From contig NZ_CP107928.1 of NCBI RefSeq assembly GCF_036030735.1, positions 9,300,001 through 9,364,000 on the forward strand: a stretch of 64,000 bases of DNA. Reading direction: 5' to 3'. Under the pieces are notes generated by a model. That model was given only the letters and a program-made list of their open reading frames with translations. It had not been told where the DNA came from and searched no databases. How positions within the stretch are numbered: position 1 is the first letter of the stretch; every line of letters begins with the position of its first letter. Of this stretch, positions 1-64,000 are shown one piece after another. The DNA is from Streptomyces sp. NBC_00425. GTDB lineage: Bacteria; Actinomycetota; Actinomycetes; Streptomycetales; Streptomycetaceae. Made by a program: the position numbers and the translations under genes.

Positions 1-10
1 AGGAGTTCCC

Positions 11-787
11 GTGAAGACGTTGATCGTCTACGCCCACCCGGAGCCGAAGTCGCTCAACGGCTCGCTCAAGGACCTCGCGGTGGCCACCTTGGAGAGCGCC
101 GGGCACGAGGTACGGGTGAGCGATCTGTACGCGATGAACTGGAAGGCGGTCGTGGACGCCGACGACTACGGCCCCGGCGCCTCACGTCCCTTGAGGGTCG
201 TCGCGGATTCGGGCCGGGCCTTCGACGCCGGGACACTCACCGCGGACGTCGTCGCCGAGCAGGAGAAGCTGTTGTGGGCCGACACGATCGTCTTCCAGTT
301 CCCACTGTGGTGGTACACGATGCCCGCGATCCTCAAGGGCTGGGTGGACCGGGTGTTCACCTGCCACTTCGCGTACGGCGTGGGCGAGCACAGCGACACC
401 CGGTACGGCGAGCGCTACGGTGAAGGCTCCCTCGCGGGCAGGAGGGCCCTGCTGTCGGTGACCGTCGGCGGCCCGGAGGCTCACTACACGGCTCGCGGGA
501 TCAACGGCCCCATCGACGATCTGCTGTTCCCGATCCACCACGGCATCCTGTACTACCCGGGCATCGAGGCACTGCCGCCGTTCGTGCTGTACGGCGCCGA
601 CCGGATGACCGACGAGGACCGTCCGGACATCGCCAAGGCCTGGGAACGACGCCTGCTCACCCTGGAGTCGACGGAGCCGATCGCGTACCGGCGACAGAAC
701 TTCGGCGACTACGACATCCCCTCGCTGCAGCTGAGGGAGGGACTGGAGCCCGCGGGCCGCACGGGTTTCGGGCTGCACGTGCGCTGA
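11..787 (+). CDS. NAD(P)H-dependent oxidoreductase, flavodoxin-like fold (NQO/MdaB type)
   Basis: Predicted flavoenzyme of 258 aa that transfers two electrons from NAD(P)H to quinones or similar acceptors in the cytoplasm. The N-terminus MKTLIVYAHPEPKSLNGSL is the flavin-binding start of the Flavodoxin_2 family. FQFPLWWYTMPAILKGWVDR (about residues 96-115) is the conserved active-site stretch of NQO1/MdaB-like proteins. Length is normal for the family. A clear Shine-Dalgarno (AGGAG, positions 1-5) precedes the ATG, so the start is secure although the promoter lies outside the window. The next gene is convergent. The substrate cannot be told from sequence. Confidence 0.9.
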   Translation: MKTLIVYAHPEPKSLNGSLKDLAVATLESAGHEVRVSDLYAMNWKAVVDADDYGPGASRPLRVVADSGRAFDAGTLTADVVAEQEKLLWADTIVFQFPLWWYTMPAILKGWVDRVFTCHFAYGVGEHSDTRYGERYGEGSLAGRRALLSVTVGGPEAHYTARGINGPIDDLLFPIHHGILYYPGIEALPPFVLYGADRMTDEDRPDIAKAWERRLLTLESTEPIAYRRQNFGDYDIPSLQLREGLEPAGRTGFGLHVR

Positions 788-882
788 GTCGTCACCGGCG
801 GCCACGTCCGTCTCGACGGCTTTACGGCGTCAGTGCGTGACTGAGTGGGCGGGTGACGCGGGGGTCGGGCCCGGCGGGGCGG

Positions 883-2010
883 TCAGATTCCGCCCGTGTT
901 GAGCAGGCGGTTGGGGGTGTCGGAGCGGACGCCGCGCAGGACGCCACGGGTGGCCGTGTGGTCGAGCCAGACGTGGACCTGCTGGGCCGTGGCGTGCGGG
1001 TGCGCCGAGAGGTACAGGGCGATCACGCCGGTCGCATGGGGTGCGGCCCAGGACGTCGCGCCGCCGTCCTCCGTCACCGTGCCGCCTCCGGAGAGAGCGG
1101 CGGTCACCTTCTGCCCGGGGGCGTACAGGTCCACGCACCGTCCGTACCCCGACCCGTAGGAGCCGCTGTCGTTCCACGTGCGGTCGGCCGGGGTGGATGC
1201 CGCGACGACGATCGTGCCAGGGACGCCGGCGGGGGAGTGCTTGCAGGCGTCGTCGTGGTAGTTGCCGGCGGACACGACCGTCGGAATGCCTGCGCCGACC
1301 ATCTTCTTCACCGCGGTCTCCAGGGCCGCCGACCGGTGGTCGAGGTTGAGCGACATGTTCACCACGGCGGGCTTCTGCGCGTGAGCCGTGACCCAGTTGA
1401 CCGACTTCACCAGCGCTGCCTCGGCTGCTGCGGGCGAGCCGCCGCCGCCCTCGCTCTCGCACACGATGCCCTGGACCCGAACCAGGTCCGCCTTGGGAGC
1501 CACGCCGTACTTCGCCCCGCCGATGACACCCGCGACGAACGTGCCGTGGCCGACCCCGTCTTCGCCGAAACAGTCGCCTGAGTCCTTCGGGCCCACGAAG
1601 TCGGCGCCGAGGCGGGCGCGTCCGCCGAACTCCTTGTGGGTGATGTCCATTCCGGTGTCGATCACATACACATGGACGCCCTTGCCCGTGGCGGTGGTGG
1701 TGAGCTTCCCGTTCAGCGGCCGTGACCGCTGGTCCAGAATGTCCAGGTTCCACGGAACGTGCCTGGTGAGGGACGATGCCGTGGCCTGCGCGTTCGCGGA
1801 CAGCTTCTCCACCGCGGCGGGAGACGCCGGCGCCGAACCGGACCGCGCCGCGTCGCCCGATGACGCCACGGACCGCCCCTCGCCCCGGGCGGGAAGCGCG
1901 CCGCCGTTCCCGGACGTCGCGCCCGCCTTCCCGCCGCCGCAGGCCGAGGCGCCGAGCACCGTCGCCATGGCCACCGCCACGAGACCGGCCTTCGTCATGT
2001 TCCGTGCCAC
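883..2010 (-). CDS. exported S8 family serine peptidase (subtilase), probable lipoprotein
   Basis: Subtilisin-type secreted protease of about 375 aa. The start is taken as GTG at 2010 because a GGGGGA ribosome site sits just upstream; an ATG at 1998 is the alternative. The N-terminus is a signal peptide with a lipobox (LGASAC), so the enzyme is probably membrane-anchored outside the cell. The S8 triad is visible: Asp in VIDTGMD (about 118), His in GHGTFVAG (about 155), the oxyanion Asn in VVSAGN, and Ser in ATSWAAPHATG (about 320). The serine motif reads TSWAAP where most subtilases have TSMAAP. A Ser/Ala/Gly-rich linker follows the lipobox. The enzyme is convergent with the upstream oxidoreductase and looks monocistronic. 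Confidence 0.9.
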   Translation of the reverse strand: MARNMTKAGLVAVAMATVLGASACGGGKAGATSGNGGALPARGEGRSVASSGDAARSGSAPASPAAVEKLSANAQATASSLTRHVPWNLDILDQRSRPLNGKLTTTATGKGVHVYVIDTGMDITHKEFGGRARLGADFVGPKDSGDCFGEDGVGHGTFVAGVIGGAKYGVAPKADLVRVQGIVCESEGGGGSPAAAEAALVKSVNWVTAHAQKPAVVNMSLNLDHRSAALETAVKKMVGAGIPTVVSAGNYHDDACKHSPAGVPGTIVVAASTPADRTWNDSGSYGSGYGRCVDLYAPGQKVTAALSGGGTVTEDGGATSWAAPHATGVIALYLSAHPHATAQQVHVWLDHTATRGVLRGVRSDTPNRLLNTGGI

Positions 2011-2182
2011 AGCGTCCCCCAGATCCCAGCCTCGTCCACAGTCGGCGCAGAAGACGACCACGGGCGGCGCGTGGTTCCCGGCGGGGCGCCGGCCCGACGT
2101 CCCGCGATCGGAGCGAGCGCTCTTCGAGGGGCTGTCACGTCGACGGGGAACGGGGGCGCGTCGTCCTCGGCGGTGGTCCGCG

Positions 2183-3493
2183 CTATCCAGTGACCAAGGT
2201 CGTCACGCTCTGAGCCGGGAGCTGGGCGGTGAAGGCGCCGTTCGCCACGGTGATCCTGCTCTGGGACGCGAGGTTCCTGCTCGCGTCGGTCAACCAGGAC
2301 GACACGCCGGACGAGCTGTTGTTCCGCAGGGTGAACTGCTGGCTCACCGCCGAGGTGCCCTTGTTGACGGCGACGATGACCACCCGGGAGCCGCCGCCTT
2401 GGTACGCGGAGACGTAGACGTTCGACTGGGGGTTGGCGGTCACGGCGATCCGCACGTGTCCCGGGCGGACGAACCTGGCGAAGTGCGCCATGGCGGCGCC
2501 GCGTTTGCTGATCCGCCCGTCCTCCCGCATGGGCCCGTAGCCGCGCCGGATGTACCACCACACGTAGGCCTGGAACTCGGCGTCCACCATCGCGCGGTGG
2601 ATGTGCTCCGAGACGTCGAGAGCCTGGGGCCACAGGTCGGCCGAATCGCTGCTGTTGGGGTAGTAGACCTCGGTCATCCAGAGTTCCTTGCCCCCGCCCT
2701 TCTGCTTGAAGAGGGGGTAGGGGAAGTTCGAGAACGAGGTGCCGTAGAGGTGTGCCCCGAGAACGTCCACGTTGGCGAGCGCCGCGGCGTCGTTGAGGAT
2801 GGGGTCGGAGAAACTCTTCACGTACTGGAAGGACTCCGGGGCGATGACCCTGGTGCTGATGGACCCGGCGTTCTCCCGCAGGAACCTGGTCATCTCGCTC
2901 GGAGTCCACCACGTCCAGTCGTGGGCGTAGTCGGGCTCGTTCTGCACGGAAATGGCGTACAGGTTGACTCCGTTGCTCTTCATGAAGGCGACGAAGTCGT
3001 TCAGGTGCTGTGCATAGGCGCCGTACATGGAGTAGCGGAGCCGCTTGGCGTTGGTCTGCTGGCCCCGGACGAACGTCTCGACCATGGCGGCGGGCGGATT
3101 CCACGGCGAGGCGAACACGGTCGCCCCGAGTTCGACGGCGCGCTTGGCCGTCGCGACTTCGCGGCTCCAGTTCGCGCGGTCCTCGGCGACGGGGATCCTC
3201 AGCACGGAGAACCCGAGCTGGCCGTCGCCGTTGCCGAAGGCCGTGTCCCTCTGGGCAGCCGTCAGGTCGCCGATCCAGAGCGGGTGGTTCATGCCGCCGA
3301 ACCCCCGGATCGTCTGCCGCGTCGCCGACGGGTCGACGATCACCGTGGCCGCTGCCGCGGACGGTGTGCGGGACGCCCCGGCAGCCGGTGTCGCGGCCAC
3401 GAGGACGGGCAGCGCGCTCATCGTCGCCAGAACGGCGCGACGGCTGGGTAATTCCGGCCCGGTGCTGCCGGACGCGCGGTCGTGTGACGCCAT
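2183..3493 (-). CDS. secreted GH30 subfamily 8-type glucuronoxylanase
   Basis: Endo-xylanase that probably cuts xylan next to methylglucuronic acid branches. The start at 3493 has an AGGAGG site 4-9 bases upstream; a longer in-frame opening to 3772 lacks one. The protein is 436 aa with a Tat-like signal (SRRAVLATMSALP). The TIM barrel carries the acid/base Glu186 (VQNEPDY) and nucleophile Glu275 (WMTEVYYP). The block WYIRRGYGPMREDGRISKRG matches XynC-type GH30_8 enzymes and includes the Arg region used for glucuronate recognition. A beta-sandwich side domain ends the protein. The CebR box at 3683-3696 lies about 190 bases upstream and is the likely control site. Confidence 0.9.
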   Translation of the reverse strand: MASHDRASGSTGPELPSRRAVLATMSALPVLVAATPAAGASRTPSAAAATVIVDPSATRQTIRGFGGMNHPLWIGDLTAAQRDTAFGNGDGQLGFSVLRIPVAEDRANWSREVATAKRAVELGATVFASPWNPPAAMVETFVRGQQTNAKRLRYSMYGAYAQHLNDFVAFMKSNGVNLYAISVQNEPDYAHDWTWWTPSEMTRFLRENAGSISTRVIAPESFQYVKSFSDPILNDAAALANVDVLGAHLYGTSFSNFPYPLFKQKGGGKELWMTEVYYPNSSDSADLWPQALDVSEHIHRAMVDAEFQAYVWWYIRRGYGPMREDGRISKRGAAMAHFARFVRPGHVRIAVTANPQSNVYVSAYQGGGSRVVIVAVNKGTSAVSQQFTLRNNSSSGVSSWLTDASRNLASQSRITVANGAFTAQLPAQSVTTLVTG

Positions 3494-3952
3494 GGTTCCT
3501 CCTGGGCTCGGCGCTGACGTGTGCCTTCTCGTCCCCGTGTCGGTTGCTGCGCCTCGGCCCGTGTCGGTGCACGGTGCCGAAAATTTCGCCGCCCATGCGC
3601 TGATCGGGAGTGGTCGCCCGGAACGGCGCGCATGTGGGCGTCGGTCGGTCGGCTGCTCAGGCAGGGTGGGACAGCGAGAACGTGGGAGCGCTCCCATAGC
3701 TTCCCTGCCCGACGAATGTTTCGGAAGGTCGACCGATCGTGCAGCAAGCGGTGTAGAGGACCGTAGGTGCACCCCCCTGCATCGTCAAGCCTCGGGGAAC
3801 CCCTGTCGCACGACCGGGAGGGAACCGGCAGCCGGATCACGGCGAGTGGACGCAGGGCCTCCCACCGTGTTCCGGGGGCCGTGCCGACGCTGTGCGGGAC
3901 CGACGCGTCCGTGGTCGGCGATCTCGCCCGCGTGCAGCAGGGCCCGGGCCGC
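3494..3952. other. intergenic region with GH30 promoter and CebR box
   Basis: A gap of 459 bases between the GH30 start and the 3' end of the DUF1330 gene. It holds the GH30 ribosome site and the CebR palindrome. Short overlapping frames in it have no coding character. Confidence 0.6.
3683..3696. promoter_or_regulatory. CebR-type operator upstream of the GH30 gene
   Basis: The sequence TGGGAGCGCTCCCA is a perfect 14-base palindrome identical to the CebR box known from Streptomyces, where the LacI-family repressor CebR controls cellobiose/cello-oligosaccharide uptake and cellulolysis. It lies in the leader region of the minus-strand xylanase gene. No other gene start is close enough to be the target. 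Confidence 0.85.
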
Positions 3953-4309
3953 CTACGCGGGCTGTCGAGCGGGGAGCGACTCCCGTAGCGCCCGCGCGGT
4001 GGCGGTCGCGTCGTACCCGTCGGCGACTCCCGGCACGAGGATGATGTCGCCCTGGATGTGCCGCGACCGCAGCGGAGCGATCTCCTGGTACGCGTCCGAG
4101 CCCCACCACTCCCTTGCCTGGGCGAGCGAGGGGAAGCCGATCACCACGACGTGTCCGGGCCAGCTGCCCTCCTTCACCTCGTGCTGTGCGCCGTGCACCA
4201 GGAAACGGCCCCCGTACGGTGTGAAGGTGTCCGTGATGCGCTCGATGTACTCGGCGATCTCCCCATGGGGAGCAGCCTCTTGCAGGTGCGCGATCGCGTA
4301 GGCAGACAT
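3953..4309 (-). CDS. DUF1330 domain protein
   Basis: Small cytoplasmic protein of 118 aa with the ferredoxin-like alpha/beta fold of DUF1330. Recognisable blocks are the opening MSAYAIAHLQ, the GGRFLVHG strand, the VVVIGFPSLAQAREWWGSDA block and a late Ile/Val-rich strand. The family's biochemical role is unknown. The start ATG at 4309 is preceded by GGAGGAC. It is monocistronic, between the GH30 promoter and the serine hydrolase. Confidence 0.85.
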   Translation of the reverse strand: MSAYAIAHLQEAAPHGEIAEYIERITDTFTPYGGRFLVHGAQHEVKEGSWPGHVVVIGFPSLAQAREWWGSDAYQEIAPLRSRHIQGDIILVPGVADGYDATATARALRESLPARQPA

Positions 4310-4476
4310 GGCGTCCTCCGGGTTCGTCGGTCCTTCGTGCCGATGATCCTGACACCACGGCGTGTCCCGGTCGATGACCTCTCAGGTAAGTGCGCCGGGC
4401 GGTCCCGGCCGCGACCACGGGCCCATGCCGTCGGCCGGGTCCCGTGGTCGTGTCCTCGGACGGGAGCCGAGTGTGC

Positions 4477-5676
4477 TCAGCGCCCGTCGCGCAGCAGCGC
4501 GCAGACGAAGTTCTCCTCGATGGCGCGCAGCCGCTCGAGCCGCGCGGGATCGCCGGCCCCGTTGATCTGGCTCGTGAGCGAGAACGTCAGTGAGCGCCGG
4601 CCGTCGGGCGTGGCGGCCACCAGCTGCGTGTAGCCCGGGAAGTTCCCGGTGTGACCCAGCACGACACCGCACCGTGTCGTGTAGCGGAAGAGGGCCAGAC
4701 CCGCGGCGTTGCGTCCCGGGCCTGCGGGCACGGACGATCCCGCGACCCAGCGGCGCTGTTCTCGCACGACGCGTTTGCCGTAGAGGGCGCCCGACGCGTA
4801 GCCGCGGATGAAACGGGTCATGTCGAGCGGAGTGGAGACGATGCCGCCGGACGCCCATGCGCCGGAGGCGCTGACCAGCTCGCTGACGTCCTCCGGAGAG
4901 GCGGGGTCGCTCACGTCGTACCCGTGCAGGTAGGGCTCGGGCATGCGGTAGCCCTGCGGGAGACTGGTGTCGCGCAGCCCCAGCGGACGGTAGACCAGCC
5001 GTCGCAGGAGCTGTTCGTACGGGGTGCCGGTGGCCGCTTCCGCCATCAGGGCGACGGCGATGTTGTCGGAGTTGGAGTAGGCGTACCGGCTGCCCGGGGC
5101 GAACAGCAGGGGCTCGCCTGCCACGTAGTCGAGCAGGTGGCGGGAGTCGAAGTGGTGGCGTGGATCGGCGGCGAGCTCCGCCGTGAACCCGGGGGACTGC
5201 GAGTAGTCCGGCAGGCCGCTGGTGTGCTGCAGCAACTGCCGCAGCGTCACCCGGCCCCATGCAGCCGGGAGCTGCGGGAGACGCTTGCGCAGGGTGTCGT
5301 CCAGACGCAGCGCGCCACGGTCGACGAGGGACAGTGCCACTGCTCCGCTGAAGGCCTTGGCCGTGCTCGCGATCCGCATGTGGTCGTCGACGTGCGGAGG
5401 GCGGCCCGTCGCGAGGTCCGCGGCGCCGGCCCGGAACACGCGCGTCCGCCTGCCGTCGCGCAGGACGGCGATGACGGCGGGGGGACCGCCCGGCGCGCTC
5501 ACGAACTGCTCGATCTGACGCTGGAGCGTGCGGTCGTTCGTCGGTCCGGCCGTGCCGGCGGCGGCGCCCGCGGTGACCGGTGCCAGTACCGCCAACGAGG
5601 TGGCCGCGACGACGAGCACGGTCCTTCGACGTGATCGCCTGAAGGCACGGGGAGGCCGAGCGGGGCGTGGTGACAT
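4477..5676 (-). CDS. secreted serine hydrolase, beta-lactamase / D-Ala-D-Ala carboxypeptidase fold
   Basis: Exported penicillin-binding-like hydrolase (class C/AmpH type) of 399 aa. The start at 5676 is chosen because AGGAG lies seven bases upstream and it begins an Arg-rich signal peptide ending near AGAAAG; a longer frame to 6210 has no site. Catalytic motifs are in place: SxxK as STAK (Ser104, Lys107), YxN as YSN in RYAYSNSDN, and the HxG motif in GHTGNFPG. Family members act on D-amino-acid peptides or esters, and the true substrate cannot be predicted. Single transcription unit. Confidence 0.88.
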   Translation of the reverse strand: MSPRPARPPRAFRRSRRRTVLVVAATSLAVLAPVTAGAAAGTAGPTNDRTLQRQIEQFVSAPGGPPAVIAVLRDGRRTRVFRAGAADLATGRPPHVDDHMRIASTAKAFSGAVALSLVDRGALRLDDTLRKRLPQLPAAWGRVTLRQLLQHTSGLPDYSQSPGFTAELAADPRHHFDSRHLLDYVAGEPLLFAPGSRYAYSNSDNIAVALMAEAATGTPYEQLLRRLVYRPLGLRDTSLPQGYRMPEPYLHGYDVSDPASPEDVSELVSASGAWASGGIVSTPLDMTRFIRGYASGALYGKRVVREQRRWVAGSSVPAGPGRNAAGLALFRYTTRCGVVLGHTGNFPGYTQLVAATPDGRRSLTFSLTSQINGAGDPARLERLRAIEENFVCALLRDGR

Positions 5677-5849
5677 CGAGACTCCTGACGGTGGTCGACG
5701 GCATGGCAGCTCAAGCCTCACCGTCCGCGGACGCCGACGCCGATTCCTGTTGCTGCAAACAGCCCAGTGCGTCTCCCGGGCCCGCGTAGGCGCCGCGGCG
5801 CCGGCCTCGGCGGGGCGTCGGTCCGCAGACGCCCCGCCGCTGACGTACG

Positions 5850-6111
5850 GGTCCCCGAAGCGGACCGCCTGCAGCACATCGACTCCTTCCGCGACGAACA
5901 CTCCGCCCTGGCCAAGGCGTTCGTCACCACCCGGATGCGCGAGGTCGTGGCCTGGAGCCGGGAGACGTTCGGAGGCGACGGCATCCTCCTGGACCATGAC
6001 ATCGCCCGGTTCTTCGCCGACGCCGAGGCGATCTCCTCCTTCGAGGGCACCCGCGAGATGAACACCCTCATCGTCGGCAAGTCGATCACCGGCCGGAGCG
6101 CCTTCGTGTGA
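5850..6111 (+). pseudogene. acyl-CoA dehydrogenase (glutaryl-CoA dehydrogenase type) C-terminal remnant
   Basis: The frame reading through to 6111 encodes only the last ~85 residues of an acyl-CoA dehydrogenase: [19 protein letters not shown], then [20 protein letters not shown], then the signature [20 protein letters not shown]. The whole N-terminal and FAD-binding part is missing, and upstream codons are Arg-rich noise. This is a decayed gene, not a small protein. A hairpin that would have been its terminator survives at 6131-6153. Confidence 0.8.
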
Positions 6112-6130
6112 GCGTCCGGCGGACGAACGG

Positions 6131-6153
6131 ACCCCAGGTCGTGCACCTGGGGT
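6131..6153 (+). terminator. hairpin terminator after the acyl-CoA dehydrogenase remnant
   Basis: Perfect 9-base stem (ACCCCAGGT / ACCTGGGGT) with a five-base loop, followed by TTCG. It lies 20 bases after the remnant's stop codon. Confidence 0.6.
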
Positions 6154-6240
6154 TTCGTCGCGACGGACTCCGGAACCGCCGCCGGGCCACGGCAGGACCT
6201 CCGCCGCCACGACGTCGGATCGTGTGGTGACGTCGTCGAC

Positions 6241-6279
6241 GGTGTTCGGGTTCGGTGACCGGGGTGTTCGGGTTCGGTG
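6241..6279. repeat. two-copy direct repeat, 17 bases
   Basis: GGTGTTCGGGTTCGGTG occurs at 6241-6257 and again at 6263-6279, a period of 22 bases (two helical turns). It sits upstream of the xylose-binding-protein gene. It could be a paired binding site or a small duplication. Confidence 0.5.
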
Positions 6280-6494
6280 CCCGGTTGGTGAAGGTCGCGT
6301 TCATGGCCCTCCACCGGGCCCGCAACGCCACCTTGCCGTGTCCCCGGACCGCTAGAGTGCCCGCACCGTCGCCACAGTTCCGGAATGCGCCGGCCGCCCC
6401 ACACGCCGGTGCGCCCCTCCGGGCCTGGCCGGCGCGGCGTCCGCACGGGGACCGCTCCCCGCCCCGCCCCCCCATCGCCCGGAAGGCGCCCGCC

Positions 6495-7628
6495 GTGACC
6501 ACCCGCACCACCCGCACCTCCGCTCCCGCACGTCGCCTCGCCATAGCCGCCGTCGCCTGCATCTCCCCCCTCTCCCTCACCGCCTGCGGCCTCGTCGACT
6601 CCGTCGGCGACGACGCGAAGACGCCGTCCAGAAGCGACGACATCACGGTCGGCCTCCTCCTGCCCGACACCGAGACCAGCCGCTTCGAGAAGTTCGACCA
6701 TCCGCTCATCAAGAAGGACGTCGCCGCCCTCACCGACGGCAAGGGCACGGTGAAGTACGCCAACGCCGGGGCGGACGCGGGCGTGCAGCTGAAGCAACTC
6801 AAGGACATGATCACCGCCAGGGTGGACGTGATCCTCGTGGACGCGGTGGACGCCCGGAGTATCAAGAGCGGCGTCGAGGAGGCCAAGGAGGCCGGCATCC
6901 CCGTCATCGCCTACGACCGGCTCGCCCAGGGACCGATCGACGCCTATGTCTCGCACGACAACGAACTCGTCGGCGAGGTCCAGGGCCGCTCGCTCCGGGA
7001 GGCGCTCGGCGACAAGGCGGCCACCAGCAAGATCATCATGATGAACGGCTCGCCGGAGGACCCCAACACCGCCCTGTTCGAGGAGGGCGCGCTCAACGAG
7101 CTCAAGGGCAACGTCGTCATCGCCGAGACCTACCCCACCTCGCGATGGCTGCCCAGCGTGGCGAAGGCCAATATGAAGAAGGCGATCCGAGCCCTCGGAC
7201 TGAACGGCATCGCCGCCGTCTACTCGGCGAACGACGGCATGGCGGGAGCCGTCATCGACGCGATGAAGGAGGCGGGCGCCACCAGCCTCCCGCCGGTGAC
7301 CGGGCAGGACGCGGACCTGGCGGCCGTGCAACGGATCGTCTCGGGCGAGCAGTACATGACCGTGTACAAGCCGTTCCTCCTGGAGGCGGAGCAGGCCGCG
7401 AAGATGGCGGTGGCCAAGGTGCAGGGGCGCTCACTCGAGTTCGACGCGCTGACCCGCGACAAGGTCGACAGCCCTACCAGGAAGGGGATTCCGGCGAGCC
7501 TGGTGCCGGTGGTCGCCGTCACGAAGGACAACATCGAGGACACGGTCGTCCGGGACGGCGTCTACACCGTCAAGCAGATCTGCACCGCCGAGTACAAGGC
7601 GGACTGTGCCGCCATCGGCCTGAAGTAG
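6495..7628 (+). CDS. sugar ABC transporter substrate-binding lipoprotein, D-xylose (XylF) type
   Basis: Membrane-anchored periplasmic-binding-fold protein of 377 aa that should capture a pentose, most likely D-xylose. The GTG at 6495 with GGAAGG eight bases before it is the likely start; a longer frame to 6255 lacks a site. Signal peptide with lipobox LSLTAC. The fold blocks VGLLLPDTETSRF, DVILVDAVDA, IPVIAYDRLAQG, ATSKIIMMNGSPEDPNT, AVYSANDGMAGAVIDAMKEAG and PPVTGQDADLAAVQRI match XylF. No ATPase or permease gene follows, so this is an orphan that must use a transporter encoded elsewhere or is a relic of a lost operon. Confidence 0.88.
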   Translation: MTTRTTRTSAPARRLAIAAVACISPLSLTACGLVDSVGDDAKTPSRSDDITVGLLLPDTETSRFEKFDHPLIKKDVAALTDGKGTVKYANAGADAGVQLKQLKDMITARVDVILVDAVDARSIKSGVEEAKEAGIPVIAYDRLAQGPIDAYVSHDNELVGEVQGRSLREALGDKAATSKIIMMNGSPEDPNTALFEEGALNELKGNVVIAETYPTSRWLPSVAKANMKKAIRALGLNGIAAVYSANDGMAGAVIDAMKEAGATSLPPVTGQDADLAAVQRIVSGEQYMTVYKPFLLEAEQAAKMAVAKVQGRSLEFDALTRDKVDSPTRKGIPASLVPVVAVTKDNIEDTVVRDGVYTVKQICTAEYKADCAAIGLK

Positions 7629-7795
7629 CGTCCACGGCACGCGCCTTCACACGGCCCCGCACCACGAGGCCCGCACCACGCGCTCGCATCCCGCGAGGCG
7701 CCTCCCGACCCGCGCAGGGCGACGATTGCGCAGTCGGTGTCATGAGACCGGTGGTGAGGGGCACTCGCGTCGGCATGCAAGGAGACGAGACGTAT

Positions 7796-8266
7796 GTGAG
7801 GAGCCACCCGTACGCCGGTCGTGGACCCGGAGCGCAGTCCTCGCCGCAGCGCGGCGGGGGCAGGCATCGGCGCTCCGGCAGGCGGGAGGGCCGGTGGCAC
7901 CGCAGACTTCTGGCCTATCGCGCCGTTCGGCTGATGCCCGCGGTGTCTCCTCAAGGTCCGGACGAGGAGTGCCTGCTGCTGGTGCACGTCCGCAAGGTGG
8001 TCGGGCAGGTGACGTACCGGGTGTGCGGCGAGTGTGCGGACGGGGTGATCACCGAGGTCGTCCTCGACGAACCGTTCCGCACCTGCGGGCTGGGTACGAG
8101 GGCCCTGTCGCACCTGCGCGCCAGGTATCCCGAACTCACGTGGCGCACCACGCTCGACACCCGCCTCACGCGTGACCTGATGCACCGGCTGCGCATCCCC
8201 CGGGCGGCCGCGGCAGGAAGGTGCTCGCACGTCGGGTCTCCCGCCGCCGGCCACCATCAGGAGTAG
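7796..8266 (+). CDS. small GNAT-like hypothetical protein
   Basis: A 156-aa protein starting at GTG 7796 (AGGAGA about 11 bases upstream). The N-terminal third is Arg/Gly-rich. The middle and end look like a compact alpha/beta domain: CLLLVHVRKVVGQVTYRVC, then a CxxC-containing turn, then ITEVVLDEPFRTCGLGTRAL and LTRDLMHRLRIP. The CGLGTRALSHL stretch resembles the acetyl-CoA loop (R/QxxGxG/A) of GNAT acetyltransferases, but the domain is short. A function beyond that is not supported. Start uncertain. Confidence 0.55.
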   Translation: MRSHPYAGRGPGAQSSPQRGGGRHRRSGRREGRWHRRLLAYRAVRLMPAVSPQGPDEECLLLVHVRKVVGQVTYRVCGECADGVITEVVLDEPFRTCGLGTRALSHLRARYPELTWRTTLDTRLTRDLMHRLRIPRAAAAGRCSHVGSPAAGHHQE

Positions 8267-8439
8267 GCGCGTCCGCACGGCGCCGGCGCGGCGCGGGGGC
8301 GCGCCGGCTCAGGCGGGCGGCGCGCCGTCGCGGGGGCTGGTCGGGGGAGTGGCCTGTGCGGCGTTCCCGAGCGGGAGGACCCCGGCGGTTACGCTCACGC
8401 CGTGTGCGGGGGCCGCCGGGGAAGGAGGACGCAGAGGCA

Positions 8440-9378
8440 GTGCTCCGTCGTGAGCGTCTGTTGAGGACGCTGACCTTCTGTCTCCGACCCGCCTTCGCTC
8501 TGCGCGTCGTCGGCCGGTTCCAGGCGGTCATCGGGTTCGACCGTTCGATGGCGCTGGCGTCGAGCGCGTTCACCGCGCTGGTCCCGCTCACGGTCCTGGC
8601 CGGGGCCGTGGTGGGCGGCATGGTCCAGATCGACGCGGCGCAGCGGATCATCCAGCGGTACGACCTGGACGGGGCCGGCGCGGAGGCCGTGACGTACCTG
8701 TTCTCGCCGTCGCAGGAGACGAGCGCCGGCACCGGCGTGCTCGGTGTGCTCTTCCTGACGATCTCGGTGCTGAGCTTCGCGCGCGCCGCGCAGCGGCTGA
8801 TCGAGCAGACCTGGGGGCTCGCACCGCTCAGCGTGCGCAACTCACGGAACGGGCTGTGGTGGATCTTCTCCCTCGGTGGCTACGCCATCGTCAGCGGATG
8901 GATCTCCGCGGTGCTCGGCGGATGGCTGGGAGGGCTGCCGGCGGCGGTGTGCGAGGCTGCGGTGAGTGCGGTGTTCCTGGTGTGGAGCGGCCGGCTCCTG
9001 TCGGCGAAGCGGGTCCCGGCCGTCGAGCTGATCCCGTTCGGAATCACGGGGGCGGTGTTCGTCAGTGTGTATTCCTGGGGGGCGACCCTCTATGTGCCGC
9101 GTCTGTTCAACTCCTACGCCGACCGCTACGGCGTGGTCGGCGCCGTCTTCGCCATGCTCTCGGCCCTGTTCGCCGTCATGCTCGTCATCGTCGCCTCGGC
9201 GGTGCTCGGACGTGAGGTGAGCGAGGAGCTCGCGCGCATCCGCCAGGGACGGCGCCCCTCCGAGCACGAGGTCCGCCGGGAGTGGGAGGAGCTGCGGGAA
9301 CAGGCGCGTTCACGCTGGCGCAGGGTGCGCGAGGACGTGGTCCGTCGCCGTGGGAAGCGCGGCGCGACGGGACCGTGA
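8440..9378 (+). CDS. YihY/BrkB family inner membrane protein
   Basis: Multi-pass membrane protein of 312 aa in the former RNase BN/BrkB family; its transport or structural role is not settled. GTG at 8440 follows AAGGAGGA by ten bases and is preferred to the upstream ATG at 8221. Hydrophobic segments include SSAFTALVPLTVLAGAVVGG, GVLGVLFLTISVLSFARAAQ, WWIFSLGGYAIVSGWISAVL and VFAMLSALFAVMLVIVASAV. The C-terminus is charged and cytoplasmic. A second YihY protein is at 19367; the two are divergent in sequence and context. Confidence 0.85.
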   Translation: MLRRERLLRTLTFCLRPAFALRVVGRFQAVIGFDRSMALASSAFTALVPLTVLAGAVVGGMVQIDAAQRIIQRYDLDGAGAEAVTYLFSPSQETSAGTGVLGVLFLTISVLSFARAAQRLIEQTWGLAPLSVRNSRNGLWWIFSLGGYAIVSGWISAVLGGWLGGLPAAVCEAAVSAVFLVWSGRLLSAKRVPAVELIPFGITGAVFVSVYSWGATLYVPRLFNSYADRYGVVGAVFAMLSALFAVMLVIVASAVLGREVSEELARIRQGRRPSEHEVRREWEELREQARSRWRRVREDVVRRRGKRGATGP

Positions 9379-9515
9379 GCGGGGGACGCCCGGGCCGGGC
9401 GGCCGGCCCGGGCAGGCGCCGGTCACCTCGTCGCCGACGATGCAGGACACGGAGCTACGAGCGGTGCCCGGCATGACAAGCTGTGCTTTCCACTGCCCGG
9501 TCCCAGGAGGTCACC

Positions 9516-9755
9516 ATGGCTGGAGAGTCTTCACCGCCCGAGAACGCGGAACCCGTCGACGGCGAGAAGGGCGCCCCCGCGCCCGACGCCGACGGTCAGG
9601 ACGACTTGAAGCGCAAGTTCCGAGAAGCTCTGGCGCGCAAGCGCGGGATGCAGGCGGACGCCGCCGACGTCGCTGCGAACAGCGACACGTCGAAGGTTCA
9701 CGGCACGCACGGTCCGGCCGCCAGTCAGCGCTCGTTCCGTCGTAAGAGCGGCTGA
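9516..9755 (+). CDS. DUF5302 small protein
   Basis: Small acidic-then-basic actinobacterial protein of 79 aa, function unknown. The ATG at 9516 follows AGGAGG by five bases; the frame's earlier ATG has no site. The conserved core is DDLKRKFREALARKRG followed by a tail ending QRSFRRKSG. Likely soluble and largely helical or disordered. It is followed directly by a large palindrome. Confidence 0.8.
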   Translation: MAGESSPPENAEPVDGEKGAPAPDADGQDDLKRKFREALARKRGMQADAADVAANSDTSKVHGTHGPAASQRSFRRKSG

Positions 9756-9758
9756 GTT

Positions 9759-9826
9759 CCAGGGCGTGTTCCGAAGGTGACGTCGTCTGCCCGAAGCGCG
9801 GAGGGCCCTTTCGGAACACGCCCTGG
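9759..9826. repeat. 68-base palindromic element (terminator or IS-end/MITE relic)
   Basis: Perfect 17-base inverted repeats CCAGGGCGTGTTCCGAA (9759-9775) and its complement (9810-9826) flank a 34-base centre. It starts three bases after the DUF5302 stop. The arm GGGCGTGTTCCGAA resembles ends of Streptomyces IS5-like elements, so this may be a miniature, transposase-less remnant that now works as a terminator. Confidence 0.6.
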
Positions 9827-10277
9827 GCGGGCATGCGTCGTCCCCACTGCCCTGGGGGGGTGGGCGTGGGGACGACGGAGCTCGGTGGCCGGGGGGAGGG
9901 CCTTGTTCCGAGCTGTACGACACGCATTCTCGCGATCGGGAGATGTACGCGTGCGACTCCGTGTTTGTGGCGTAGATCACGTCCCTGCGGGTCTCTGATC
10001 GCGCGGAGCGGCGCCGGACGCCCGGTTCGGGGGAACGGGAGGCACGGCGACGGGGTGCCTGCCCCGCCCGGGTGTGACAGGTGCCATACCCCCAGGGCGC
10101 CGATCTTGGAATGCCCGCACCTCAGTCATCGCTGCCCTTGTGGGAGCCTCCCTTGCGCGGGGGGAGCCGGGCGATGACGGCCGGTGCGACCGGCCACGAC
10201 CGTCGTAGGACCGTGGCCCGCGTCTGCTCTGCTCCGCCTGTCCGAACCCCCGTCGTGGTGAAAGGTGTTCTCGTTCC
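9827..10277. other. intergenic region, no gene recognised
   Basis: About 450 bases between the palindrome and the MFS gene. Nothing with coding character is seen on either strand; it should include the MFS promoter. Confidence 0.5.
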
Positions 10278-11492
10278 ATGCCCTTGGCTCTGCTGTCTCT
10301 GGCCCTCGTCGCGTTCGGCATAGGCACGACCGAGTTCGCCACGATGGGGCTGCTGCCCCAGATCGCCGACGGGATCGGCGTGTCCGTGCCGCAGGCCGGC
10401 AACGTCGTCTCGGCCTACGCGCTCGGCGTCGTCGTCGGCGCCCCGGTGCTGACGGGCCTCGGCGCGCGCGTCTCCCACAAACGCCTCCTGCTCCTGCTGT
10501 CCGGGCTGTTCGTGGTCGGCAATGTGGCGTCCGCGCTGGCGCCCGACTTCGGCCTGCTGTTCGCCGCGCGATTCCTCGCGGGTCTGCCGCACGGAGCGCT
10601 GTTCGGCGTGGGAGCCGTCGTGGCTTCTCGTCTGGTCGCCCCCGAGCGGGCCGGACGGGCGGTTTCCAGGATGTTCCTCGGGCTCACCGTCGCGAACATC
10701 GTCGGCGTGCCGGCCGGCACGGCGCTCGGACAGCAGTTGGGCTGGCGATACGCCTACTGCGCGGTCGCCGTGATCGGCCTCGTCGCCCTCGCCGCGCTGG
10801 CGGCCTTCGTTCCGCATCAGCCGCGCGGCCGCCAGGCCGGCATCCGGCACGAGCTGAGGGCGATGGGGAACCGGCAGGTCGCTCTCGGTCTGGTCACCGC
10901 GGTCGTGGGATTCGGCGGCTTCTTCGCCGTCTACAGCTACCTGGTGCCGATGCTGACGCACCTGACGGGTTTCACCGACTCCTCGACGACCTGGGTTCTC
11001 GCGCTGTACGGCCTCGGCATGACGTTGGGCACGCTGGTCGCGGGCCCGCTGACGGACCGCGCACTGCGCCCCACGTTGTACGGAGGGTTCGCGCTGCTCG
11101 GGGCGACGCTCGTGACGTTCTTCTTCACGGTCCACAGCGTTGTCCCCGCACTCGTGACGCTCGTCGTCATGGGCGCGATGGGAGCCCTCGTCACGACGCC
11201 GGTGCAGATGCTTCTCATGGCCAAGGCGAAGAACGCTCCGACGATGGCGGCGGCCTCCAACCATTCGGCTTTCAACCTCGCCAACGCGGGCGGCGCCTGG
11301 CTCGGCGGTCTGGTCATCTCGGCCGGCTGGGGCTGGGCCTCGCCGGCTCTGGTCGGCGCCGCTCTCGCCGCCGTCGGCCTCGGGCTCGCCGTTCTCGGGG
11401 GCCTCATGGACCGCGGGGCCGGGGGCTCGGACCTGATCGCGTCGTCGGGGGCCGACGCCAGGGCCGGGACCGGACGGGTCCCGGCGCCCTGA
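10278..11492 (+). CDS. MFS transporter, DHA1 family drug exporter
   Basis: Proton-driven efflux permease of 404 aa with about 12 transmembrane segments. The first helix ALLSLALVAFGIGTTEFATMG and the loop ALGVVVGAPVLTGLGARVSHKRLL (MFS motif A region between helices 2 and 3) place it near AraJ/chloramphenicol-exporter-like DHA1 proteins. The AGLPHGALFGVGAVVASRLV helix and the motif-C-like VGVPAGTALGQQLGWRYAY block are also present. Substrate unknown. It is convergent with the fucosidase, whose stop is only 10 bases away. Confidence 0.9.
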   Translation: MPLALLSLALVAFGIGTTEFATMGLLPQIADGIGVSVPQAGNVVSAYALGVVVGAPVLTGLGARVSHKRLLLLLSGLFVVGNVASALAPDFGLLFAARFLAGLPHGALFGVGAVVASRLVAPERAGRAVSRMFLGLTVANIVGVPAGTALGQQLGWRYAYCAVAVIGLVALAALAAFVPHQPRGRQAGIRHELRAMGNRQVALGLVTAVVGFGGFFAVYSYLVPMLTHLTGFTDSSTTWVLALYGLGMTLGTLVAGPLTDRALRPTLYGGFALLGATLVTFFFTVHSVVPALVTLVVMGAMGALVTTPVQMLLMAKAKNAPTMAAASNHSAFNLANAGGAWLGGLVISAGWGWASPALVGAALAAVGLGLAVLGGLMDRGAGGSDLIASSGADARAGTGRVPAP

Positions 11493-11501
11493 CGACGACG
11501 G

Positions 11502-13559
11502 TCAGCCGACCGGTTTGATCGTCCACAGCAGGTTGGTGCTCTGCTGCCACGTCCACTGTTTGGTCACGGCCCCCGAGGTGACGTTCCCACCGCCGTCGAG
11601 GACCAGTCCGGTACGGCGGTTGGCGATCGAGTACCGGCCCTGGCCGCGGTGGGTGATCTGCCACTGCTGGGTGTCGCCGCCGTCCCAGGCCTTCTGCCGG
11701 GCGGGGTCGCCGTTGGCGGTGGAGCCCCAGCCGTCGGCGACCATGCCGTTGGTGCGGTTGACGAGTCTGTAGTAGCCGTTGCCGAGTTCGACGGCCTGCC
11801 ACTGGAGATTGGTGGAGTTCACCGCCTCCCACTGCTTCAGGTTGGAGCCGGCGGCGACGTTACCGCCGCTGTCCAGGACCAGGTTGTTCGTGACGTTGGT
11901 CAGGCTGAAGTACGTGGCGGGGGCGAACGTCACCTTCAGGGAGGCGATGACGTCGTTGTTGCCGGTCACGCGCAGGTCGGGGGCGTCCGAGGCGAACGTC
12001 CAGGCGGTGCCGGTGAAGTTGTCGCCGGAGTAGCCCGTCACCTGGAATCCGGCGGGCACCCGGAGCGAGGAGGCCATGGCGGGCCCCAGGCCGGCGGCGG
12101 ACAGCTGGGCGGACGTGTAGCTGCCGAGCGGCAGGTCGGCGCGAGTGCCCTGGTAGTCGACGTGCTGGAAGACCGCCGGCGCGGAGAAGGTCACGGGCAT
12201 GCCCTGGACCTCGACGCACACCACGGAAACCCTCGCGTCCGGCGCGGTGGCCGGCACGGTGACGCTGATCTGGTCGGTGACGGTGTACGGCAGTGCGACC
12301 GAGGGGTTGTTCATCAGGTAGACCCGGGTGATCGTGTTGTCGATCGCGGGGATCTGGAGCTTGCCGTCCGTGGGCCAGGCGAACACATGGGCGAAGAGCT
12401 TGCCGCTCTTCTTGGTGAGCTTGCCCCATGCGGGTTCGGTGGCCGACGGGCTGCCGCTGGTGCCGTGGATGCTCTCGCCGTACGTCGACATCCATGAGGC
12501 CAGGCCGTTCAGTACGGTCCGGGTTCCCGCGGTCACCGAGCCGTCGCCCTTGGGGCCGATGTTCAACAGGAGATTGCCGTCGCGGGAGACGACCGTGACG
12601 AGCTCCTGGACGATGTCCTTCACGGATCGGTACGAGTTCTCACGCGACGCGTTGTAACCCCAGGCGCCGTTCATGGTGGCGCACCGCTCCCACGGTCGGC
12701 TCATCGGTGCGGCGGGTATCCCGAACTCCGCGACGGCGTAGTCGCCGAGACCGTGGTCCCGCTTGACGCGTTCGTTGACGATGAGGCCGGGCTTGCGGGC
12801 GATCAGCCAGTTGTAGAGGTCGACGCCGTCCGACGCCAGCCACCAGTCCTCGAGGGTGGGGCTGGACGGCTCGTCGAACCAGTCGCCGTCGAACCACAGC
12901 AGCGCCGGGTCGTAGCGATCCAGCAGTTCCTGAAGCTGAGCCTTCAGGTCGGCGATGTAGGCGGTGCGGGCGGCCTGCGAGGACATCGTGGTGAGACCGC
13001 CCTCGTGGCGGTCGGTCTGCGAAGGGTGGTTCCAGTCGAGGATCGAGTAGTAGAGGCAGAACTTGATGCCACGGCTTTCGCATGCGGCCTTGAGGTCCAT
13101 CAGCGGGTCGGTCTGAACGCCGTGGTAGTCGTGCAGGTTGAAGCGCTTGGTGCCCGTGGTGTCGGTGAAGCCGGCCACGTCGGAGTCCCACATCGCGAAG
13201 CCCTCGTGGTGCTTGGCGGTGATCACGAGGTACTTCATGCCGGCGTTCGCGGCCAGCTCGGCGATGGCGTTGGCGTCGAACTGCGCCGGGTCGAAGTTCT
13301 GGGTGACCTGGGTCTGGTAGTTCGCCTTGCTCCACTGCTGGCTGTCGAAGGCCCACTCGCCCTGGCCGAGGTAGGAGTAGGACCCGAAGTGGATGAACAT
13401 GCCGAACCTGGCCTGGTACCACCAGTCCATCTTCGAGGGGACGGTGTACGCCTGGGCGGCGGTGGGCCACAGGCCCTGCGGCAGACCGAAGGCCGCGATC
13501 CCTCCGGCGAGGGCGGCGGCCTTCATCAGAGAGCGTCTGCTGAGGCGAGCTGAGGACAT
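11502..13559 (-). CDS. secreted GH29 alpha-L-fucosidase with C-terminal ricin-type (CBM13) domain
   Basis: Exported exo-fucosidase of 685 aa. Tat signal SRRSLMKAAALAGGIAAF leads to a GH29 barrel (about residues 42-400). Conserved blocks are RFGMFIHFGSYSYLGQGEWA, YLVITAKHHEGFAMWDSD and PALLWFDGDWFDE, in which Asp224 is the expected nucleophile. A middle beta-rich region (about 400-535) follows. A ricin B-type lectin domain closes the protein (about 545-685) with repeated LVLDSGG / QW motifs. Monocistronic, with a candidate promoter at 13657-13686. Confidence 0.92.
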   Translation of the reverse strand: MSSARLSRRSLMKAAALAGGIAAFGLPQGLWPTAAQAYTVPSKMDWWYQARFGMFIHFGSYSYLGQGEWAFDSQQWSKANYQTQVTQNFDPAQFDANAIAELAANAGMKYLVITAKHHEGFAMWDSDVAGFTDTTGTKRFNLHDYHGVQTDPLMDLKAACESRGIKFCLYYSILDWNHPSQTDRHEGGLTTMSSQAARTAYIADLKAQLQELLDRYDPALLWFDGDWFDEPSSPTLEDWWLASDGVDLYNWLIARKPGLIVNERVKRDHGLGDYAVAEFGIPAAPMSRPWERCATMNGAWGYNASRENSYRSVKDIVQELVTVVSRDGNLLLNIGPKGDGSVTAGTRTVLNGLASWMSTYGESIHGTSGSPSATEPAWGKLTKKSGKLFAHVFAWPTDGKLQIPAIDNTITRVYLMNNPSVALPYTVTDQISVTVPATAPDARVSVVCVEVQGMPVTFSAPAVFQHVDYQGTRADLPLGSYTSAQLSAAGLGPAMASSLRVPAGFQVTGYSGDNFTGTAWTFASDAPDLRVTGNNDVIASLKVTFAPATYFSLTNVTNNLVLDSGGNVAAGSNLKQWEAVNSTNLQWQAVELGNGYYRLVNRTNGMVADGWGSTANGDPARQKAWDGGDTQQWQITHRGQGRYSIANRRTGLVLDGGGNVTSGAVTKQWTWQQSTNLLWTIKPVG

Positions 13560-13645
13560 GGTGCGGCTCCGTGTGTCGGGGGGCAGGGCGTGAGGGAGCG
13601 GACTGCCGACCGGGGCACGGTCTCTTCGCCGCCCCGGTCAGGAGA

Positions 13646-13686
13646 CATCGGATGGATTTATAGAGGCATGGTGGTGGTCGCGTCTA
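13646..13686 (-). promoter_or_regulatory. GH29 promoter with CATCGGATG palindrome
   Basis: On the minus strand a -35-like TAGACG (13681-13686) and a -10-like TATAAA (13657-13662) are 18 bases apart. Directly downstream is the near-perfect palindrome CATCGGATG (13646-13654), well placed for a repressor. A related ACATCGGA occurs at 13787-13794. The same arrangement is found before the GH127 gene at 62506-62545. Confidence 0.5.
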
Positions 13687-14015
13687 GGTGTGGGCAAGGC
13701 TTGCGACAAAGAGGGCGGAAATAAGGTGCACTTTGTGGGGGTGCTGTATCTGACGCGGAAGGACATGGGAGGGCGGCGTCGCTGATACATCGGACCTATA
13801 TCGGGTAGGCCTCTCCGCGGTGAGGCGCACGAGCCGCCTGGGGCGGCGCGGGGTGACGGCGCGGCCGGCGCCGGGTCGGCAGGTGCCCAGGTCGCGCTCG
13901 CGGAACCGTCCACACTCGATTCCTTCGTCGTGACGCTTGATTCAAGCGTGCGAATGCGTCATGGTGACGGAATCGCAAGCATGGTCGGCTGTTTCAGACG
14001 GAGGGGAGGCGCTCG
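13687..14015. other. intergenic region between GH29 and AsnC-family genes
   Basis: Divergent promoter region of about 330 bases, lower in GC than its surroundings. It contains the second ACATCGGA copy. No gene is seen. Confidence 0.5.
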
Positions 14016-14459
14016 ATGGACGACATCGACCGGGCCATCCTGCGGGAGCTCCAGGTCGACGGACGTATCCCGTACGCCGACCTGGGACCCAAGGTCGGAT
14101 TGTCGCCCTCGGCCGCGAGGCTGCGGTTGCAGCGGCTGATCGACAGCAAGGTCGTCCAGGTCGTCGGGGTGACCGATCCGATGACCATGAGCCGGCAGAC
14201 GATGGCGCTTCTGGGCGTGGGCATCGGGGGCGACCCCCGTGCGGTGGCCGATGAACTCGCCAGGCACGACGAAGTCGTCTACACGGTCCTGACCTCCGGC
14301 CGCTACGACCTGTTCGCCGAGGTCGTGTGCAGCAGCCCCAGCACTCTCCTGGACTTCATCAACGACGTCGTCCGGGCCGTCGACGGCATCGCCTCCGTGG
14401 AGAGCTTCCCCTACTTCGCGATCCACACCCACCGCTTCCTGTGGGACGTCGACCAGTGA
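14016..14459 (+). CDS. Lrp/AsnC family transcriptional regulator
   Basis: DNA-binding regulator of 147 aa. The N-terminal winged HTH (MDDIDRAILRELQVDGRIPY, then ADLGPKVGLSPSAARLRLQR) is followed by the RAM ligand-binding domain (VVYTVLTSGRYDLFAEVVC). Members bind amino acids and form octamers. It sits 64 bases before the large aminotransferase fusion on the same strand and is the likely regulator of it. AGGGGAGG lies upstream of the start. Confidence 0.92.
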   Translation: MDDIDRAILRELQVDGRIPYADLGPKVGLSPSAARLRLQRLIDSKVVQVVGVTDPMTMSRQTMALLGVGIGGDPRAVADELARHDEVVYTVLTSGRYDLFAEVVCSSPSTLLDFINDVVRAVDGIASVESFPYFAIHTHRFLWDVDQ

Positions 14460-14523
14460 CACCGAAGCCCCGGGCGTCAGCGCCCTGAAACCCGGGTCCG
14501 TCCAGCCAGCCGAGGAACCCCGC

Positions 14524-17481
14524 ATGCCGCACGACGAACACCGCGCCGTCGACTTCTTCGCCCACGGCGCCCTTCCGGCACCGCGGGTGACCGCCGATCA
14601 GGCCGAGCGCATCGCCGACCGCCACCTCGGCCTCACCGCTCGTGCCACGCCCCTGGGAAGCCAGCAGGACGCCAATTTCCTGCTCCGTGCAGACGACGGG
14701 ACGGCCCAGGCGATCCTCAAGATCGCCAACCCCGCCTTCGGTCCGGTGGAGATCGACGCCCAGGACACGGCCGCCGATCTGATCGCCGCGGCCCACCCGG
14801 AACTGCGCGTCGCGACCGTTCTGCGCCACCCCGACGGCTCCCCGCGCCGCACCACGGTCGACGCCGACGGCGGACCGGCCGTCGCCCGGCTCCTTCGGTT
14901 CCTGCCCGGCGGGCCGCTCACGGGTTCCCGTCACCTGTCCCCGGTCACGGTGGCGGCCATGGGCGCCGTCACCGCGAAGGTCAGCAGCGCCCTGCGGGAC
15001 TTCCGGCACCCCGGCCTCGAGCGGGTGCTCCAGTGGGACCTGCGGCACGCACCCCGTGTCGTCGCCGAGCTCGCCGGCCACATCGGCGAGCCGGACCGGC
15101 GCGCCGCCGTCCGCACCGCGACCGCCGACGCCTGGGCCGCGGTGGAGAACCACGCGGCCGCCCTGCCGTCGCAGGCCGTGCACCTGGACCTCACGGACGA
15201 CAACCTGATCCGCTCCCTCGTCGGACACCCGCCGACGCCCGACGGCATCATCGACTTCGGTGACCTGACGACGAGTTGGGCGGTGAGCGAACTTGCCGTG
15301 TCGCTGTCCTCGATGCTCCACCACGACGGCGTCGAACCCCACCACGTGCTGGCCGCCGTCCGGGCCTTCCATGCGGTGCGGCCGCTCTCCGTGCAGGAGG
15401 CGGAGGCGCTGTGGCCACTCGTGGTGCTGCGCGCCGCCGTCCTGGTGGCCAGCGGGCATCACCAGGCCGCCGTCGACGAGGACAACGCCTACGCCACGGC
15501 CGCCCTCGACCACGAGTGGCTCATCTTCGAGCAGGCCACCCGGCTGCCCCATCAGGTGATGACCCGCCTCGTCAGGGAGGCGATCGGCGCGGCCGGCGTG
15601 CCGGCCCGAGCGGACGCGCCCGCGCACGGTCTGCTGCGCGGCGTGACCGCCGCCGACGTCACCTTCCTCGACCTGTCAACCGGCGCGGACTCCATGGATC
15701 ACGGGGCGTGGCTCGCGGCGGACGCCGAGCGCCGGCCGGCGCTCGCCGCGCTCGCGGACGGAGCCTGCGTGGTCGCCACGCATCACGCGCAGGCACGGCT
15801 CACCCGGGCTCCGGCCCTGTCGGCGGAGTCGCCCGCCACGGTGCCCACCGGTGTCGACCTGTGGCTCGGGCAGGCCGTGGTGGCGCAGGCTCCCGCCGGG
15901 GGAGAGGTCCTTGCCGCGGCCCCGGGCCGCATCGGGATCGCCTACGGCGCCATGGTGCTGACGCTGTCCTTCCCGGACACGGTCCGGCCGGCGGTCGACG
16001 CCGGCTCGACGGTCCGGGCGGGCGAGGACCTCGCCGTTCTGCCCGCCGGAGCAGCGGTCCACGTGGCGCTGACGTCCGCCGACGGCTTCGTCGTGCCGCG
16101 CCTGGTCCGTCCCGAGTACGCGGCCGGATGGCTCGCGCTCACAGCCGATCCCGCCCCCCTCCTCGGGCTCCCGGCCGCCGGCCGCGCGGAGCCCGTGGAC
16201 CTGCTGGAGCGGCGCGGGGCCGTGTTCGCGACGGTACAGGGGCACTACTACGCCGACCCTCCGCGCATCGAACGCGGCTGGCGTCACCACCTGCTGTCCG
16301 TCGAGGGCCGTTCGTACCTCGACATCGTGAACAACGTCACCCCGCTGGGGCACGCCCACCCCCGCGTGGAGCAGGCCGTCGCGCGCCAGCTGCGACGGCT
16401 CAACACCAACTCGCGGTTCCACTACGCCTCGGTCGTGGAGTTCACCGAACGTCTCGCCGCTCTCCTGCCCGAGCCGCTCGACACGGTGTTCCTGGTCAAC
16501 TCCGGATCCGAGGCGGTGGACCTCGGCCTGCGCCTCGCCGTCGGAGCCACCGGACACCACGACGTCGTCGCGGTCCGAGAGGCCTACCACGGCTGGACCT
16601 ACGCATCCGACGCGGTGTCCACGTCGCTCCAGGACAACCCGAACGCCCTGACGACCCGGCCGAGTTGGGTGCACACCGTGGACTCGCCCAACGCGTACCG
16701 CGGGCGGCACCGCGGGATGGAGGCCGTGCGCTACGGGCCGGAGGCCGCTGCGGTCATCGATGGGCTGGCCGCGTCGGGCCGCCCGGCCGGGGCCTTCGTC
16801 AGCGAGACCTTCTACGGCAACGCCGGGGGAGTGGCGCTGCCCGAGGGCTATCTCGCCGACGTCTACGCGGCCGTCCGCCGCCACGGTGGCCTCGCCGTCG
16901 CCGACGAGGTGCAAGTGGGCTACGGCCGTCTGGGGCACTGGTTCTGGGGATTCGAGCAGCAGCAGGTCGTGCCCGACGTGGTCTGTGTGGCCAAGGGCAT
17001 GGGCAACGGTCACCCACTCGGCGCCGTCATCACGTCCAAGGCGGTCGCCGATCGGTATCGCGACCAGGGGTACTTCTTCTCGTCCACCGGGGGCAGCCCG
17101 GTCTCGAGCGTCGTGGGCCTCACCGTCCTGGACGCCCTGCACGACGAGGACCTCCAGGGCAACGCGGTCCGTGCCGGAGGCCGCCTGAAAGGCCGGCTCC
17201 AGGCGCTGGCGGAGACCTACGCCGTCATCGGCGCCGTCCACGGCTCGGGCCTGTACCTCGGCCTCGAACTCGTCCGCGACCGCGACACGTTGGAGCCGGC
17301 CACACAGGAGACCGCCGAACTGTGCGAGCGCCTCCTCGACCTCGGTGTGGTCGTCCAGCCCACCGGCGACCACCTCAACATCCTGAAGATCAAACCCCCG
17401 CTGTGCATCGACGACGACGCCGTCGACTTCTTCGCCGACATGCTGGACCGCGCCTTCAGGGAGCTCGGCCACGACGGCTGA
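14524..17481 (+). CDS. three-part fusion: APH-like phosphotransferase, degenerate M23-like domain, class III aminotransferase
   Basis: Large cytoplasmic protein of 985 aa. Residues about 30-330 are an aminoglycoside-phosphotransferase/homoserine-kinase-like domain (DANFLLRADDGTAQAILKI; catalytic HLDLTDDNLI; IIDFGDLTTSW). Residues about 400-540 look like a peptidase-M23/lipoyl-type beta domain without the zinc-binding HxH. Residues about 560-985 are a fold-type I class III aminotransferase: VNSGSEAVDLGLRLAVGATG, YHGWTYASDA, the DEVQVGYGRLG block, and PLP Lys824 in VAKGMGNGHPLG. This architecture is known in actinobacteria and proteobacteria, and the aminotransferase part resembles the AGXT2L (phosphoethanolamine phospho-lyase) branch. 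One idea is that the first domain phosphorylates an amino alcohol and the last eliminates it; that is inference. Confidence 0.88.
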   Translation: MPHDEHRAVDFFAHGALPAPRVTADQAERIADRHLGLTARATPLGSQQDANFLLRADDGTAQAILKIANPAFGPVEIDAQDTAADLIAAAHPELRVATVLRHPDGSPRRTTVDADGGPAVARLLRFLPGGPLTGSRHLSPVTVAAMGAVTAKVSSALRDFRHPGLERVLQWDLRHAPRVVAELAGHIGEPDRRAAVRTATADAWAAVENHAAALPSQAVHLDLTDDNLIRSLVGHPPTPDGIIDFGDLTTSWAVSELAVSLSSMLHHDGVEPHHVLAAVRAFHAVRPLSVQEAEALWPLVVLRAAVLVASGHHQAAVDEDNAYATAALDHEWLIFEQATRLPHQVMTRLVREAIGAAGVPARADAPAHGLLRGVTAADVTFLDLSTGADSMDHGAWLAADAERRPALAALADGACVVATHHAQARLTRAPALSAESPATVPTGVDLWLGQAVVAQAPAGGEVLAAAPGRIGIAYGAMVLTLSFPDTVRPAVDAGSTVRAGEDLAVLPAGAAVHVALTSADGFVVPRLVRPEYAAGWLALTADPAPLLGLPAAGRAEPVDLLERRGAVFATVQGHYYADPPRIERGWRHHLLSVEGRSYLDIVNNVTPLGHAHPRVEQAVARQLRRLNTNSRFHYASVVEFTERLAALLPEPLDTVFLVNSGSEAVDLGLRLAVGATGHHDVVAVREAYHGWTYASDAVSTSLQDNPNALTTRPSWVHTVDSPNAYRGRHRGMEAVRYGPEAAAVIDGLAASGRPAGAFVSETFYGNAGGVALPEGYLADVYAAVRRHGGLAVADEVQVGYGRLGHWFWGFEQQQVVPDVVCVAKGMGNGHPLGAVITSKAVADRYRDQGYFFSSTGGSPVSSVVGLTVLDALHDEDLQGNAVRAGGRLKGRLQALAETYAVIGAVHGSGLYLGLELVRDRDTLEPATQETAELCERLLDLGVVVQPTGDHLNILKIKPPLCIDDDAVDFFADMLDRAFRELGHDG

Positions 17482-17616
17482 CAGCGCCCGGACGCGACTC
17501 ACGGAGGGCCGGTTGTTCGCCGACGCCAGGTCTGCGCGGCGCTTTCGGGGGCAGACGGCGGTGCGTCGGACTCCATGCCTCGGGCCGACGTGCCGTGCCT
17601 ACCCGTGGGAGAACTG

Positions 17617-19365
17617 ATGCCGACCGCCGCACCGGAAAGACCGGCCGGGCTTCCTGGCCGCAGACCAGGGGCCGACCGGACCGGCCGCTCGCTCGCGCTG
17701 CCGAAGGGCACGGGACGGGCCGCCGCGCGCATCGCGGCACTGACGGTCTGCCAGGGCGCGGTCATGGTGGGATGCGGACTGCTGATCACCGGACCGGCTC
17801 GCGGACTGTGGCCGATGACGGTCGAGGACGACGTCAACGAGGGCTTGGAACACGCCCGTACCGGCACCCTCACCACCCTGTCGTTCCTCGGGTCCGAGGC
17901 CGGCAACACCCTCACCGTGATCGCCGTCACGGTCCTGGCCTGCGCGGCACTGATCCTGATACCCCGGCTGCCGATGTGGCGTCAGGCGACCTTTCTCGCC
18001 GTCGCCGTGTCCCTGCAGTCACTGGTCTTCCTGGTCATCACCGAGGCGGTGGACCGCGACCGGCCCGAGGTGCACCGCCTCGACGCCTCTCCGCCCACCT
18101 CCAGTTACACCTCGGGCCACACCGGCGCGGCCACCGCGATCTACGGCGGACTCGCGGTGCTCGCGCTGTCCCGGCTGCGCGGGCCGTGGCGGCGGATCGT
18201 CGGCGCTCTGCTGCTGCTCGTTCCGTCGGTGGTCGCGCTCGCCCGTCTCTACCGGGGCATGCACCACCCCACGGACGTCATCGGCGGGCTGGTCAACGGC
18301 AGCCTGTCCCTGCTGATCGTCGGCCGCACCCTGCTCACCGGCGCCACCGTGACCGCCGCGGCCGACGCGGGCCCGGCGCCGGCCTCGACGAGCGAGCGAA
18401 CCAGCCGGAGCGCACCGGACGACCGCCCAGCCGCGGTGATCTTCAACCCCACGGTGACCGGCGAAGCCGAGCGAGAGGCGCTGCGCGGCGTCCTGGACAG
18501 ACACGGCTATCGCGCACCGGTGTTCATCGCGACCACGGCCGAGGACCCGGGCACCGGTCAGACAGCCGGCGCGCTACGGGACGGCGCGGGTCTCGTCGTG
18601 GTCTGCGGTGGTGACGGCACCCTGCGTGCCGCCGCGGACGCGCTGGCCGGCAGCGGGGTACCGCTCGCCGTCGTGCCCTGCGGCACCGGCAATCTGCTGG
18701 CCCGCAACCTCGGACTGCCCCTGACCCCCACCGACGCCCTCGACGCCGCGCTGCGCGGCACGCCACACCGCCTCGACCTCGGCCGCATCGAGGGCGACGC
18801 CCTCCCCGCCACCCACTTCGCCGCCATGTCCGGGGCGGGTCTCGACGCGGCGATCATGGAACGCACCAACGATCGCGCCAAGTCCCTCCTGGGCTGGCCG
18901 GCCTATGTACTGGCCGGCATCGGCACATTGCGCAACCCGCGGATGCGCCTGACCGTCCGGCTCGACGACTCCCCCGCCCTGCGCCGCACGGCCCGTATGG
19001 TGCTGGTCGGCAACGTCGGCACCGTGCAGGGCGGCACGACGCTCCTGCCCGCCGCCCGCCCTGACGACGGCCTCCTCGACCTGCTGCTCCTCGACCCGCG
19101 GGGCGTGGCCGGCTGGACGCGCGCGCTGACGACGCTGGTGCGCGGTGGCGCGAAGGGGGCCCGGCCGTCCGCCGCGGACACGGCCTCGGCGGAGGCCGGC
19201 GACGGCACACCGGTGGAGTTCTTCACCTTCCGGCGGGCCGAACTGACCTTCGACTCCGCGCAGTCCCGAGAGCTCGACGGAGATCCGGTGACGCAGGGCC
19301 GGCGGCTCACCGCCGAGGTCAGGCCGGGCGCGCTGACCGTGCTCCTGCCCGCCGGAGGGCGGTGA
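17617..19365 (+). CDS. bifunctional PAP2 phosphatase / diacylglycerol-kinase-family protein
   Basis: Membrane protein of about 582 aa. The start at 17617 has GGGAG six bases upstream; an ATG at 17575 is in frame. The N-terminal half is a PAP2 phosphatase with membrane helices and the motifs DRDRP, SYTSGHTGAA and ARLYRGMHHPTDVIGG. The C-terminal half is a DAGK/sphingosine-kinase catalytic domain: AVIFNPT, VCGGDGTLRAAADAL and VPCGTGNLLARNLGLP. The fusion would both remove and add phosphate on lipids. It heads a three-gene operon: the next start is one base past its stop. Confidence 0.9.
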   Translation: MPTAAPERPAGLPGRRPGADRTGRSLALPKGTGRAAARIAALTVCQGAVMVGCGLLITGPARGLWPMTVEDDVNEGLEHARTGTLTTLSFLGSEAGNTLTVIAVTVLACAALILIPRLPMWRQATFLAVAVSLQSLVFLVITEAVDRDRPEVHRLDASPPTSSYTSGHTGAATAIYGGLAVLALSRLRGPWRRIVGALLLLVPSVVALARLYRGMHHPTDVIGGLVNGSLSLLIVGRTLLTGATVTAAADAGPAPASTSERTSRSAPDDRPAAVIFNPTVTGEAEREALRGVLDRHGYRAPVFIATTAEDPGTGQTAGALRDGAGLVVVCGGDGTLRAAADALAGSGVPLAVVPCGTGNLLARNLGLPLTPTDALDAALRGTPHRLDLGRIEGDALPATHFAAMSGAGLDAAIMERTNDRAKSLLGWPAYVLAGIGTLRNPRMRLTVRLDDSPALRRTARMVLVGNVGTVQGGTTLLPAARPDDGLLDLLLLDPRGVAGWTRALTTLVRGGAKGARPSAADTASAEAGDGTPVEFFTFRRAELTFDSAQSRELDGDPVTQGRRLTAEVRPGALTVLLPAGGR

Positions 19366-19366
19366 C

Positions 19367-20320
19367 GTGGGCACCGCGACCAAGGTTCCCGAGACCCGCG
19401 ACATGAGGGGCGACGAACTCTCCGCGGACGAGGCGCTGGCGGCGTTGCGCCGCTACGGACGCTGGGCCCTGCTGCGCGACTCCTTCGTGCGATTCCGGTA
19501 CGCCGACGGCTTCACCCATTCCCGCGCGCTCGCCCTGCAGACCGTTCTGTCGGTGATCCCGCTGGCCATCGCGTTCGTCGGTCTGTCCACGACGCTGCAC
19601 ACCGAGAGCATCGGCCGGATCGCCGAACTGACGATCCACCGGATCGCCGAGGGGCCCAGTGCCGAAGTGGTCGACGACGCGCTGAGCCGCAGCCGCCGCA
19701 CGGCGGGCGACGGCGCGCAGGTCGCGCTGTGGTTCGGTCTGGTCTTCTCGCTGGTCAACACCACCACCGCGATGTGCCAGGTCGAGCGCGGAGCCAACCG
19801 TATCTACGGCAACGAACGCGACCGGCCCTTCGGTCAGAAGTACCTGCGCGGTCTCGTGATGTCCGTCACCGCCGGACTGCCCCTCGGACTCGGCTTCGTC
19901 GTGATGGTGGCCGGCGGCGACCTCGCCTCCGCGGCGGTGACCGTCTACCGGCTCGACGGAGGCGCCCAGACCGCCTGGCAGATACTGCGATGGCCGTTCG
20001 GACTGCTGCTCGCGCTCATCTCGGCCAGCGTGATCTTCCGCCGGGCGCCCCGCCGCAGACAGCCCGGATACACCTGGCTGGCCTTCGGCGCCGCCGTGTA
20101 CCTGGTGCTGTGGACGACGCTCACCTGGCTGCTGAGCCTGTACCTCGGCATCAGCGGCTCCTTCGACACGGTCTACGGCCCGCTCAGCGCATTCATGTCC
20201 CTGCTGCTGTGGGCCTATCTGACCTCCATCGCCCTCTTCCTCGGGCTGGCGTTCGCCGCGCAGCTGGAGGCCGCGCGCGCCCTGCGGTCCGACCCCGTCG
20301 AACCCGATCCTGGAGTCTGA
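19367..20320 (+). CDS. YihY/BrkB family inner membrane protein
   Basis: Multi-pass membrane protein of 317 aa starting at GTG, one base after the preceding stop, so translation is probably coupled. Family blocks: FTHSRALALQTVLSVIPLAI, ALWFGLVFSLVNTTTAMCQVE, GNERDRPFGQKYLRGLVMS and LLLWAYLTSIALFLGLAFAA. Its position between two PAP2-domain genes suggests a role with membrane lipids. The function of the family is unproven. Confidence 0.87.
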   Translation: MGTATKVPETRDMRGDELSADEALAALRRYGRWALLRDSFVRFRYADGFTHSRALALQTVLSVIPLAIAFVGLSTTLHTESIGRIAELTIHRIAEGPSAEVVDDALSRSRRTAGDGAQVALWFGLVFSLVNTTTAMCQVERGANRIYGNERDRPFGQKYLRGLVMSVTAGLPLGLGFVVMVAGGDLASAAVTVYRLDGGAQTAWQILRWPFGLLLALISASVIFRRAPRRRQPGYTWLAFGAAVYLVLWTTLTWLLSLYLGISGSFDTVYGPLSAFMSLLLWAYLTSIALFLGLAFAAQLEAARALRSDPVEPDPGV

Positions 20321-21088
20321 ATGGCTGTGCGAGCCTCGGTCCTGCGCCTTCGAGACCGTCGCCGGGCGGCCGACCGCAGATTCGGCGTCCGACTCCTCGG
20401 GGCGGCCGTCGTGGCCGCCGTCGCCGCGGTGCCCTTCGCCCTGCTGCTGATCCTCGTCGAGGGCCGGTGGACGCCGTTGCGCCGGGTGGACGTGGGCGCC
20501 GCCGAGAGACTTCACCGGACGGCCGTGACCCATCCGGCGTGGACCCGGACCCTGCGCTTCCTCTCCGACTGGGTGTGGGACCCCGCCGTGCTGCGGACGG
20601 TGGTCGCACTGCTGACGGTCTGGCTGCTGTACCGCAGGGCTTGGCGGCTGGCCGCCTGGTCCGCCGTGACGGCGGTGGCGGGCGGGGTCATCGGACTCGT
20701 CGTCAAGACGGTCGTCGAGCGAGCCCGGCCTTCCCTCGAGGATCCGGTGGCGCACGCGCCGGGATTCTCCTTCCCGTCCGGCCACGCGATGACGGCCACC
20801 ACGTCGTTCGCCGTCCTGCTGCTGGTCCTGCTGCCGCTGGTGCCCCGGGCCTGGCGGCCCCTGTGCTGGTGCTTCGCGGTGGTTTCCGTGCTGGGCGTCG
20901 GCTTCACCCGCGTCGCGCTCGGTGTCCACTGGTTCAGCGACGTGGTCGGCGGCTGGCTGCTGGGTCTGGCCGTCGTCGCCCTCACCGCCTGGGCCTTCGA
21001 GGCCTGGCGCGCCGATGCCGGCCGGGTACGCACCGAGGTCACCGAGGGACTGGAGCCCGAACTCGTCGACGCCCGCCCCGAGCCCTGA
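20321..21088 (+). CDS. PAP2 superfamily phosphatase
   Basis: Membrane phosphatase of 255 aa whose ATG directly abuts the previous stop. PAP2 motifs are complete: KTVVERARPS (KxxxxxxRP), FSFPSGHAMTATT (PSGH) and FTRVALGVHWFSDVVGGW (RxxxxxHxxxD). About five or six transmembrane segments. Likely substrates are phosphatidic acid, phosphatidylglycerol phosphate or undecaprenyl pyrophosphate. Last gene of the lipid-phosphate operon. Confidence 0.9.
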   Translation: MAVRASVLRLRDRRRAADRRFGVRLLGAAVVAAVAAVPFALLLILVEGRWTPLRRVDVGAAERLHRTAVTHPAWTRTLRFLSDWVWDPAVLRTVVALLTVWLLYRRAWRLAAWSAVTAVAGGVIGLVVKTVVERARPSLEDPVAHAPGFSFPSGHAMTATTSFAVLLLVLLPLVPRAWRPLCWCFAVVSVLGVGFTRVALGVHWFSDVVGGWLLGLAVVALTAWAFEAWRADAGRVRTEVTEGLEPELVDARPEP

Positions 21089-21271
21089 CCGACGGGAGAA
21101 CGGGTTCGGCTGCTTGCTTCCCACCCGCCCCCGTCCGCAGGCCGGGGCCGTGCAGGCCGTTCGCCGTCGTCGTCGCGCGCCGTCCCGCAGCGGTGCCGAC
21201 GATGTCGGAGGTGTGCCCATCAGGCGATGACGCCTGCCGGTGTCCGGGCACGCGGACGGAGGTACGTGAGC
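21089..21271. other. short intergenic region after the PAP2 operon
   Basis: No gene or clear hairpin terminator recognised in this stretch. Confidence 0.4.
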
Positions 21272-21718
21272 GTGAGACATCGCATCGTCGGCCTTGCCGT
21301 TGCGGGTGTGCGGGCGGCGGCTCCGGCCGGCGCGACGGCTCCGGAAACCCCGCCGGGATCCGGGGACGCGGTGCCGCCACTGCCGACGGGCCCGCCCGGG
21401 TACGGGGACGCGCCGCCGCCGGGAGAGACCACCCCGCCGCCGGGTTCCGCGCTGGACGGCGAGGCCTGGGCCTGGACCCAGCTGACCAGTGACGACACCC
21501 ATATCCGCTTTTACGTGGAACAGGGCATCTCGGGCCGGCGCTGCCGGGGCACCGCAGCGCCGGCCCGGGTCCTGCGCCGCGGCGCCCGAGATGGTCCGCG
21601 AGGGCGTCCGGTGGGCGGGTGGGTCAGCGGAGTCCGGCGAAGAGGTCACTCTCGGGCGAGGCCGCGCCGGTGGTGTCCTGGACACGCACGAAGGTCTCGA
21701 CGCCCATCAGCTCGGTGA
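21272..21718 (+). CDS. doubtful small proline-rich exported protein, possibly frameshifted
   Basis: GTG at 21272 with GGAGG nine bases upstream opens a frame with a short hydrophobic start (HRIVGLAVAGVRAAAPAGA) and a Pro/Gly-rich segment. After about residue 85 the frame becomes Arg-rich with no protein character and runs 95 bases into the convergent deacetylase gene. Either a real short secreted protein has lost its true end by frameshift, or this is chance. Confidence 0.25.
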   Translation: MRHRIVGLAVAGVRAAAPAGATAPETPPGSGDAVPPLPTGPPGYGDAPPPGETTPPPGSALDGEAWAWTQLTSDDTHIRFYVEQGISGRRCRGTAAPARVLRRGARDGPRGRPVGGWVSGVRRRGHSRARPRRWCPGHARRSRRPSAR

Positions 21719-22457
21719 ACTTCTCCTTGCCCATCCTGAGGAAGAAGATGTTCTCGCCCTGGCTGGCGTGTGCGGCCAGCGCATCGTACTTCTGTCCGCC
21801 GAACGCGGAGGTGTCCACCCAGGTGGTGATCTCCTCGTCGGGGAGCCCGATCTCGGCCATCGCGGCGGCCTCGGCGGGATCCGGCTCCTGCTGGTCCCCT
21901 CCGAACTCGCGCATGACCTCCCCGAACCGCTGCATCATCGAGCGGGGAGCCGTCGTCCAGTACACCTTCGGCGTCGACCCGGTCATCGCGAGCGCCGCCA
22001 TCGTGATGCGGTTGGCCTGGATGTGGTCGGGGTGACCGTAGAAGCCGTTCTCGTCGTAGGTGACGACCACGTCGGGCTGGTAGCGCCGCAGAAGTTCCGC
22101 GAGCCGGGCGGCCCCCTCCTCCACAGGCGTCCGCCAGAACGAGCCGGGGGCGTCGTTGGTCGGCCAGCCCATCATTCCGGAGTCGGCGTAGTCCAGCGTC
22201 TCCAGGTGACTGATCTTCAGGACCTCGCAGCTCGCCTCGAGTTCCGCACGCCGCATCAGGGCGACGGCCGCCGGGTCGTGCCCGGGATCGCCCGGCTTGA
22301 CACCTCCTGGTCCGTCACCGCAACCGCCGTCGGTACATGTCACGAGGACGGTGCGCATGCCCTCCGCCGCGTACCGTGCGAGGACGCCCCCGGTTCCCGT
22401 GGCCTCGTCGTCGGGGTGGGCGTGTACGGCCATGAGCGTCAGGGGCCGGTCCGTCAT
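21624..22457 (-). CDS. PIG-L/LmbE family deacetylase
   Basis: Zinc-dependent N-acetylglucosaminyl deacetylase-fold enzyme of 277 aa. The start at 22457 is set by AGGAGG eight bases upstream; the longer opening to 22820 is not used. Metal motif AHPDDE is at residues 13-18, and GHPDHIQANRIT supplies the second histidine pair. The length and the blocks VLVTCTDGGCGDG and YDENGFYGHPDH are close to MshB/Mca-like mycothiol enzymes. The exact substrate is open. Monocistronic. Confidence 0.88.
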   Translation of the reverse strand: MTDRPLTLMAVHAHPDDEATGTGGVLARYAAEGMRTVLVTCTDGGCGDGPGGVKPGDPGHDPAAVALMRRAELEASCEVLKISHLETLDYADSGMMGWPTNDAPGSFWRTPVEEGAARLAELLRRYQPDVVVTYDENGFYGHPDHIQANRITMAALAMTGSTPKVYWTTAPRSMMQRFGEVMREFGGDQQEPDPAEAAAMAEIGLPDEEITTWVDTSAFGGQKYDALAAHASQGENIFFLRMGKEKFTELMGVETFVRVQDTTGAASPESDLFAGLR

Positions 22458-22882
22458 GAAACATCCTCCTGTGTGAGTAAGGCTTCGGTCGGAGTCTGCG
22501 GCGGCCCGCTGAGCGGTCGCCCGCACACTCACCACGCTTGGGAAGGCGGTCCAGCGCGAAACGCGACGCAGGTCCCCTCCGTGACCTGGACCGACGTGCG
22601 TCGGCATCGGTCCGGGCGTCCTGAGAAACCGCCCGGGGGCCGCGTCCATTCCCTCAGGCGCGAAGCAGATCGCACCCGGGCACGGCGGAGCCGCTCGGTC
22701 TCGCGCGTCACCGCACTCCCCACGTCGGTCGCACCCCTTCCGGCTCGCCCCATCGACGCCCCTGCCGTCATGCGTATTGCACCCCGGTAAGGCACCCCGG
22801 TGAGGCACGATCGCCCGCATGTCTGCCCTGGGGCGCCGTATCCGGTCTGCGGGCCGGTCACTCGAACGAGGTCTTCGACCTC
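22458..22882. other. intergenic region, no gene supported
   Basis: About 425 bases between the divergent PIG-L gene and the small plus-strand frame. The frame of the following small gene stays open upstream into this region (about to 22810) without a good start, which hints that the gene is 5'-truncated. Confidence 0.4.
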
Positions 22883-23227
22883 ATGGGCGCCAAGTACCGG
22901 CTGTGGGCCCTCCCGGTCTCCGCGCGGGGCGTCCGGCAGGCGGGTTACGAGCAGATGAGGACGGTCGAGTCCTCGCTGGGCGCGGGTGGCCGGCCCTTGC
23001 ACCGTCGCGGGCTGTTCGACGCGGGACGGCCCGACGCGCCGAGCGCGGAGGCGGGACGCCTGCGGCCGAGGTCCGGCAGACTCATGGACGGTCTGCGGGC
23101 GCTCCAGGAGGCAGGTGCCATGACGAAACAGGGCGAGGGCCGTTCGGAGGTGCGCTGGGCGTACGAGGGCATCGCCCCGGCGGCGGTCGGGCTGGTGCTG
23201 CTGACGGTGCTGTTCACAGGGGCCTGA
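22883..23227 (+). CDS. hypothetical small protein with C-terminal membrane segment, perhaps 5'-truncated
   Basis: A 114-aa frame with good codon character (KYRLWALPVSARGVRQAGYE) and a hydrophobic C-terminus IAPAAVGLVLLTVLFTGA. No convincing ribosome site precedes the ATG, and the frame is protein-like upstream of it (LRAGHSNEVFDL). The product may be the tail of a larger, disrupted protein. No family recognised. Confidence 0.45.
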   Translation: MGAKYRLWALPVSARGVRQAGYEQMRTVESSLGAGGRPLHRRGLFDAGRPDAPSAEAGRLRPRSGRLMDGLRALQEAGAMTKQGEGRSEVRWAYEGIAPAAVGLVLLTVLFTGA

Positions 23228-23285
23228 CCGTCACGAGCGAGGGCGGGTCGTTCGCACGGCACCTCCGCACGGCGGGGCGACGGCC

Positions 23286-23978
23286 TCACCGCACCGCGGT
23301 GAGCGTCGCGTAGACCACGAGGTTGCCCTGGTAGCCCGTGTGCTTGGAGTAGCCGCCTCCGCAGGTGATGACCCGTAGTTCGGCCCGCTCGGAGCCCCCG
23401 TACACCTTCTCGCTCGGGAAGCGCTTCTTGTCGTAGACCTCGAGAGCTTCGACGGTGAACACGGCTGTCCGCCGGTCGGCCCGGTCGATCTCCACGGTGT
23501 CGCCCTTGGTCAGCGCGCCGAGCTCGTAGAAGACGCCCGGGGCGCCGCCGGGCAGGTCCACGTGGCCCGTGGTGACGGCTGTCCCGTGGGATCCCGGTGC
23601 CGTGCCCTCGCTGTACCAGCCGGCGCGGTGGGGAGGGTCGGCGGGCGGGGGTTCGAGCGCCCCCGACGAGTCGAGGTGCAGCTTGGTGACCGGGGCGCTC
23701 ACGTTGACGGCGGGGATCCGGAGCCAGAGCGGTTCCGCGGGCGGGAGGGGGGTCACGACGGGGTCCGGCGTGGGTGCGGCGGTGCGGTGGACCGTGGCTC
23801 CGGGACGTGGCGAGAACGCCTGACCTGCTGAAGGCTGCGGTGGCTGCTCGTCGTGTAGCGCGCCGGCCACCAGCAGGGCCCCTGCCACGAGTGTCCAGGC
23901 CAGGAGCCTGCCCGAAGGGATGAACGAGGAGGAGGACGACGGGCAAGAGGAAGCGTCGCCGGTCTGCCTGGGAGCCAT
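23286..23978 (-). CDS. class F sortase
   Basis: Membrane-anchored transpeptidase of 230 aa. A single N-terminal helix (LLAWTLVAGALLVAGALH) is followed by a Pro-rich stalk and the sortase barrel from about residue 80 (LWLRIPAVNVSAPV). Catalytic residues visible: His in TTGHVDLPGG and Cys in LRVITCGGGYSKHTG. The usual third-residue Arg region reads GYQGNLVVYA. Class F sortases are typical of actinobacteria, with poorly known substrates. Gene 24105 just upstream on the same strand is the likely partner. Confidence 0.9.
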   Translation of the reverse strand: MAPRQTGDASSCPSSSSSFIPSGRLLAWTLVAGALLVAGALHDEQPPQPSAGQAFSPRPGATVHRTAAPTPDPVVTPLPPAEPLWLRIPAVNVSAPVTKLHLDSSGALEPPPADPPHRAGWYSEGTAPGSHGTAVTTGHVDLPGGAPGVFYELGALTKGDTVEIDRADRRTAVFTVEALEVYDKKRFPSEKVYGGSERAELRVITCGGGYSKHTGYQGNLVVYATLTAVR

Positions 23979-24104
23979 CGCGATGGGTTCTTTCCTCGCA
24001 GCGGGGGAGAGGGGGCGAGGGAGGCAATGTGCTCGCGGCGGCTCCCGGGTCCTGGGCAGGCTCAGGGAGCCGCCGGGCGCGAGGGAGTGGCCGGGAGCAG
24101 GCGG

Positions 24105-24590
24105 TCAGTCGCTTCTCGGGGTCGCGCGGTGACGCCTGCGCACCAGCACTCCGGCGGCGGCCGCGCCGACCAGCGCCGCGCCCAGGGCGAGTTGCGAGGC
24201 TCCCTGCCCGGTGTCTCCGAAACCGGCCTCGACGGCCCCGTCAGGCCGACGTGTCGGGAGCCGGTACGAGTCCGTGATCATGATCCGTGGCGGGCACTTG
24301 ACCAGGACGGTGTCGGTCGACGTGCCTTCCGGCACCGTGAACTCACCGGTGAGAACACCCTTGGTCTCGCCTCCGAAGAGGTGGAACGCCCCGGCCGTCC
24401 CGGACTCGCCCTTGCCGTAGGTCACGTCCGGACCGCATGCGGTGGTGCTCACGGTGACCGTGGAGCCCTCGGCGGTCTGCCGCGAGCGGATGTCGAGACC
24501 CGATTCCCCGGCGGCAGCGGCGACCGGAACCTGAAGAGCCAGAATGCCGGCCACCAGGCCGATGCCGATGCCCACACGTGCATTGCCCAC
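24105..24590 (-). CDS. secreted protein with C-terminal membrane anchor, sortase neighbour
   Basis: About 161 aa. GTG at 24590 (AAGGGG six bases upstream) gives a clean signal peptide (VGIGIGLVAGILALQVPVAAAA). The body is a beta-rich extracellular domain with two cysteines (TTACGPDV, LVKCPPRI). The end shows the cell-wall sorting layout: hydrophobic ASQLALGAALVGAAAAGVLV and then RRRHR. A canonical LPXTG is absent; the closest strings are LPTRR and GFGDTG. It is just upstream of the class F sortase and is probably its substrate. Confidence 0.75.
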   Translation of the reverse strand: MGNARVGIGIGLVAGILALQVPVAAAAGESGLDIRSRQTAEGSTVTVSTTACGPDVTYGKGESGTAGAFHLFGGETKGVLTGEFTVPEGTSTDTVLVKCPPRIMITDSYRLPTRRPDGAVEAGFGDTGQGASQLALGAALVGAAAAGVLVRRRHRATPRSD

Positions 24591-25110
24591 AAGAACCCCT
24601 TCAGTGAAGCAGCGTCCGGTCTGTTGCACGGCGCCTGAAATGTGCGCACCACCTTCGAGACAACCGACGCTGTGTCACCTCCGCAACGTGACGGATCGAC
24701 ACGGGCCTCGCTCGGACGGGCGTACTCATGGTCAGGGCACGGGTATTCACACAGGTCAGGGATGTGTGAGTCGAATGACGGAGGAACCGTCAGAAGTCGG
24801 CGAACAGGCTAACGAACCCGCACCGGAGTGCGCGGGCTCCCTGGTGAGAGGTGCCGTCGTGGTGCCTGGCGGAGAGGGCGTCAGCCCGTTGTCACGCGGA
24901 GGCGGAGCGGCGCCCGGGCGCGGGTGCCTGCCTCGGGTGGTCTGCTTCTCGTCGTAGGTCCGCGGGCCGGCCCTCTCAAGGCGGTGGGGGAGGAGGCGCC
25001 TTCGGGTCCCGTCCACCTGAGGTCACCTGCGCGGGCCGTGGTGTCACCCGTGCCGGTGATCATCGGCGAGGCGGCCCCGCAGCGGTGCCCGGCGTCGCCA
25101 TTCTGGGTAC
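24591..25110. other. intergenic region, no gene recognised
   Basis: About 520 bases between divergent genes. It should hold promoters of the sortase pair and the lipoprotein. No coding stretch of normal composition was seen. Confidence 0.5.
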
Positions 25111-25620
25111 ATGCGCCGCCCGCTCTCCCTCGCCGTCGTCCTGGCCTGCGTCCTGCTCGTCGGAGGTTGCGTGTCCGTCCCCTCCGTCCCCTCCGCGGCC
25201 CCGCCGCCCGTCCCGCGCGTCGACGCGGCCGCCGCGCTCACGCCGTCCGCGCCGCCGGCGACCCAGGCTTCCGCCCGTACCGCCCTCGTCGCCACCACCC
25301 CCGTCCACAGGACGGCGAAGCGGCGTACGGACCGCCGTGCCGCACCGCGGCATCCCTCGGACGCCACCGGGCGCGAGCGCTCCCGCGCCATCCCGCACGC
25401 GCAGCGGCCGCACGCAGCCGTGCGCTCCGCGCCGACCCGGCCCGCGGCGCCGCGCGCCCGTCATCGCGGCACCGCGCCCACCGTGCCCGACCACCGGCCG
25501 ACGCGGCCGCACACCGGCCGGCCGGCGTCCACCTACGACCTGCGCACCGTGTGCGGCTGGGCCCGTCAGGCGCCGGCAGCCGCCGGAGCGGCGACCCTCT
25601 GCGACTCCTACGTGCGCTGA
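25111..25620 (+). CDS. small basic lipoprotein, hypothetical
   Basis: A 169-aa protein with a textbook lipoprotein signal (MRRPLSLAVVLACVLLVGGC). The mature part is Pro/Ala/Arg/His-rich and probably disordered. It ends in a short ordered motif, TYDLRTVCGWARQAPAAAG, with two cysteines in the last 25 residues. No family recognised. The ending recurs in other small Streptomyces exported proteins as I recall, which is weak evidence. Confidence 0.6.
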   Translation: MRRPLSLAVVLACVLLVGGCVSVPSVPSAAPPPVPRVDAAAALTPSAPPATQASARTALVATTPVHRTAKRRTDRRAAPRHPSDATGRERSRAIPHAQRPHAAVRSAPTRPAAPRARHRGTAPTVPDHRPTRPHTGRPASTYDLRTVCGWARQAPAAAGAATLCDSYVR

Positions 25621-25872
25621 ACCGCCCGGGCGGCCAAGTTCCCTGCACACCGGAGGAGGCGTGTCGACACCGCGACTGCGCGCATTGTCGTGAACCCTGG
25701 GGCCCGGGAGGGCGGCCGGCGGTCGGCTGCCCTCTGCCGTGTGCGAGGCCCGGCACCGACGGTCGAACCGTGAGACAGTCGGAGGAGGCGGCGAAACGCG
25801 GGCGCGCCGGTCCGAGACGGCGGCCACCGCCCGGCACCGTACGCACACGGTGCGGCAGCGGAGGGATCCGTC

Positions 25873-26706
25873 ATGACCGAGGCGAGTGGAGCGACCCGCG
25901 CGGACCAAGCGCTGAAGGCGAAGCACCGGGCCATGTGGGCGCTGGGCGACTACCCCCTCGTGGCCACGGACGTGATCCCCGACCTGGGGCCGGAGCTCAT
26001 ACGGGGAAGCGGTGTGCAGCCCGGCACGCGCGTGCTCGACGTCGCCGCCGGTTCGGGGAACGCCGCCATCCCGGCCGCTCTCGCGGGAGCCGACGTGGTG
26101 GCCGTGGACCTGACTCCGGAACTGCTGGAGGCCGGACGGCAGCTCGCTGCCGAGCGTGGCGTCGGACTGGAGTGGCGCGAGGGCGACGCGGAGGCACTGC
26201 CGTTCGCGGACGCCGAATTCGACACGGTGGTCTCCTGCGTCGGCGTCATGTTCGCCCCGCACCACCAGCGGGCGGCCGACGAACTCGTCCGCGTGTGCCG
26301 GCCGGGCGGCAGCATCGGCCTGGCGAACTGGACCCCGGAAGGGTTCAGCGGGCAGATGTTCGCCGTCATGCGCCCGTACGCGCCCCCGCCTCCGCCCGGA
26401 GCACAGCCGCCGCCGCTGTGGGGCGACGAGGATCACGTGCGGTCTCTGTTCGGCGACCGGGTGAGTGCCGTCGACGCCGATCGCCGGCGGCTGCGCGTCG
26501 ACCGGTTCGCCCGGGCCGAGGAGTTCCGGGAGTTCTTCAAGTCCTGCTACGGCCCGACGCTCGCGGTGTACCGTTCCATCGCCGACGACCCCGACAAGGT
26601 GTCCGCCCTCGACGCGGCACTCACCGAACTCGCCGCCCGGCATCTCGCGGACGGGACGATGGAGTGGGAGTACCTGCTGGTCAAGGCCGAGCGGAACACC
26701 GGCTGA
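25873..26706 (+). CDS. class I SAM-dependent methyltransferase
   Basis: Cytoplasmic methyltransferase of 277 aa. SAM-binding motif I is VLDVAAGSGNAAIPAA; motif II is VVAVDLTPELLEAG; the post-I acidic segment is EGDAEALPFADAEFDTV. The C-terminal cap (about 170-277) includes a proline run PPPPPG. Substrate unknown. AGGGATCCGTC precedes the ATG. It is convergent with the next methyltransferase; the two share the Methyltransf_11/25 core only. Confidence 0.87.
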   Translation: MTEASGATRADQALKAKHRAMWALGDYPLVATDVIPDLGPELIRGSGVQPGTRVLDVAAGSGNAAIPAALAGADVVAVDLTPELLEAGRQLAAERGVGLEWREGDAEALPFADAEFDTVVSCVGVMFAPHHQRAADELVRVCRPGGSIGLANWTPEGFSGQMFAVMRPYAPPPPPGAQPPPLWGDEDHVRSLFGDRVSAVDADRRRLRVDRFARAEEFREFFKSCYGPTLAVYRSIADDPDKVSALDAALTELAARHLADGTMEWEYLLVKAERNTG

Positions 26707-26808
26707 CCAGTCCGTCCGTACCCGCCGTACCGGCGGGGGCGACGGCACGCCGGACGGGAGCCGGGGAAGACGGCGGCAGTGAGCGCCGTGTCGACCGGTC
26801 GGAGAGCG

Positions 26809-27615
26809 TCACTCCTGATCGTGAGCCGTGTAGACCGTCGCGGTCATCGCCGCCGTCACAGGACCCGTGCCGAGCCGGTCCGTCATCTTTTGTGTGACCG
26901 AGGCCCTGATGGACTGCGCGTCGTCCCGGGCTTCCAGAGTGGCGCTGACCGGTGTGCCGGTGAGGAACCCGGTGGCCACGGAGCCGGCCGACGCCGCGAC
27001 GCCGTCCAGCGTGACCTCGTCGGTGGAGCCCAGGGTCAGCCCGGCCGCCGCGAGGTCCGAGGCGACCAGACCCGGATCCGTGTAACCGTGCGGCACGTCT
27101 CCGAGGAACGCGGGCGCTCTGCCGGGCATGGTCTCCTCCAGGGCGTCCTGGAAGGCCGCCGCGAACCCGTGCGTGGCCAGCGGGCCCCAACTGTTGAACA
27201 AGAACCGTCCCCGCGGGGCCAGGATCCGGCGCACCTCTGCGTAGGCGGCAGGTCGGTCGGGAAAGAACATCACCCCGAACTGGCACACGACCAGGTCGAA
27301 GCGGCCGTCCTCGAAGGGCAGTTCCTGGGCGTCCGCCTGCTGCCAGGCGGCGCGCGGCTCGCGTGCCGACCCGGCGGCGACCATCGCTTCGTTGAGGTCG
27401 CTGGCCACCACCGAGGCTGTGGGCGCGGCGGTGAGCAGGGCCGAGGTCAACGCCCCGGTCCCTGCGGCGAGCTCCAGAACCGTTCGGGGCTGTAGCGTGG
27501 CCGCCCTGGCTGCCAGGTCGGCGGCGAACGGGCGGAAGAAGACCGGCACGAGGTGCCGGTCGTAGGCCTCGGGCATGGACCGTGCCCACCGCCGGTTCGC
27601 GTCGTCTGCGTTCAC
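26809..27615 (-). CDS. class I SAM-dependent methyltransferase
   Basis: Methyltransferase of 268 aa. Motif I VLELAAGTGALTSALL, VVASDLNEAMVAAG, and QQADAQELPFEDGRFDLVVC are in order, followed by VRRILAPRGRFLFNSWGPL. The cap domain differs from that of the 25873 enzyme. It lies downstream of the strong 2-methylisoborneol terminator, so it is probably not part of that operon. Substrate unknown. Confidence 0.87.
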   Translation of the reverse strand: MNADDANRRWARSMPEAYDRHLVPVFFRPFAADLAARAATLQPRTVLELAAGTGALTSALLTAAPTASVVASDLNEAMVAAGSAREPRAAWQQADAQELPFEDGRFDLVVCQFGVMFFPDRPAAYAEVRRILAPRGRFLFNSWGPLATHGFAAAFQDALEETMPGRAPAFLGDVPHGYTDPGLVASDLAAAGLTLGSTDEVTLDGVAASAGSVATGFLTGTPVSATLEARDDAQSIRASVTQKMTDRLGTGPVTAAMTATVYTAHDQE

Positions 27616-27742
27616 TCGACAGACAGTAGACCCGTGCCGGGCGCGACGGCAGACGGCAGGCGGGCCGCTGCTCCCACTGCCCGGGTCCGTCCTGGACGGT
27701 CCGGGACGGACCCGGGCCGGCGCCCCGGGAGGGGCCTGCGCC

Positions 27743-27789
27743 TCGCGGGGCAGGGGCCGCCGTCGAGGGACGCGGCCCCTGCCCCGCGA
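27743..27789 (-). terminator. strong terminator of the 2-methylisoborneol operon
   Basis: Perfect 18-base stem (TCGCGGGGCAGGGGCCGC and its complement) with an 11-base loop. The right arm ends eight bases before the GPP methyltransferase stop codon on the minus strand, so it closes the operon. Confidence 0.85.
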
Positions 27790-27796
27790 CGCGGGC

Positions 27797-28684
27797 TCAC
27801 ACGCGGTCGGCCGCGATCATGACGTACTGGAAGGAGCCGTCCCGGTAGGACTCGATGAACGCCTCCTCGATTCCGGTGACCAGCGACGACGTGGCCCGCA
27901 GCTCCCAGTAGGGCAGTGTGTCCGCAGTGAGGTCGACGATGGTGTGCGGCACGAGCCGGTTGTCGGCCATGGCGCGCAGGTACTCGCGGCGCGAGTGGAT
28001 GTTGCACTCGAAGTGGGCGTTGATCTGGGAGACCCACTTCGACGGCTGACCGTAGCGGGGGTTCCAGCAGCCGGTGATCGTCACGTACCGGCCGCCCACC
28101 TTCAGGAAGCGCGAGTGCTCGGCGAACAGGTCATGGAGGTCGACGTACATGGTCGACTCGTTGTTCCACGACGCTGCGATGCTGCCCTTGTCGAAAGGCG
28201 TGTCGAGCATGTTGCACACGCGGGAGCGGACGTGGTCCTCGATCCGCAGTTCCCGCGCGCGCCTGTTGCCGAACTCGGCCTGGGTGGTGGACAGGGTGAC
28301 GCCCTCGACCTTGCAGCCGAAGCGGCGGTGAGCCATGACCATGGACCCGCCACGCCCGCAGCCGGCGTCGACGAGGGTGTCGCCCGGGCCGACGGCCCCG
28401 AGGTGGTCCATGAGGAACTCCGCCTGCGCCGATTCGAGCCGGTGCAGTTCCGCGATGAGCTTCTTCTCGTACTCGCTGTGCGCCGGGTCGCCGAGCGCGG
28501 CGTGGTCCACGTCCCCGATGCCGTAGTGGTGGTGGTACAGCCCGTCCACGTCACCGAGGCGGAGATTGACCGGTCGTGCCTCCGAGTTCCAGTAGCGGGC
28601 GATGTCCTCCTGGTACGCGGTCGCCGGGGCCGGGATCTTCGCGGCGGCGGTCCCGGGGGCGGCGGAGGTCGTCTCAGTCGTCAC
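27797..28684 (-). CDS. geranyl diphosphate 2-C-methyltransferase
   Basis: SAM-dependent enzyme of 295 aa that methylates C2 of geranyl diphosphate to give 2-methyl-GPP, the substrate of the cyclase encoded just upstream. Diagnostic blocks: YQEDIARYWNSEARPVNLRL, GLYHHHYGIGDVDH, VDAGCGRGGSMVMAH, ASWNNESTMYVDLHDLFAEH and GRYVTITGCWN. Orthologous to the S. coelicolor enzyme next to its 2-MIB synthase. The start is 15 bases after the cyclase stop. Confidence 0.96.
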   Translation of the reverse strand: MTTETTSAAPGTAAAKIPAPATAYQEDIARYWNSEARPVNLRLGDVDGLYHHHYGIGDVDHAALGDPAHSEYEKKLIAELHRLESAQAEFLMDHLGAVGPGDTLVDAGCGRGGSMVMAHRRFGCKVEGVTLSTTQAEFGNRRARELRIEDHVRSRVCNMLDTPFDKGSIAASWNNESTMYVDLHDLFAEHSRFLKVGGRYVTITGCWNPRYGQPSKWVSQINAHFECNIHSRREYLRAMADNRLVPHTIVDLTADTLPYWELRATSSLVTGIEEAFIESYRDGSFQYVMIAADRV

Positions 28685-28699
28685 AGAAAAGTCCGTTCT

Positions 28700-30055
28700 T
28701 TACCAGAAGTCGGGAAGGCTGTATCGGTAGGTGTTGGTGCGGTGCCAGTCGTGGTTGCCGTCGACCCAGGCGGCCACTCCCCGGAGGAAGCGCAGCACCG
28801 GGGGCAGCGGGCAGGCCTTCGCGAGGTCGGCCGCGGCGGTCTCGAAGGCGTGCTGGAGTTCGTTGTGGACCTCGACGGCCTTCAGATAGGCGTCGCGCTC
28901 GGAGAGCCGCTCGCGTTCCGCGATCACCACCGGCAGGTTCAGGTGGACGCCCGGGCTGTCGAGTTCCTTGGTGTACGAGTAGAGGTCGTTGACAATGGTG
29001 GTCGCGTTGCCCGCGAGGGCGATGACCCGCTGCATGTCCGGCCGCGCGTGCAGATCCGCGGGCAGTTCGTAGTCGCCGACGGTGTCGGTGATGGTGGGGC
29101 AGGGGCGGAAGTTGTTGAACTGGCGCATCGCCAGGTACTCCCACACCTCCGGGACGTGGCCGGTCTGGGCCCAGGCGGCTTCCGCCAGGTAGCCCATGTG
29201 CAGCCGGGCCATGTCGTGCCGGTAGCGGTCGGCCTGCGAGGGTGTGGCCGCGCGGACGAAGTAGCCCATCGCGCTGCGGTACGCCCGGCGGGGGGCGTCC
29301 GAGACGAGGGACTCCTGCCACGCCGAGGCGTACTCCGCCGTGGTGTGGAGGTGGTCGAGCGTCGTGTGCGCGAGGAGGAGACGCCCGCCGAGACCGACGG
29401 GTGACCCCCCGTGGTCCTCGCAGTAGCAGTCGTCCACCGCGTTCTCGGCCACCATGAGCCGCGTGGCGAGCATCAGGTGGTCGACCGTCGGAGCGTCGGG
29501 GTGGCAGGCCACCATGTAGCGGCCGACGGAGAAGCCGTCGAACTGTCCCTCCCATTCCTCGGGATAGAGCTGCACCTCGTCCTCGGCCCAGTGCTTGATC
29601 CGGCGGCTGACCTCCTCGACGCGCACGGGATCGGGCTCCGGGACGGAATGGTGGTAGAGCCCGGGGACGGCTCGGCCCGCGGCGGGCGGAGCGGGTGTCG
29701 CGGACACCGGTTGCGCAGGCGGGGGTTCGCACCTGGCGGACAGTGCGAGGGAGGACGTGCCCAGTCCGGTGGGGCCGCGCAGGATTCCTTGGAAGGCGAT
29801 CCCCTGGAGGGCGACCTCCTGGAGGGCGGAACCGGCCGCGGTCGTGTCCGGCGTGTGTCGTGCGGTGGAGGGGGGCGCCGGGGGCGGTGGCGGGTCGGGG
29901 GCCGTGACCGGCGGATGCAGTGCTGCCAGAAAGCCGGAGGCGGCCCGCGTGGCCGCAAGGTCGGGGACCACCGGCGCGGGGGCGTCGGGCACGGTCGTGG
30001 GCGGGCTCGGTCGCCGCTCGGGCGGGGGTGATCCGAGGGGCCCGGAGTCGGGCAT
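28700..30055 (-). CDS. 2-methylisoborneol synthase (class I terpene cyclase) with disordered N-terminal region
   Basis: Cyclises 2-methyl-GPP to 2-methylisoborneol. The start at 30055 (AAGGAG six bases upstream) gives 451 aa; an ATG at 30109 is in frame. Residues 1 to about 115 are Pro/Ala-rich and disordered, but hold ordered-looking hydrophobic patches (LAATRAASGFLAALHPP and SALQEVALQGIAFQGILRG). The catalytic domain follows, with the metal motif VDDCYCEDH and the second metal motif NDLYSYTKE. The N-terminal extension is the expected encapsulin-targeting segment. The gene lies between the shell gene and the methyltransferase. Confidence 0.96.
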   Translation of the reverse strand: MPDSGPLGSPPPERRPSPPTTVPDAPAPVVPDLAATRAASGFLAALHPPVTAPDPPPPPAPPSTARHTPDTTAAGSALQEVALQGIAFQGILRGPTGLGTSSLALSARCEPPPAQPVSATPAPPAAGRAVPGLYHHSVPEPDPVRVEEVSRRIKHWAEDEVQLYPEEWEGQFDGFSVGRYMVACHPDAPTVDHLMLATRLMVAENAVDDCYCEDHGGSPVGLGGRLLLAHTTLDHLHTTAEYASAWQESLVSDAPRRAYRSAMGYFVRAATPSQADRYRHDMARLHMGYLAEAAWAQTGHVPEVWEYLAMRQFNNFRPCPTITDTVGDYELPADLHARPDMQRVIALAGNATTIVNDLYSYTKELDSPGVHLNLPVVIAERERLSERDAYLKAVEVHNELQHAFETAAADLAKACPLPPVLRFLRGVAAWVDGNHDWHRTNTYRYSLPDFW

Positions 30056-30143
30056 CGTCGGCTCCTTGCTGCGGTGGGGTGGGCGGTCCGTCGTGCTCGG
30101 ACGTGTCACACGTGGACCTGCGGCGGGCCAGGGCGTCAGGACG

Positions 30144-31559
30144 TCAGCGCGGCCTGGGGGCGATCTGCACGTTCTCCATCACCCCGAGGGCGTCGGGCAG
30201 GAGCACCGCGGCGGAGTAGTAGGTACTGACGAGGTACGAGATGATCGCCTGCTCGTTGATGCCCATGAACCGCACGGAGAGCCCCGGTTCGTACTCGTCC
30301 AGCAGCCCTGTCTGCCGCAGACCGATGACGCCCTGGTTCTGCTCGCCGGTGCGCATCGCGATGATGGTGCTGGTCTGCTCCTTGCTGACCGGGATCTTGT
30401 TGCAGGGCAGGATGGGGACTCCGCGCCAGGCGGGGACGGATTGCCCGCCGAGGTCGACGTGGTCGGGGTAGAGACCGCAGGCGTTGAAGCCACGTCCGAT
30501 GGCGGCGATCGTCCTGGGATGGGCGAGGAACAGTTTGGTGCCGCGCCGGCGGCAGAGCAGATCGTCCATGTCGTCAGGGGTCGGCGGCCCGGAGCGGGGT
30601 TGGATGCGCTGCTTGAAGTCGACGTTGTGCAGCAGCCCGAACTCGCGGTTGTTGATCAGCTCGTGTTCCTGACGTTCCCGCAACGCCTCGATGGTGAGCC
30701 GCAGTTGCTCCTCACTCTGGTTCATCGGACCGTTGTAGAGGTCGGCTACCCGGGTGTGGACCCGCAGCACGGTCTGCGCGACGGAGAGCTCGTACTCGCG
30801 AGGCTTCGGCTCGTAGTCGACGAAGGTGCCAGGCAGTTCGGCCTCGCCGACGTGACCGGCCGACAGGGCGATCTCCGCCTCGCCGTGTTTGTTCTGCCGC
30901 TGCCGCGCGCGGGAGCTGAACCGGTCGACGTGGGCCCGTAGGTGGGGTGCGCGGTTCTGGACGGCGGTGAAGTCGGCGTGCGAGAGGGTGAGGAGGGTGC
31001 CGGAGGTCTGGGCGGTGACCGTGCAGTCGTGACGGGCGTCGGAGTCCGACAGGGCGTTCTCGCCGAAGTGGTCGCCGTCCGCGAGCACCGCGAGGGAGTT
31101 CTCTCCTCCGTACGGGCCCTCGGAGGTCTGGATGAGCCGGCCGTGGGCGATCAGGTGGATCCGGTCCGCGGGGTCGCCGCGCTCGACGAGGACCTCGCCC
31201 GCCGTGAAATCGCGTTGCGTGCAGCGGTCGGCGAGGACGGTGAGAACGTCCGCGTCCTCGAATCCGCGCAGAAGGGCCAGTTCGCCGAGCTCCCGGGGGA
31301 TCACCCGGACCGTGGCGCCCTCCTGGACGAACTCGATGCGCCCGTCGCCGAGGGTGTGGCGCAACCGCCGGTTGACCCGGTAGGCGCCGCCTTTGGCCTC
31401 GACCCAGGGCAGCATCCGCAGCAGCCAGCGGGAGGTGATCTCCTGCATCTGCGGGGCGGACTTGGTGGTGGTGGCGAGGTTGCGGGCGGCGGCGGTACTC
31501 AGGGACTGCTGCGCCGCGGCGGGTGTGGTGTGGGTTTCCGGGACGCTGTCGACGGACAT
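30144..31559 (-). CDS. Family 2B encapsulin shell protein with cyclic-nucleotide-binding-like insertion
   Basis: Shell protein of 471 aa that should assemble into an icosahedral nanocompartment around the terpene cyclase. The N-arm is followed by [21 protein letters not shown] Crp-like cNMP-binding domain lies at about 95-215 ([37 protein letters not shown]). The HK97-type capsid fold follows ([58 protein letters not shown]). The whole matches Family 2B (EshB-type) shells and is often annotated as a Crp regulator. The start at 31559 has AAGGAGA nine bases upstream. First gene of the operon. Confidence 0.93.
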
Positions 31560-31692
31560 CGGGGACTTTCTCCTTGCACGGCAGGCCGTCCGGCGCACAC
31601 GCGTGCGTCGGCCGGGAGACAGGGAGGGTGGGCAACGAGCGGGCAGGATCACGGGTATCCGTCCACCTGCAGAAAGCTAGCCGCTGAACCGG

Positions 31693-31752
31693 CCGCATTC
31701 AGAGGTGAGACGGGATGCTTACCTCGAAGCGGTGACAATCAGTTGAATGCGG
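31693..31752. promoter_or_regulatory. distant inverted repeat upstream of the encapsulin operon
   Basis: CCGCATTCA (31693-31701) and its exact complement TGAATGCGG (31744-31752) are 51 bases apart start to start, close to five helical turns. The AT-richer 42 bases between them include TGACAAT, which reads as a TTGTCA -35-like box on the minus strand. A looped or paired operator of the 2-MIB operon is plausible. Confidence 0.45.
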
Positions 31753-31782
31753 TTTATCGGCCCGCAACGTGTCATCGCCTCT

Positions 31783-31822
31783 CCGGGCAGCCGGGCAGCC
31801 GGGCAGCCGGGCAGCCGGGCAG
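31783..31822. repeat. five tandem copies of CCGGGCAG
   Basis: Five exact head-to-tail copies of an 8-base unit, with a sixth partial copy (CCGG) following. A simple repeat of this kind is prone to copy-number change. It lies about 225 bases upstream of the encapsulin start and overlaps no gene. Confidence 0.85.
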
Positions 31823-32434
31823 CCGGCGTGTAAGACCGTGTGCGGCGCGAGTTCGCCCGAAGGACGCCGGGCAGGCTGAGGCCGATCCCTTCGAGCGTGG
31901 GAACCCGTGGACGTCACGCACCGAGGGAACGTCCTGCGGTGAAGGGGCGTACTCATGTCTCATCGGCGGGGCGGGGCGGGGTGGTGCGGCGGCGGCCATC
32001 GGCCTCACGAAGCCCTGTCCGCCCGGCACGCGGAAGGTCGTCACTGCCGGAGGCGTTGACTCAACCTCCCGCCGCAGCGATGCGCGGTCACCGAAGGTCT
32101 CCTGGACGAGCAGGTCGGCCTGCCGACCCAACGGTCTGCTTCACGTCCCAGGGGCGCGGCGCGCGGAGGCCGCGGTCGTCGCCGGGGTGAGCACCGAGCG
32201 GTACCGGCGGCCGGAGAAGGGGCACATCGCCGACGCGTCCGGCCAGGCTGCGCCCACCGACGGGGCTCGACTCCGGGTTGCGCACGAGCGGAGAAGGAAC
32301 AGGCGGAACGGCCCGGCACCCGTGGTGCGAGGGCGGCGGACGCCCGGCCCGGCAGCGGCGGTCCCGCGGGCGGAGTCGCTCGCTGGTGCAACCGCCCGTC
32401 ACGGGCGTCCGAGGCGCGTCGCGGTCGCGGAACC
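31823..32434. other. gene-poor stretch with a decayed regulator
   Basis: Apart from the XRE remnant at 32120-32300, nothing with coding character is seen in these 600 bases between the tandem repeat and the VOC gene. Confidence 0.5.
32120..32300 (+). pseudogene. XRE/MmyB-type HTH regulator remnant
   Basis: A frame reads LLHVPGARRAEAAVVAGVS and then TERYRRPEKGHIADASGQA, which closely matches the HTH core of the common actinobacterial pattern (VPGLRREEAAVLAGVS, YYRRLEKGHIADAS). Just upstream the preceding motif QVGLPT is in another frame, and the downstream C-terminal domain is unrecognisable. Key positions are altered (E to A, L to P). The gene is frameshifted and truncated. Confidence 0.6.
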
Positions 32435-33046
32435 TCAGGCGATGGGCTCCCAGACGAACCCGTCGGGGTCGGTGAAGGGCCCGGCGTCGCTGCCGATCGC
32501 GAGCCGGGACGAGCCCGTCCCCTCCGGCGGTACGCCGGCGACCTTGGCCAGGCCGCGACGCCCGTACAGCGACAGTTTGACGGGGCTCGACGAGGCGTCG
32601 AACTCGACGTACTTGCTGCCGAAGCTCTTCGCCACCTTGAGACCGCGCTCGACGTAGAACTGCTTGCTCGCGGCCATGTCCGTCACGCCCAGCAGTACGA
32701 CGATCTCGTCGATCTGCCGGCTGTCCGGGCCGGTGTCCTTCTTCGAGGAGCTCGCGATCTGCCAGACGGTTCCGTCCGGGGCCTGGAGGACGCCGCCGTA
32801 GCCCCACAACGACTTCTTGGCGGGCTTCAGCGCCGTGGCGCCGGCGTCGAGCGCGGTGGCGAAGAGGCTGTTGACGATCGACGGCTGGGACACCACGAGC
32901 GAGACCGTGAACCAGCGGAAGCCGGAGGTCGGCTCCTCCGACACCCGCAGGCGTACCTCTTTGCCCAGGCCGAAGCCCTGCGAGTAGAAGCGCTCGGCGG
33001 CCGCGGGGTCGGCCACTTCCAGGGTGATGAAGTCGATGGAGGTCAT
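32435..33046 (-). CDS. VOC (glyoxalase/bleomycin-resistance fold) protein
   Basis: A 203-aa protein with two paired vicinal-oxygen-chelate modules. The first begins MTSIDFITLEVADPAAAERF; the second begins IDEIVVLLGVTDMAASKQFY and ends FTDPDGFVWEPIA. Such proteins are metal-dependent dioxygenases, lyases or ligand-binding resistance proteins; the substrate cannot be set. The start at 33046 replaces a longer opening to 33199, since the VOC strand begins there. Confidence 0.85.
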   Translation of the reverse strand: MTSIDFITLEVADPAAAERFYSQGFGLGKEVRLRVSEEPTSGFRWFTVSLVVSQPSIVNSLFATALDAGATALKPAKKSLWGYGGVLQAPDGTVWQIASSSKKDTGPDSRQIDEIVVLLGVTDMAASKQFYVERGLKVAKSFGSKYVEFDASSSPVKLSLYGRRGLAKVAGVPPEGTGSSRLAIGSDAGPFTDPDGFVWEPIA

Positions 33047-33503
33047 GTCCTTCACGCTAGGCGTCCTCCGCGGCCGTTGCTTCTCGAATCCTGACCGATG
33101 TCGTCGGCCGACCCGCCGCACCGGTGACGGCCCGGCTGATGGCGCTCCCGGCAGCCCGGCCGCCCGGCAGAACGGCCACCGCCGTGGTCGGGCTGCCACT
33201 CCCGTCTCCCCTCGACCCGCTCCGGCTCACCTCGGCCCCTGGCCGCGCCGTGCCGCTGCAAGCGCAGGTGCGAAGCGGGGCGCACGTCAACCGGGCGAGC
33301 GGGGCGGGCGGAACGGCATGGTGGGCGGGCCCGAAGGGGCCGCGCCCGGAGACCGGTCGCCCGGCGCCAGGCAGAAGAGACCATGGACGCCCGCAGCCCC
33401 CGTCGAGGCTCCCAGGTCACCGTGACCGCCGACGCGGACCGCGGGGCCGGAAATCGGGCCGGGGTGGGTATGTGGCCGGCCCAGGGGAAGGCGGCGCGGG
33501 GCG
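33047..33503. other. intergenic region, no gene recognised
   Basis: About 455 bases between the VOC start and the 3' end of the thioesterase gene. Frames in both directions are Arg/Gly/Pro-rich shadows; nothing supported. Confidence 0.45.
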
Positions 33504-33998
33504 TCAGCGGGGCGGGACGGGGAACAGCATGCAACTGCTGGTGGCGTGGGCCAGCAGCCGGTCCTCGGAGTCGCGCAGCTCCGCCTGGGCGAGCGCGGTG
33601 CGGCGACCGCTGTGCAGGACGGTGCCGATGGCGCGGATCTTGCCGGTGTCGACGGTGACCGGACGCAGGAACTTCAAGGTCAGGTCGAGCGACGTGTAGC
33701 CCGTGCCCTGGGGCAGCACGGACTGGACGGCGCAGCCGGCCGCCGAGTCGAGGAGCGTGGCGAAGACGCCGCCGTGGACGCTGCCGATCGGGTTGTAGTG
33801 CTCCTCGCCCGGCACCAGCACGAAGACCGCCCGGCCGTGCTCGACCTCCTCCAGGGTGAAGCCCAGGGTGGCGGCGACGGGTGGGGCGGGCAGCCGTCCG
33901 GCCACGATCTCGCGGAGGAAGTCGAGGCCGCTGTGATCTCCGACGGCTCCGGCCGAGAGGGCCGGGTCCGACCACTCGAACGTACGTGACCTGCGCAT
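33504..33998 (-). CDS. PaaI-type hotdog-fold thioesterase
   Basis: Acyl-CoA thioesterase-like protein of 164 aa. The hotdog-fold blocks are HYNPIGSVHGGVFATLLDSAAG (the HGG active-site motif), GYTSLDLTLKFLRPVTVDTG and an LLAHATSSCMLFP ending strand. The start at 33998 has AGGGAG six bases upstream; a GTG at 34004 would overlap the site. Divergent from the HxlR regulator with 90 bases between, which suggests the regulator controls it. Confidence 0.88.
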   Translation of the reverse strand: MRRSRTFEWSDPALSAGAVGDHSGLDFLREIVAGRLPAPPVAATLGFTLEEVEHGRAVFVLVPGEEHYNPIGSVHGGVFATLLDSAAGCAVQSVLPQGTGYTSLDLTLKFLRPVTVDTGKIRAIGTVLHSGRRTALAQAELRDSEDRLLAHATSSCMLFPVPPR

Positions 33999-34088
33999 TC
34001 CCACTCCCTGGCATGGCTGACTTCTGTAGGTGAAGTTAGCTCTGCGATCCTCTGGCTGTCAATGACGAAGCCAGCCTAGGATGGGCGC

Positions 34089-34556
34089 ATGAGGTGGCTG
34101 GAGACGAGCGCTGAGAACTGCACGGTCCATCGCACTCTGGACCTGATCGGCGAGAAGTGGTCGTTGTTGCTGGTTCGGGACGCCATGAACGGCGTCCGGC
34201 GCTTCGACGACTTCCGGCGGCACATCGGACTGTCCGAGGCCGTCCTCGCGGACCGGCTGCGCAAGCTGGTGGCGGCCGGGATCCTGGAGACAGTCGCCTA
34301 CCGTGAGCAGGGCCGTCGTGCCCGGCACGAGTACCGGCTCACCCGCAAGGGCTGGGATCTGTGGCCCGCGATGATCGCCCTCAAACAGTGGGGCGACCAG
34401 TACACGGCGGACCCGGAAGGGCCGCCCCTGGAGGTTCGCCATGCGGACTGCGGTGAGCCGCTGCGCGCGACGGTCGTCTGCGCCGAGGGGCACGGCCCGT
34501 TGAGTCCGCCGCAAGCCCGTACGCGCCCGGGCCCCTCGGCGCTGCCCCTCGGCTGA
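34089..34556 (+). CDS. HxlR family transcriptional regulator
   Basis: Winged-helix regulator of 155 aa. The HxlR signature is intact: CTVHRTLDLIGEKWSLLLVR, VRRFDDFRRHIGLSEAVLAD, LRKLVAAGILETVAY and HEYRLTRKGWDLWPAMIAL. The tail has the usual Cys-containing ADCGEP block. It is divergent from the thioesterase gene and probably represses it and itself. The related tail found at 34750-34902 is a second, broken HxlR. Confidence 0.92.
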   Translation: MRWLETSAENCTVHRTLDLIGEKWSLLLVRDAMNGVRRFDDFRRHIGLSEAVLADRLRKLVAAGILETVAYREQGRRARHEYRLTRKGWDLWPAMIALKQWGDQYTADPEGPPLEVRHADCGEPLRATVVCAEGHGPLSPPQARTRPGPSALPLG

Positions 34557-34671
34557 CAGGCCCGGCGCCGCTCGTGAGGTCGGAGGCGCCCGCGCGCAGC
34601 CTCCGGCCGGTGGCTACAAGCCCCGGGCGGCCGCCCGGGCCCCCGATCCGGTCTGCTGTCGCCGGCCACCG

Positions 34672-34725
34672 GGCAACAGGGGTGCCCCGGGCAACAGGCA
34701 TGCCCCGCGCAACAGGGGTGCCCCG
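34672..34725. repeat. three tandem copies of an 18-base unit
   Basis: Units GGCAACAGGGGTGCCCCG, GGCAACAGGCATGCCCCG and CGCAACAGGGGTGCCCCG follow each other without spacers. Each unit contains a small dyad (GGCA/TGCC). The repeat lies between two gene remnants and overlaps no intact gene. Confidence 0.85.
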
Positions 34726-34749
34726 CGCCGTGAGCGCGTGGGCGCGACC

Positions 34750-34902
34750 TCACTGCGCCGGTTTCCTCCTGAAGCCGGGGCCGGGCACGCTCTCGATGTC
34801 CTCGGGCCGGACGGGTTGGTCCTCTCCGCAGCGGATCTGGGCGTGTACGGGCGAGCCGCATCCGCGGTCCCGTGCCTCGACGGCCGGGCCCTCCGGGTTT
34901 GC
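34750..34902 (-). pseudogene. HxlR family regulator, C-terminal remnant
   Basis: Reading the minus strand back from a stop at 34752-34750 gives SANPEGPAVEARDRGCGSPV, then HAQIRCGEDQPVRPEDIES and a VPGPGFRRKPAQ end. This is the HxlR tail: it parallels ADPEGPPLEVRHADCGEP of the intact regulator at 34089. The HTH part is missing. The homology stops at about 34905, just where an oxidoreductase remnant on the other strand begins. Confidence 0.7.
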
Positions 34903-35156
34903 TGAACGCGCTGAGTCGCAGGATCCGCAAGAAGGCGGCGTCGCTGGGTGTGCGTTACCAGTTCTTCTTCATGCGGGCCGACGGCGCCCGGCTGGGCACG
35001 CTCGGAGCCCTCTACGACGACGGGGTGCTCCGCCCGGTCGTCGACCGGATCTTCCCGTTCGACCGGATGCTGGAGGCGATGGCGTACGTCGAGCAGGGCC
35101 GCACCGGCGCCGGCAAGGTCGTGGTGTCGATGATGCCGAGGCCTTCCTCGACGTGA
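34899..35156 (+). pseudogene. NADP-dependent (zinc-type) alcohol dehydrogenase/quinone oxidoreductase, C-terminal remnant
   Basis: The frame from about 34899 encodes only the end of an MDR-family oxidoreductase: LLNALSRRIRKKAASLGV, RYQFFFMRADGARLGTL, YDDGVLRPVVDRIFPFDRML and EAMAYVEQGRTGAGKVVV. The catalytic and nucleotide-binding parts are gone. Its truncated end abuts the truncated end of the HxlR remnant, so one deletion probably removed both 5' halves of a divergent pair. Confidence 0.8.
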
Positions 35157-35234
35157 AGGCTCTTCGAGGTCGGCCTGAGCATCGCCCGGCTCGGTGAGCG
35201 GGACTCACGAGAAGGCCGGGAGCGTAGCGCGGTG

Positions 35235-36503
35235 TCAGCCGGTCGCGCTGCCCGCGACCCACTCGCTCCACGGCATGTTCCAGTCGCTGAGGCCGTTGTC
35301 CGGGGCGAGCCTGGTCTTGTCCTTGGAGTTCTTGACGATCACGACGTCACCGGTCAGCGAGTGGTCGAAGAACCACGCGGCGGGCTGCCTGTCGTTGCCG
35401 CCACCCCTGACGTCCCTCAGCCCCACGCAGCCGTGGCTGGTGTTGACCTTGCCGAAGACCGAGTCGGCGCCCCAGTAGTTGCCGTGGATGAACGTGCCCG
35501 AGTCGGTGAGACGCATGGCGTGCGGCACGGCCTTGATGTCGTACGAGGGCTTGCCGTTCTTCTCGTTGAGGCCGACGCTCGCACCGTTCATGTGGATGTG
35601 GCTGTACTTCTCGGAGATCACCATCTGACCGTTGTACGTCGGGTGCTCGGCGCTGCCTGACGAGATCGGGATGGTTCTGATCGTCTTGCCGTTCCTGACG
35701 ACGGTCATCTGCTTCGTCTTCGCGTCGACGGTGCTGACCTGGCTGCGGCCGATCGTGAACGTGACCGTCTTCTGGATGCCGTCCCTGGTGAGCGTGACGG
35801 TGACGGTGGAGCCGGGGTTCCAGTAGGTCTCCGGGCGGAAGTCGAGGCGGTGGTCGCCGAACCAGTGGCCGACGACCTGCTGGCCGCTGCTGGAGCTGAT
35901 CTGGATCTCCGACTGCACGGCGGCCCGGTCGTCGACCGCCCTGTCGAAGGTGACCGACACCGGCATGCCCACGCCGACGGTCGAGCCGTCCTCGGGGGAG
36001 AGGTGCCCGATGAAGTCGTTGGCCGGGGAGACCGTGGTGATCGTGGCGTTATTGCTGGCGGAGCGGCCCTTGGCGTCCTGTGCCTCTGCGGCGATCTGAT
36101 ACTCGGTGGCACGCTTCAGCGGGCCGTCCGGCTTCCAGGACGTGCGGTCCGCGGACACGGTGCCCGGGACCTCGGCCCCGGTCGCGACGGCGGTCATGGT
36201 CACCTTGGTGAGCGTGCCCTTGCCGACGGTGACACCGACCGGGTCGTCGACGCCGACGTGGTGACTGCCTTGCCCGGGCGTGATCTCTATGCGGGCCTCG
36301 GAGGCTTCCACGGCGCCCTGCTTCGCCGGTGTCTGTGCTGGTGCCGGTGTCTTCGCCTGCGCCTGTGCAGGTGATGTGGCGTGGTTCCCGGCGTCGTCGG
36401 TGCCGGTGGCAGCGATGCTTGTACCGCCGAGGGCCGTGACCGCGAGCACGCCGCCAAGAACGCCGGTCGTAGCCACCAGTCCGGTGCGTCGTTTCCTCAG
36501 CAT
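35235..36503 (-). CDS. L,D-transpeptidase (YkuD) with Ig-like domains
   Basis: Exported peptidoglycan cross-linking enzyme of 422 aa, similar in layout to mycobacterial Ldt proteins. Signal peptide near LVATTGVLGGVLAVTALGG, then a Pro/Ala/Gln linker, two Ig-like domains (about 65-260), and the YkuD catalytic domain with FIHGNYW and TSHGCVGLRD (catalytic Cys). The Trp-rich tail DWNMPWSEWVAG matches Ldt C-termini. The start ATG at 36503 is preferred over 36515 because of ribosome-site spacing. An AT-rich dyad lies upstream at 36581. Confidence 0.9.
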   Translation of the reverse strand: MLRKRRTGLVATTGVLGGVLAVTALGGTSIAATGTDDAGNHATSPAQAQAKTPAPAQTPAKQGAVEASEARIEITPGQGSHHVGVDDPVGVTVGKGTLTKVTMTAVATGAEVPGTVSADRTSWKPDGPLKRATEYQIAAEAQDAKGRSASNNATITTVSPANDFIGHLSPEDGSTVGVGMPVSVTFDRAVDDRAAVQSEIQISSSSGQQVVGHWFGDHRLDFRPETYWNPGSTVTVTLTRDGIQKTVTFTIGRSQVSTVDAKTKQMTVVRNGKTIRTIPISSGSAEHPTYNGQMVISEKYSHIHMNGASVGLNEKNGKPSYDIKAVPHAMRLTDSGTFIHGNYWGADSVFGKVNTSHGCVGLRDVRGGGNDRQPAAWFFDHSLTGDVVIVKNSKDKTRLAPDNGLSDWNMPWSEWVAGSATG

Positions 36504-36580
36504 GATCAAACACATCTCCCATGGCACTGTCTCTGCGTCTGCGCTGATCACCCAAGAGGCGCAACCAGCCTTGAGACTAC

Positions 36581-36604
36581 TTATAGACATGGCTATGTCC
36601 ATAA
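36581..36604. promoter_or_regulatory. AT-rich dyad upstream of the L,D-transpeptidase
   Basis: TTATAGACATGGCTATGTCCATAA is an imperfect inverted repeat, unusually AT-rich for this DNA, about 78 bases before the start codon. It may be an operator overlapping the promoter. Confidence 0.45.
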
Positions 36605-36782
36605 ATGGGTAAATTGTGGCGAAGGCCACGCCATGGCTCATTCAGGCCCGTGACGGCTGAGCGCCCGGTCGTGGACCGACTGCCGCTTCCCCCTGCGTCG
36701 GCTCTCCGCCCTGGGCGGCAGGAGGCTGACGATCCGAGACGGCCCGTCCCTCTCGGGTCGCGGCCGTCGTACCCCCGGCGCT

Positions 36783-37715
36783 TCAGCTGTTCCCGGCGGA
36801 CCCGTGCGCGTCCTGCGCGTCGGCGGCGGCGACGGCTGCGTCGCGCAGTGCGTCCAACAGGCCATGCAGGGCGGGCTGTTCGAGGGCGATCTCCCGGACG
36901 GCCGCCGAGATCACCCGGACCGGCTCAGGGTTGCGGACCTGGCGTACGACGACGCCGGGGTGCTGGTTGCGCAGCCCGAGCCGCGGCATCAGGGCGACGC
37001 CGAGACCTGCCGCGACGAAGCCCTGCGCGGTGGCGTAGTCCTCGCTCTGGATGACGAAGTCGGGGCTGAAGCCGGCCGCCGCGCAGGAGTCGATGACCGG
37101 TTCGAGGCAGGGACCGGGGGGCTCGCTGCCGACCCACTGCTCTCCGGCCAGCTCGTGCAGGTCGACGACTTCGTTGCCCGCAAGCGGGTGGCCGTGGGGC
37201 AGTACGGCCGCGTACGGATCGTCGAGGAGGTGGACGAGCCGGAAGCCGTCGCCGGCGCGGTCCCGCGACTGCACCACCACCGCCAGATCGGCCCGGCCCT
37301 CCGCCACTTCCTGGAACGGGTCCTGCGGGTCGGTCAGCCGGAGGTCGACACGGACACCGGGGTGCTCGGCGCGCAGCGCGGCCAGGGCGGGCGCCACCAG
37401 TGTCGAGCCCGCCGTGGCGAAGTATCGGACCGACAGCCGGCCGGTGCGTCCCGCGCGGAGGTCGGCGAGCGCGGTCTCCGCCTGGGCGACCGCCGCACTG
37501 ATCAACGCCGCGTGCTCGGTGAGCAGCAACCCGGCCGCCGTGGGGCGCACCCCGCGGCCGACCCGCTCCAGCAGCGCCGTACCGGCCTGCTTCTCCAGCG
37601 CCGCCACCTGCTGACTGACGGCGGACGGGGTGTAGCCGAGGTGTGCCGCGGCGGCGGTGACCGTGCCACTGGTGACCACCGCGCGCAGGACCAGCAGTCG
37701 CCTCACATCAAGCAT
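36783..37715 (-). CDS. LysR family transcriptional regulator
   Basis: Regulator of 310 aa. The N-terminal winged HTH (MLDVRRLLVLRAVVTSGTVT, AAHLGYTPSAVSQQVAALEK) is followed by the type 2 periplasmic-binding effector domain (LSVRYFATAGSTLVAPALAA, DLAVVVQSRDR). Effector unknown. It is divergent from the EamA transporter, separated by about 145 bases, and probably regulates it. Confidence 0.92.
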   Translation of the reverse strand: MLDVRRLLVLRAVVTSGTVTAAAAHLGYTPSAVSQQVAALEKQAGTALLERVGRGVRPTAAGLLLTEHAALISAAVAQAETALADLRAGRTGRLSVRYFATAGSTLVAPALAALRAEHPGVRVDLRLTDPQDPFQEVAEGRADLAVVVQSRDRAGDGFRLVHLLDDPYAAVLPHGHPLAGNEVVDLHELAGEQWVGSEPPGPCLEPVIDSCAAAGFSPDFVIQSEDYATAQGFVAAGLGVALMPRLGLRNQHPGVVVRQVRNPEPVRVISAAVREIALEQPALHGLLDALRDAAVAAADAQDAHGSAGNS

Positions 37716-37860
37716 GTAGCACAGCTTAACAGTATGGGTAGAACCATTTGCTTGTCCTCAAAGCTTGGCTGAGGCACCTTCATTGGCAGGGATCACGCAG
37801 GCCGGCACGAGAACGACCACCGGTTCACCGGACCGAAGAGACGGAAGAGGAGGAGGCACC

Positions 37861-38871
37861 ATGAACGACGGCAGTGGGGCGAGGAGTCTGTGGGGCGGAT
37901 TGCGGGTGGCCGTGCTCGCCCTGCTCTGGGGCTCGACCTTCCTCTGGACCGAGCTGGCGCTGCGCGGGCTCTCCCCGTTCCAGGTCACGTTCACGCGCTG
38001 CGCCCTCGGCGCGCTCGTCCTCGTCGTCGCCTGCCGCGCATCGGGGCACCGGCTGCCGAAGGGAGCCGCCGTCTGGCGGCACCTCGTCATCGCGGCCTTC
38101 TTCTGCAACGCCCTGCCGTTCGCCCTGTTCAGCCTGGGCCAGCAGAGCGTGGACTCCGGGCTTGCGGGCGCCCTGAACGCGACGACCCCGCTCTGGTCGA
38201 TCGCCCTCGGTCTGGCCCTCGGCTCCGAGCGCGGGCTGCGGCCCGTCCGGCTGGCGGGTCTCCTGCTCGGCTTCACCGGCACGATCGTCATCTTCGCCCC
38301 CTGGCAGACGGCCGCGGCCGACGGCTGGGGCGCCCTCGCCATCCTGGGCGCGGCCGCGAGCTACGCCGTGGCGTTCACGTACATGGGCCGCACCCTGGTC
38401 CGCAGGGGAACCCCCACGATCTCGCTGTCCGCCGCCCAGCTCGTCGCCGCGAGCGGACTGAGCACTCTCGCGGTGCCCATCGGCGGTCTGCAGTCCATCG
38501 ATCCCGGCCCGACGGTTCTGGTCGCGGCCGTCGTCCTCAGCGTCTGTTGCACGGCCATCACCTTCCACCTCACCTACCGGATCATCAACGACGAGGGTGC
38601 GACCAACGCCGCGGTCGTCGGATATCTGCTGCCGGTCGTGTCCGTGCTGCTGGGCGCGGTCGTCCTGGGCGAGGACCCGAGCGTACGGGTGGTGCTGGGA
38701 ATGGTCGTGGTGCTGGCGGGAGTGGGGATGACGCGGAGGCAGGGGACGGCGGCGACCGCTCAGGAGGCGACTGCTCACGAGGTGACCGCTCAGGAGGCGG
38801 CCGCGCCCCGACCCGACCCGGAGGACCACCCGACCGACGCTCAGCGCCCCCTCTCGGTGAACCGCCGATGA
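37861..38871 (+). CDS. EamA/DMT family transporter
   Basis: Membrane transporter of 336 aa with two EamA repeats and about ten helices (VAVLALLWGSTFLWTELALR, AIALGLALGSERGLRPVRLA, GYLLPVVSVLLGAVVLGEDP). The start ATG at 37861 follows GAGGAGG; the opening upstream to 37765 has no site. A charged Glu/Ala/Thr-rich tail with degenerate repeats (TAQEATAHEVTAQEA) extends past the last helix. Likely exports amino acids or metabolites under control of the divergent LysR. Confidence 0.9.
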   Translation: MNDGSGARSLWGGLRVAVLALLWGSTFLWTELALRGLSPFQVTFTRCALGALVLVVACRASGHRLPKGAAVWRHLVIAAFFCNALPFALFSLGQQSVDSGLAGALNATTPLWSIALGLALGSERGLRPVRLAGLLLGFTGTIVIFAPWQTAAADGWGALAILGAAASYAVAFTYMGRTLVRRGTPTISLSAAQLVAASGLSTLAVPIGGLQSIDPGPTVLVAAVVLSVCCTAITFHLTYRIINDEGATNAAVVGYLLPVVSVLLGAVVLGEDPSVRVVLGMVVVLAGVGMTRRQGTAATAQEATAHEVTAQEAAAPRPDPEDHPTDAQRPLSVNRR

Positions 38872-38973
38872 CCTCGGGTGCGCCCGGCCGACCGCGATGG
38901 CGCCAAAGGCCTGCCGCGGGTGCGACCCGCCTGAGAGGATGGCAGAAACCCTCACAGGAACGGAGAGTGGAGC

Positions 38974-39162
38974 GTGCTCCTGCTCATACTGTCGGTCGTC
39001 TTTCTGCTCCTCGTCGGCGGCTGCGTCTGCGTCTACTGGGAGGCCCGGGGTGACGCCCCCCGCTGGGCACGTGGCGTGGCGAAGGCGACGCTGATCGGCA
39101 GTGAACTGGCGCGCAGCGCGCGCCGGAGCTCCCGCTCCCGGCAGAGCGCCGGAGACGACTAG
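38974..39162 (+). CDS. small membrane protein
   Basis: A 62-aa protein with GTG start at 38974 (GGAGAG upstream). One transmembrane helix (LLLILSVVFLLLVGGCVCVY) and a basic, Ser/Arg-rich cytoplasmic tail. Function unknown. Its stop codon TAG lies within the CTAG that borders the IS5-family insertion, so the element landed exactly at the end of this gene and may have altered its natural C-terminus. Confidence 0.6.
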   Translation: MLLLILSVVFLLLVGGCVCVYWEARGDAPRWARGVAKATLIGSELARSARRSSRSRQSAGDD

Positions 39163-40258
39163 GGCCTGTTCTGAGTTGAGATCACGGGATCGGTCATTCC
39201 CGCTTCAGGAGGGTGCTGGCTGCGGTAGACCGGTCGCGTGACTCGTGGTGATCTGACCGATGCCGAGTGGGAGTTGATCGAGCCGCACCTGCCGCTGGGG
39301 GCGTTCGGACCGATTCCTGACCTGCGCAGCTACTTCAACGTGGTGATGTGGCGGTTCCGTACCGGCAGCCCCTGGCGGGATGTGCCGGAGAGCTACGGCT
39401 CCTGGTCGACGATCTATGACCGGTTCCGGACGTGGGCGCGTGACGAAGTCTTCCAGACCCTCATGGAAGCGGTGATCGCCGAGGCAGCGGCCCGCGACGA
39501 CGTCGATCTCAGCCTGGTCAGCGTGGACTCGACCGTTGCCCGCGCGCATCACCACGCGGCGGGCATGGTCGTCGCCCCGGAGCTCCTTGAGGACTTGGAG
39601 AAGGCCGTGGCGGAGGAAAGGGGCTGCGGCAAAGGGGCAAAACGACGCCGTAGGCGAGGGGTCCGCGAACAGGGAGGATCCCGAGCGGGAACAGCGCCGC
39701 GCCGTGCACCGACGCCGCAGGGCCCGACTACGGGCCGCCGAGCTGGGCCGCTCCCGGGGCGGGCTCACCAGCAAGGTCCACCTCGCCGTCGAGCGGCGCT
39801 GCCGCCCGCTGTCCATCATCCTCACCCCCGGGCAGGCCGCGGACAGCCCGCGCTTCATCCCGGTCCTCAAGAAGATCAAGGTGCGCGGTCCCCTCGGCCG
39901 CCCCAGGACCCGGCCGGACGCAGCGGCCGGCGACAAGGCGTACTCCTCCCGTGCCAACCGCGCCCACCTGCGCAGACGCAACATCAAGGCGGTGATCCCG
40001 GAAAAGACCGACCAGGCCGCCAACCGCAAGAAGAAGGGACGCTCCGGCGGCCGCCCTGTCAGCCATGACGCCACGCTGTACAAAGATCGCAACACAGTCG
40101 AGCGCGCCATCAACAAGTTCAAGGAATGGCGGGGGCTGGCCACCCGCTATGACAAGACACCCGAGAGCTACGCCGCAGGACTCCACCTGCGCGGGTCCAT
40201 CCTCTGGTTACGTAGCCTTCCAGCCCTCCCGTGACCTCCACTCAGAACTTGGCCCTAG
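39159..40258 (+). mobile_element. IS5-family insertion sequence (complete length)
   Basis: About 1.1 kb bounded by CTAG on both sides (39159-39162 and 40255-40258), suggestive of a target duplication. The left end reads AGGGCCTGTTCTGAGTTGAG. The right end, reversed, reads AGGGCCAAGTTCTGAGTGGA, so the terminal repeats are imperfect. It carries one frameshifted transposase gene. Part of its right end recurs at 42734-42858. Confidence 0.85.
39238..40234 (+). pseudogene. IS5-family DDE transposase, frame broken near the middle
   Basis: The N-terminal half is in one frame (MTRGDLTDAEWELIEPHLPL, SPWRDVPESYGSWSTIYDRF, SVDSTVARAHHH with the first Asp). The C-terminal half is in the next frame (GRSRGGLTSKVHLAVERRCR, AAGDKAYSSR with the second Asp, YKDRNTVERAINKFKEWRG with the Glu). 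The switch is around 39620-39660 and needs a +1 step. Many IS5 relatives use programmed frameshifting, but usually -1, so a mutation is equally likely. All three DDE residues survive. Confidence 0.8.
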
Positions 40259-40295
40259 CCGGAGTGCGAGCCGCGGGTCCGGCGCAGTCGGCGAG

Positions 40296-40560
40296 TCACC
40301 GGATCAACTCGGATCGCACTGCCGCGAAAGCCTCGTCCAGATGGTCGGCCAGCGACCCACGGCGTTCCAGGCAGCTCCAGATCTCGATGGCCAGGGGCAG
40401 TGTGCCGACTCCGGCCATGGCGACCAGCCGGAGTGCCTGCTGCCGTTCAGGGTCCGGCCAGCGTTCGGCCAGGGCCTCGGTGATGATCCGCTCCTGGCGC
40501 TCATAGTCGGAGTGCTTGCGGGCGGGAAGGGCCTCCGTCGACCGCATCAGCCGGTCGAGT
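40296..40560 (-). pseudogene. TetR family regulator, C-terminal remnant
   Basis: The minus-strand frame ending at 40296 encodes ALDRLMRSTEALPARKHSDY, ERQERIITEALAERW and a TetR-like C-terminal domain ending FAAVRSELIR, without any HTH. It begins right at the stop of the deazaflavin oxidoreductase gene, so the 5' part was lost when the two were joined. Confidence 0.6.
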
Positions 40561-40561
40561 G

Positions 40562-41065
40562 CTACCGGCCCGGCCGCTCGGGCTCCATCCGGAAGCAGAC
40601 GAAGCGGGTCTTGGCGGCGGCCGTGCGCAGCTCGTCGTCGGTGGGCTGCCGGTCGCCTGGGAGGCCGAGCATCAGCCCCTTGGCGGCCTTGGGCCCTTTG
40701 CGCCGGCCGAACTCACCCAGCAGGGCGGCGACTTTCTCAGGGTCCTCGACGACCGTCGGGACGGCGCCGTGGTCCTGGCCCCGGATGCGCAGCCGGACGG
40801 CGGACCCTTCGCGCATGCTGGGGATCCAGCCGAGCTGGGAGGACAAGGCGAGCACCGTGCCGGGATCCCAGTCGAAGTAGCCGATGGGGACCGTGAATTC
40901 GCGGCCCGTCCTGTGCCCCTTGTACGTGAGCAGCATCAGGCGCCCGCTCAGCGGCTTGTGGAAGCGGGAGGCGAGCAGCGGCCGTACGACCTTGTTGGCG
41001 GCTCGGAAGAACTTCACCAAGGGTGGCCTGGCCGTGTTCGCCGCGGGCGTGCCGGAGGTGCTCAC
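40562..41065 (-). CDS. deazaflavin-dependent nitroreductase-family oxidoreductase
   Basis: F420-binding split-barrel protein of 167 aa, DDN family, which reduces quinones or nitro compounds with F420H2. Blocks: MLLTYKGHRTGREFTVPIGY (KGRKSG-like core) and the REGSAVRLRIRGQDHGAVPT strand. GTG at 41065 overlaps the SDR stop by four bases, so the two are translationally coupled. Its stop coincides with the truncated TetR remnant. Confidence 0.85.
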   Translation of the reverse strand: MSTSGTPAANTARPPLVKFFRAANKVVRPLLASRFHKPLSGRLMLLTYKGHRTGREFTVPIGYFDWDPGTVLALSSQLGWIPSMREGSAVRLRIRGQDHGAVPTVVEDPEKVAALLGEFGRRKGPKAAKGLMLGLPGDRQPTDDELRTAAAKTRFVCFRMEPERPGR

Positions 41066-41733
41066 CAGATGCCGCCGGGGACGGTGTGGACGATCTCGGC
41101 CTGGTCGCGCTTGGTGTACGCGTCCCAGTAGTGCTCGGCGATGGTCTCGGGCTCGGTGCCGGGACCGCTGCCGATGAACACCCCGATCGCCACGTGCGCG
41201 GCGTGCACCCCGTGCTCGGCGAGGTCGATGCCCAGGGCCATGGCGTAGTTGCGCAGGGCCGCCGCCGCGACGCCGATGCTGCCGAACGCGCCGCCGAGCG
41301 GCCGGACCGAGGATGCGCCGGTGGAGAACAGCAGGGTGCCACTGCCGCGTTCGAGCATGGCGGGCAGCACCTGGCGGACCGCGGCAACCGCTCCGTACAG
41401 GTAGTAGTCGAGCTGCTTGTGGAGGTCCTGCGCCGTGGCGTCGACGGCGGCGGCGCCGTCGAACGTGGGGTCGGCGGGCGAGTACTCCAGTACGTCGACG
41501 GCCCCGAACCGGTCGGCGACCGCGGCGAGCGCCGACTGCAGCGAGTCGGGACGCGTCACGTCCGCGGCGAAGCCCGCGGCCTCGATGCCCTCCTCGGCGA
41601 GCCGCGCGGCGAGCGCGTCGAGCTTGTCCTGGGTCCGGGAGACCAGGGCGACCTGGAAACCCTCCCTTCCGAAGCGGCGGGCGATGGACAGGCCCAGGCC
41701 GGGGCCTGCCCCGATGACGGCGATGACGGGCAT
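41062..41733 (-). CDS. SDR-fold protein lacking the YxxxK motif
   Basis: Rossmann protein of 223 aa. The start at 41733 has AGGAGC seven bases upstream. The dinucleotide site is clear (VIAVIGAGPGLGLSIARRF) and strand-4 Ser (LLFSTGASSVRPL) is present. Where classical SDRs have YxxxK, this one reads FGSIGVAAAALRNY, so the catalytic Tyr and Lys are missing. It may be a ligand-binding or atypical enzyme. First gene of the SDR/deazaflavin pair, divergent from a TetR gene. Confidence 0.85.
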   Translation of the reverse strand: MPVIAVIGAGPGLGLSIARRFGREGFQVALVSRTQDKLDALAARLAEEGIEAAGFAADVTRPDSLQSALAAVADRFGAVDVLEYSPADPTFDGAAAVDATAQDLHKQLDYYLYGAVAAVRQVLPAMLERGSGTLLFSTGASSVRPLGGAFGSIGVAAAALRNYAMALGIDLAEHGVHAAHVAIGVFIGSGPGTEPETIAEHYWDAYTKRDQAEIVHTVPGGIW

Positions 41734-41818
41734 GGGTGGTGCTCCTGTGGTCGGACGGCCTGAATGGATGAGGCGCACCTCCCGCCACGACAGCGGTCAG
41801 GACTGAAAATCGAGGGCA

Positions 41819-41855
41819 GCCTCATGTTCTTGGATCGTAGCAGAGAAAATGAGGC
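41819..41855. promoter_or_regulatory. dyad between the SDR and TetR genes
   Basis: GCCTCATGTTCT (41819-41830) faces AGAAAATGAGGC (41844-41855); the outer seven bases pair perfectly. It lies in the 149-base divergent intergenic region, just before the TetR start. A typical place for a TetR operator. Confidence 0.5.
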
Positions 41856-41882
41856 ATCCCTCCGGTTGGTAGCCTGAGTGAC

Positions 41883-42575
41883 ATGGCCATCGACCGTCCG
41901 TCCGCCTCCGCCGGGAACCCGGCCCCCGACCGCCCCCTGCGGCGCGACGCGCAGCGCAATCGCGAGGCCCTGCTCACCGCGGCCCGCTCCTGCTTCGCCG
42001 AGCAGGGCATGGAGGCACCCCTGGAGCAGGTGGCAAAGCGGGCCGGGGTGGCCATCGGCACGCTGTACCGGCACTTCCCCACCCGGCTGGACCTGGTGCA
42101 GGCAACCTTCGCCGGGAAGCTGGCCGTCTGGCGGGAGGCCGCCGAGAAGGCCGTCACCATGGATGACGCCTGGGCGGGGCTGTGCCACTTCCTGGAGACC
42201 ATGTGCGAACTTCAGTCACAGGACCGGGGGTTCAACGACTTGGCCTCCATACGGCTGCCGGAGAGCGCCTGCCTGGCGGGCGCCCAGACCCGCATCCGCG
42301 AACTCGGTGTACACATCGTCGAGCGTGCGCAGGAGCAGGGCAGCCTGCGCCCCGACCTCACCCCCGAGGACCTTGCCTTCGTCATCTGGTCGCACAGCCG
42401 CGTCACCGAGGCCACCCACGCCATCGCCCCGGACGCCTGGCGCCGCCACCTTTACCTTCTGCTCGACGGCTTCCGAACCGACCGCGCCCACCCGCTACCG
42501 GCGCCGCCGCTCACCGAGGAGCAGCTGTACCGCGCCATGATCAGCCTCGGCGGAAACGGGGCCTGCGGCGCCTGA
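41883..42575 (+). CDS. TetR family transcriptional regulator
   Basis: Repressor-type regulator of 230 aa. HTH residues about 20-65: NREALLTAARSCFAEQGMEA, LEQVAKRAGVAIGTLYRHFP. The C-terminal ligand domain is of the SbtR-like/TetR_C type. Divergent from the SDR/deazaflavin oxidoreductase pair, which it very likely controls via the dyad at 41819-41855. Confidence 0.92.
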   Translation: MAIDRPSASAGNPAPDRPLRRDAQRNREALLTAARSCFAEQGMEAPLEQVAKRAGVAIGTLYRHFPTRLDLVQATFAGKLAVWREAAEKAVTMDDAWAGLCHFLETMCELQSQDRGFNDLASIRLPESACLAGAQTRIRELGVHIVERAQEQGSLRPDLTPEDLAFVIWSHSRVTEATHAIAPDAWRRHLYLLLDGFRTDRAHPLPAPPLTEEQLYRAMISLGGNGACGA

Positions 42576-42733
42576 CCGTCGAGACGCGCGTTGTCTCAAG
42601 ACGCCGCGGGGAGCCCCTTCCCGGCGACCAGGCCGAGCCGGTACGCCTCCGTCCCCGCGACGCAGAGTTCGCGGAGGCATTCGGTGACTCCGCGTGCACC
42701 GGCGACACGGCGTGCGCCTCGAAGGCTGCCTCA

Positions 42734-42858
42734 GGGCTGGCCACTCGCTATGACAAGACACCCGAGAGCTATGCCGCAGGACTCCACCTGCGCGGGTCCA
42801 TCCTCTGGTTACGCAGCCTTCCAGCCCTCCCGTGACCTCAACTCAGAACAGGCCCTAG
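42734..42858 (+). mobile_element. 125-base right-end fragment of the same IS5-family element
   Basis: Nearly identical to 40133-40258 of the full copy, including the last coding stretch (GLATRYDKTPESYAAGLHLR) and the terminal repeat up to CTAG at 42855-42858. Its terminal repeat, reversed, matches the left end of the 39159 copy in 29 of 30 positions, better than that copy's own right end does. Confidence 0.85.
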
Positions 42859-42885
42859 GGCCGGGGAGGCTTCACCGAGTGCAGT

Positions 42886-43045
42886 GCGGAGCGAGGGGCA
42901 ATGGCGTGATCTGCCGGAGCGTTTCGGACCGCGCAAGACGGTCTGTGAACGGCACCGGCTGTGGTCGGCCGACAAGAACGGAACACCGTCGAGCGGGCCG
43001 TCAACAGCTCGTACTGTCCCGAGCCGTGGCTACCCGCTGAACCTC
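42886..43045 (+). pseudogene. second IS5/IS4-type transposase relic
   Basis: The frame reads GQWRDLPERFGPRKTVCERH and RLWSADKNG, which is the N-terminal DUF4096 region of a different IS5-group transposase (QWRDLPERFGPWKTV pattern). A few bases on, in another frame, RNTVERAVNS is the C-terminal DDE signature. The middle has been deleted. Confidence 0.6.
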
Positions 43046-43255
43046 CCGCAGCATGCGCCGAGTGAGAGGTAGGCGCCGCCGCGGTTGCGTTCGGTGAGCA
43101 CCCCCAGCGAGCGGCGCGGCTCCTTCCGCGCTGCGACTGCCTCGGCGTGACACGGCCGTTCCCCGGCGGGAAGACGCCCAGGTCCTGTGCACTGTCCGGA
43201 CCCTCGGCATGAGCGCCGCTCGCGGCGGACCACGGGTGATCGCCGGTAGGCTGCG
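43046..43255. other. intergenic region after the transposase relics
   Basis: About 210 bases with no gene recognised. It should hold the promoter of the 2'-5' RNA ligase-like gene. Confidence 0.4.
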
Positions 43256-43792
43256 GTGGTGCGCACGGTCGAGGTTTTGCTGGACGAGGCGACGGATGCG
43301 GCCGTACGGGAGGCGTGGCGGCGGCTCGCGGATGCGGGCCTGCCCAGTCAGGCGCGCCACCGCTCTCCGACCAACAGCCCGCATCTCACGCTGGCTTCGT
43401 GCGGGGAGTTGACTGCCTCGATTCGCTGGGAGCTCGCCGACGTGGCGGCCGCTCTGCCGCTGGCCGTGAGGTTCACCGGTGTGGTCCGTTTCGAGCGGCC
43501 CACATCGGTGCTGGCCTGGGCGTTGGACCTCGACAGTGCACTGGCCGCCCTGCACCGCCGGGTGTGGGAGGCGGTCGCCTCGGACAGCCGGACCGAAGCC
43601 CTCAACCCCTTCCACGAGCCCGGACGCTGGAGCCCGCACGTCACCCTCGGACGGACCCGGCGGGCCGGGGCCTTCGCCGACCGGCGGATCCCCGAGCTGC
43701 TGCCGACACCGCCGTTGTCGGTCAGGCTCACCACCTTGCGCAGCTACGACACCGAGACCGGCGCCCTGGAAGTGCTCGAGCCTCGTTCCTGA
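43256..43792 (+). CDS. 2'-5' RNA ligase-like (2H phosphoesterase) protein
   Basis: A 178-aa protein of the 2H phosphoesterase superfamily. The two HxT/S motifs are NSPHLTLASC (about 43-52) and WSPHVTLGRTR (about 124-134), spaced as in LigT/ThpR-type enzymes. These hydrolyse or ligate 2'-5' or cyclic phosphodiesters; the substrate here is unknown. GTG start with a weak ribosome site. Next to IS relics, otherwise isolated. Confidence 0.85.
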   Translation: MVRTVEVLLDEATDAAVREAWRRLADAGLPSQARHRSPTNSPHLTLASCGELTASIRWELADVAAALPLAVRFTGVVRFERPTSVLAWALDLDSALAALHRRVWEAVASDSRTEALNPFHEPGRWSPHVTLGRTRRAGAFADRRIPELLPTPPLSVRLTTLRSYDTETGALEVLEPRS

Positions 43793-43913
43793 CGACGGCC
43801 GCTTCGTCGTCGTCGGGGGCGAGGCCGGCCGCACTGCACCGGCTGCTCGGCGAGGTCTCCCATGCCCTCACGCTCAGGTCAGCGCGCCGGGCCGATGGGG
43901 CAGGCACGACCGC

Positions 43914-44642
43914 TCAGGGACAGTCGTACGTGAGGTCGGCGGCGACCGTGCGGTCGACGGGGGAGAGCAGATGCAGTTCGGCCCGGGCCGCGTAGTGACT
44001 CCTGCCCTGGAAGGTCCACAGCAGGTGCAGGCGTGCCTGACGCTGGCCCGCGACCACCACTTCCCGCAGGACACCCGAGGCCGTCCCGTCGCTTCGGACC
44101 CAGCGGTACGAGAGCGTGCCCGGTCGGCCGTTGGTGGCGACGAGGCCGACGACGTCCGCCGTGTCGTCGCACGCCACGACCGTCGGCCGTGCCACGACCT
44201 GCACCGCGCCCGCTTCGAGGGACGGGCCGAGGCGCTGCCGGGCGAGGAATGCGATGACGCCGATCAACACCAGTGCAGGCAGGGCATGTCTGCGCAGACG
44301 CCGCCGCGGGGGCGCGGGACGAGTCGGGACCGAAGGCAGGGTCCGGTGGGTGCGCTCGGCGACGGCTGCGGTCACGCCCGGGCCGAAGCGCAGCATGGTG
44401 CCTTCGACGCGATCCGGTGCGGGTGTCGGCGTCACCGGAGTCTCGGTGAAGGGCGACGCGACGAGGGTCGTGTCCGCGTCGGGCGGCCGCTGGATCCAGT
44501 GACTCGCCAGCACGGTGGCGCTGTACTCGGCGTCTTCCGGGCCGGGCTCGACGCTCGGGGCGTGCTCGGTGACGCCGCCGAGCACCTGGGTCGGCTCGCT
44601 GTCCCCGGCGGGGACCGGGGTGCGGTCGTGGTGAGCGGTCAT
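43914..44642 (-). CDS. single-pass membrane protein, partner of the adjacent kinase
   Basis: A 242-aa protein with a Thr/Pro-rich cytoplasmic half, one transmembrane helix (LPALVLIGVIAFLARQRLG, about 123-141) and an exported beta-rich C-terminal domain. Its ATG overlaps the kinase stop (ATGA), so translation is coupled. Its exported domain (LHLLWTFQGRSHYAARAEL, ending TYDCP) resembles the exported end of the kinase. The Thr-rich cytoplasmic part may be phosphorylated; that is inference. Confidence 0.7.
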   Translation of the reverse strand: MTAHHDRTPVPAGDSEPTQVLGGVTEHAPSVEPGPEDAEYSATVLASHWIQRPPDADTTLVASPFTETPVTPTPAPDRVEGTMLRFGPGVTAAVAERTHRTLPSVPTRPAPPRRRLRRHALPALVLIGVIAFLARQRLGPSLEAGAVQVVARPTVVACDDTADVVGLVATNGRPGTLSYRWVRSDGTASGVLREVVVAGQRQARLHLLWTFQGRSHYAARAELHLLSPVDRTVAADLTYDCP

Positions 44643-46306
44643 CGGATCTCACACTGCCTCGTCAGAAGTTGTTGCGAGGCGCCGCCGTCGGCGGAGGCGG
44701 GGGTCGTGGTCGCCCCTACGGCCCAGTAACAGCCGGTGCCCCGAAAGGTGTGGTCGACGGCGAGGGTGTACTGGGTGGATCCGCTGCGCGCGAAGGACTG
44801 GGACGCCCCGTCCGGTGTGCCGAGTCCGCGGCCGCCGGCGCTCGTGTACCACGAGATGTTGATGGACAGCGGGCCGGTTCCGTCCGTCGTGACGGTGAGG
44901 GTCGCCGTGGCGGTCGTCGCACCCGTCTGCCGGAAACCCGTCACCGTGACGTCCTTCACGGCGGGAGCCGACGGCGGGCTCGGGGAGGCGGTCGTCGGCG
45001 TGGCCCCGGTGGTCGGACCGCTGGAGGTCGCCTCCTCGGTGGGAGCCGCGGTGGCGGACGCCGGGGGTTCGCCGGGGCCGGCGGTCACCGGGGCCGAGAC
45101 CGAAGCCGAGGCTGACGCCGACGGGCCGGGTGACGCGCTGGACGATGCGGTGGACGACGGGGACTCGAAGGCGTCGGCCGACGCGGTGGGCGCGGCGGAG
45201 ACCCCCGGCCCCGCGGCGGCCTGGGCACTGCTGGTGGCCAGGGCCTGCGCCGCCTCTTGCGGCTCCGCTTCCGGAGCGTGCTGCAGGTTGTAGGTCAGGA
45301 GGACGCCCAGGAGCACGGCCGCAGCGGAGACGAGTATCCCCGCACGGCCGGGCAGCCATGACCGTGCCCCGCCGGGGTGCGCTTCGCCGCCCAGGACCGT
45401 GCGTGCGGTGTCCGTCGTGCCGCTCGGCGGGGCACTGCGTGCCGACGGCAGCAGCAACGGCACCAGTGCCACCAGCGCGGCGAGCCGGCCGCGCCCGCGC
45501 TCTTCCCAGTCGGACCCGTAGGCGGCGCCGGCGGCCGCCTCCAGTTCCGCGACGAACGCCTCGGCGTGTGCCGGACGTTCCAGCGGATCCTTCGCGAGGC
45601 CGCGTCGCACCAGGTCCCGCACCGCCTCGGGTGCCTCGTCGGCGGGGATCGGCCCGTCGACGTGCTGCAGGGCGAGTTCGGCGAGATTGTCACCGGTGTA
45701 CGGCCGGTGGCTCGTCAGGCACTCGAAGAAGGTGGCCGTGGCCGCGTAGACGTCGGCGGCGGGGGAGACGGGGGAGCCGGTCCACTGCTCCGGGGCCATG
45801 TAGGAGGGGGTTCCGGCTGCGCCGGCGCTGGCGCCGACGTCCACGGCTATCCCGAAGTCGACGAGCCTGGACGATCCGTCCGGCACGACCAGGACGTTCT
45901 CGGGCTTGTAGTCGCGATGGACGACCCCGACGCGATGCGCGTCGGCCAGACCGAGCAGCGAGCCCTTGAGGACCACCAGGGCGGCCTCGGGCTCGAGCGG
46001 GGCCGCCCTGGTCAGCAGGGTTCGCAACGACACGCCGTCCACCAGCTCCATCACGATGGCGGCGCCGTCCGGACTCTCCACGTACTCGTACAGGTCGGCG
46101 ACGTAAGGGCTCTCCAGCCCGCCGAGCAGCCGCGCCTCAGCCCTGAACCCTTGTACGAAGCCGGGCCTGGTGCGCAGGGACTCGCTGAGGTACTTGACCG
46201 CCACCGGAACGCCGGTCTCCTCGTGCACGGCCAGGACGACCCGTCCGCTCGCCCCGGCCCCGAGTTCCAGCGACTCGGCGTATCCGGGCACTGCCCATGT
46301 GTCCAT
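44639..46306 (-). CDS. PknB-type serine/threonine protein kinase with extracellular domain
   Basis: Transmembrane kinase of 555 aa. Kinase domain residues about 8-270: glycine loop LELGAGASGRVVLAV, Lys38 (VAVKYL), Glu57, catalytic HRDYKPENV (Asp132), DFG at 150-152, and SYMAPEQWTG. The catalytic loop has Tyr before Lys where most have Leu or Val. One transmembrane helix follows (ILVSAAAVLLGVLLTYNL). A long Ser/Thr/Pro/Ala-rich stalk and an Ig-like exported domain ending TRQCEIR close the protein. Coupled to gene 43914 and divergent from the LAL regulator. Confidence 0.92.
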   Translation of the reverse strand: MDTWAVPGYAESLELGAGASGRVVLAVHEETGVPVAVKYLSESLRTRPGFVQGFRAEARLLGGLESPYVADLYEYVESPDGAAIVMELVDGVSLRTLLTRAAPLEPEAALVVLKGSLLGLADAHRVGVVHRDYKPENVLVVPDGSSRLVDFGIAVDVGASAGAAGTPSYMAPEQWTGSPVSPAADVYAATATFFECLTSHRPYTGDNLAELALQHVDGPIPADEAPEAVRDLVRRGLAKDPLERPAHAEAFVAELEAAAGAAYGSDWEERGRGRLAALVALVPLLLPSARSAPPSGTTDTARTVLGGEAHPGGARSWLPGRAGILVSAAAVLLGVLLTYNLQHAPEAEPQEAAQALATSSAQAAAGPGVSAAPTASADAFESPSSTASSSASPGPSASASASVSAPVTAGPGEPPASATAAPTEEATSSGPTTGATPTTASPSPPSAPAVKDVTVTGFRQTGATTATATLTVTTDGTGPLSINISWYTSAGGRGLGTPDGASQSFARSGSTQYTLAVDHTFRGTGCYWAVGATTTPASADGGASQQLLTRQCEIR

Positions 46307-46712
46307 TTTCCATCCCCCCACGGCGGTCGTGCGGCCCGACATCCGCCCCTCCGAAGCATCGAGCCACGCGTGAGGAGACACCATTTCGGCCGCTGCGGTT
46401 GCGGTGCGGCATTTCGGCTCCCGTTCCCGACCGGTCGCAGGAGCGCGCGGTGGGGAGCGTACTCGCCGGGGAGAACAGGCGGGTAGTGCCGCGGCATGTC
46501 CGGTCGGCGTGCGGGCGTGGGCGTGAGGAATGGGGCGTGAGGCGTGAGGACGCTGCCGGTACCACCGGACCGTACCGGCGATGCCGCCGGTGTCCCGGCC
46601 CGTACCGGCCCGGGACACCCCTGGACCGAGGTGATCGGCTGGACCGCCTGCCGAGCGCGCATGACGCCGCTACCATCGCCTGGTCGCGGACGGAAAGCGA
46701 GTCGACGCCAGC
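46307..46712. other. divergent intergenic region between kinase and LAL regulator
   Basis: About 405 bases without a recognisable gene. Promoters for both genes are expected here. Confidence 0.5.
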
Positions 46713-49583
46713 ATGACTGACGAAGTGAGAACCAAGCCCGACGGCGCTCTACTCGGCCGGGCGCGAGAAGTCGCGATCCTGCGCGGGGTGCTGACGGGCG
46801 AAGACGGTACGTGGTGCGTCGCGGTCACCGGCGAACCGGGGATCGGCAAGAGCCGGCTGCTGACGGAGTTGGGAAAGCGCGCGGACACCGAAGGATGGCT
46901 GGTCCGCAGTGCCCGCGCGGCGGAGTTCGAGTCCCACATCCCGTTCGGCGTGTTCGTCAACGCGCTCGACGACCAGCTCGCCGCGCTGGGCCCCGAGCGT
47001 CTCGCCACCCTCGGGGGGCAGCAACTCGCCCTTCTCACGACCATGTTCCCGGCGCTCCCCGCGGCCGGTCCCGCCGACCTGGTCGACGCGGAGCGCTACC
47101 GGCTGCACCGCGCGGTTCGGGCGTTGCTGGAGCTGCTCGCCGAGCCGTCCGGGCTGGTGCTGGTCTTCGACGATCTGCACTGGGCGGACGAGGGTTCGGT
47201 CGAGCTGCTCGACCACCTCCTGCGCCACCCGCCCCAGGCGCGGCTGGTCCTGGCATTGGCGGCCCGGCCCCGGCAGACGCCGCTGCGGCTGTGGCACGCG
47301 CTGTCCCGCGCCGCGACCGACGGGGTCGCCGAGCTGCTGGAGATCGCGCCGCTGAGCCAAGCCGATGCCGGCCGGCTCATGCCGGAAAGACTGGGCCGTT
47401 CGCGGCGGGAAGAGCTCTACCAGGCCAGTGGCGGCAACCCGTTCTACCTCGAAGCCCTGGTGCGGGCGGGTGAACGGGGCATCGCCGTCGGTGATGCGGC
47501 ACTCCACCCCGACGGGGTGCTCCCGGTCGCGGTCCACGGGGTACTGGCCGCCGAGTTGGCCGCACTGACCCCGCGGGAGCGGGTCGTCGCGCACGCCGCC
47601 GCACTGGTGGGCGACGACTTCGAGGCCGAGTCGCTCGCCGAGACGGCGGCGATGGACGTCGGATCCGTCTTCGCCGCGCTCGACCGGCTCGCCGAGCGCG
47701 ACCTGGTACGGCTGGACGGCGCGACCGGCCGGTTCCGCTACCGGCATCCGCTGGTGCGCAGCATCGCCTACCAGGATGCCGGTCCCGGCTGGCGGCTTCA
47801 GGCGCACGGCCGGGCCGCGTCGGTACTGAGGAGCAGGGGCGCGCCGCCGGCCGAGTTCGCCCGGCACGTGGAGCGATCCGCCGTCCGCGGTGACCTCGAG
47901 GCGGTCGCCGCGCTCACCGAGGCGGCCGAGGCGACGATGGACACCACGCCGACGACGGCAGGGCACTTCCTGCGGGCGGCCATCCGGTTGCTGCCCGACG
48001 CGGAGTCGGCCACACCGCAGCGCCTGATCCTGCTCGGCCGGCTGGCCCACGCACTCGGCGCCACGGGCGACCTGCGGCAGGCCAGGGAAACCATGCACGA
48101 GGTGTTGCGGCTGCTGCCTGCCGAACTCACCCTGATCCGGGCGCAGACAGCGCGGGCCTGTGCGACGGTGGAGCAGATTCTCGGGCGCTACACCGAGGCC
48201 AGGGCGATGCTGCACCGCGAATGGCAACGCGTCGAAGGCGTCGACGCCCACTCGGCGGCCGTCCTGCTCGTCGCACTCGTCGCCGGTGAAAGCGTCGAGC
48301 GCGAGCACGGACATGGCCGGGTGGCCGAGGCGATCGCCGCCGCGCGGGAAGTCGGGGATCCGCTGCTGCTGGCGACGGCGTTGTCGGCCGCGACGCTCAT
48401 AGACCGGCGGGCGGACCGGCTGGACGAGGCGGCCGCACTCCTGGACGCGCTGCCCGACAGCGATCTCGTCCGCGACATCGACGCGGCGTTCTGGCTGAGC
48501 TGGTCGGAGATCTCCGCCGACCGGCTCACGGCGGCGAGCAGACACGTGAGCCGCGGGCTTCACCTGGCTCGGGCGAGCAGACAGTCCCACAAGATCGCGT
48601 TGCTGATCGCCATCCGCGGCATGGTGCATGCCTACCTCGGTGAGCTGGCGGAGGCGACGACCTGCTTCGACGACTGCCTGGAGTCGGCGGAACTGACCGG
48701 CAGCGAGGAACTGCGCGTCATGGCGTTGACCTTCGGGTGCTGGATCACCACCTGGCGCGGCGACCTCACCGAGGCGGTCCGGCTGGGTGAGGAGGCCATC
48801 GTCGTCGACGACCAGGCGACGGCCATGAGCTCCTGGCGCAGTGGCCAGGCCGAGGCGATGCTGGCGCAGGCGATGTTGCACTCGGGTGATCCGCACGCCT
48901 GCATCGAGTTGCTGCTCACCCGCGGCGGAGGGGCCGAGCTGCCCGCGGTGGGCCTGCGCACCAGGCCGTTGGTGTACCTGATGCTCACGGAGGCGGAAGC
49001 CGCGGCCGGCCGGATCGCCGCGGCGTCCGCCTGGGCCGACCGGGCGGAGGACGCGGCCGGTCGGCTGGAGCTCCCGCTGCGTACCGCCATGGCACAGCAG
49101 GCCCGCGCGATCGCCACGCTGCCGACGGATCCGGCGGCGGCCGCACCGCTCGCCGTCACCGCTGCCGCCGGGTTCGGCCGCATCGGGGCGGCCGTGGAGG
49201 CCGGGCGAGCGCACTTGCTCGCCGCCACGGCGTTCGGCGCCTGCGGGGCGACCGACCAGGCCCGGGCACATCTCGCGTCCGCCCGCGCGCTGTTCGCCCA
49301 GTGCGATGCGCGACTGTTCCTGCCGCAGGTCGCGCGTGAGGAGCGGCGTATGAACGCGCGCGGTCCCCGGCCCGAAAGCGGCGCCGAGCGATTCGACCTG
49401 ACGGCCCGTGAGGTCGAGATCGTCAGACTGGTATCGGACGGCCTGACCAACCGGGACGTCGGTCTCCGGCTGCATCTGAGCCCCAAGACCGTCGAGGTCC
49501 ACCTGAGCCGCGTCTACACGAAGGTCGGCGTCTCCGGTCGTACGGCTCTGGCCGGCGTGTGGGCCACCGTGGCGCGTGACTGA
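46713..49583 (+). CDS. LAL-type LuxR family transcriptional regulator (AAA domain)
   Basis: Large ATP-binding activator of 956 aa. N-terminal STAND/AAA ATPase with Walker A GEPGIGKSRLL (about 38-48) and Walker B LVLVFDDLHWADEG. A TPR-like helical middle (about 400-860) is followed by the LuxR/GerE HTH: FDLTAREVEIVRLVSDGLTN, RDVGLRLHLSPKTVEVHLS. The RLHLSPKTVEVHLSR recognition helix is complete. LAL regulators often control secondary metabolism or sugar use; no target is evident here. Convergent with the PD40 gene through a shared terminator. Confidence 0.93.
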   Translation: MTDEVRTKPDGALLGRAREVAILRGVLTGEDGTWCVAVTGEPGIGKSRLLTELGKRADTEGWLVRSARAAEFESHIPFGVFVNALDDQLAALGPERLATLGGQQLALLTTMFPALPAAGPADLVDAERYRLHRAVRALLELLAEPSGLVLVFDDLHWADEGSVELLDHLLRHPPQARLVLALAARPRQTPLRLWHALSRAATDGVAELLEIAPLSQADAGRLMPERLGRSRREELYQASGGNPFYLEALVRAGERGIAVGDAALHPDGVLPVAVHGVLAAELAALTPRERVVAHAAALVGDDFEAESLAETAAMDVGSVFAALDRLAERDLVRLDGATGRFRYRHPLVRSIAYQDAGPGWRLQAHGRAASVLRSRGAPPAEFARHVERSAVRGDLEAVAALTEAAEATMDTTPTTAGHFLRAAIRLLPDAESATPQRLILLGRLAHALGATGDLRQARETMHEVLRLLPAELTLIRAQTARACATVEQILGRYTEARAMLHREWQRVEGVDAHSAAVLLVALVAGESVEREHGHGRVAEAIAAAREVGDPLLLATALSAATLIDRRADRLDEAAALLDALPDSDLVRDIDAAFWLSWSEISADRLTAASRHVSRGLHLARASRQSHKIALLIAIRGMVHAYLGELAEATTCFDDCLESAELTGSEELRVMALTFGCWITTWRGDLTEAVRLGEEAIVVDDQATAMSSWRSGQAEAMLAQAMLHSGDPHACIELLLTRGGGAELPAVGLRTRPLVYLMLTEAEAAAGRIAAASAWADRAEDAAGRLELPLRTAMAQQARAIATLPTDPAAAAPLAVTAAAGFGRIGAAVEAGRAHLLAATAFGACGATDQARAHLASARALFAQCDARLFLPQVAREERRMNARGPRPESGAERFDLTAREVEIVRLVSDGLTNRDVGLRLHLSPKTVEVHLSRVYTKVGVSGRTALAGVWATVARD

Positions 49584-49600
49584 GGACGCCACGGTGGCCC
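49561..49600. terminator. bidirectional terminator between LAL regulator and PD40 gene
   Basis: Perfect 14-base stem GGGCCACCGTGGCG / CGCCACGGTGGCCC with a 12-base loop that contains the regulator's stop codon. It ends five bases before the convergent gene's stop. Confidence 0.8.
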
Positions 49601-49604
49601 GACC

Positions 49605-50918
49605 TCAGTTGCCGAGGTCGCGTACGTACAGGTTGTACCTCCGGCTGGTGCCGTCACCGCCCAGGTTCGTCGCGCTGGTCGTGAAGGCGACGTGGTGGCC
49701 GTCCGCCGAGATCGAGGCGCCGTAGCTGGTGCCGTCGCTCTGCGAGCCGTCACCGGCGACGCTGACCCTGGTCGTGGTGGCCGTCACCCGGTCGCGCACG
49801 AACACGTCCCAGCTCGCGTTCGTGTCACCGGCCACGAGCTTGTCCTCACCGGACACGAACGCGATGTAGCGGCCGTCCGCGGAGAGCGTCGTCCGCTCCT
49901 GGCCGGGGGTTCGGCTGTCGCTCAGGCCGTCCGGGCCGAGGTTCACCTGCGTCGTCGTCCGGGTGACCCGGTCGTACAGGAAGATGTCGGTGTCGGTCGG
50001 ACCGCCCGTGTCACCGGCCACCAGATTGGACGCGGTCGATTCGAACGCGACGTAGCGGCCGTCGGCCGAGATGGTCGCCGTGCGACTGGCGGAGTTGCCT
50101 TCGGCGCCGTCGGGACCGACGCTGATCCGGTCGGTGCGGCCGGTCAGCCCATCGTGCACGAACACGTCGTCCGCGCGGTTGTTGTCGGGAAACAGGGCCA
50201 GGGTCTTCGCCCCGGAGGAGAAGGCTACATAGCGGCCGTCTGCCGAGATCGACGGCACCTGGCTGATGTCGTCGCCCTGGCGGCCGTTGGAATCGACGCT
50301 GACCCTGGTGGTCTCGGCGGACTGCCGGTCGCGTACGAAGACGTCGTGGATGTCGTTGGTGTCCCCGAACACCAGGTTGGACGCGGGGGAGTCGAACGCG
50401 ACGAACCGGCCGTCGGCGGAGATCGACGGATGGAAACTCTCACTGTCGCTCTGCTCGCCGTCCCTGCCGACGCTGACCCTGGTCGTCTCACCGGTCTGCA
50501 GATCGTGGACGAAAACGTCGCGGTAGCGGTTGGTGTCACCGGCCACCAGGTTCGTCGCGACGGACTCGAACGCGACATAGCGGCCGTCGGCGGAGATCGA
50601 CGGATTTCGGCTCGCGTTGTTGGCCTGACCGCCTGCCGAGTCGACGCTGATCCTGGTGACGGCGCCGGTCTGCCGGTCGCGCACGAACACGTCGTCCACT
50701 CGGTTGGTGTCGCCGGACACCAGATCCCTTGCCAGTGAAGCGAAAGCCACGTAGCGGCCGTCGGCGGAGATCGACGGACCGGTGGCGGAGTTGCCGATCG
50801 GCGCCGTGCCCACCGGCCCCGGTTCGACGTCCGTGGCATGCGCGACGCCGCCCGACAGCAGCGCCGCCACGATTCCCGACGCGAGCCCTGCGGTACGGAT
50901 TGCGGAGAGACGTCTCAT
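49605..50918 (-). CDS. secreted seven-repeat PD40/TolB-like beta-propeller
   Basis: Exported protein of 437 aa. Signal peptide at the start (LASGIVAALLSGGVAHA). Seven repeats of about 55 residues follow, with consensus SISADGRYVAF, NLVAGDTN, DVFVRDRxTG and TTRVSV, which should form a seven-bladed propeller. The Gly/Asp/Asn-rich GDTN turns may bind calcium. No enzymatic domain is seen; a binding or surface role is likely. The start at 50918 is the first ATG that gives a clean signal peptide. Monocistronic. Confidence 0.85.
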   Translation of the reverse strand: MRRLSAIRTAGLASGIVAALLSGGVAHATDVEPGPVGTAPIGNSATGPSISADGRYVAFASLARDLVSGDTNRVDDVFVRDRQTGAVTRISVDSAGGQANNASRNPSISADGRYVAFESVATNLVAGDTNRYRDVFVHDLQTGETTRVSVGRDGEQSDSESFHPSISADGRFVAFDSPASNLVFGDTNDIHDVFVRDRQSAETTRVSVDSNGRQGDDISQVPSISADGRYVAFSSGAKTLALFPDNNRADDVFVHDGLTGRTDRISVGPDGAEGNSASRTATISADGRYVAFESTASNLVAGDTGGPTDTDIFLYDRVTRTTTQVNLGPDGLSDSRTPGQERTTLSADGRYIAFVSGEDKLVAGDTNASWDVFVRDRVTATTTRVSVAGDGSQSDGTSYGASISADGHHVAFTTSATNLGGDGTSRRYNLYVRDLGN

Positions 50919-51220
50919 GAGTGTCCTTCTGTTCGGTTCGCCGCCGTGGCAGCAGATTGCCTGATCAGCGTTCCGTGTCGGACCGGCCGAAGCATGAGGG
51001 AACCCCCTATGCCTCACTGGTCGTTGGTCGTCTCTTCGTCTTCGTTGTGGTGAACATGCCCCGCCCCGGACCGTTATGGGCGCACGGGAGTCCCCCTGGC
51101 ACCGCCTCCCGACGCGGACGCGCTCATGGACGGGACACGGCCGACCTCGACGGTGCTCCGCTGCTCGGCTGCGGCCTCGCCGGAAGGCCCCGACAGGCAC
51201 GGCTCGATACGATGCCGTGC
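50919..51220. other. divergent intergenic region
   Basis: About 300 bases between the PD40 and VOC genes; only promoter sequence is expected. No gene seen. Confidence 0.4.
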
Positions 51221-51658
51221 ATGGCCATCAAACTTGAGAACGTCGGCATCGCTGTTCGCGACCTCGAAGCGACGATCGCCTTTTTCACCGACCTCGGCCT
51301 CACGGTCCTCGGCCGTGACACGGTCAGCGGTGAGTGGACCGACACCGCAGTCGGCCTCGACGGCAATCACGCCAACATCGCGATGCTCCAGACGCCGGAC
51401 GGCCAAGGTCGCCTCGAGCTCTTCGAGTACATCCACCCCGAAGCGATCGAGACGCCGCCCACTCGTCCCAACGAGATCGGCATGCATCGCGTCGCCTTCT
51501 CGGTCGACGACATCGACAAAGCCCTCGAGACAGCCGCGAAGCACGGATGCCATCCGCTGCGCGGGGTGGCGACCTACGAAGACATCTACAAGCTCACCTA
51601 CGTCCGTGGCCCCAGCGGCATCCTCGTGATGCTCGCCGAGGAGCTGAAGAAGCACTGA
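51221..51658 (+). CDS. VOC family protein, methylmalonyl-CoA epimerase-like
   Basis: A 145-aa glyoxalase-fold protein. Metal/active-site strands: MAIKLENVGIAVRDLEATIA, LELFEYIHPEA, IGMHRVAFSVDDIDKALETA and GPSGILVMLAEEL. Conserved His and Glu positions suit a single divalent metal site. Epimerase, dioxygenase and resistance roles all occur in the family. An in-frame ATG nine bases upstream (51212) is the alternative start. Confidence 0.82.
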   Translation: MAIKLENVGIAVRDLEATIAFFTDLGLTVLGRDTVSGEWTDTAVGLDGNHANIAMLQTPDGQGRLELFEYIHPEAIETPPTRPNEIGMHRVAFSVDDIDKALETAAKHGCHPLRGVATYEDIYKLTYVRGPSGILVMLAEELKKH

Positions 51659-51886
51659 GCGGTGCGCGAGCCGGCGCAGATCCGGCAGGCGCAGGACTCG
51701 TCCGTCGAAGCCGGGGCGGGGACGTGGAGCGGTCGGGTCCGGCGGGCGGGTATCGCCGGCACCCCGTAGTACGCCCCCGCGAGGCCTTCGGAACCGGATC
51801 GCGGCGGCGACGCCCCCAGCCCCAGAGCATGCCGTAGGTGCGGACATGTGTCGGTGACCCGGCTCACCGGTCGATTCCCCTCCGGG
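51659..51886. other. short intergenic region
   Basis: Between convergent genes; no gene or clear terminator recognised. Confidence 0.4.
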
Positions 51887-53128
51887 TCAGGTCACCGTCG
51901 TCTCCTCCGCCGAGCTGTGGTCCGCGTTCTCGTCCGGTACATCCGGGGCTCCGGTCATGGCCCGTTCCATGGCAGTCGGTTGCCCGGTAGGCCGGTCGCC
52001 CTCCGGCCCGGCGTCATTCCTGATGGGGGCGTTCTCCTGATGGGCCGTCGCGCCGGGCGGTCCGCCCACCTCCGACAGCGTCATCTGGGCCCGGTCGTCC
52101 ACGAGACGCGTCACGAGATGTTGTGCGGCGCCGAAGACCGCTGCCCAGGCGAGAACCTGCGCCCGGCTGTCCAGGTCGCTGAGCCCGGGGACGAAGGCGC
52201 CCCTGATCAGCAACACCCCGAGGAACGCGGACAGGGCCCCGGTAGGGATCTTCAGCGCCGCCGACGCCAGAGGAAGCATGTAGGGCGCACTGGTGCCCCG
52301 GATACGGCGCAGTGAGGCGATGACCGTGAGCGCCGCTCCGAGCAGGCCGGCAATCTCGACCGTCAGGATGTCCTGCGACCGCGCGAGGTCGCTGGGAACG
52401 GTGTTCGCCGTCAGGTCGTGGTACTCCGCGCTGGGACATACGACGTGCATCTGGTTCGGGTCACCGGCGCTCGCCTTCGGTGCGAAACACAGGCTGAGCG
52501 AGCGGGGGGCCAATGCACCGTAAAGAGCCAGACCCGCCACGCCGATGAAGACGAGGACAGTCGCTGTCCAGAGCATGTTGCGCAGGCTGCGGACCCGGGC
52601 CAGCTCGGCGTCGAGGTTGCCGTACGCGCTGTCGAGTGACCGGGCCAGCAGTTCGCGGTCCTCCGGTGTCAGCCTCCCGGAGGCGATGTACCGGATCCGT
52701 TGGGCGAGCCTGACACGCCGCGGGTCGTTCCTGTTCAGATGCCGTTCGACCAGCGCCATGACCTCGCTCGCGCGGCCGACGGCCTCCGCGTCGGGCACCA
52801 GTCGGAGCAGCAGGACGTCGGCGCCGCGCAGATTCGACCAGACGCCCTCTCGGGCGATCGAACCGGACCAGGGACGGCGCCACCCGAAGTCCTCGTCGGC
52901 CGCGCGACGCGCCCTTTCGAGATGGTCCTCCACCCCGGCGAGGTAAGCCTTGCGACAGTCGTCTTTCGGCCGCCTGGTCTCCTCACGTCTCAACTGAACC
53001 TCGAGACAGGCCAGTCGCGCTCTCGCCAGCGCTCGCCAACGCGACCGAGGCGGCCCGACAGGCGATTCGAGGGAGGGCCGTGGGGCATCGGCCGCGGTTA
53101 TTTCCTCGGCCGTCAGGGTGTCGCCCAT
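51887..53128 (-). CDS. hypothetical multi-pass membrane protein
   Basis: A 413-aa protein. The N-terminal half (1 to about 180) is soluble, helical and rich in Arg/Glu/Ala. The C-terminal half has about four transmembrane segments: LWTATVLVFIGVAGLALYGA, ILTVEIAGLLGAALTVIASL, IPTGALSAFLGVLLIRGAFV and VLAWAAVFGAAQHLVTRLVD. The tail is acidic and disordered. A Cys pair lies in the loop after the first helix. No family recognised. It is 33 bases downstream of the LysM gene and likely in the same operon. Confidence 0.75.
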   Translation of the reverse strand: MGDTLTAEEITAADAPRPSLESPVGPPRSRWRALARARLACLEVQLRREETRRPKDDCRKAYLAGVEDHLERARRAADEDFGWRRPWSGSIAREGVWSNLRGADVLLLRLVPDAEAVGRASEVMALVERHLNRNDPRRVRLAQRIRYIASGRLTPEDRELLARSLDSAYGNLDAELARVRSLRNMLWTATVLVFIGVAGLALYGALAPRSLSLCFAPKASAGDPNQMHVVCPSAEYHDLTANTVPSDLARSQDILTVEIAGLLGAALTVIASLRRIRGTSAPYMLPLASAALKIPTGALSAFLGVLLIRGAFVPGLSDLDSRAQVLAWAAVFGAAQHLVTRLVDDRAQMTLSEVGGPPGATAHQENAPIRNDAGPEGDRPTGQPTAMERAMTGAPDVPDENADHSSAEETTVT

Positions 53129-53161
53129 TGCCGACCCTCCTTCGCCAGGGTTCCGGGCGGG

Positions 53162-53602
53162 CTATTCGCTCATGTGGAGAGCGGGTACATGGAGTTTCTC
53201 CCACGAAGTACGCCCCGGAATGCCGTCTGCGTCGCTGCCGACGAAGCCGAGTTTTCTCTGCCACCTGGCGTAGGATCTCCGATCGGCTTCGCTCCACTGG
53301 AGGTCGGGTTCGTCGGGATACTCTGAGCAGCCCTCGTCGATGAGGCGCCAGCCCATGACCTCGATGATCGGGCTGCTCACGGACGACTGGAAGAAGTCCT
53401 TGCCCGGGAAGGGCTCGTCATCGTGGACCGGCACCGCGGTCGGCTCCGTCACGCGGACCCGCTGACCCGGGTGAATCAGGTTCACGTTTTTGATCTGAGG
53501 GTTCCACTTCTTGACCTGGGCCAGTGTCACATGGAACATGGCCGCGATTTCGGAGAGCGTGTCGCCCTCCCTTACCACATAGAACTCCGGTGTCGCATTC
53601 AT
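53162..53602 (-). CDS. LysM domain protein
   Basis: About 146 aa. An N-terminal LysM fold (EFYVVREGDTLSEIAAMFHV, NPQIKNVNLIHPGQRVRV) is followed by a linker and a C-terminal helical region similar to a peptidoglycan-binding-1 domain (LQWSEADRRSYARWQRKLGF, ADGIPGRTSWEKL). No signal peptide is visible, which is odd for a wall-binding protein. The start is uncertain: 53602 or 53611. Upstream are two tandem copies of a 15-base AT-rich element. Probable operon with the membrane protein downstream. Confidence 0.75.
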   Translation of the reverse strand: MNATPEFYVVREGDTLSEIAAMFHVTLAQVKKWNPQIKNVNLIHPGQRVRVTEPTAVPVHDDEPFPGKDFFQSSVSSPIIEVMGWRLIDEGCSEYPDEPDLQWSEADRRSYARWQRKLGFVGSDADGIPGRTSWEKLHVPALHMSE

Positions 53603-53657
53603 ACAGACCATGCTAATGAACAGCCGAGAAGAATTCGACACGGGCGGCCCCACGGGA

Positions 53658-53687
53658 CCAGTTGAATATTCGCCAGTTGAATATTCG
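53658..53687. promoter_or_regulatory. tandem 15-base element with GAATATTC palindromes
   Basis: CCAGTTGAATATTCG is repeated exactly at 53658-53672 and 53673-53687, followed by a partial copy (ATTGAATG). Each unit contains the perfect palindrome GAATATTC. Marked AT-richness and the place upstream of the LysM gene suggest a tandem operator. Confidence 0.55.
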
Positions 53688-53805
53688 ATTGAATGGCGCG
53701 TGAAATCATGTGCAATGGCCGGTAGTTGATCTCTCTGCTGCAGCCGCTCGCACCAGCTTGCGGTGCCGCAACCTCTCGTCGCCCGGCTTCGCCCGGGGCG
53801 CGCGT

Positions 53806-54624
53806 CTATGCCTTCCGAGCCAGTCCGGCGGCGATGAGGTGTTCCCAGACGGTGAGTTCTCGTTTTCCGGCTCTGGACCACGGGTTCTCGGTCTCGTCGG
53901 GACGCCACAGGGACGCGGGGACGATGCCGGGGTCGAGGATCTCCAAACCGTCCAGCAGGGAGGCGATCTCCGCGTCCGTGCGCCACCGTCCGCGGCCGAA
54001 CGTCTGCTGGAGGACCCTCTCGGCCTCCGCGGTCTCCGGGTTGTTGCCGGAGCGGAAGTGGCTGATGAAGAAGTAGCTTCCGGAGGGGACGTGTTCGCGC
54101 CAGTACCGGACGATGCCGGCCGGGTCCTCGTCATCGTTGACGTGGTGGAGGATGGCGCTGAGGATGATGGCGACGGGACGAGTGAAGTCGATCAGCTCGA
54201 GCGTGTCGGGGTGGGTGCGGATGCCCTCGGGATTGCGCACATCGACCGCGACGACGCGGGTCCGGTCGTTGTTCTCCAGCAAAGCCCGGCCGTGGACCAG
54301 TACTTGGAGGTCGGTGTCGACGTAGACGACCCGGGACTCGGGGGCGTGCCGTTGCGCGACCTGGTGGACGTTGTCCGCGGTCGGCAGGCCACTGCCCAGG
54401 TCGATGAACTGCCGGATGCCGGTGGTCTTGGCGATCTCCCTGACCGCCCGGGTCAGGGCCGCGCGGTTGGCGAAGGCGATGGCGACCGAACCGGGCAGGT
54501 CGCGCTTGAACACGTCGCCGATCTCACGGTCCACGGCGTAGTTGTCCTTGCCGCCGAGCAGGTAGTCGTAGACGCGGGCGATGCTGGGCTTGGCCGGGTC
54601 GATGGAGGAGCCTTCGTACGTCAT
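53806..54624 (-). CDS. DUF574 / SAM-dependent methyltransferase (Methyltransf_19)
   Basis: A 272-aa member of the large Streptomyces family of DUF574 methyltransferase-like proteins. Signature start: IDPAKPSIARVYDYLLGGKD, then NYAVDREIGD, GIRQFIDLGSGLPTADNVHQ, VVYVDTDLQVLVHGRALL and AILHHVNDDEDPAGIV. The function is unknown, though a SAM fold is clear. The start at 54624 gives ten-base spacing from GGGAG; an ATG at 54633 would overlap it. Confidence 0.9.
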   Translation of the reverse strand: MTYEGSSIDPAKPSIARVYDYLLGGKDNYAVDREIGDVFKRDLPGSVAIAFANRAALTRAVREIAKTTGIRQFIDLGSGLPTADNVHQVAQRHAPESRVVYVDTDLQVLVHGRALLENNDRTRVVAVDVRNPEGIRTHPDTLELIDFTRPVAIILSAILHHVNDDEDPAGIVRYWREHVPSGSYFFISHFRSGNNPETAEAERVLQQTFGRGRWRTDAEIASLLDGLEILDPGIVPASLWRPDETENPWSRAGKRELTVWEHLIAAGLARKA

Positions 54625-54784
54625 GGCGGCCATTCTCCCCCCAACGCCGCCTGCGCACGCTTGTTTTGAGGTCCTCCGGTGGATCATCGTCCAACGGAAC
54701 ACCAACGGGACACCAGCGAGACGCAGGGTGTGCGGTCCGGGGCCGGCGGAGTGTCCCCGCCCTCAGCCGCACCAGGATCCCGCG

Positions 54785-56434
54785 TCAGCCGGCGCGCAGC
54801 ACGTCGAGTGCCGTGAGAGCCACGTGGAGCTCGGTGCGCTGGTCGCCTGCTTCGAGGTCGGTGGCGAGGAGACGCTCGACGGTGCGCAGGCGCTGGTACA
54901 TGGTCTCGCGGGAGAGGCCGCCCCGGCGGGCGGCGGTCGTCTTGTTGCCGGCCGCCTCGAGGTAGTGGCGCAGGGTCGTCAGCAGGTCGGTGCCGTGCTG
55001 GATGTCGTGCTCGACGAGGCGTCGGAGCTGCCTTTCGGCGTACTCCTGGACCCGGGGGTCCTCGCGCAGGGCGTACAGCAGTCGGCGCAGCCCGATGTCG
55101 GACAGCTCGTGGAAGGAGCGATCCGGGGGGAGGCGCTGGCCGGGCGGGGTGGCCTCGGCGACGCGGGCCGCGGCCCGGAACGAGCGGGCGGTGTCGGTGA
55201 GGTCCGCGACCTCGCAGCCGACGCTCACGACGGCCTCCGGGACCAGAGCCAGCACCGTGCCCGACAGGCGCTCGACGACGGAACGCCACGGCTGGGAGGC
55301 GCGCAGCCCCAGCAGGACGCCGAGACGTTCGGGGGCCAGTTCGCCGACCAGAGCCGGTACGCCCACCGTGCTCAGCTCCCGCATCAGCCGGGACTCGGTC
55401 TCGGTTCCTCCTGCCCCCACCACCGCCCGCGCGCCCAGGTCCACCATGACGGCGACGAAGCGGCCCCGGTCGGCCGGCAGGCCCAGTGCGGCGCAGCGGG
55501 CGCGGGCGTCCTGGGCCGAGCGGTGGCGCTGTTCCACGAGGTCGAGGAGGGCGTTGCGGTGCGCGGTGCGTTCCCACGGGGTGGGGTGGATGAGGCGTGC
55601 CACGGTCAGTGCCATCGCGGCCCGCTCCAGTACGGTGACGTCCTCCGGGCCGAACGCCGGTCCTTCGGTGCGCGCGGGGAGCATGGCCACGCGTCCCCAG
55701 CGTTCGCCCCGGTACTCGACCGAGGCGGTGAGCCAGCCCTCCGGGCCGCGTATCGCCGTGTGGTCGCCGGGCCCGGTCGCCCTGGAGCGCTGTTCCCAGT
55801 CGGTGAGTGCCTCCTCGACGGTGAGCCCGGACGCTTCGCAGATCAGCGCTTGGTGCGCCAGGTTCTCCAGCACGACCGTGCGGCAGCTCGTCTCCGCCGC
55901 CGCGCGCACCACGTCCTCCGGGCCGGCGCCACGCAGGGTCAGGGCGGTGAACGCCTCGTGGATGCGTTGGGTGCGGCGCATGGCGTCGGTCTGGTTGCCG
56001 AGCAGCAGGGCGTGCACGACCTGGGTCACCTCGAGGAAGTTGACGTCCTCGGCGAGGGTGACGAGGGGAAGGCCGCGCCCGCGGCAGGCGTCGACGAGCG
56101 CATCCGGCGGGCGGTGGTAGCGGCGTACGAGTTCGATGACCAGCGCCGCGGCCCCGACGTCGGCGAGTTCGTCGACGTACCGGCGCACGCCGGTCGCGTC
56201 TTCCGGGAGCGGCATCCCGGTCGTGAGGACGAGTTCGCCGCCCTTGAGGAAGGACGCCGGGTCGGTGAGTTCGGTGATGTGGACCCATCCGACCGGTCGG
56301 TCCAGCTGAGACGCCCCGGTCACGACCCTGGGCTGTCCCGCGGCCAGGACCGGAAGGGCCAAAACGTCGGCCACGGTGAGCGGACGAGTGGGCCCATGGC
56401 CGGCCGGGTGGTTGTCGTTCACTGTGTTCTCCAT
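54785..56434 (-). CDS. PucR family transcriptional regulator
   Basis: Regulator of 549 aa. N-terminal PucR domain (LTVADVLALPVLAAGQPRVV, VGWVHITELTDPASFLKGGE) is followed by a GGDEF-like/CdaR middle region and the C-terminal PucR HTH (YLEAAGNKTTAARRGGLSRE, TMYQRLRTVERLL). Such regulators respond to purine or amino-acid metabolites. It is divergent from the aminotransferase gene and most likely controls it. ATG at 56434 follows AGGGA. Confidence 0.9.
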   Translation of the reverse strand: MENTVNDNHPAGHGPTRPLTVADVLALPVLAAGQPRVVTGASQLDRPVGWVHITELTDPASFLKGGELVLTTGMPLPEDATGVRRYVDELADVGAAALVIELVRRYHRPPDALVDACRGRGLPLVTLAEDVNFLEVTQVVHALLLGNQTDAMRRTQRIHEAFTALTLRGAGPEDVVRAAAETSCRTVVLENLAHQALICEASGLTVEEALTDWEQRSRATGPGDHTAIRGPEGWLTASVEYRGERWGRVAMLPARTEGPAFGPEDVTVLERAAMALTVARLIHPTPWERTAHRNALLDLVEQRHRSAQDARARCAALGLPADRGRFVAVMVDLGARAVVGAGGTETESRLMRELSTVGVPALVGELAPERLGVLLGLRASQPWRSVVERLSGTVLALVPEAVVSVGCEVADLTDTARSFRAAARVAEATPPGQRLPPDRSFHELSDIGLRRLLYALREDPRVQEYAERQLRRLVEHDIQHGTDLLTTLRHYLEAAGNKTTAARRGGLSRETMYQRLRTVERLLATDLEAGDQRTELHVALTALDVLRAG

Positions 56435-56754
56435 GGGGTCCCTGCCGGGCACGGCCGGCGCCCGGGAGGTGTTCGGGGAGTGCCCGGCCACTGTGACAAG
56501 CGCCGCTGACCGGCGCAAGAGCTGTCCGTGAGTGGGGGCGCCCGGCGGACGCAACCCCGGGGAGGCTGACACATCGTCCGGATGCCGCGGCCCGGACGGA
56601 CAGATCGGGGGTTGGCGCACCTCCGGCCTGCGGACATGCTCGAAGCCGCTGACCGCTGACCGCAGCCCCCGCAGGGCGCGGACCCGGACGGCAGACACCA
56701 GACCGCAGGCGGCGGCCCCACACCGCAACCGAACACCCAGGCCGGGAGACGAAC

Positions 56755-58023
56755 ATGACCGCACTGTCGCCGCACCTTCGCCAGGCCACGCCCGTGGTGG
56801 CAACCCGTGGCGAGGGTGTCCATCTCCACGGCGCGGACGGCCGCCGATACCTCGACTTCACCGCCGGCATCGGCGTCACCAGCACCGGGCACTGCCACCC
56901 CAAGGTGGTCGCGGCGGCTCAGGAGCAGGTGGGCACCCTGATCCACGGTCAGTACACGACGGTCATGCACGAGCCGCTGCGCCGGCTGGTCGGCAAGCTC
57001 GGCGAGGTGCTGCCGGCCGGTCTGGACAGCCTGTTCTTCACCAACTCCGGCAGCGAGGCCGTCGAGGCCGCGCTCAGGCTCGCCCGCCAGGCCACCGGCC
57101 GCCCGAACGTGATCGTCTGCCACGGCGGCTTCCACGGCCGTACCGTCGCCGCCGCCTCCATGACCACCTCCGGCACCCGCTTCCGCTCGGGCTTCTCACC
57201 ACTGATGAGCGGTGTCGTCGTCACTCCCTTCCCGTCGGCCCATCGCTACGGCTGGGACGAGGAGACGGCCACCCGCTTCGCCCTGAAGGAGCTGGACTAC
57301 ACGCTCCAGACGATCTCCTCGCCCGCCGACACGGCCGCGATCATCGTCGAGCCGGTGCTGGGCGAGGGCGGCTACGTGCCGGCGAACCGCGCGTTCATGG
57401 AGGGGCTGCGGGAGCGGGCGGACCGGCACGGCTTCCTGCTGATCGCCGACGAGGTGCAGACCGGCGTCGGCCGCACCGGCCGCTTCTGGGGCCACGACCA
57501 CTTCGGCGTCACACCCGACATCCTCGTCACCGCCAAGGGCCTGGCCAGCGGTTTCCCGCTGTCGGGCATCGCCGCCCCCGAGGAGCTGATGACCAAGGCG
57601 TGGCCCGGCTCGCAGGGCGGGACGTACGGCGCGAACGCCGTCGCCTGCGCCGCGGCCTGCGCCACCCTCGACGTCGTACGCGACGAGAAGCTCGTCGAGA
57701 ACGCCGAAGCGATGGGCAAGCGGCTGCGGCACGGCCTGGATGCGGTGGCCGACCGGACGCCCGGCATCGGCGACGTGCGCGGCCTCGGTCTCATGCTCGC
57801 CACCGAGTTCGTCACCGAGGACGGCGGCCCCGACCCCGAGACCGCAGCCCGCGTCCAGCGCGCCGCCGTCGACGAGGGCCTGCTCCTGCTGCTGTGCGGC
57901 GCCTGGAACCAGGTCGTCCGCATGATCCCGGCGCTCGTCATCGACGAGAGCGAGGTGGACGAGGGGCTGAGGGCGTGGGCGGCCGCGGTCGAGGCCGGCA
58001 CATCGGGAGCGGCACAGCGATGA
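56755..58023 (+). CDS. class III aminotransferase, 4-aminobutyrate aminotransferase-like
   Basis: PLP enzyme of 422 aa that should transfer an amino group from an omega-amino acid such as GABA to 2-oxoglutarate. Blocks: FTAGIGVTSTGHCHPKVVAA, FFTNSGSEAVEAALRLARQA, CHGGFHGRTVAAASMTTSG, LLIADEVQTGVGRTGRFWGH and the PLP Lys261 in VTAKGLASGFPLSG. Close in length and motifs to GabT. Divergent PucR regulator next door. Its terminator is at 58275-58318. Confidence 0.9.
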   Translation: MTALSPHLRQATPVVATRGEGVHLHGADGRRYLDFTAGIGVTSTGHCHPKVVAAAQEQVGTLIHGQYTTVMHEPLRRLVGKLGEVLPAGLDSLFFTNSGSEAVEAALRLARQATGRPNVIVCHGGFHGRTVAAASMTTSGTRFRSGFSPLMSGVVVTPFPSAHRYGWDEETATRFALKELDYTLQTISSPADTAAIIVEPVLGEGGYVPANRAFMEGLRERADRHGFLLIADEVQTGVGRTGRFWGHDHFGVTPDILVTAKGLASGFPLSGIAAPEELMTKAWPGSQGGTYGANAVACAAACATLDVVRDEKLVENAEAMGKRLRHGLDAVADRTPGIGDVRGLGLMLATEFVTEDGGPDPETAARVQRAAVDEGLLLLLCGAWNQVVRMIPALVIDESEVDEGLRAWAAAVEAGTSGAAQR

Positions 58024-58465
58024 CCGTCCACGGCGCCTGCGACGAACGGTCCGTGCGGCACTGCCGCACAGGTCGGCACGTCAAGGCGCTGGAATGCGCG
58101 GCGGCCGACGGCGTACGGCCGTCGCCGACCGCCCCGTCGTCGCCTGAGCACTCCGATCCTGCCCTGGGCGTAGACACGTGATCAAAAGAATTTGTCGATC
58201 ACCATGGGCGACCAGGGCGGCTTCCGGACCAACGGACGCGGACTCCAGTACGGCGACCCGTCCTGACCGCAACGCCGGGGCGGGGCCGCAGGCACGACAG
58301 CCTGCGGCCCCGCCCCGGCGCCGACCGCGCCGGCCTCGAGGGTGGGTGAGAAGTGCTCCACCGCGGGGAAGACAGGAAGGTCCTGCCTTCCCCGGGCCGG
58401 GCGGCGGCCGCTCGTTCGCGCGCCCCGCCGGCACGGTCACCAGCCGGTGATCACGGGTGTGCCGG
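58024..58465. other. intergenic region with strong terminator
   Basis: About 440 bases. A stretch at 58204-58263 reads MGDQGGFRTNGRGLQYGDPS before a stop, which looks protein-like and may be the tail of a lost gene. The terminator lies just after it. No intact gene. Confidence 0.45.
58275..58318. terminator. strong bidirectional hairpin terminator
   Basis: Perfect 19-base stem (left arm 58275-58293, right arm 58300-58318) with a six-base loop ACGACA. It can serve the aminotransferase on the plus strand and the GH62 gene on the minus strand. Confidence 0.85.
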
Positions 58466-60031
<1,566 letters not shown>

Positions 60032-60055
60032 TCAGGGTCCGCTGGGAGGCGGACC

Positions 60056-62356
60056 TCAGTTCCGCACGATGCGCCAGCGGTTGTCGGCGGTGCCGTCGTC
60101 CGAGTCCTGGACGGCGAACGCTCCGACCGCGGTGGAGCTGTTCGCGATGGCGAGCAGCTTGCCGCTGTTCACGTTACGGATCTTGTAGGTCCCGTCGCCC
60201 TGGTCGAGCAGCGTCCATCGGTGGTCGGCGGTGCCGTTGTCCGACCACTGCAGGACGGTCGCGCCGTCGGCCGTGGACATGTTCAGGACGCCGAGCACCT
60301 TGCCGCTGTTGACGTTGCGGAAGCGCACCGCGCTTCCGTCGGTGATCATGTACCAGTCGTGGTCGGCGGTGCCGTTGTCCGACCACTGGAGAGCGCGGCC
60401 GCCGTCTGCCGTGGACATGTTCTGGATGCCCAGCAGGAGACCGCTGGCCGCGTTGGCGAGACGGAAGGTGCCGCCGACGTTCCAGTAGACGGTGTAGTTG
60501 TGGCCGTGCGCGTCGTAGAACGGGCCCAGGTTGACGGTGCTGCCGCTGGCGGTGGCGGTGAAGGCGAGTGAACTGCTGCTGGTCCGTGTGATGGACGAGG
60601 TGTCCAGTGTCGGCAGGGAGCTGAGCGTGGAGTCACCGTAGTTGCCTGACAGGACCACCGGGCCGTAGGTGATTGCGGAGACGTTCTCGTTGTCGTTGGC
60701 CGCTCGCATGACGACCCGCATGGGCAGGCGAACGGTGACCGTGTCGCCGGAGGTCCAGGAGCGGGTCAGGGTGGCGTAACTGCCGGGATCTCTGGCGATG
60801 TTCTGAGCGACGCCGTTGACGCTGACGGTGGCCCCGGTGGTCCAGCTCGGGATACGGATGCGCATCGCCCAGGTTCCGCCGACGCTGCCGGTGACCTGCA
60901 GGGTCGTGGTGTCGCTGACGGGGTACGACGTGGTCTGGGTGACCGTGATCCCGCGCTCCGACCAGTTGAGCACCGAGGGCACGAACATGTTCACGATCAG
61001 CGTGTCGTCACTGTGGAAGTAGATCGAGTCCATCAGCCTGGTGTGGATCTCCAGGCCCGTGCCCTGGCAGCACCAGAAGGTGCCGTAGTCGGTGCTCCAG
61101 GTGCCGCCGCCCAACGCCGGGCCCACACCGCGTCGGCCCCCCGGGTTGAGCGGGGTGAAGTAGGTGACGTGACCGTGGTCGTCGGCCGGGTTCTGCTGGC
61201 CGATCATCTGGTTCAGCCAGGCCCGCTCGTAGTAGTCGAACAGCGCGGTCCGGTTCGGGTCCAGCGCGAACAGTTCCCGGGTGAGGGTGAGCATGTTGAC
61301 GGTGTTGCAGCTTTCGCAGGTGTCCTTGACCAGGTAGCCGGCGAGGGCGTTCGGGGCGCGGAAGTGCTCCGCCTGGCTGTTGCCGCCGATGGCGTAGGAG
61401 TGCGCGTTGACGGTGAAGTTCCAGGCGTTGGTGGCGATGTCCCGGTAGCGGGTGGTGCCGGTGGCCTTGTACTCCCGGGCGGCCCCGATCCACTTGGGTA
61501 CCTGGGTGTTGGCGTGCAGTCCGTCGAGCTTGTCCTGGTTGGACGCCAGCGGATCGAACACCGCGGCGTGGTCGAACCGTTGGGCGACGGTGAGCCACCG
61601 CGCGTCGCCTGTCTGCTGGTAGAGATCGGTCAGCACGGTGTTCATGCCGCCGAACTCGATGCGCAGCATGGTCTGCATCTGCTGGCTGGTCAGCCGGCCG
61701 GTGCGGAAGTCGACCCATCCGGCCAGGGCGAGCAGCACGTCCCGGGCCTGTGTGCTGCCGATGTGGCGCCATACGTCCAGCAGGCCGGCGAGGGTCTTGT
61801 GGATCGTGTAGTACAGCACCTCGCCACTGGTTCCCTGCTCGAGAGCAGTGAAGTTGGACTCGGGGTAGCCGGAGAGGTACCCGGGGTTGAAACCGGCGGC
61901 GCTGTTGTTGGCCTGGCACTTGGCCAGCTCCGCGACCATGTAGGTGGCCTTGTCCCGGCAGGTGGCGTCCCCGGTCACGGCGTACAGCTGTGCCCATGCC
62001 GTGAGGAAGTGTCCCTGGATGTGGGTGCGGAAGCCGAAAATCGGCGCGTCCCAGCCACCGTTGGCAGCCGCGCCGTTGGTGGACAGCTTGTGGTTGGCGC
62101 GGAAGTTGTACAGCAGCCGGTCGACGTCGATGAACCGCAGGTAGTTCTGCGTGCGGTTCTGGTTGTCCAGCCACCGGCTCGCGGTGAGCCGGACCTGGCC
62201 GAGTTCGAAGGGGTACGCGGAGACCCCGATGTCGGCCCTTGCGGCCGGGATGGCTGCTTGGGCGGGGGAGGCGCCGATGAGGGATCCGGTGGCAGAGGCG
62301 GCGACGGCGGCCCCGGCTATTTGCAGGAGGCGCCGTCTGCTGACGGAGGAGGCCAT
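60056..62356 (-). CDS. secreted GH127 beta-L-arabinofuranosidase with C-terminal ricin-type (CBM13) domain
   Basis: Exported enzyme of 766 aa of the former DUF1680 family, acting on beta-linked L-arabinofuranose. Tat signal SRRRLLQIAGAAVAA. The alpha/alpha barrel shows the known catalytic zinc site: Glu348 and Cys350 in ESCNTVNML, and Cys429-Cys430 in FWCCQGTGLEIH, with the acid/base Glu330 in NSQAEHFR. A beta region (about 440-610) and a CBM13 domain (about 625-766, with three repeated STADG/QWSDNGTADH motifs) follow. Its own promoter lies at 62506-62545. Confidence 0.93.
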   Translation of the reverse strand: MASSVSRRRLLQIAGAAVAASATGSLIGASPAQAAIPAARADIGVSAYPFELGQVRLTASRWLDNQNRTQNYLRFIDVDRLLYNFRANHKLSTNGAAANGGWDAPIFGFRTHIQGHFLTAWAQLYAVTGDATCRDKATYMVAELAKCQANNSAAGFNPGYLSGYPESNFTALEQGTSGEVLYYTIHKTLAGLLDVWRHIGSTQARDVLLALAGWVDFRTGRLTSQQMQTMLRIEFGGMNTVLTDLYQQTGDARWLTVAQRFDHAAVFDPLASNQDKLDGLHANTQVPKWIGAAREYKATGTTRYRDIATNAWNFTVNAHSYAIGGNSQAEHFRAPNALAGYLVKDTCESCNTVNMLTLTRELFALDPNRTALFDYYERAWLNQMIGQQNPADDHGHVTYFTPLNPGGRRGVGPALGGGTWSTDYGTFWCCQGTGLEIHTRLMDSIYFHSDDTLIVNMFVPSVLNWSERGITVTQTTSYPVSDTTTLQVTGSVGGTWAMRIRIPSWTTGATVSVNGVAQNIARDPGSYATLTRSWTSGDTVTVRLPMRVVMRAANDNENVSAITYGPVVLSGNYGDSTLSSLPTLDTSSITRTSSSSLAFTATASGSTVNLGPFYDAHGHNYTVYWNVGGTFRLANAASGLLLGIQNMSTADGGRALQWSDNGTADHDWYMITDGSAVRFRNVNSGKVLGVLNMSTADGATVLQWSDNGTADHRWTLLDQGDGTYKIRNVNSGKLLAIANSSTAVGAFAVQDSDDGTADNRWRIVRN

Positions 62357-62505
62357 GATGCACCCTTCAGTGAGGAGAGAGAGCGGCAGCTTGGTCGTCG
62401 GTGCGTCGGCTCATGGGTCCGGCGGCCGGATGCGGCACGTTACGGACTGGTCTTCTGCCGATGAGGCGTCAGAGGTCTCGCTCCCATCGATCCGCACTGC
62501 TGATA

Positions 62506-62545
62506 CATGGGATGGATTAACGGGCACGATCATCGCTTGTGTCTA
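62506..62545 (-). promoter_or_regulatory. GH127 promoter with CATGGGATG element
   Basis: Minus-strand -35-like TAGACA (62540-62545) and -10-like GTTAAT (62516-62521) are 18 bases apart. They are followed by CATGGGATG (62506-62514). The same layout precedes the GH29 gene at 13646-13686. Confidence 0.5.
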
Positions 62546-62648
62546 GTCTTGTGACACGAAATCCTTGATCTTGCGCGAATGGTCCGTGCTCGCAACTGGC
62601 TTGACGACCCGTCGGACATTGGATGCCCGCCGGGCGGCGCGAAGGACC

Positions 62649-62679
62649 GCGCCGCCGCGGGTGGGGTCCGCGGCGGCGC
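62649..62679 (-). terminator. hairpin after the GH43 gene
   Basis: Perfect 12-base stem GCGCCGCCGCGG / CCGCGGCGGCGC with a seven-base loop, 21 bases past the stop codon. It separates GH43 from GH127. Confidence 0.75.
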
Positions 62680-62700
62680 TGCAGGGGTGGGTCGGACAGG

Positions 62701-64000
62701 TCAGGCCCAGGGGCTGACCGCGGTGAAGGAGCTGTCGGCACGGAAGGTGGCGGTGTCCTGGAAGGCGTCCACGCGCAGCGCGTAGTTGTAGTGGCGGATG
62801 TAGCGGCCGGGGTAGTTGTACGACTCCAGGCTGACGGAGCCGGCGGTGCTGCCGGTGCGGGCGCAGAAGGTGGCGTCCTTGTCGAAGGTGTCGGTGCCGT
62901 TGCTCGCGTCGAAGCGGATCCGGAAGTCCCAGTGGCGCATGTAGCGGCCAAAGGAGTCGCGGAAGGAGTAGCACTTGGCGTCGGCGAGGCCGGGCGCGAC
63001 GGTGAAGGCGGCGCTCTGCTTGACGTTGGCGCTGCTGGAGGAGCTGACCGGGTCGATGTAGCCGAGGTTGTCGGAGCGCACTACGGCGTACCGGTCGGGG
63101 AAGTTGACCGAACGCAGCGACTGGGCGGTGTTGGCGGGCAGGGAGACGGCTACCGTCTCCTTCAGCACGGTGGCGTGGCGAATGAAGCCGGACAGCGCGG
63201 GCACCTCGGTGGGCGTGGACCAGGTGGCGAAGTTGTCGTGACTGTCGCTGTACCAGTACTTCCCGGCGCGGTAGCCGTCGTAGTAGATGCGCCAGCCGCC
63301 GTCGTCGAGCCGGACCAGGGCCGGACCCTCGACCCAGCTGCCGAATCCGGCCCAGTCGCCCGTCCTCGTGATGGTGTAGGGGCCGGCGAGGCTGGAGGCG
63401 GTGGCGTACTCGATGTACTTCGTCGTCTCGTTCTTGGTGAACGCGTGGTAGGTGGAGCCGGTCTTGACGATGAAGGTGTCGATGTTGTTCGGCCCGATGC
63501 CGGCCAGTTGGGTGGGCGCGGACCACGTGGTCAGCGCGGAGTCGGTCGCCGTGATCTTGAAGGGGGTGAAGTGGGTGGCGGTGCTCGCCGAAGACAGGGT
63601 CACGATGACGTTGACGCTGCCGTCGGTGTCGATGAACCACTCGGGCGCCCAGGTGCGGGTCAGCCCGCTGATCGGGATCGTGTGGTTGTACAGGAACGTC
63701 CAGTTCACCCGGTCGGAGCTCCGGGCGAAACCGATCGTGTTCCCGGTCCAGTTGGTCGTGTACGTGAGGTAGTAGAAGCCGTCGGTGTGCTTGAAGATGC
63801 TGGGGTCCCGGATCAGACCGGACGGCGGGGTGTAGGCGGGGCCCTTCCGCAAGGTGAACGCGGTGGCGTCCGGCGAGTCGTACACGTACAGGTTCGACTC
63901 GCTGGTGTTCGTGAACGCGGTCATGGTGTACCGCGTGGTCTGCCCGGCCGGCGGGGCGGCGGCGGAGGCGGTGCCCTGAAGGCCAGGGAAGCCCAACAGG
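62701..64000 (-). CDS. secreted GH43-type arabinan hydrolase with C-terminal CBM42 (AbfB) domain, 5' end outside the window
   Basis: At least 433 codons; the frame is open through the window edge. The first visible residues (LLGFPGLQGTASAAAPPAGQ) look like the end of a signal peptide, so the start lies beyond position 64000. A five-bladed propeller shows GH43-like blocks (GLIRDPSIFKHTDGFYYLTY with the catalytic Asp, RTWAPEWFIDTDGSVNVIVT, GFGSWVEGPALVRLDDGGWR with the acid Glu). The last ~140 residues are an arabinofuranose-binding AbfB/CBM42 domain (SVNFPDRYAVVRSDNLGYID, YSFRDSFGRYMRHWDFRIRF, ESYNYPGRYIRHYNYALRVD). Confidence 0.9.
   Translation of the reverse strand, partial: LLGFPGLQGTASAAAPPAGQTTRYTMTAFTNTSESNLYVYDSPDATAFTLRKGPAYTPPSGLIRDPSIFKHTDGFYYLTYTTNWTGNTIGFARSSDRVNWTFLYNHTIPISGLTRTWAPEWFIDTDGSVNVIVTLSSASTATHFTPFKITATDSALTTWSAPTQLAGIGPNNIDTFIVKTGSTYHAFTKNETTKYIEYATASSLAGPYTITRTGDWAGFGSWVEGPALVRLDDGGWRIYYDGYRAGKYWYSDSHDNFATWSTPTEVPALSGFIRHATVLKETVAVSLPANTAQSLRSVNFPDRYAVVRSDNLGYIDPVSSSSSANVKQSAAFTVAPGLADAKCYSFRDSFGRYMRHWDFRIRFDASNGTDTFDKDATFCARTGSTAGSVSLESYNYPGRYIRHYNYALRVDAFQDTATFRADSSFTAVSPWA

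Follow-up and report, generated by a model that had tools for sequence, protein, structure and literature searches.

A predicted 2-methylisoborneol encapsulin operon in Streptomyces sp. NBC_00425, and relatives that keep its candidate cargo tag after loss of the shell gene

Introduction

2-Methylisoborneol (2-MIB) is an earthy-smelling compound, and an encapsulated 2-MIB synthase has reportedly been shown in Streptomyces griseus in a preprint study. The Family 2B encapsulin EshA/Sg Enc of S. griseus (PDB 9BHU, 9BHV and 9BI0) is the closest described shell, and its cargo is reportedly 2-MIB synthase. Structures of a 2-MIB synthase (PDB 3V1X) and a geranyl diphosphate C-methyltransferase (PDB 3VC1) are presumably those of the S. 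coelicolor enzymes.

An encapsulated 2-MIB synthase is predicted in PMC8346489, which also gives GPTGLGT as a candidate loading motif that is present in both cyclase types. PMC6428758 describes binding and direct activation of the S. venezuelae eshA-mibA-mibB operon by BldC, and states that 2-MIB does not require EshA. E. coli given just the two enzyme genes has also produced 2-MIB (PMC10580876).

Here we describe an operon within a 64,000-nucleotide stretch of Streptomyces sp. NBC_00425 DNA (the window). We assign a probability of roughly 0.93 to the joint reading that this locus is orthologous to the published eshA-mibA-mibB operon, with a cyclase captured by the shell and a methyltransferase likely located outside it. 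The system, the cargo assignment and the candidate tag are all published, so what the window contains is an ortholog of something already described, in keeping with the remark of an earlier note on this DNA that compartmentalized 2-MIB synthesis had been reported before.

The window shell matches S. griseus EshA/Sg Enc over residues 1-471, with differences at the sequence level only. It belongs to the same family as the two-component S. lydicus encapsulin (PDB 9BIX and 9BJE; E 8.2e-195 and 1.6e-176), although the S. lydicus locus has two shell genes where the window has one (PMC12407261). Gene order and content are shared with the S. venezuelae operon. The cyclase and methyltransferase match 3V1X and 3VC1 over their full lengths, but the window cyclase has a 10-residue insertion just N-terminal of the tag, made by a 15-bp tandem repeat.

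The operon and its enzymes

Three minus-strand genes run in the order shell, cyclase, methyltransferase and are followed by a hairpin (Table 1). This layout agrees almost to the base with the coordinates in the earlier note, and its gene identities are borne out by Pfam, NCBIfam and PDB matches. The intergenic gaps are 88 nucleotides between shell and cyclase genes and 15 nucleotides between cyclase and methyltransferase genes. Among the best 80 of 427 relatives, the same single-strand order is found by best hit in 66, and 63 of those 66 loci have an intact shell gene.

Table 1. Predicted features of the operon, in window coordinates.
Feature	Coordinates	Strand	Basis
Family 2B encapsulin shell protein (EshA/Sg Enc type)	30144..31559	-	ATG 31559, TGA 30144, 471 aa
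2-methylisoborneol synthase (cargo cyclase)	28700..30055	-	ATG 30055, TAA 28700, 451 aa
Geranyl diphosphate 2-C-methyltransferase	27797..28684	-	GTG 28684, TGA 27797, 295 aa
Perfect 18-bp-stem hairpin 3' of operon, probable terminator	27743..27789	-	Inverted repeat, folding z-score
Candidate cargo-loading tag, cyclase residues 76-108 SALQEVALQGIAFQGILRGPTGLGTSSLALSAR	29732..29830	-	Homologue conservation and published GPTGLGT candidate motif
Conserved upstream block, probable promoter/operator region	31640..31790	-	Alignment and profile of upstream regions

By homology, the second gene codes for 2-MIB synthase. Its product matches PDB 3v1x, titled '2-methylisoborneol synthase', with an E value of 1.5e-250, and the NCBIfam encapsulin-cargo model f2_encap_cargo2 (NF041167) with 488 bits (cut-off 400). 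The metal-binding motifs DDCYCE (D208, D209 and E213) and NDLYSYTKE (N356, D357, S360 and E364) do not vary across 20 aligned sequences, that of the window among them. The third gene is, on similar grounds, that of a geranyl-diphosphate C-methyltransferase (PDB 3vc1, E 4.6e-186; NCBIfam GPPMT, NF041943, 489 bits, cut-off 400).

The first gene codes for a predicted shell protein

The shell protein scores 759 bits against NCBIfam encap_f2b (NF041163; cut-off 400), and its residues 217-467 match the Pfam SrpI-like shell family (PF19307) with 457 bits (cut-off 22.8). The closest solved structure, PDB 9bhu (E 8.5e-243), carries the title of a Family 2B encapsulin shell. N-terminal of the SrpI-like match, residues 116-200 match Pfam cNMP_binding (PF00027) with 58 bits. 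By homology, then, the first gene is a Family 2B encapsulin, which has an HK97-type domain with an inserted cyclic-nucleotide-binding-like (CNB-fold) domain, just as the earlier note had claimed for a gene of Crp-like appearance. The PDB entry for the S. griseus relative describes a shell, and the window protein is predicted by homology to assemble icosahedrally.

The cNMP_binding match is also what might be expected if the gene product were not a shell but regulated transcription of the operon as a Crp-family protein, as in old annotations. Two related shell structures are deposited under the molecule name 'Crp/Fnr family transcriptional regulator', and the S. erythraea homologue is called a CAP-family factor in PMC3827479. 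However, the SrpI-like match and the nearest structure both point to a shell, the NCBIfam Crp model PRK11753 scores only 29 bits (cut-off 266), and no helix-turn-helix family appears among the Pfam matches up to E 1. We consider the regulator reading to be scarcely credible, and the old names for these shell genes are likely misleading.

Structure prediction, which the earlier note had proposed as a check, adds little. The AlphaFold model of the shell has a mean pLDDT of 52.9, is confident only in the CNB-fold domain (block confidences of 69-95 over residues 71-220), and is too weak to establish the HK97 fold alone. Foldseek ranked 9bhu first, which is poor evidence because the model is weak. 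The window's genome has only one other Family 2B shell above the cut-off, 5.7 Mb away and adjoining a cargo-type polyprenyl transferase.

Cyclic nucleotide binders typically carry a phosphate-binding Glu and an Arg, with a small residue after the Arg. The window shell keeps the Glu and the Arg but has His as the next residue; the register comes from an alignment, with a one-residue gap at this site, to a Crp-like protein from the window's genome. Across 63 shells, Glu is found in 49 and Arg in 43, and the position that follows holds Trp in 36, His in 23 and Tyr in 4. PMC12407261, citing the S. griseus preprint, states that the insertion domain of a Family 2B shell binds no cyclic nucleotide.

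A match to an antisense RNA family

On the plus strand, positions 31021-31516 lie over the shell gene and match the Rfam family Sernc350 (RF02735) with 113.7 bits, well above the gathering threshold of 50. A cis-antisense RNA might control the shell gene, and the S. erythraea homologue has been reported antisense to the shell-type gene SACE_3976 (PMC3827479). However, four-fold degenerate sites inside the match (84 of 216, in 63 sequences) are not more conserved than those outside (entropy 0.84 versus 0.88, p 0.69), and many of the model's base pairs are non-standard in the window alignment. The RNA-seq in PMC3827479 started from double-stranded cDNA and used a kit meant for genomic libraries; the words 'strand-specific' and 'directional' are absent from the text, and its qRT-PCR passage names no strand-specific priming. 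The data as described there thus cannot separate an antisense RNA from mRNA. We rejected Sernc350 as functional evidence; at four-fold sites it shows no constraint beyond the coding sequence. The match probably reflects coding conservation. We consider antisense control very improbable, and the Rfam family is likely misleading for these shell genes.

The disordered tail and its candidate tag

The cyclase has a disordered N-terminal region of about 130 residues before its catalytic domain, where the earlier note had estimated about 115. AlphaFold confidence is below 50 over residues 1-138, in a model that is weak as a whole (mean 51.6). The two hydrophobic docking patches proposed earlier both recur as low-confidence helices of this weak model (residues 38-45 and 82-91), but only the second belongs to a family-wide tag. 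Among the homologues in the matches listed, the FLxxLHPP patch is present in 68 of 120 (and in 20 of 81 locus sequences), and a GPxGxGT-type motif in 117 of 120. A 15-bp tandem repeat within the tag (29790-29828, 2.6 copies) repeats its hydrophobic xLQxI half.

Across the 16 residues of the tag region, shell-bearing sequences share 70% pairwise identity and shell-less ones 81%, with left flanks at 15-21%. The strict GP[TS]G[LP]GT core is departed from in 10 of 64 shell-bearing sequences, seven by one residue; the ten include one (L027) whose called start lies too far downstream to see the core. The tag is not universal, since one 2-MIBS-family cyclase adjoining a shell gene (L169, genome G207) carries no GPTGLGT at all. 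In the window's genome, the DNA pattern for the seven-residue motif occurs at three places, versus one for a reversed control pattern: the cyclase, a protease-like ORF and a site spelling GPWGLGT. We rejected the GPTGLGTPEG ORF as a second tagged cargo, as it is protease-like by eye and has no NCBIfam match.

The earlier note's term 'factory' goes too far, because the methyltransferase shares neither the cyclase's match to an encapsulin-cargo model nor its tag. For the operon of Streptomyces sp. NBC_00425, we infer the following from homology. The methyltransferase would methylate geranyl diphosphate, and the cyclase would convert the resulting 2-methylgeranyl diphosphate to 2-MIB. The product of the first gene would assemble as an icosahedral shell, and the cyclase would be caught inside during assembly through its disordered tail, chiefly by the xLQxILRGPTGLGT tag. 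The untagged methyltransferase would most likely stay outside. The shell would be unnecessary for the chemistry and would probably tune retention, side products or timing.

Upstream block and terminator

When the upstream regions of the window and 61 loci (62 in all) are aligned, a conserved 150-nucleotide block stands out 5' of the shell gene, which gives a location to the control region that the earlier note had invoked in general terms. A profile of the block matches the window once only (31783-31641). Of the 63 shell-bearing loci, which for the most part had contributed to the profile, 62 have a match, and so do 11 of the 12 shell-less loci, which had not contributed. A sigma-70 scan of the upstream region gave no match. 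The block is a probable promoter/operator region, and its use by all three genes would lead to their co-expression.

At the other end of the operon, the perfect 18-bp inverted repeat is present as the earlier note described, and it folds with a z-score of -7.2 (0 of 200 shuffles as good). A terminator role is only probable because the hairpin has no T-run and does not appear in a consensus terminator scan.

Relatives without the shell gene

An intact shell gene is missing from 12 of the 76 loci that could be assessed among the best 80 of 427 relatives, corresponding to six or seven changes on the cyclase tree. The tag is kept in all 12 of these loci and the upstream block in 11. Species without the shell gene include S. 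iranensis, S. violens and S. eurocidicus. We recognized no earlier report of shell loss from titles and abstract openings, in a search that covered sources other than subscription journals and preprints. This loss, with tag and upstream block retained, is the new result of the study and comes from the relatives. Given the shell-less relatives and the published two-enzyme production, the dedicated shell looks dispensable for 2-MIB chemistry.

The survival of tags in loci that have lost the dedicated shell means that tag conservation alone is no proof of docking to this shell. The tail might instead, or in addition, load the cyclase into other Family 2B shells or act in a different way, for instance in oligomer contacts. 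Each of the 11 searchable shell-less genomes has two to five further Family 2B shells, with 43-66% identity to that of the window, and in three of them a second operon combines a shell with a 2-MIBS-family cyclase. The tag DNA pattern occurs at 28 places in these genomes versus 23 for the control pattern, and thus bare matches mean little until translated. After translation, nine ORFs in six of the 11 genomes are further cargo-type cyclases with GPTGLGTSAAR-like tags, each with f2_encap_cargo2 or cargo3 as its best match. The presence of the motif in both published cyclase types also fits this alternative. However, the other five genomes yielded no second tagged cyclase in an exact motif search, and the shell losses are possibly recent, with sister pairs that have few informative codons. 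We regard this alternative as unlikely, though less so than those raised above, and continue to favor docking to the dedicated shell where that shell is present. In shell-less relatives, the retained tag may be read by other shells or may serve a second role.

Tandem two-shell loci (same strand, less than 250 bp apart, judged by eye) occur in 9 of 11 shell-less but only 1 of 65 shell-bearing genomes (64 fetched genomes and the window's; Fisher p 4e-9), a difference that is confounded by descent. Two shell-bearing genomes (G068 and G070), each with a pair of shell genes no more than 10 kb apart but on opposite strands, fall outside this count, and one (that of L051) with two partial shells on separate contigs was scored as having no tandem. 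We make no claim for this association because of the confounding, and a link to shell loss was dropped with one independent pair on supported branches. In a wider survey, 2-MIBS-family matches were found in 7 of 396 genomes of the phylum, including the window's own, and the other six each have a shell.

Implications

Taken alone, the window mainly adds one more clear case of a nanocompartment already in print, from a genome that has a second Family 2B shell. The shell-less operons are of broader interest. A tentative and rather doubtful proposal is that Streptomyces 2-MIB operons repeatedly lose their own shell gene, which lies between promoter and cyclase, and keep promoter and tag because other Family 2B shells of the cell read the tag. 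If true, dedicated shells would be replaceable, compartments would be mixed or shared, and cargo would be exchangeable among encapsulins. Natural operons that lack the shell gene and keep tag and promoter bear on cargo sharing among the encapsulins of one cell, and provide a ready-made experiment on the benefit of encapsulating a terpene cyclase.

Organization of the operon and identity of its products

The window operon is an ortholog of a published system, and the earlier description of three minus-strand genes in the order shell, cyclase, methyltransferase is accurate. These genes are separated by gaps of 88 and 15 nucleotides, respectively, and the window occupies 9.30-9.36 Mb of a 9.81 Mb single-contig genome. 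The 18-base stem that had been called a terminator is present as a perfect inverted repeat, whose folding z of -7.2 is far better than that of 200 shuffles. Because no T-run lies 3' of this hairpin, we only infer its terminator role. The conserved block upstream of the shell gene is bordered directly on its 5' side by 5.5 perfect copies of an 8-bp tandem repeat (CCGGGCAG), whose copy number could differ from strain to strain.

Features of the operon region, in window coordinates
Feature	Position	Strand	Details
8-bp tandem repeat	31783-31826		5.5 copies
Upstream block	31640-31790	minus	5' of shell gene
Family 2B encapsulin shell gene	31559-30144	minus	471 aa
Rfam Sernc350 match	31021-31516	plus	opposite shell gene
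2-Methylisoborneol synthase cyclase	30055-28700	minus	451 aa
15-bp tandem repeat	29790-29828		2.6 copies, in cyclase tail
Geranyl diphosphate C-methyltransferase	28684-27797	minus	295 aa, GTG start
Perfect 18-bp inverted repeat	27789-27743	minus	after operon

Despite its Crp-like look, the first product is a Family 2B encapsulin shell, as the earlier note proposed. It scores 759 bits against the family model (cut-off 400) and aligns end to end with the solved Streptomyces griseus Family 2B shell 9bhu. A cNMP-like domain (residues 116-200) is located N-terminal to an SrpI-like block (217-467). The Family 2B insertion domain is stated to bind no cyclic nucleotide (PMC12407261, itself citing bioRxiv 590730), and the position following the presumed phosphate-binding Arg is Trp, His or Tyr in 63 shells of the 2-methylisoborneol (2-MIB) operon. 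The cyclase matches 2-MIB synthase 3v1x over its full length as well as the NCBI model for Family 2 encapsulin cargo cyclases, and the third product is a geranyl diphosphate C-methyltransferase, in agreement with the identities first assigned. Among 7988 candidates scored, 1281 proteins are homologous to the cyclase at E <= 0.001, and many of the 120 listed already carry the name 'family 2 encapsulin nanocompartment cargo protein terpene cyclase'.

The Sernc350 match (113.7 bits) was considered as an antisense RNA and rejected, in that four-fold sites beneath it carry no extra conservation relative to the rest of the shell gene. We regard the match as shell coding conservation seen on the reverse strand. 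The family was predicted computationally opposite SACE_3976, with support from RNA-seq of double-stranded cDNA plus qRT-PCR (PMC3827479), and may itself depend on unstranded RNA data.

The cyclase tail and its candidate tag

A tail of 100-120 residues, often disordered, has been described for these cyclases, and GPTGLGT was proposed as a candidate targeting sequence in 2021 (PMC8346489). From Met1 to G127, only G94, P95, G97, G99 and T100 are invariant in an alignment of the window cyclase and 19 chosen homologues. Of the 120 listed homologues, some of them fragments, 103 carry a single GPxGxGT-type motif, 14 carry two and three lack it. In the cyclase of the window, the tandem repeat reiterates the tag's hydrophobic half, giving ALQEV-ALQGI-AFQGI, and it produces a 10-residue insertion relative to 3v1x. 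The FLAALHPP-type patch, the first of the hydrophobic patches put forward earlier, is found in 68 of the 120 listed homologues, 20 of 81 locus sequences and none of 12 cyclases from loci lacking an intact shell gene. Two tag copies are present per tail in six shell-bearing loci (L032, L036, L037, L039, L040 and L041), which could strengthen docking. At another locus (L169, genome G207), a 2-MIB synthase-family cyclase immediately adjoining a Family 2B shell gene has a tail of roughly 35-40 residues with no GPTGLGT tag.

Loss of the shell gene

Our survey took one genome per species and gave 427 relatives; the analysis covers 80 of these, all of which were read. By best hit, 66 of the 80 loci have the order shell, cyclase, methyltransferase, 13 have cyclase and methyltransferase without a shell, and one has the cyclase alone. 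Four loci cut by contig ends were set aside. For two of these (L077 and L091), the genome has a shell 77-80% identical to that of the window at the end of another contig; the genome of L030 has a full-length shell at a contig start, and the one full-length shell found in that of L035 is 63% identical.

Among the 76 assessable loci, 63 carry an intact shell gene (450-475 aa), one is frameshifted (L031), and 12 have no intact shell gene (L042, L045, L046, L047, L048, L052, L054, L062, L071, L074, L075 and L078). Shell remnants persist at the expected position in L042, L046, L047, L048 and L052 (E 4e-6 or better), with doubtful ones in L062 (E 0.004) and L074 (E 0.07). Parsimony on a quickly built cyclase catalytic-domain tree requires at least seven changes in shell presence, or six when the shell-less set is limited to the 11 searchable genomes, and these counts are soft because only 11 of 78 inner branches are well supported.

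The tag and the upstream block outlast the shell

The motif GP[ST]G[LP]GT is kept in all 12 shell-less cyclases versus 54 of 64 shell-bearing ones (window counted). Pairwise identity among shell-less sequences is 81% in the 16-residue tag region versus 16% and 41% in the 16 residues to its left and right; the corresponding values for 63 shell-bearing sequences are 70%, 21% and 29%. Sister pairs of shell-less loci differ by one to four nonsynonymous codons of 16 in the tag, although these numbers are small.

With the window and 61 shell-bearing loci as training sequences, a profile of the upstream block matches 62 of 63 shell-bearing loci, most of them from that training set, as well as the frameshifted L031. 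It also matches 11 of the 12 shell-less loci, all outside the training set, at E 1e-18 or better in ten and E 8e-5 in L046, with no match in L045. The block lies about 10 to 914 nucleotides upstream of the cyclase start in these 11 loci, versus 1,585 in the window, where the shell is intact. Its retention near the cyclase indicates that the shell gene was deleted or decayed while the rest of the operon was left in place. Our search of titles and abstract starts, outside subscription journals and preprints, found no published account of the tag and block outliving the shell.

Other shells and cargo in shell-less genomes

Eleven of the 12 shell-less genomes (all except that of L046) were searched for other near-full-length Family 2B shells. 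Each has two to five, for a total of 33, all 43-66% identical to the window shell; one, in the genome of L075, has an internal stop. A tandem two-shell locus occurs in nine of the 11 versus one of 64 shell-bearing genomes searched, an excess for which common descent could account. The one tandem checked (L143) adjoins a xylulokinase gene.

Nine further ORFs with GPTGLGTSAAR-like tags were found in six of the 11 genomes. Their best model is f2_encap_cargo2 or cargo3, the two cargo-cyclase models, with three passing the cut-off and the others clipped by the 3-kb locus or, in L116, narrowly under. A second shell accompanies a 2-MIB synthase-family cyclase in three of the 11 genomes, namely twice in S. 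eurocidicus (L148; L159 with L133), once in the strain of L045 (L150, cyclase 389 bits, slightly below cut-off), and once in S. natalensis (L161 with L138). Thus, some shell-less cells hold shells beside cyclases of this family, and loading of the tagged cyclase into another Family 2B shell is possible judging from these sequences.

A C-methyltransferase (528-532 bits) comes next in L148, L150 and L159, so that L148, L150 and L159 with L133 constitute second shell-cyclase-methyltransferase operons in species lacking the shell of the first. Their product is possibly a different methylated monoterpene. The window genome also has a second Family 2B shell (L009, G000:C1:3632000-3650000, at 8551-9957), followed at 7442-8833 by a match to the cargo polyprenyl transferase model (475 bits, cut-off 450), a pairing that represents a known operon type.

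GPTGLGT is also found in ORFs labeled protease-like by eye (L115, L125, L137, L140, L141 and L142; e.g., GYDGPTGLGTPNG), and that of L115 has no NCBIfam match. Such occurrences are a pitfall for motif-based searches for encapsulin cargo.

Implications for the role of the shell

In S. venezuelae, the genes eshA, mibA and mibB form one operon that is bound and activated by BldC, and 2-MIB formation is reported not to need EshA (PMC6428758). The methyltransferase and cyclase alone gave 2-MIB in Escherichia coli, which released nearly all of it, whereas a cyanobacterium kept more inside than outside (PMC10580876). Given this shell-independent synthesis and the natural shell losses, we read the shell as a modifier of 2-MIB synthesis and not as a requirement. 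The main interest lies in the comparison among loci, in which the cyclase tag and the upstream block persist after the shell is gone.
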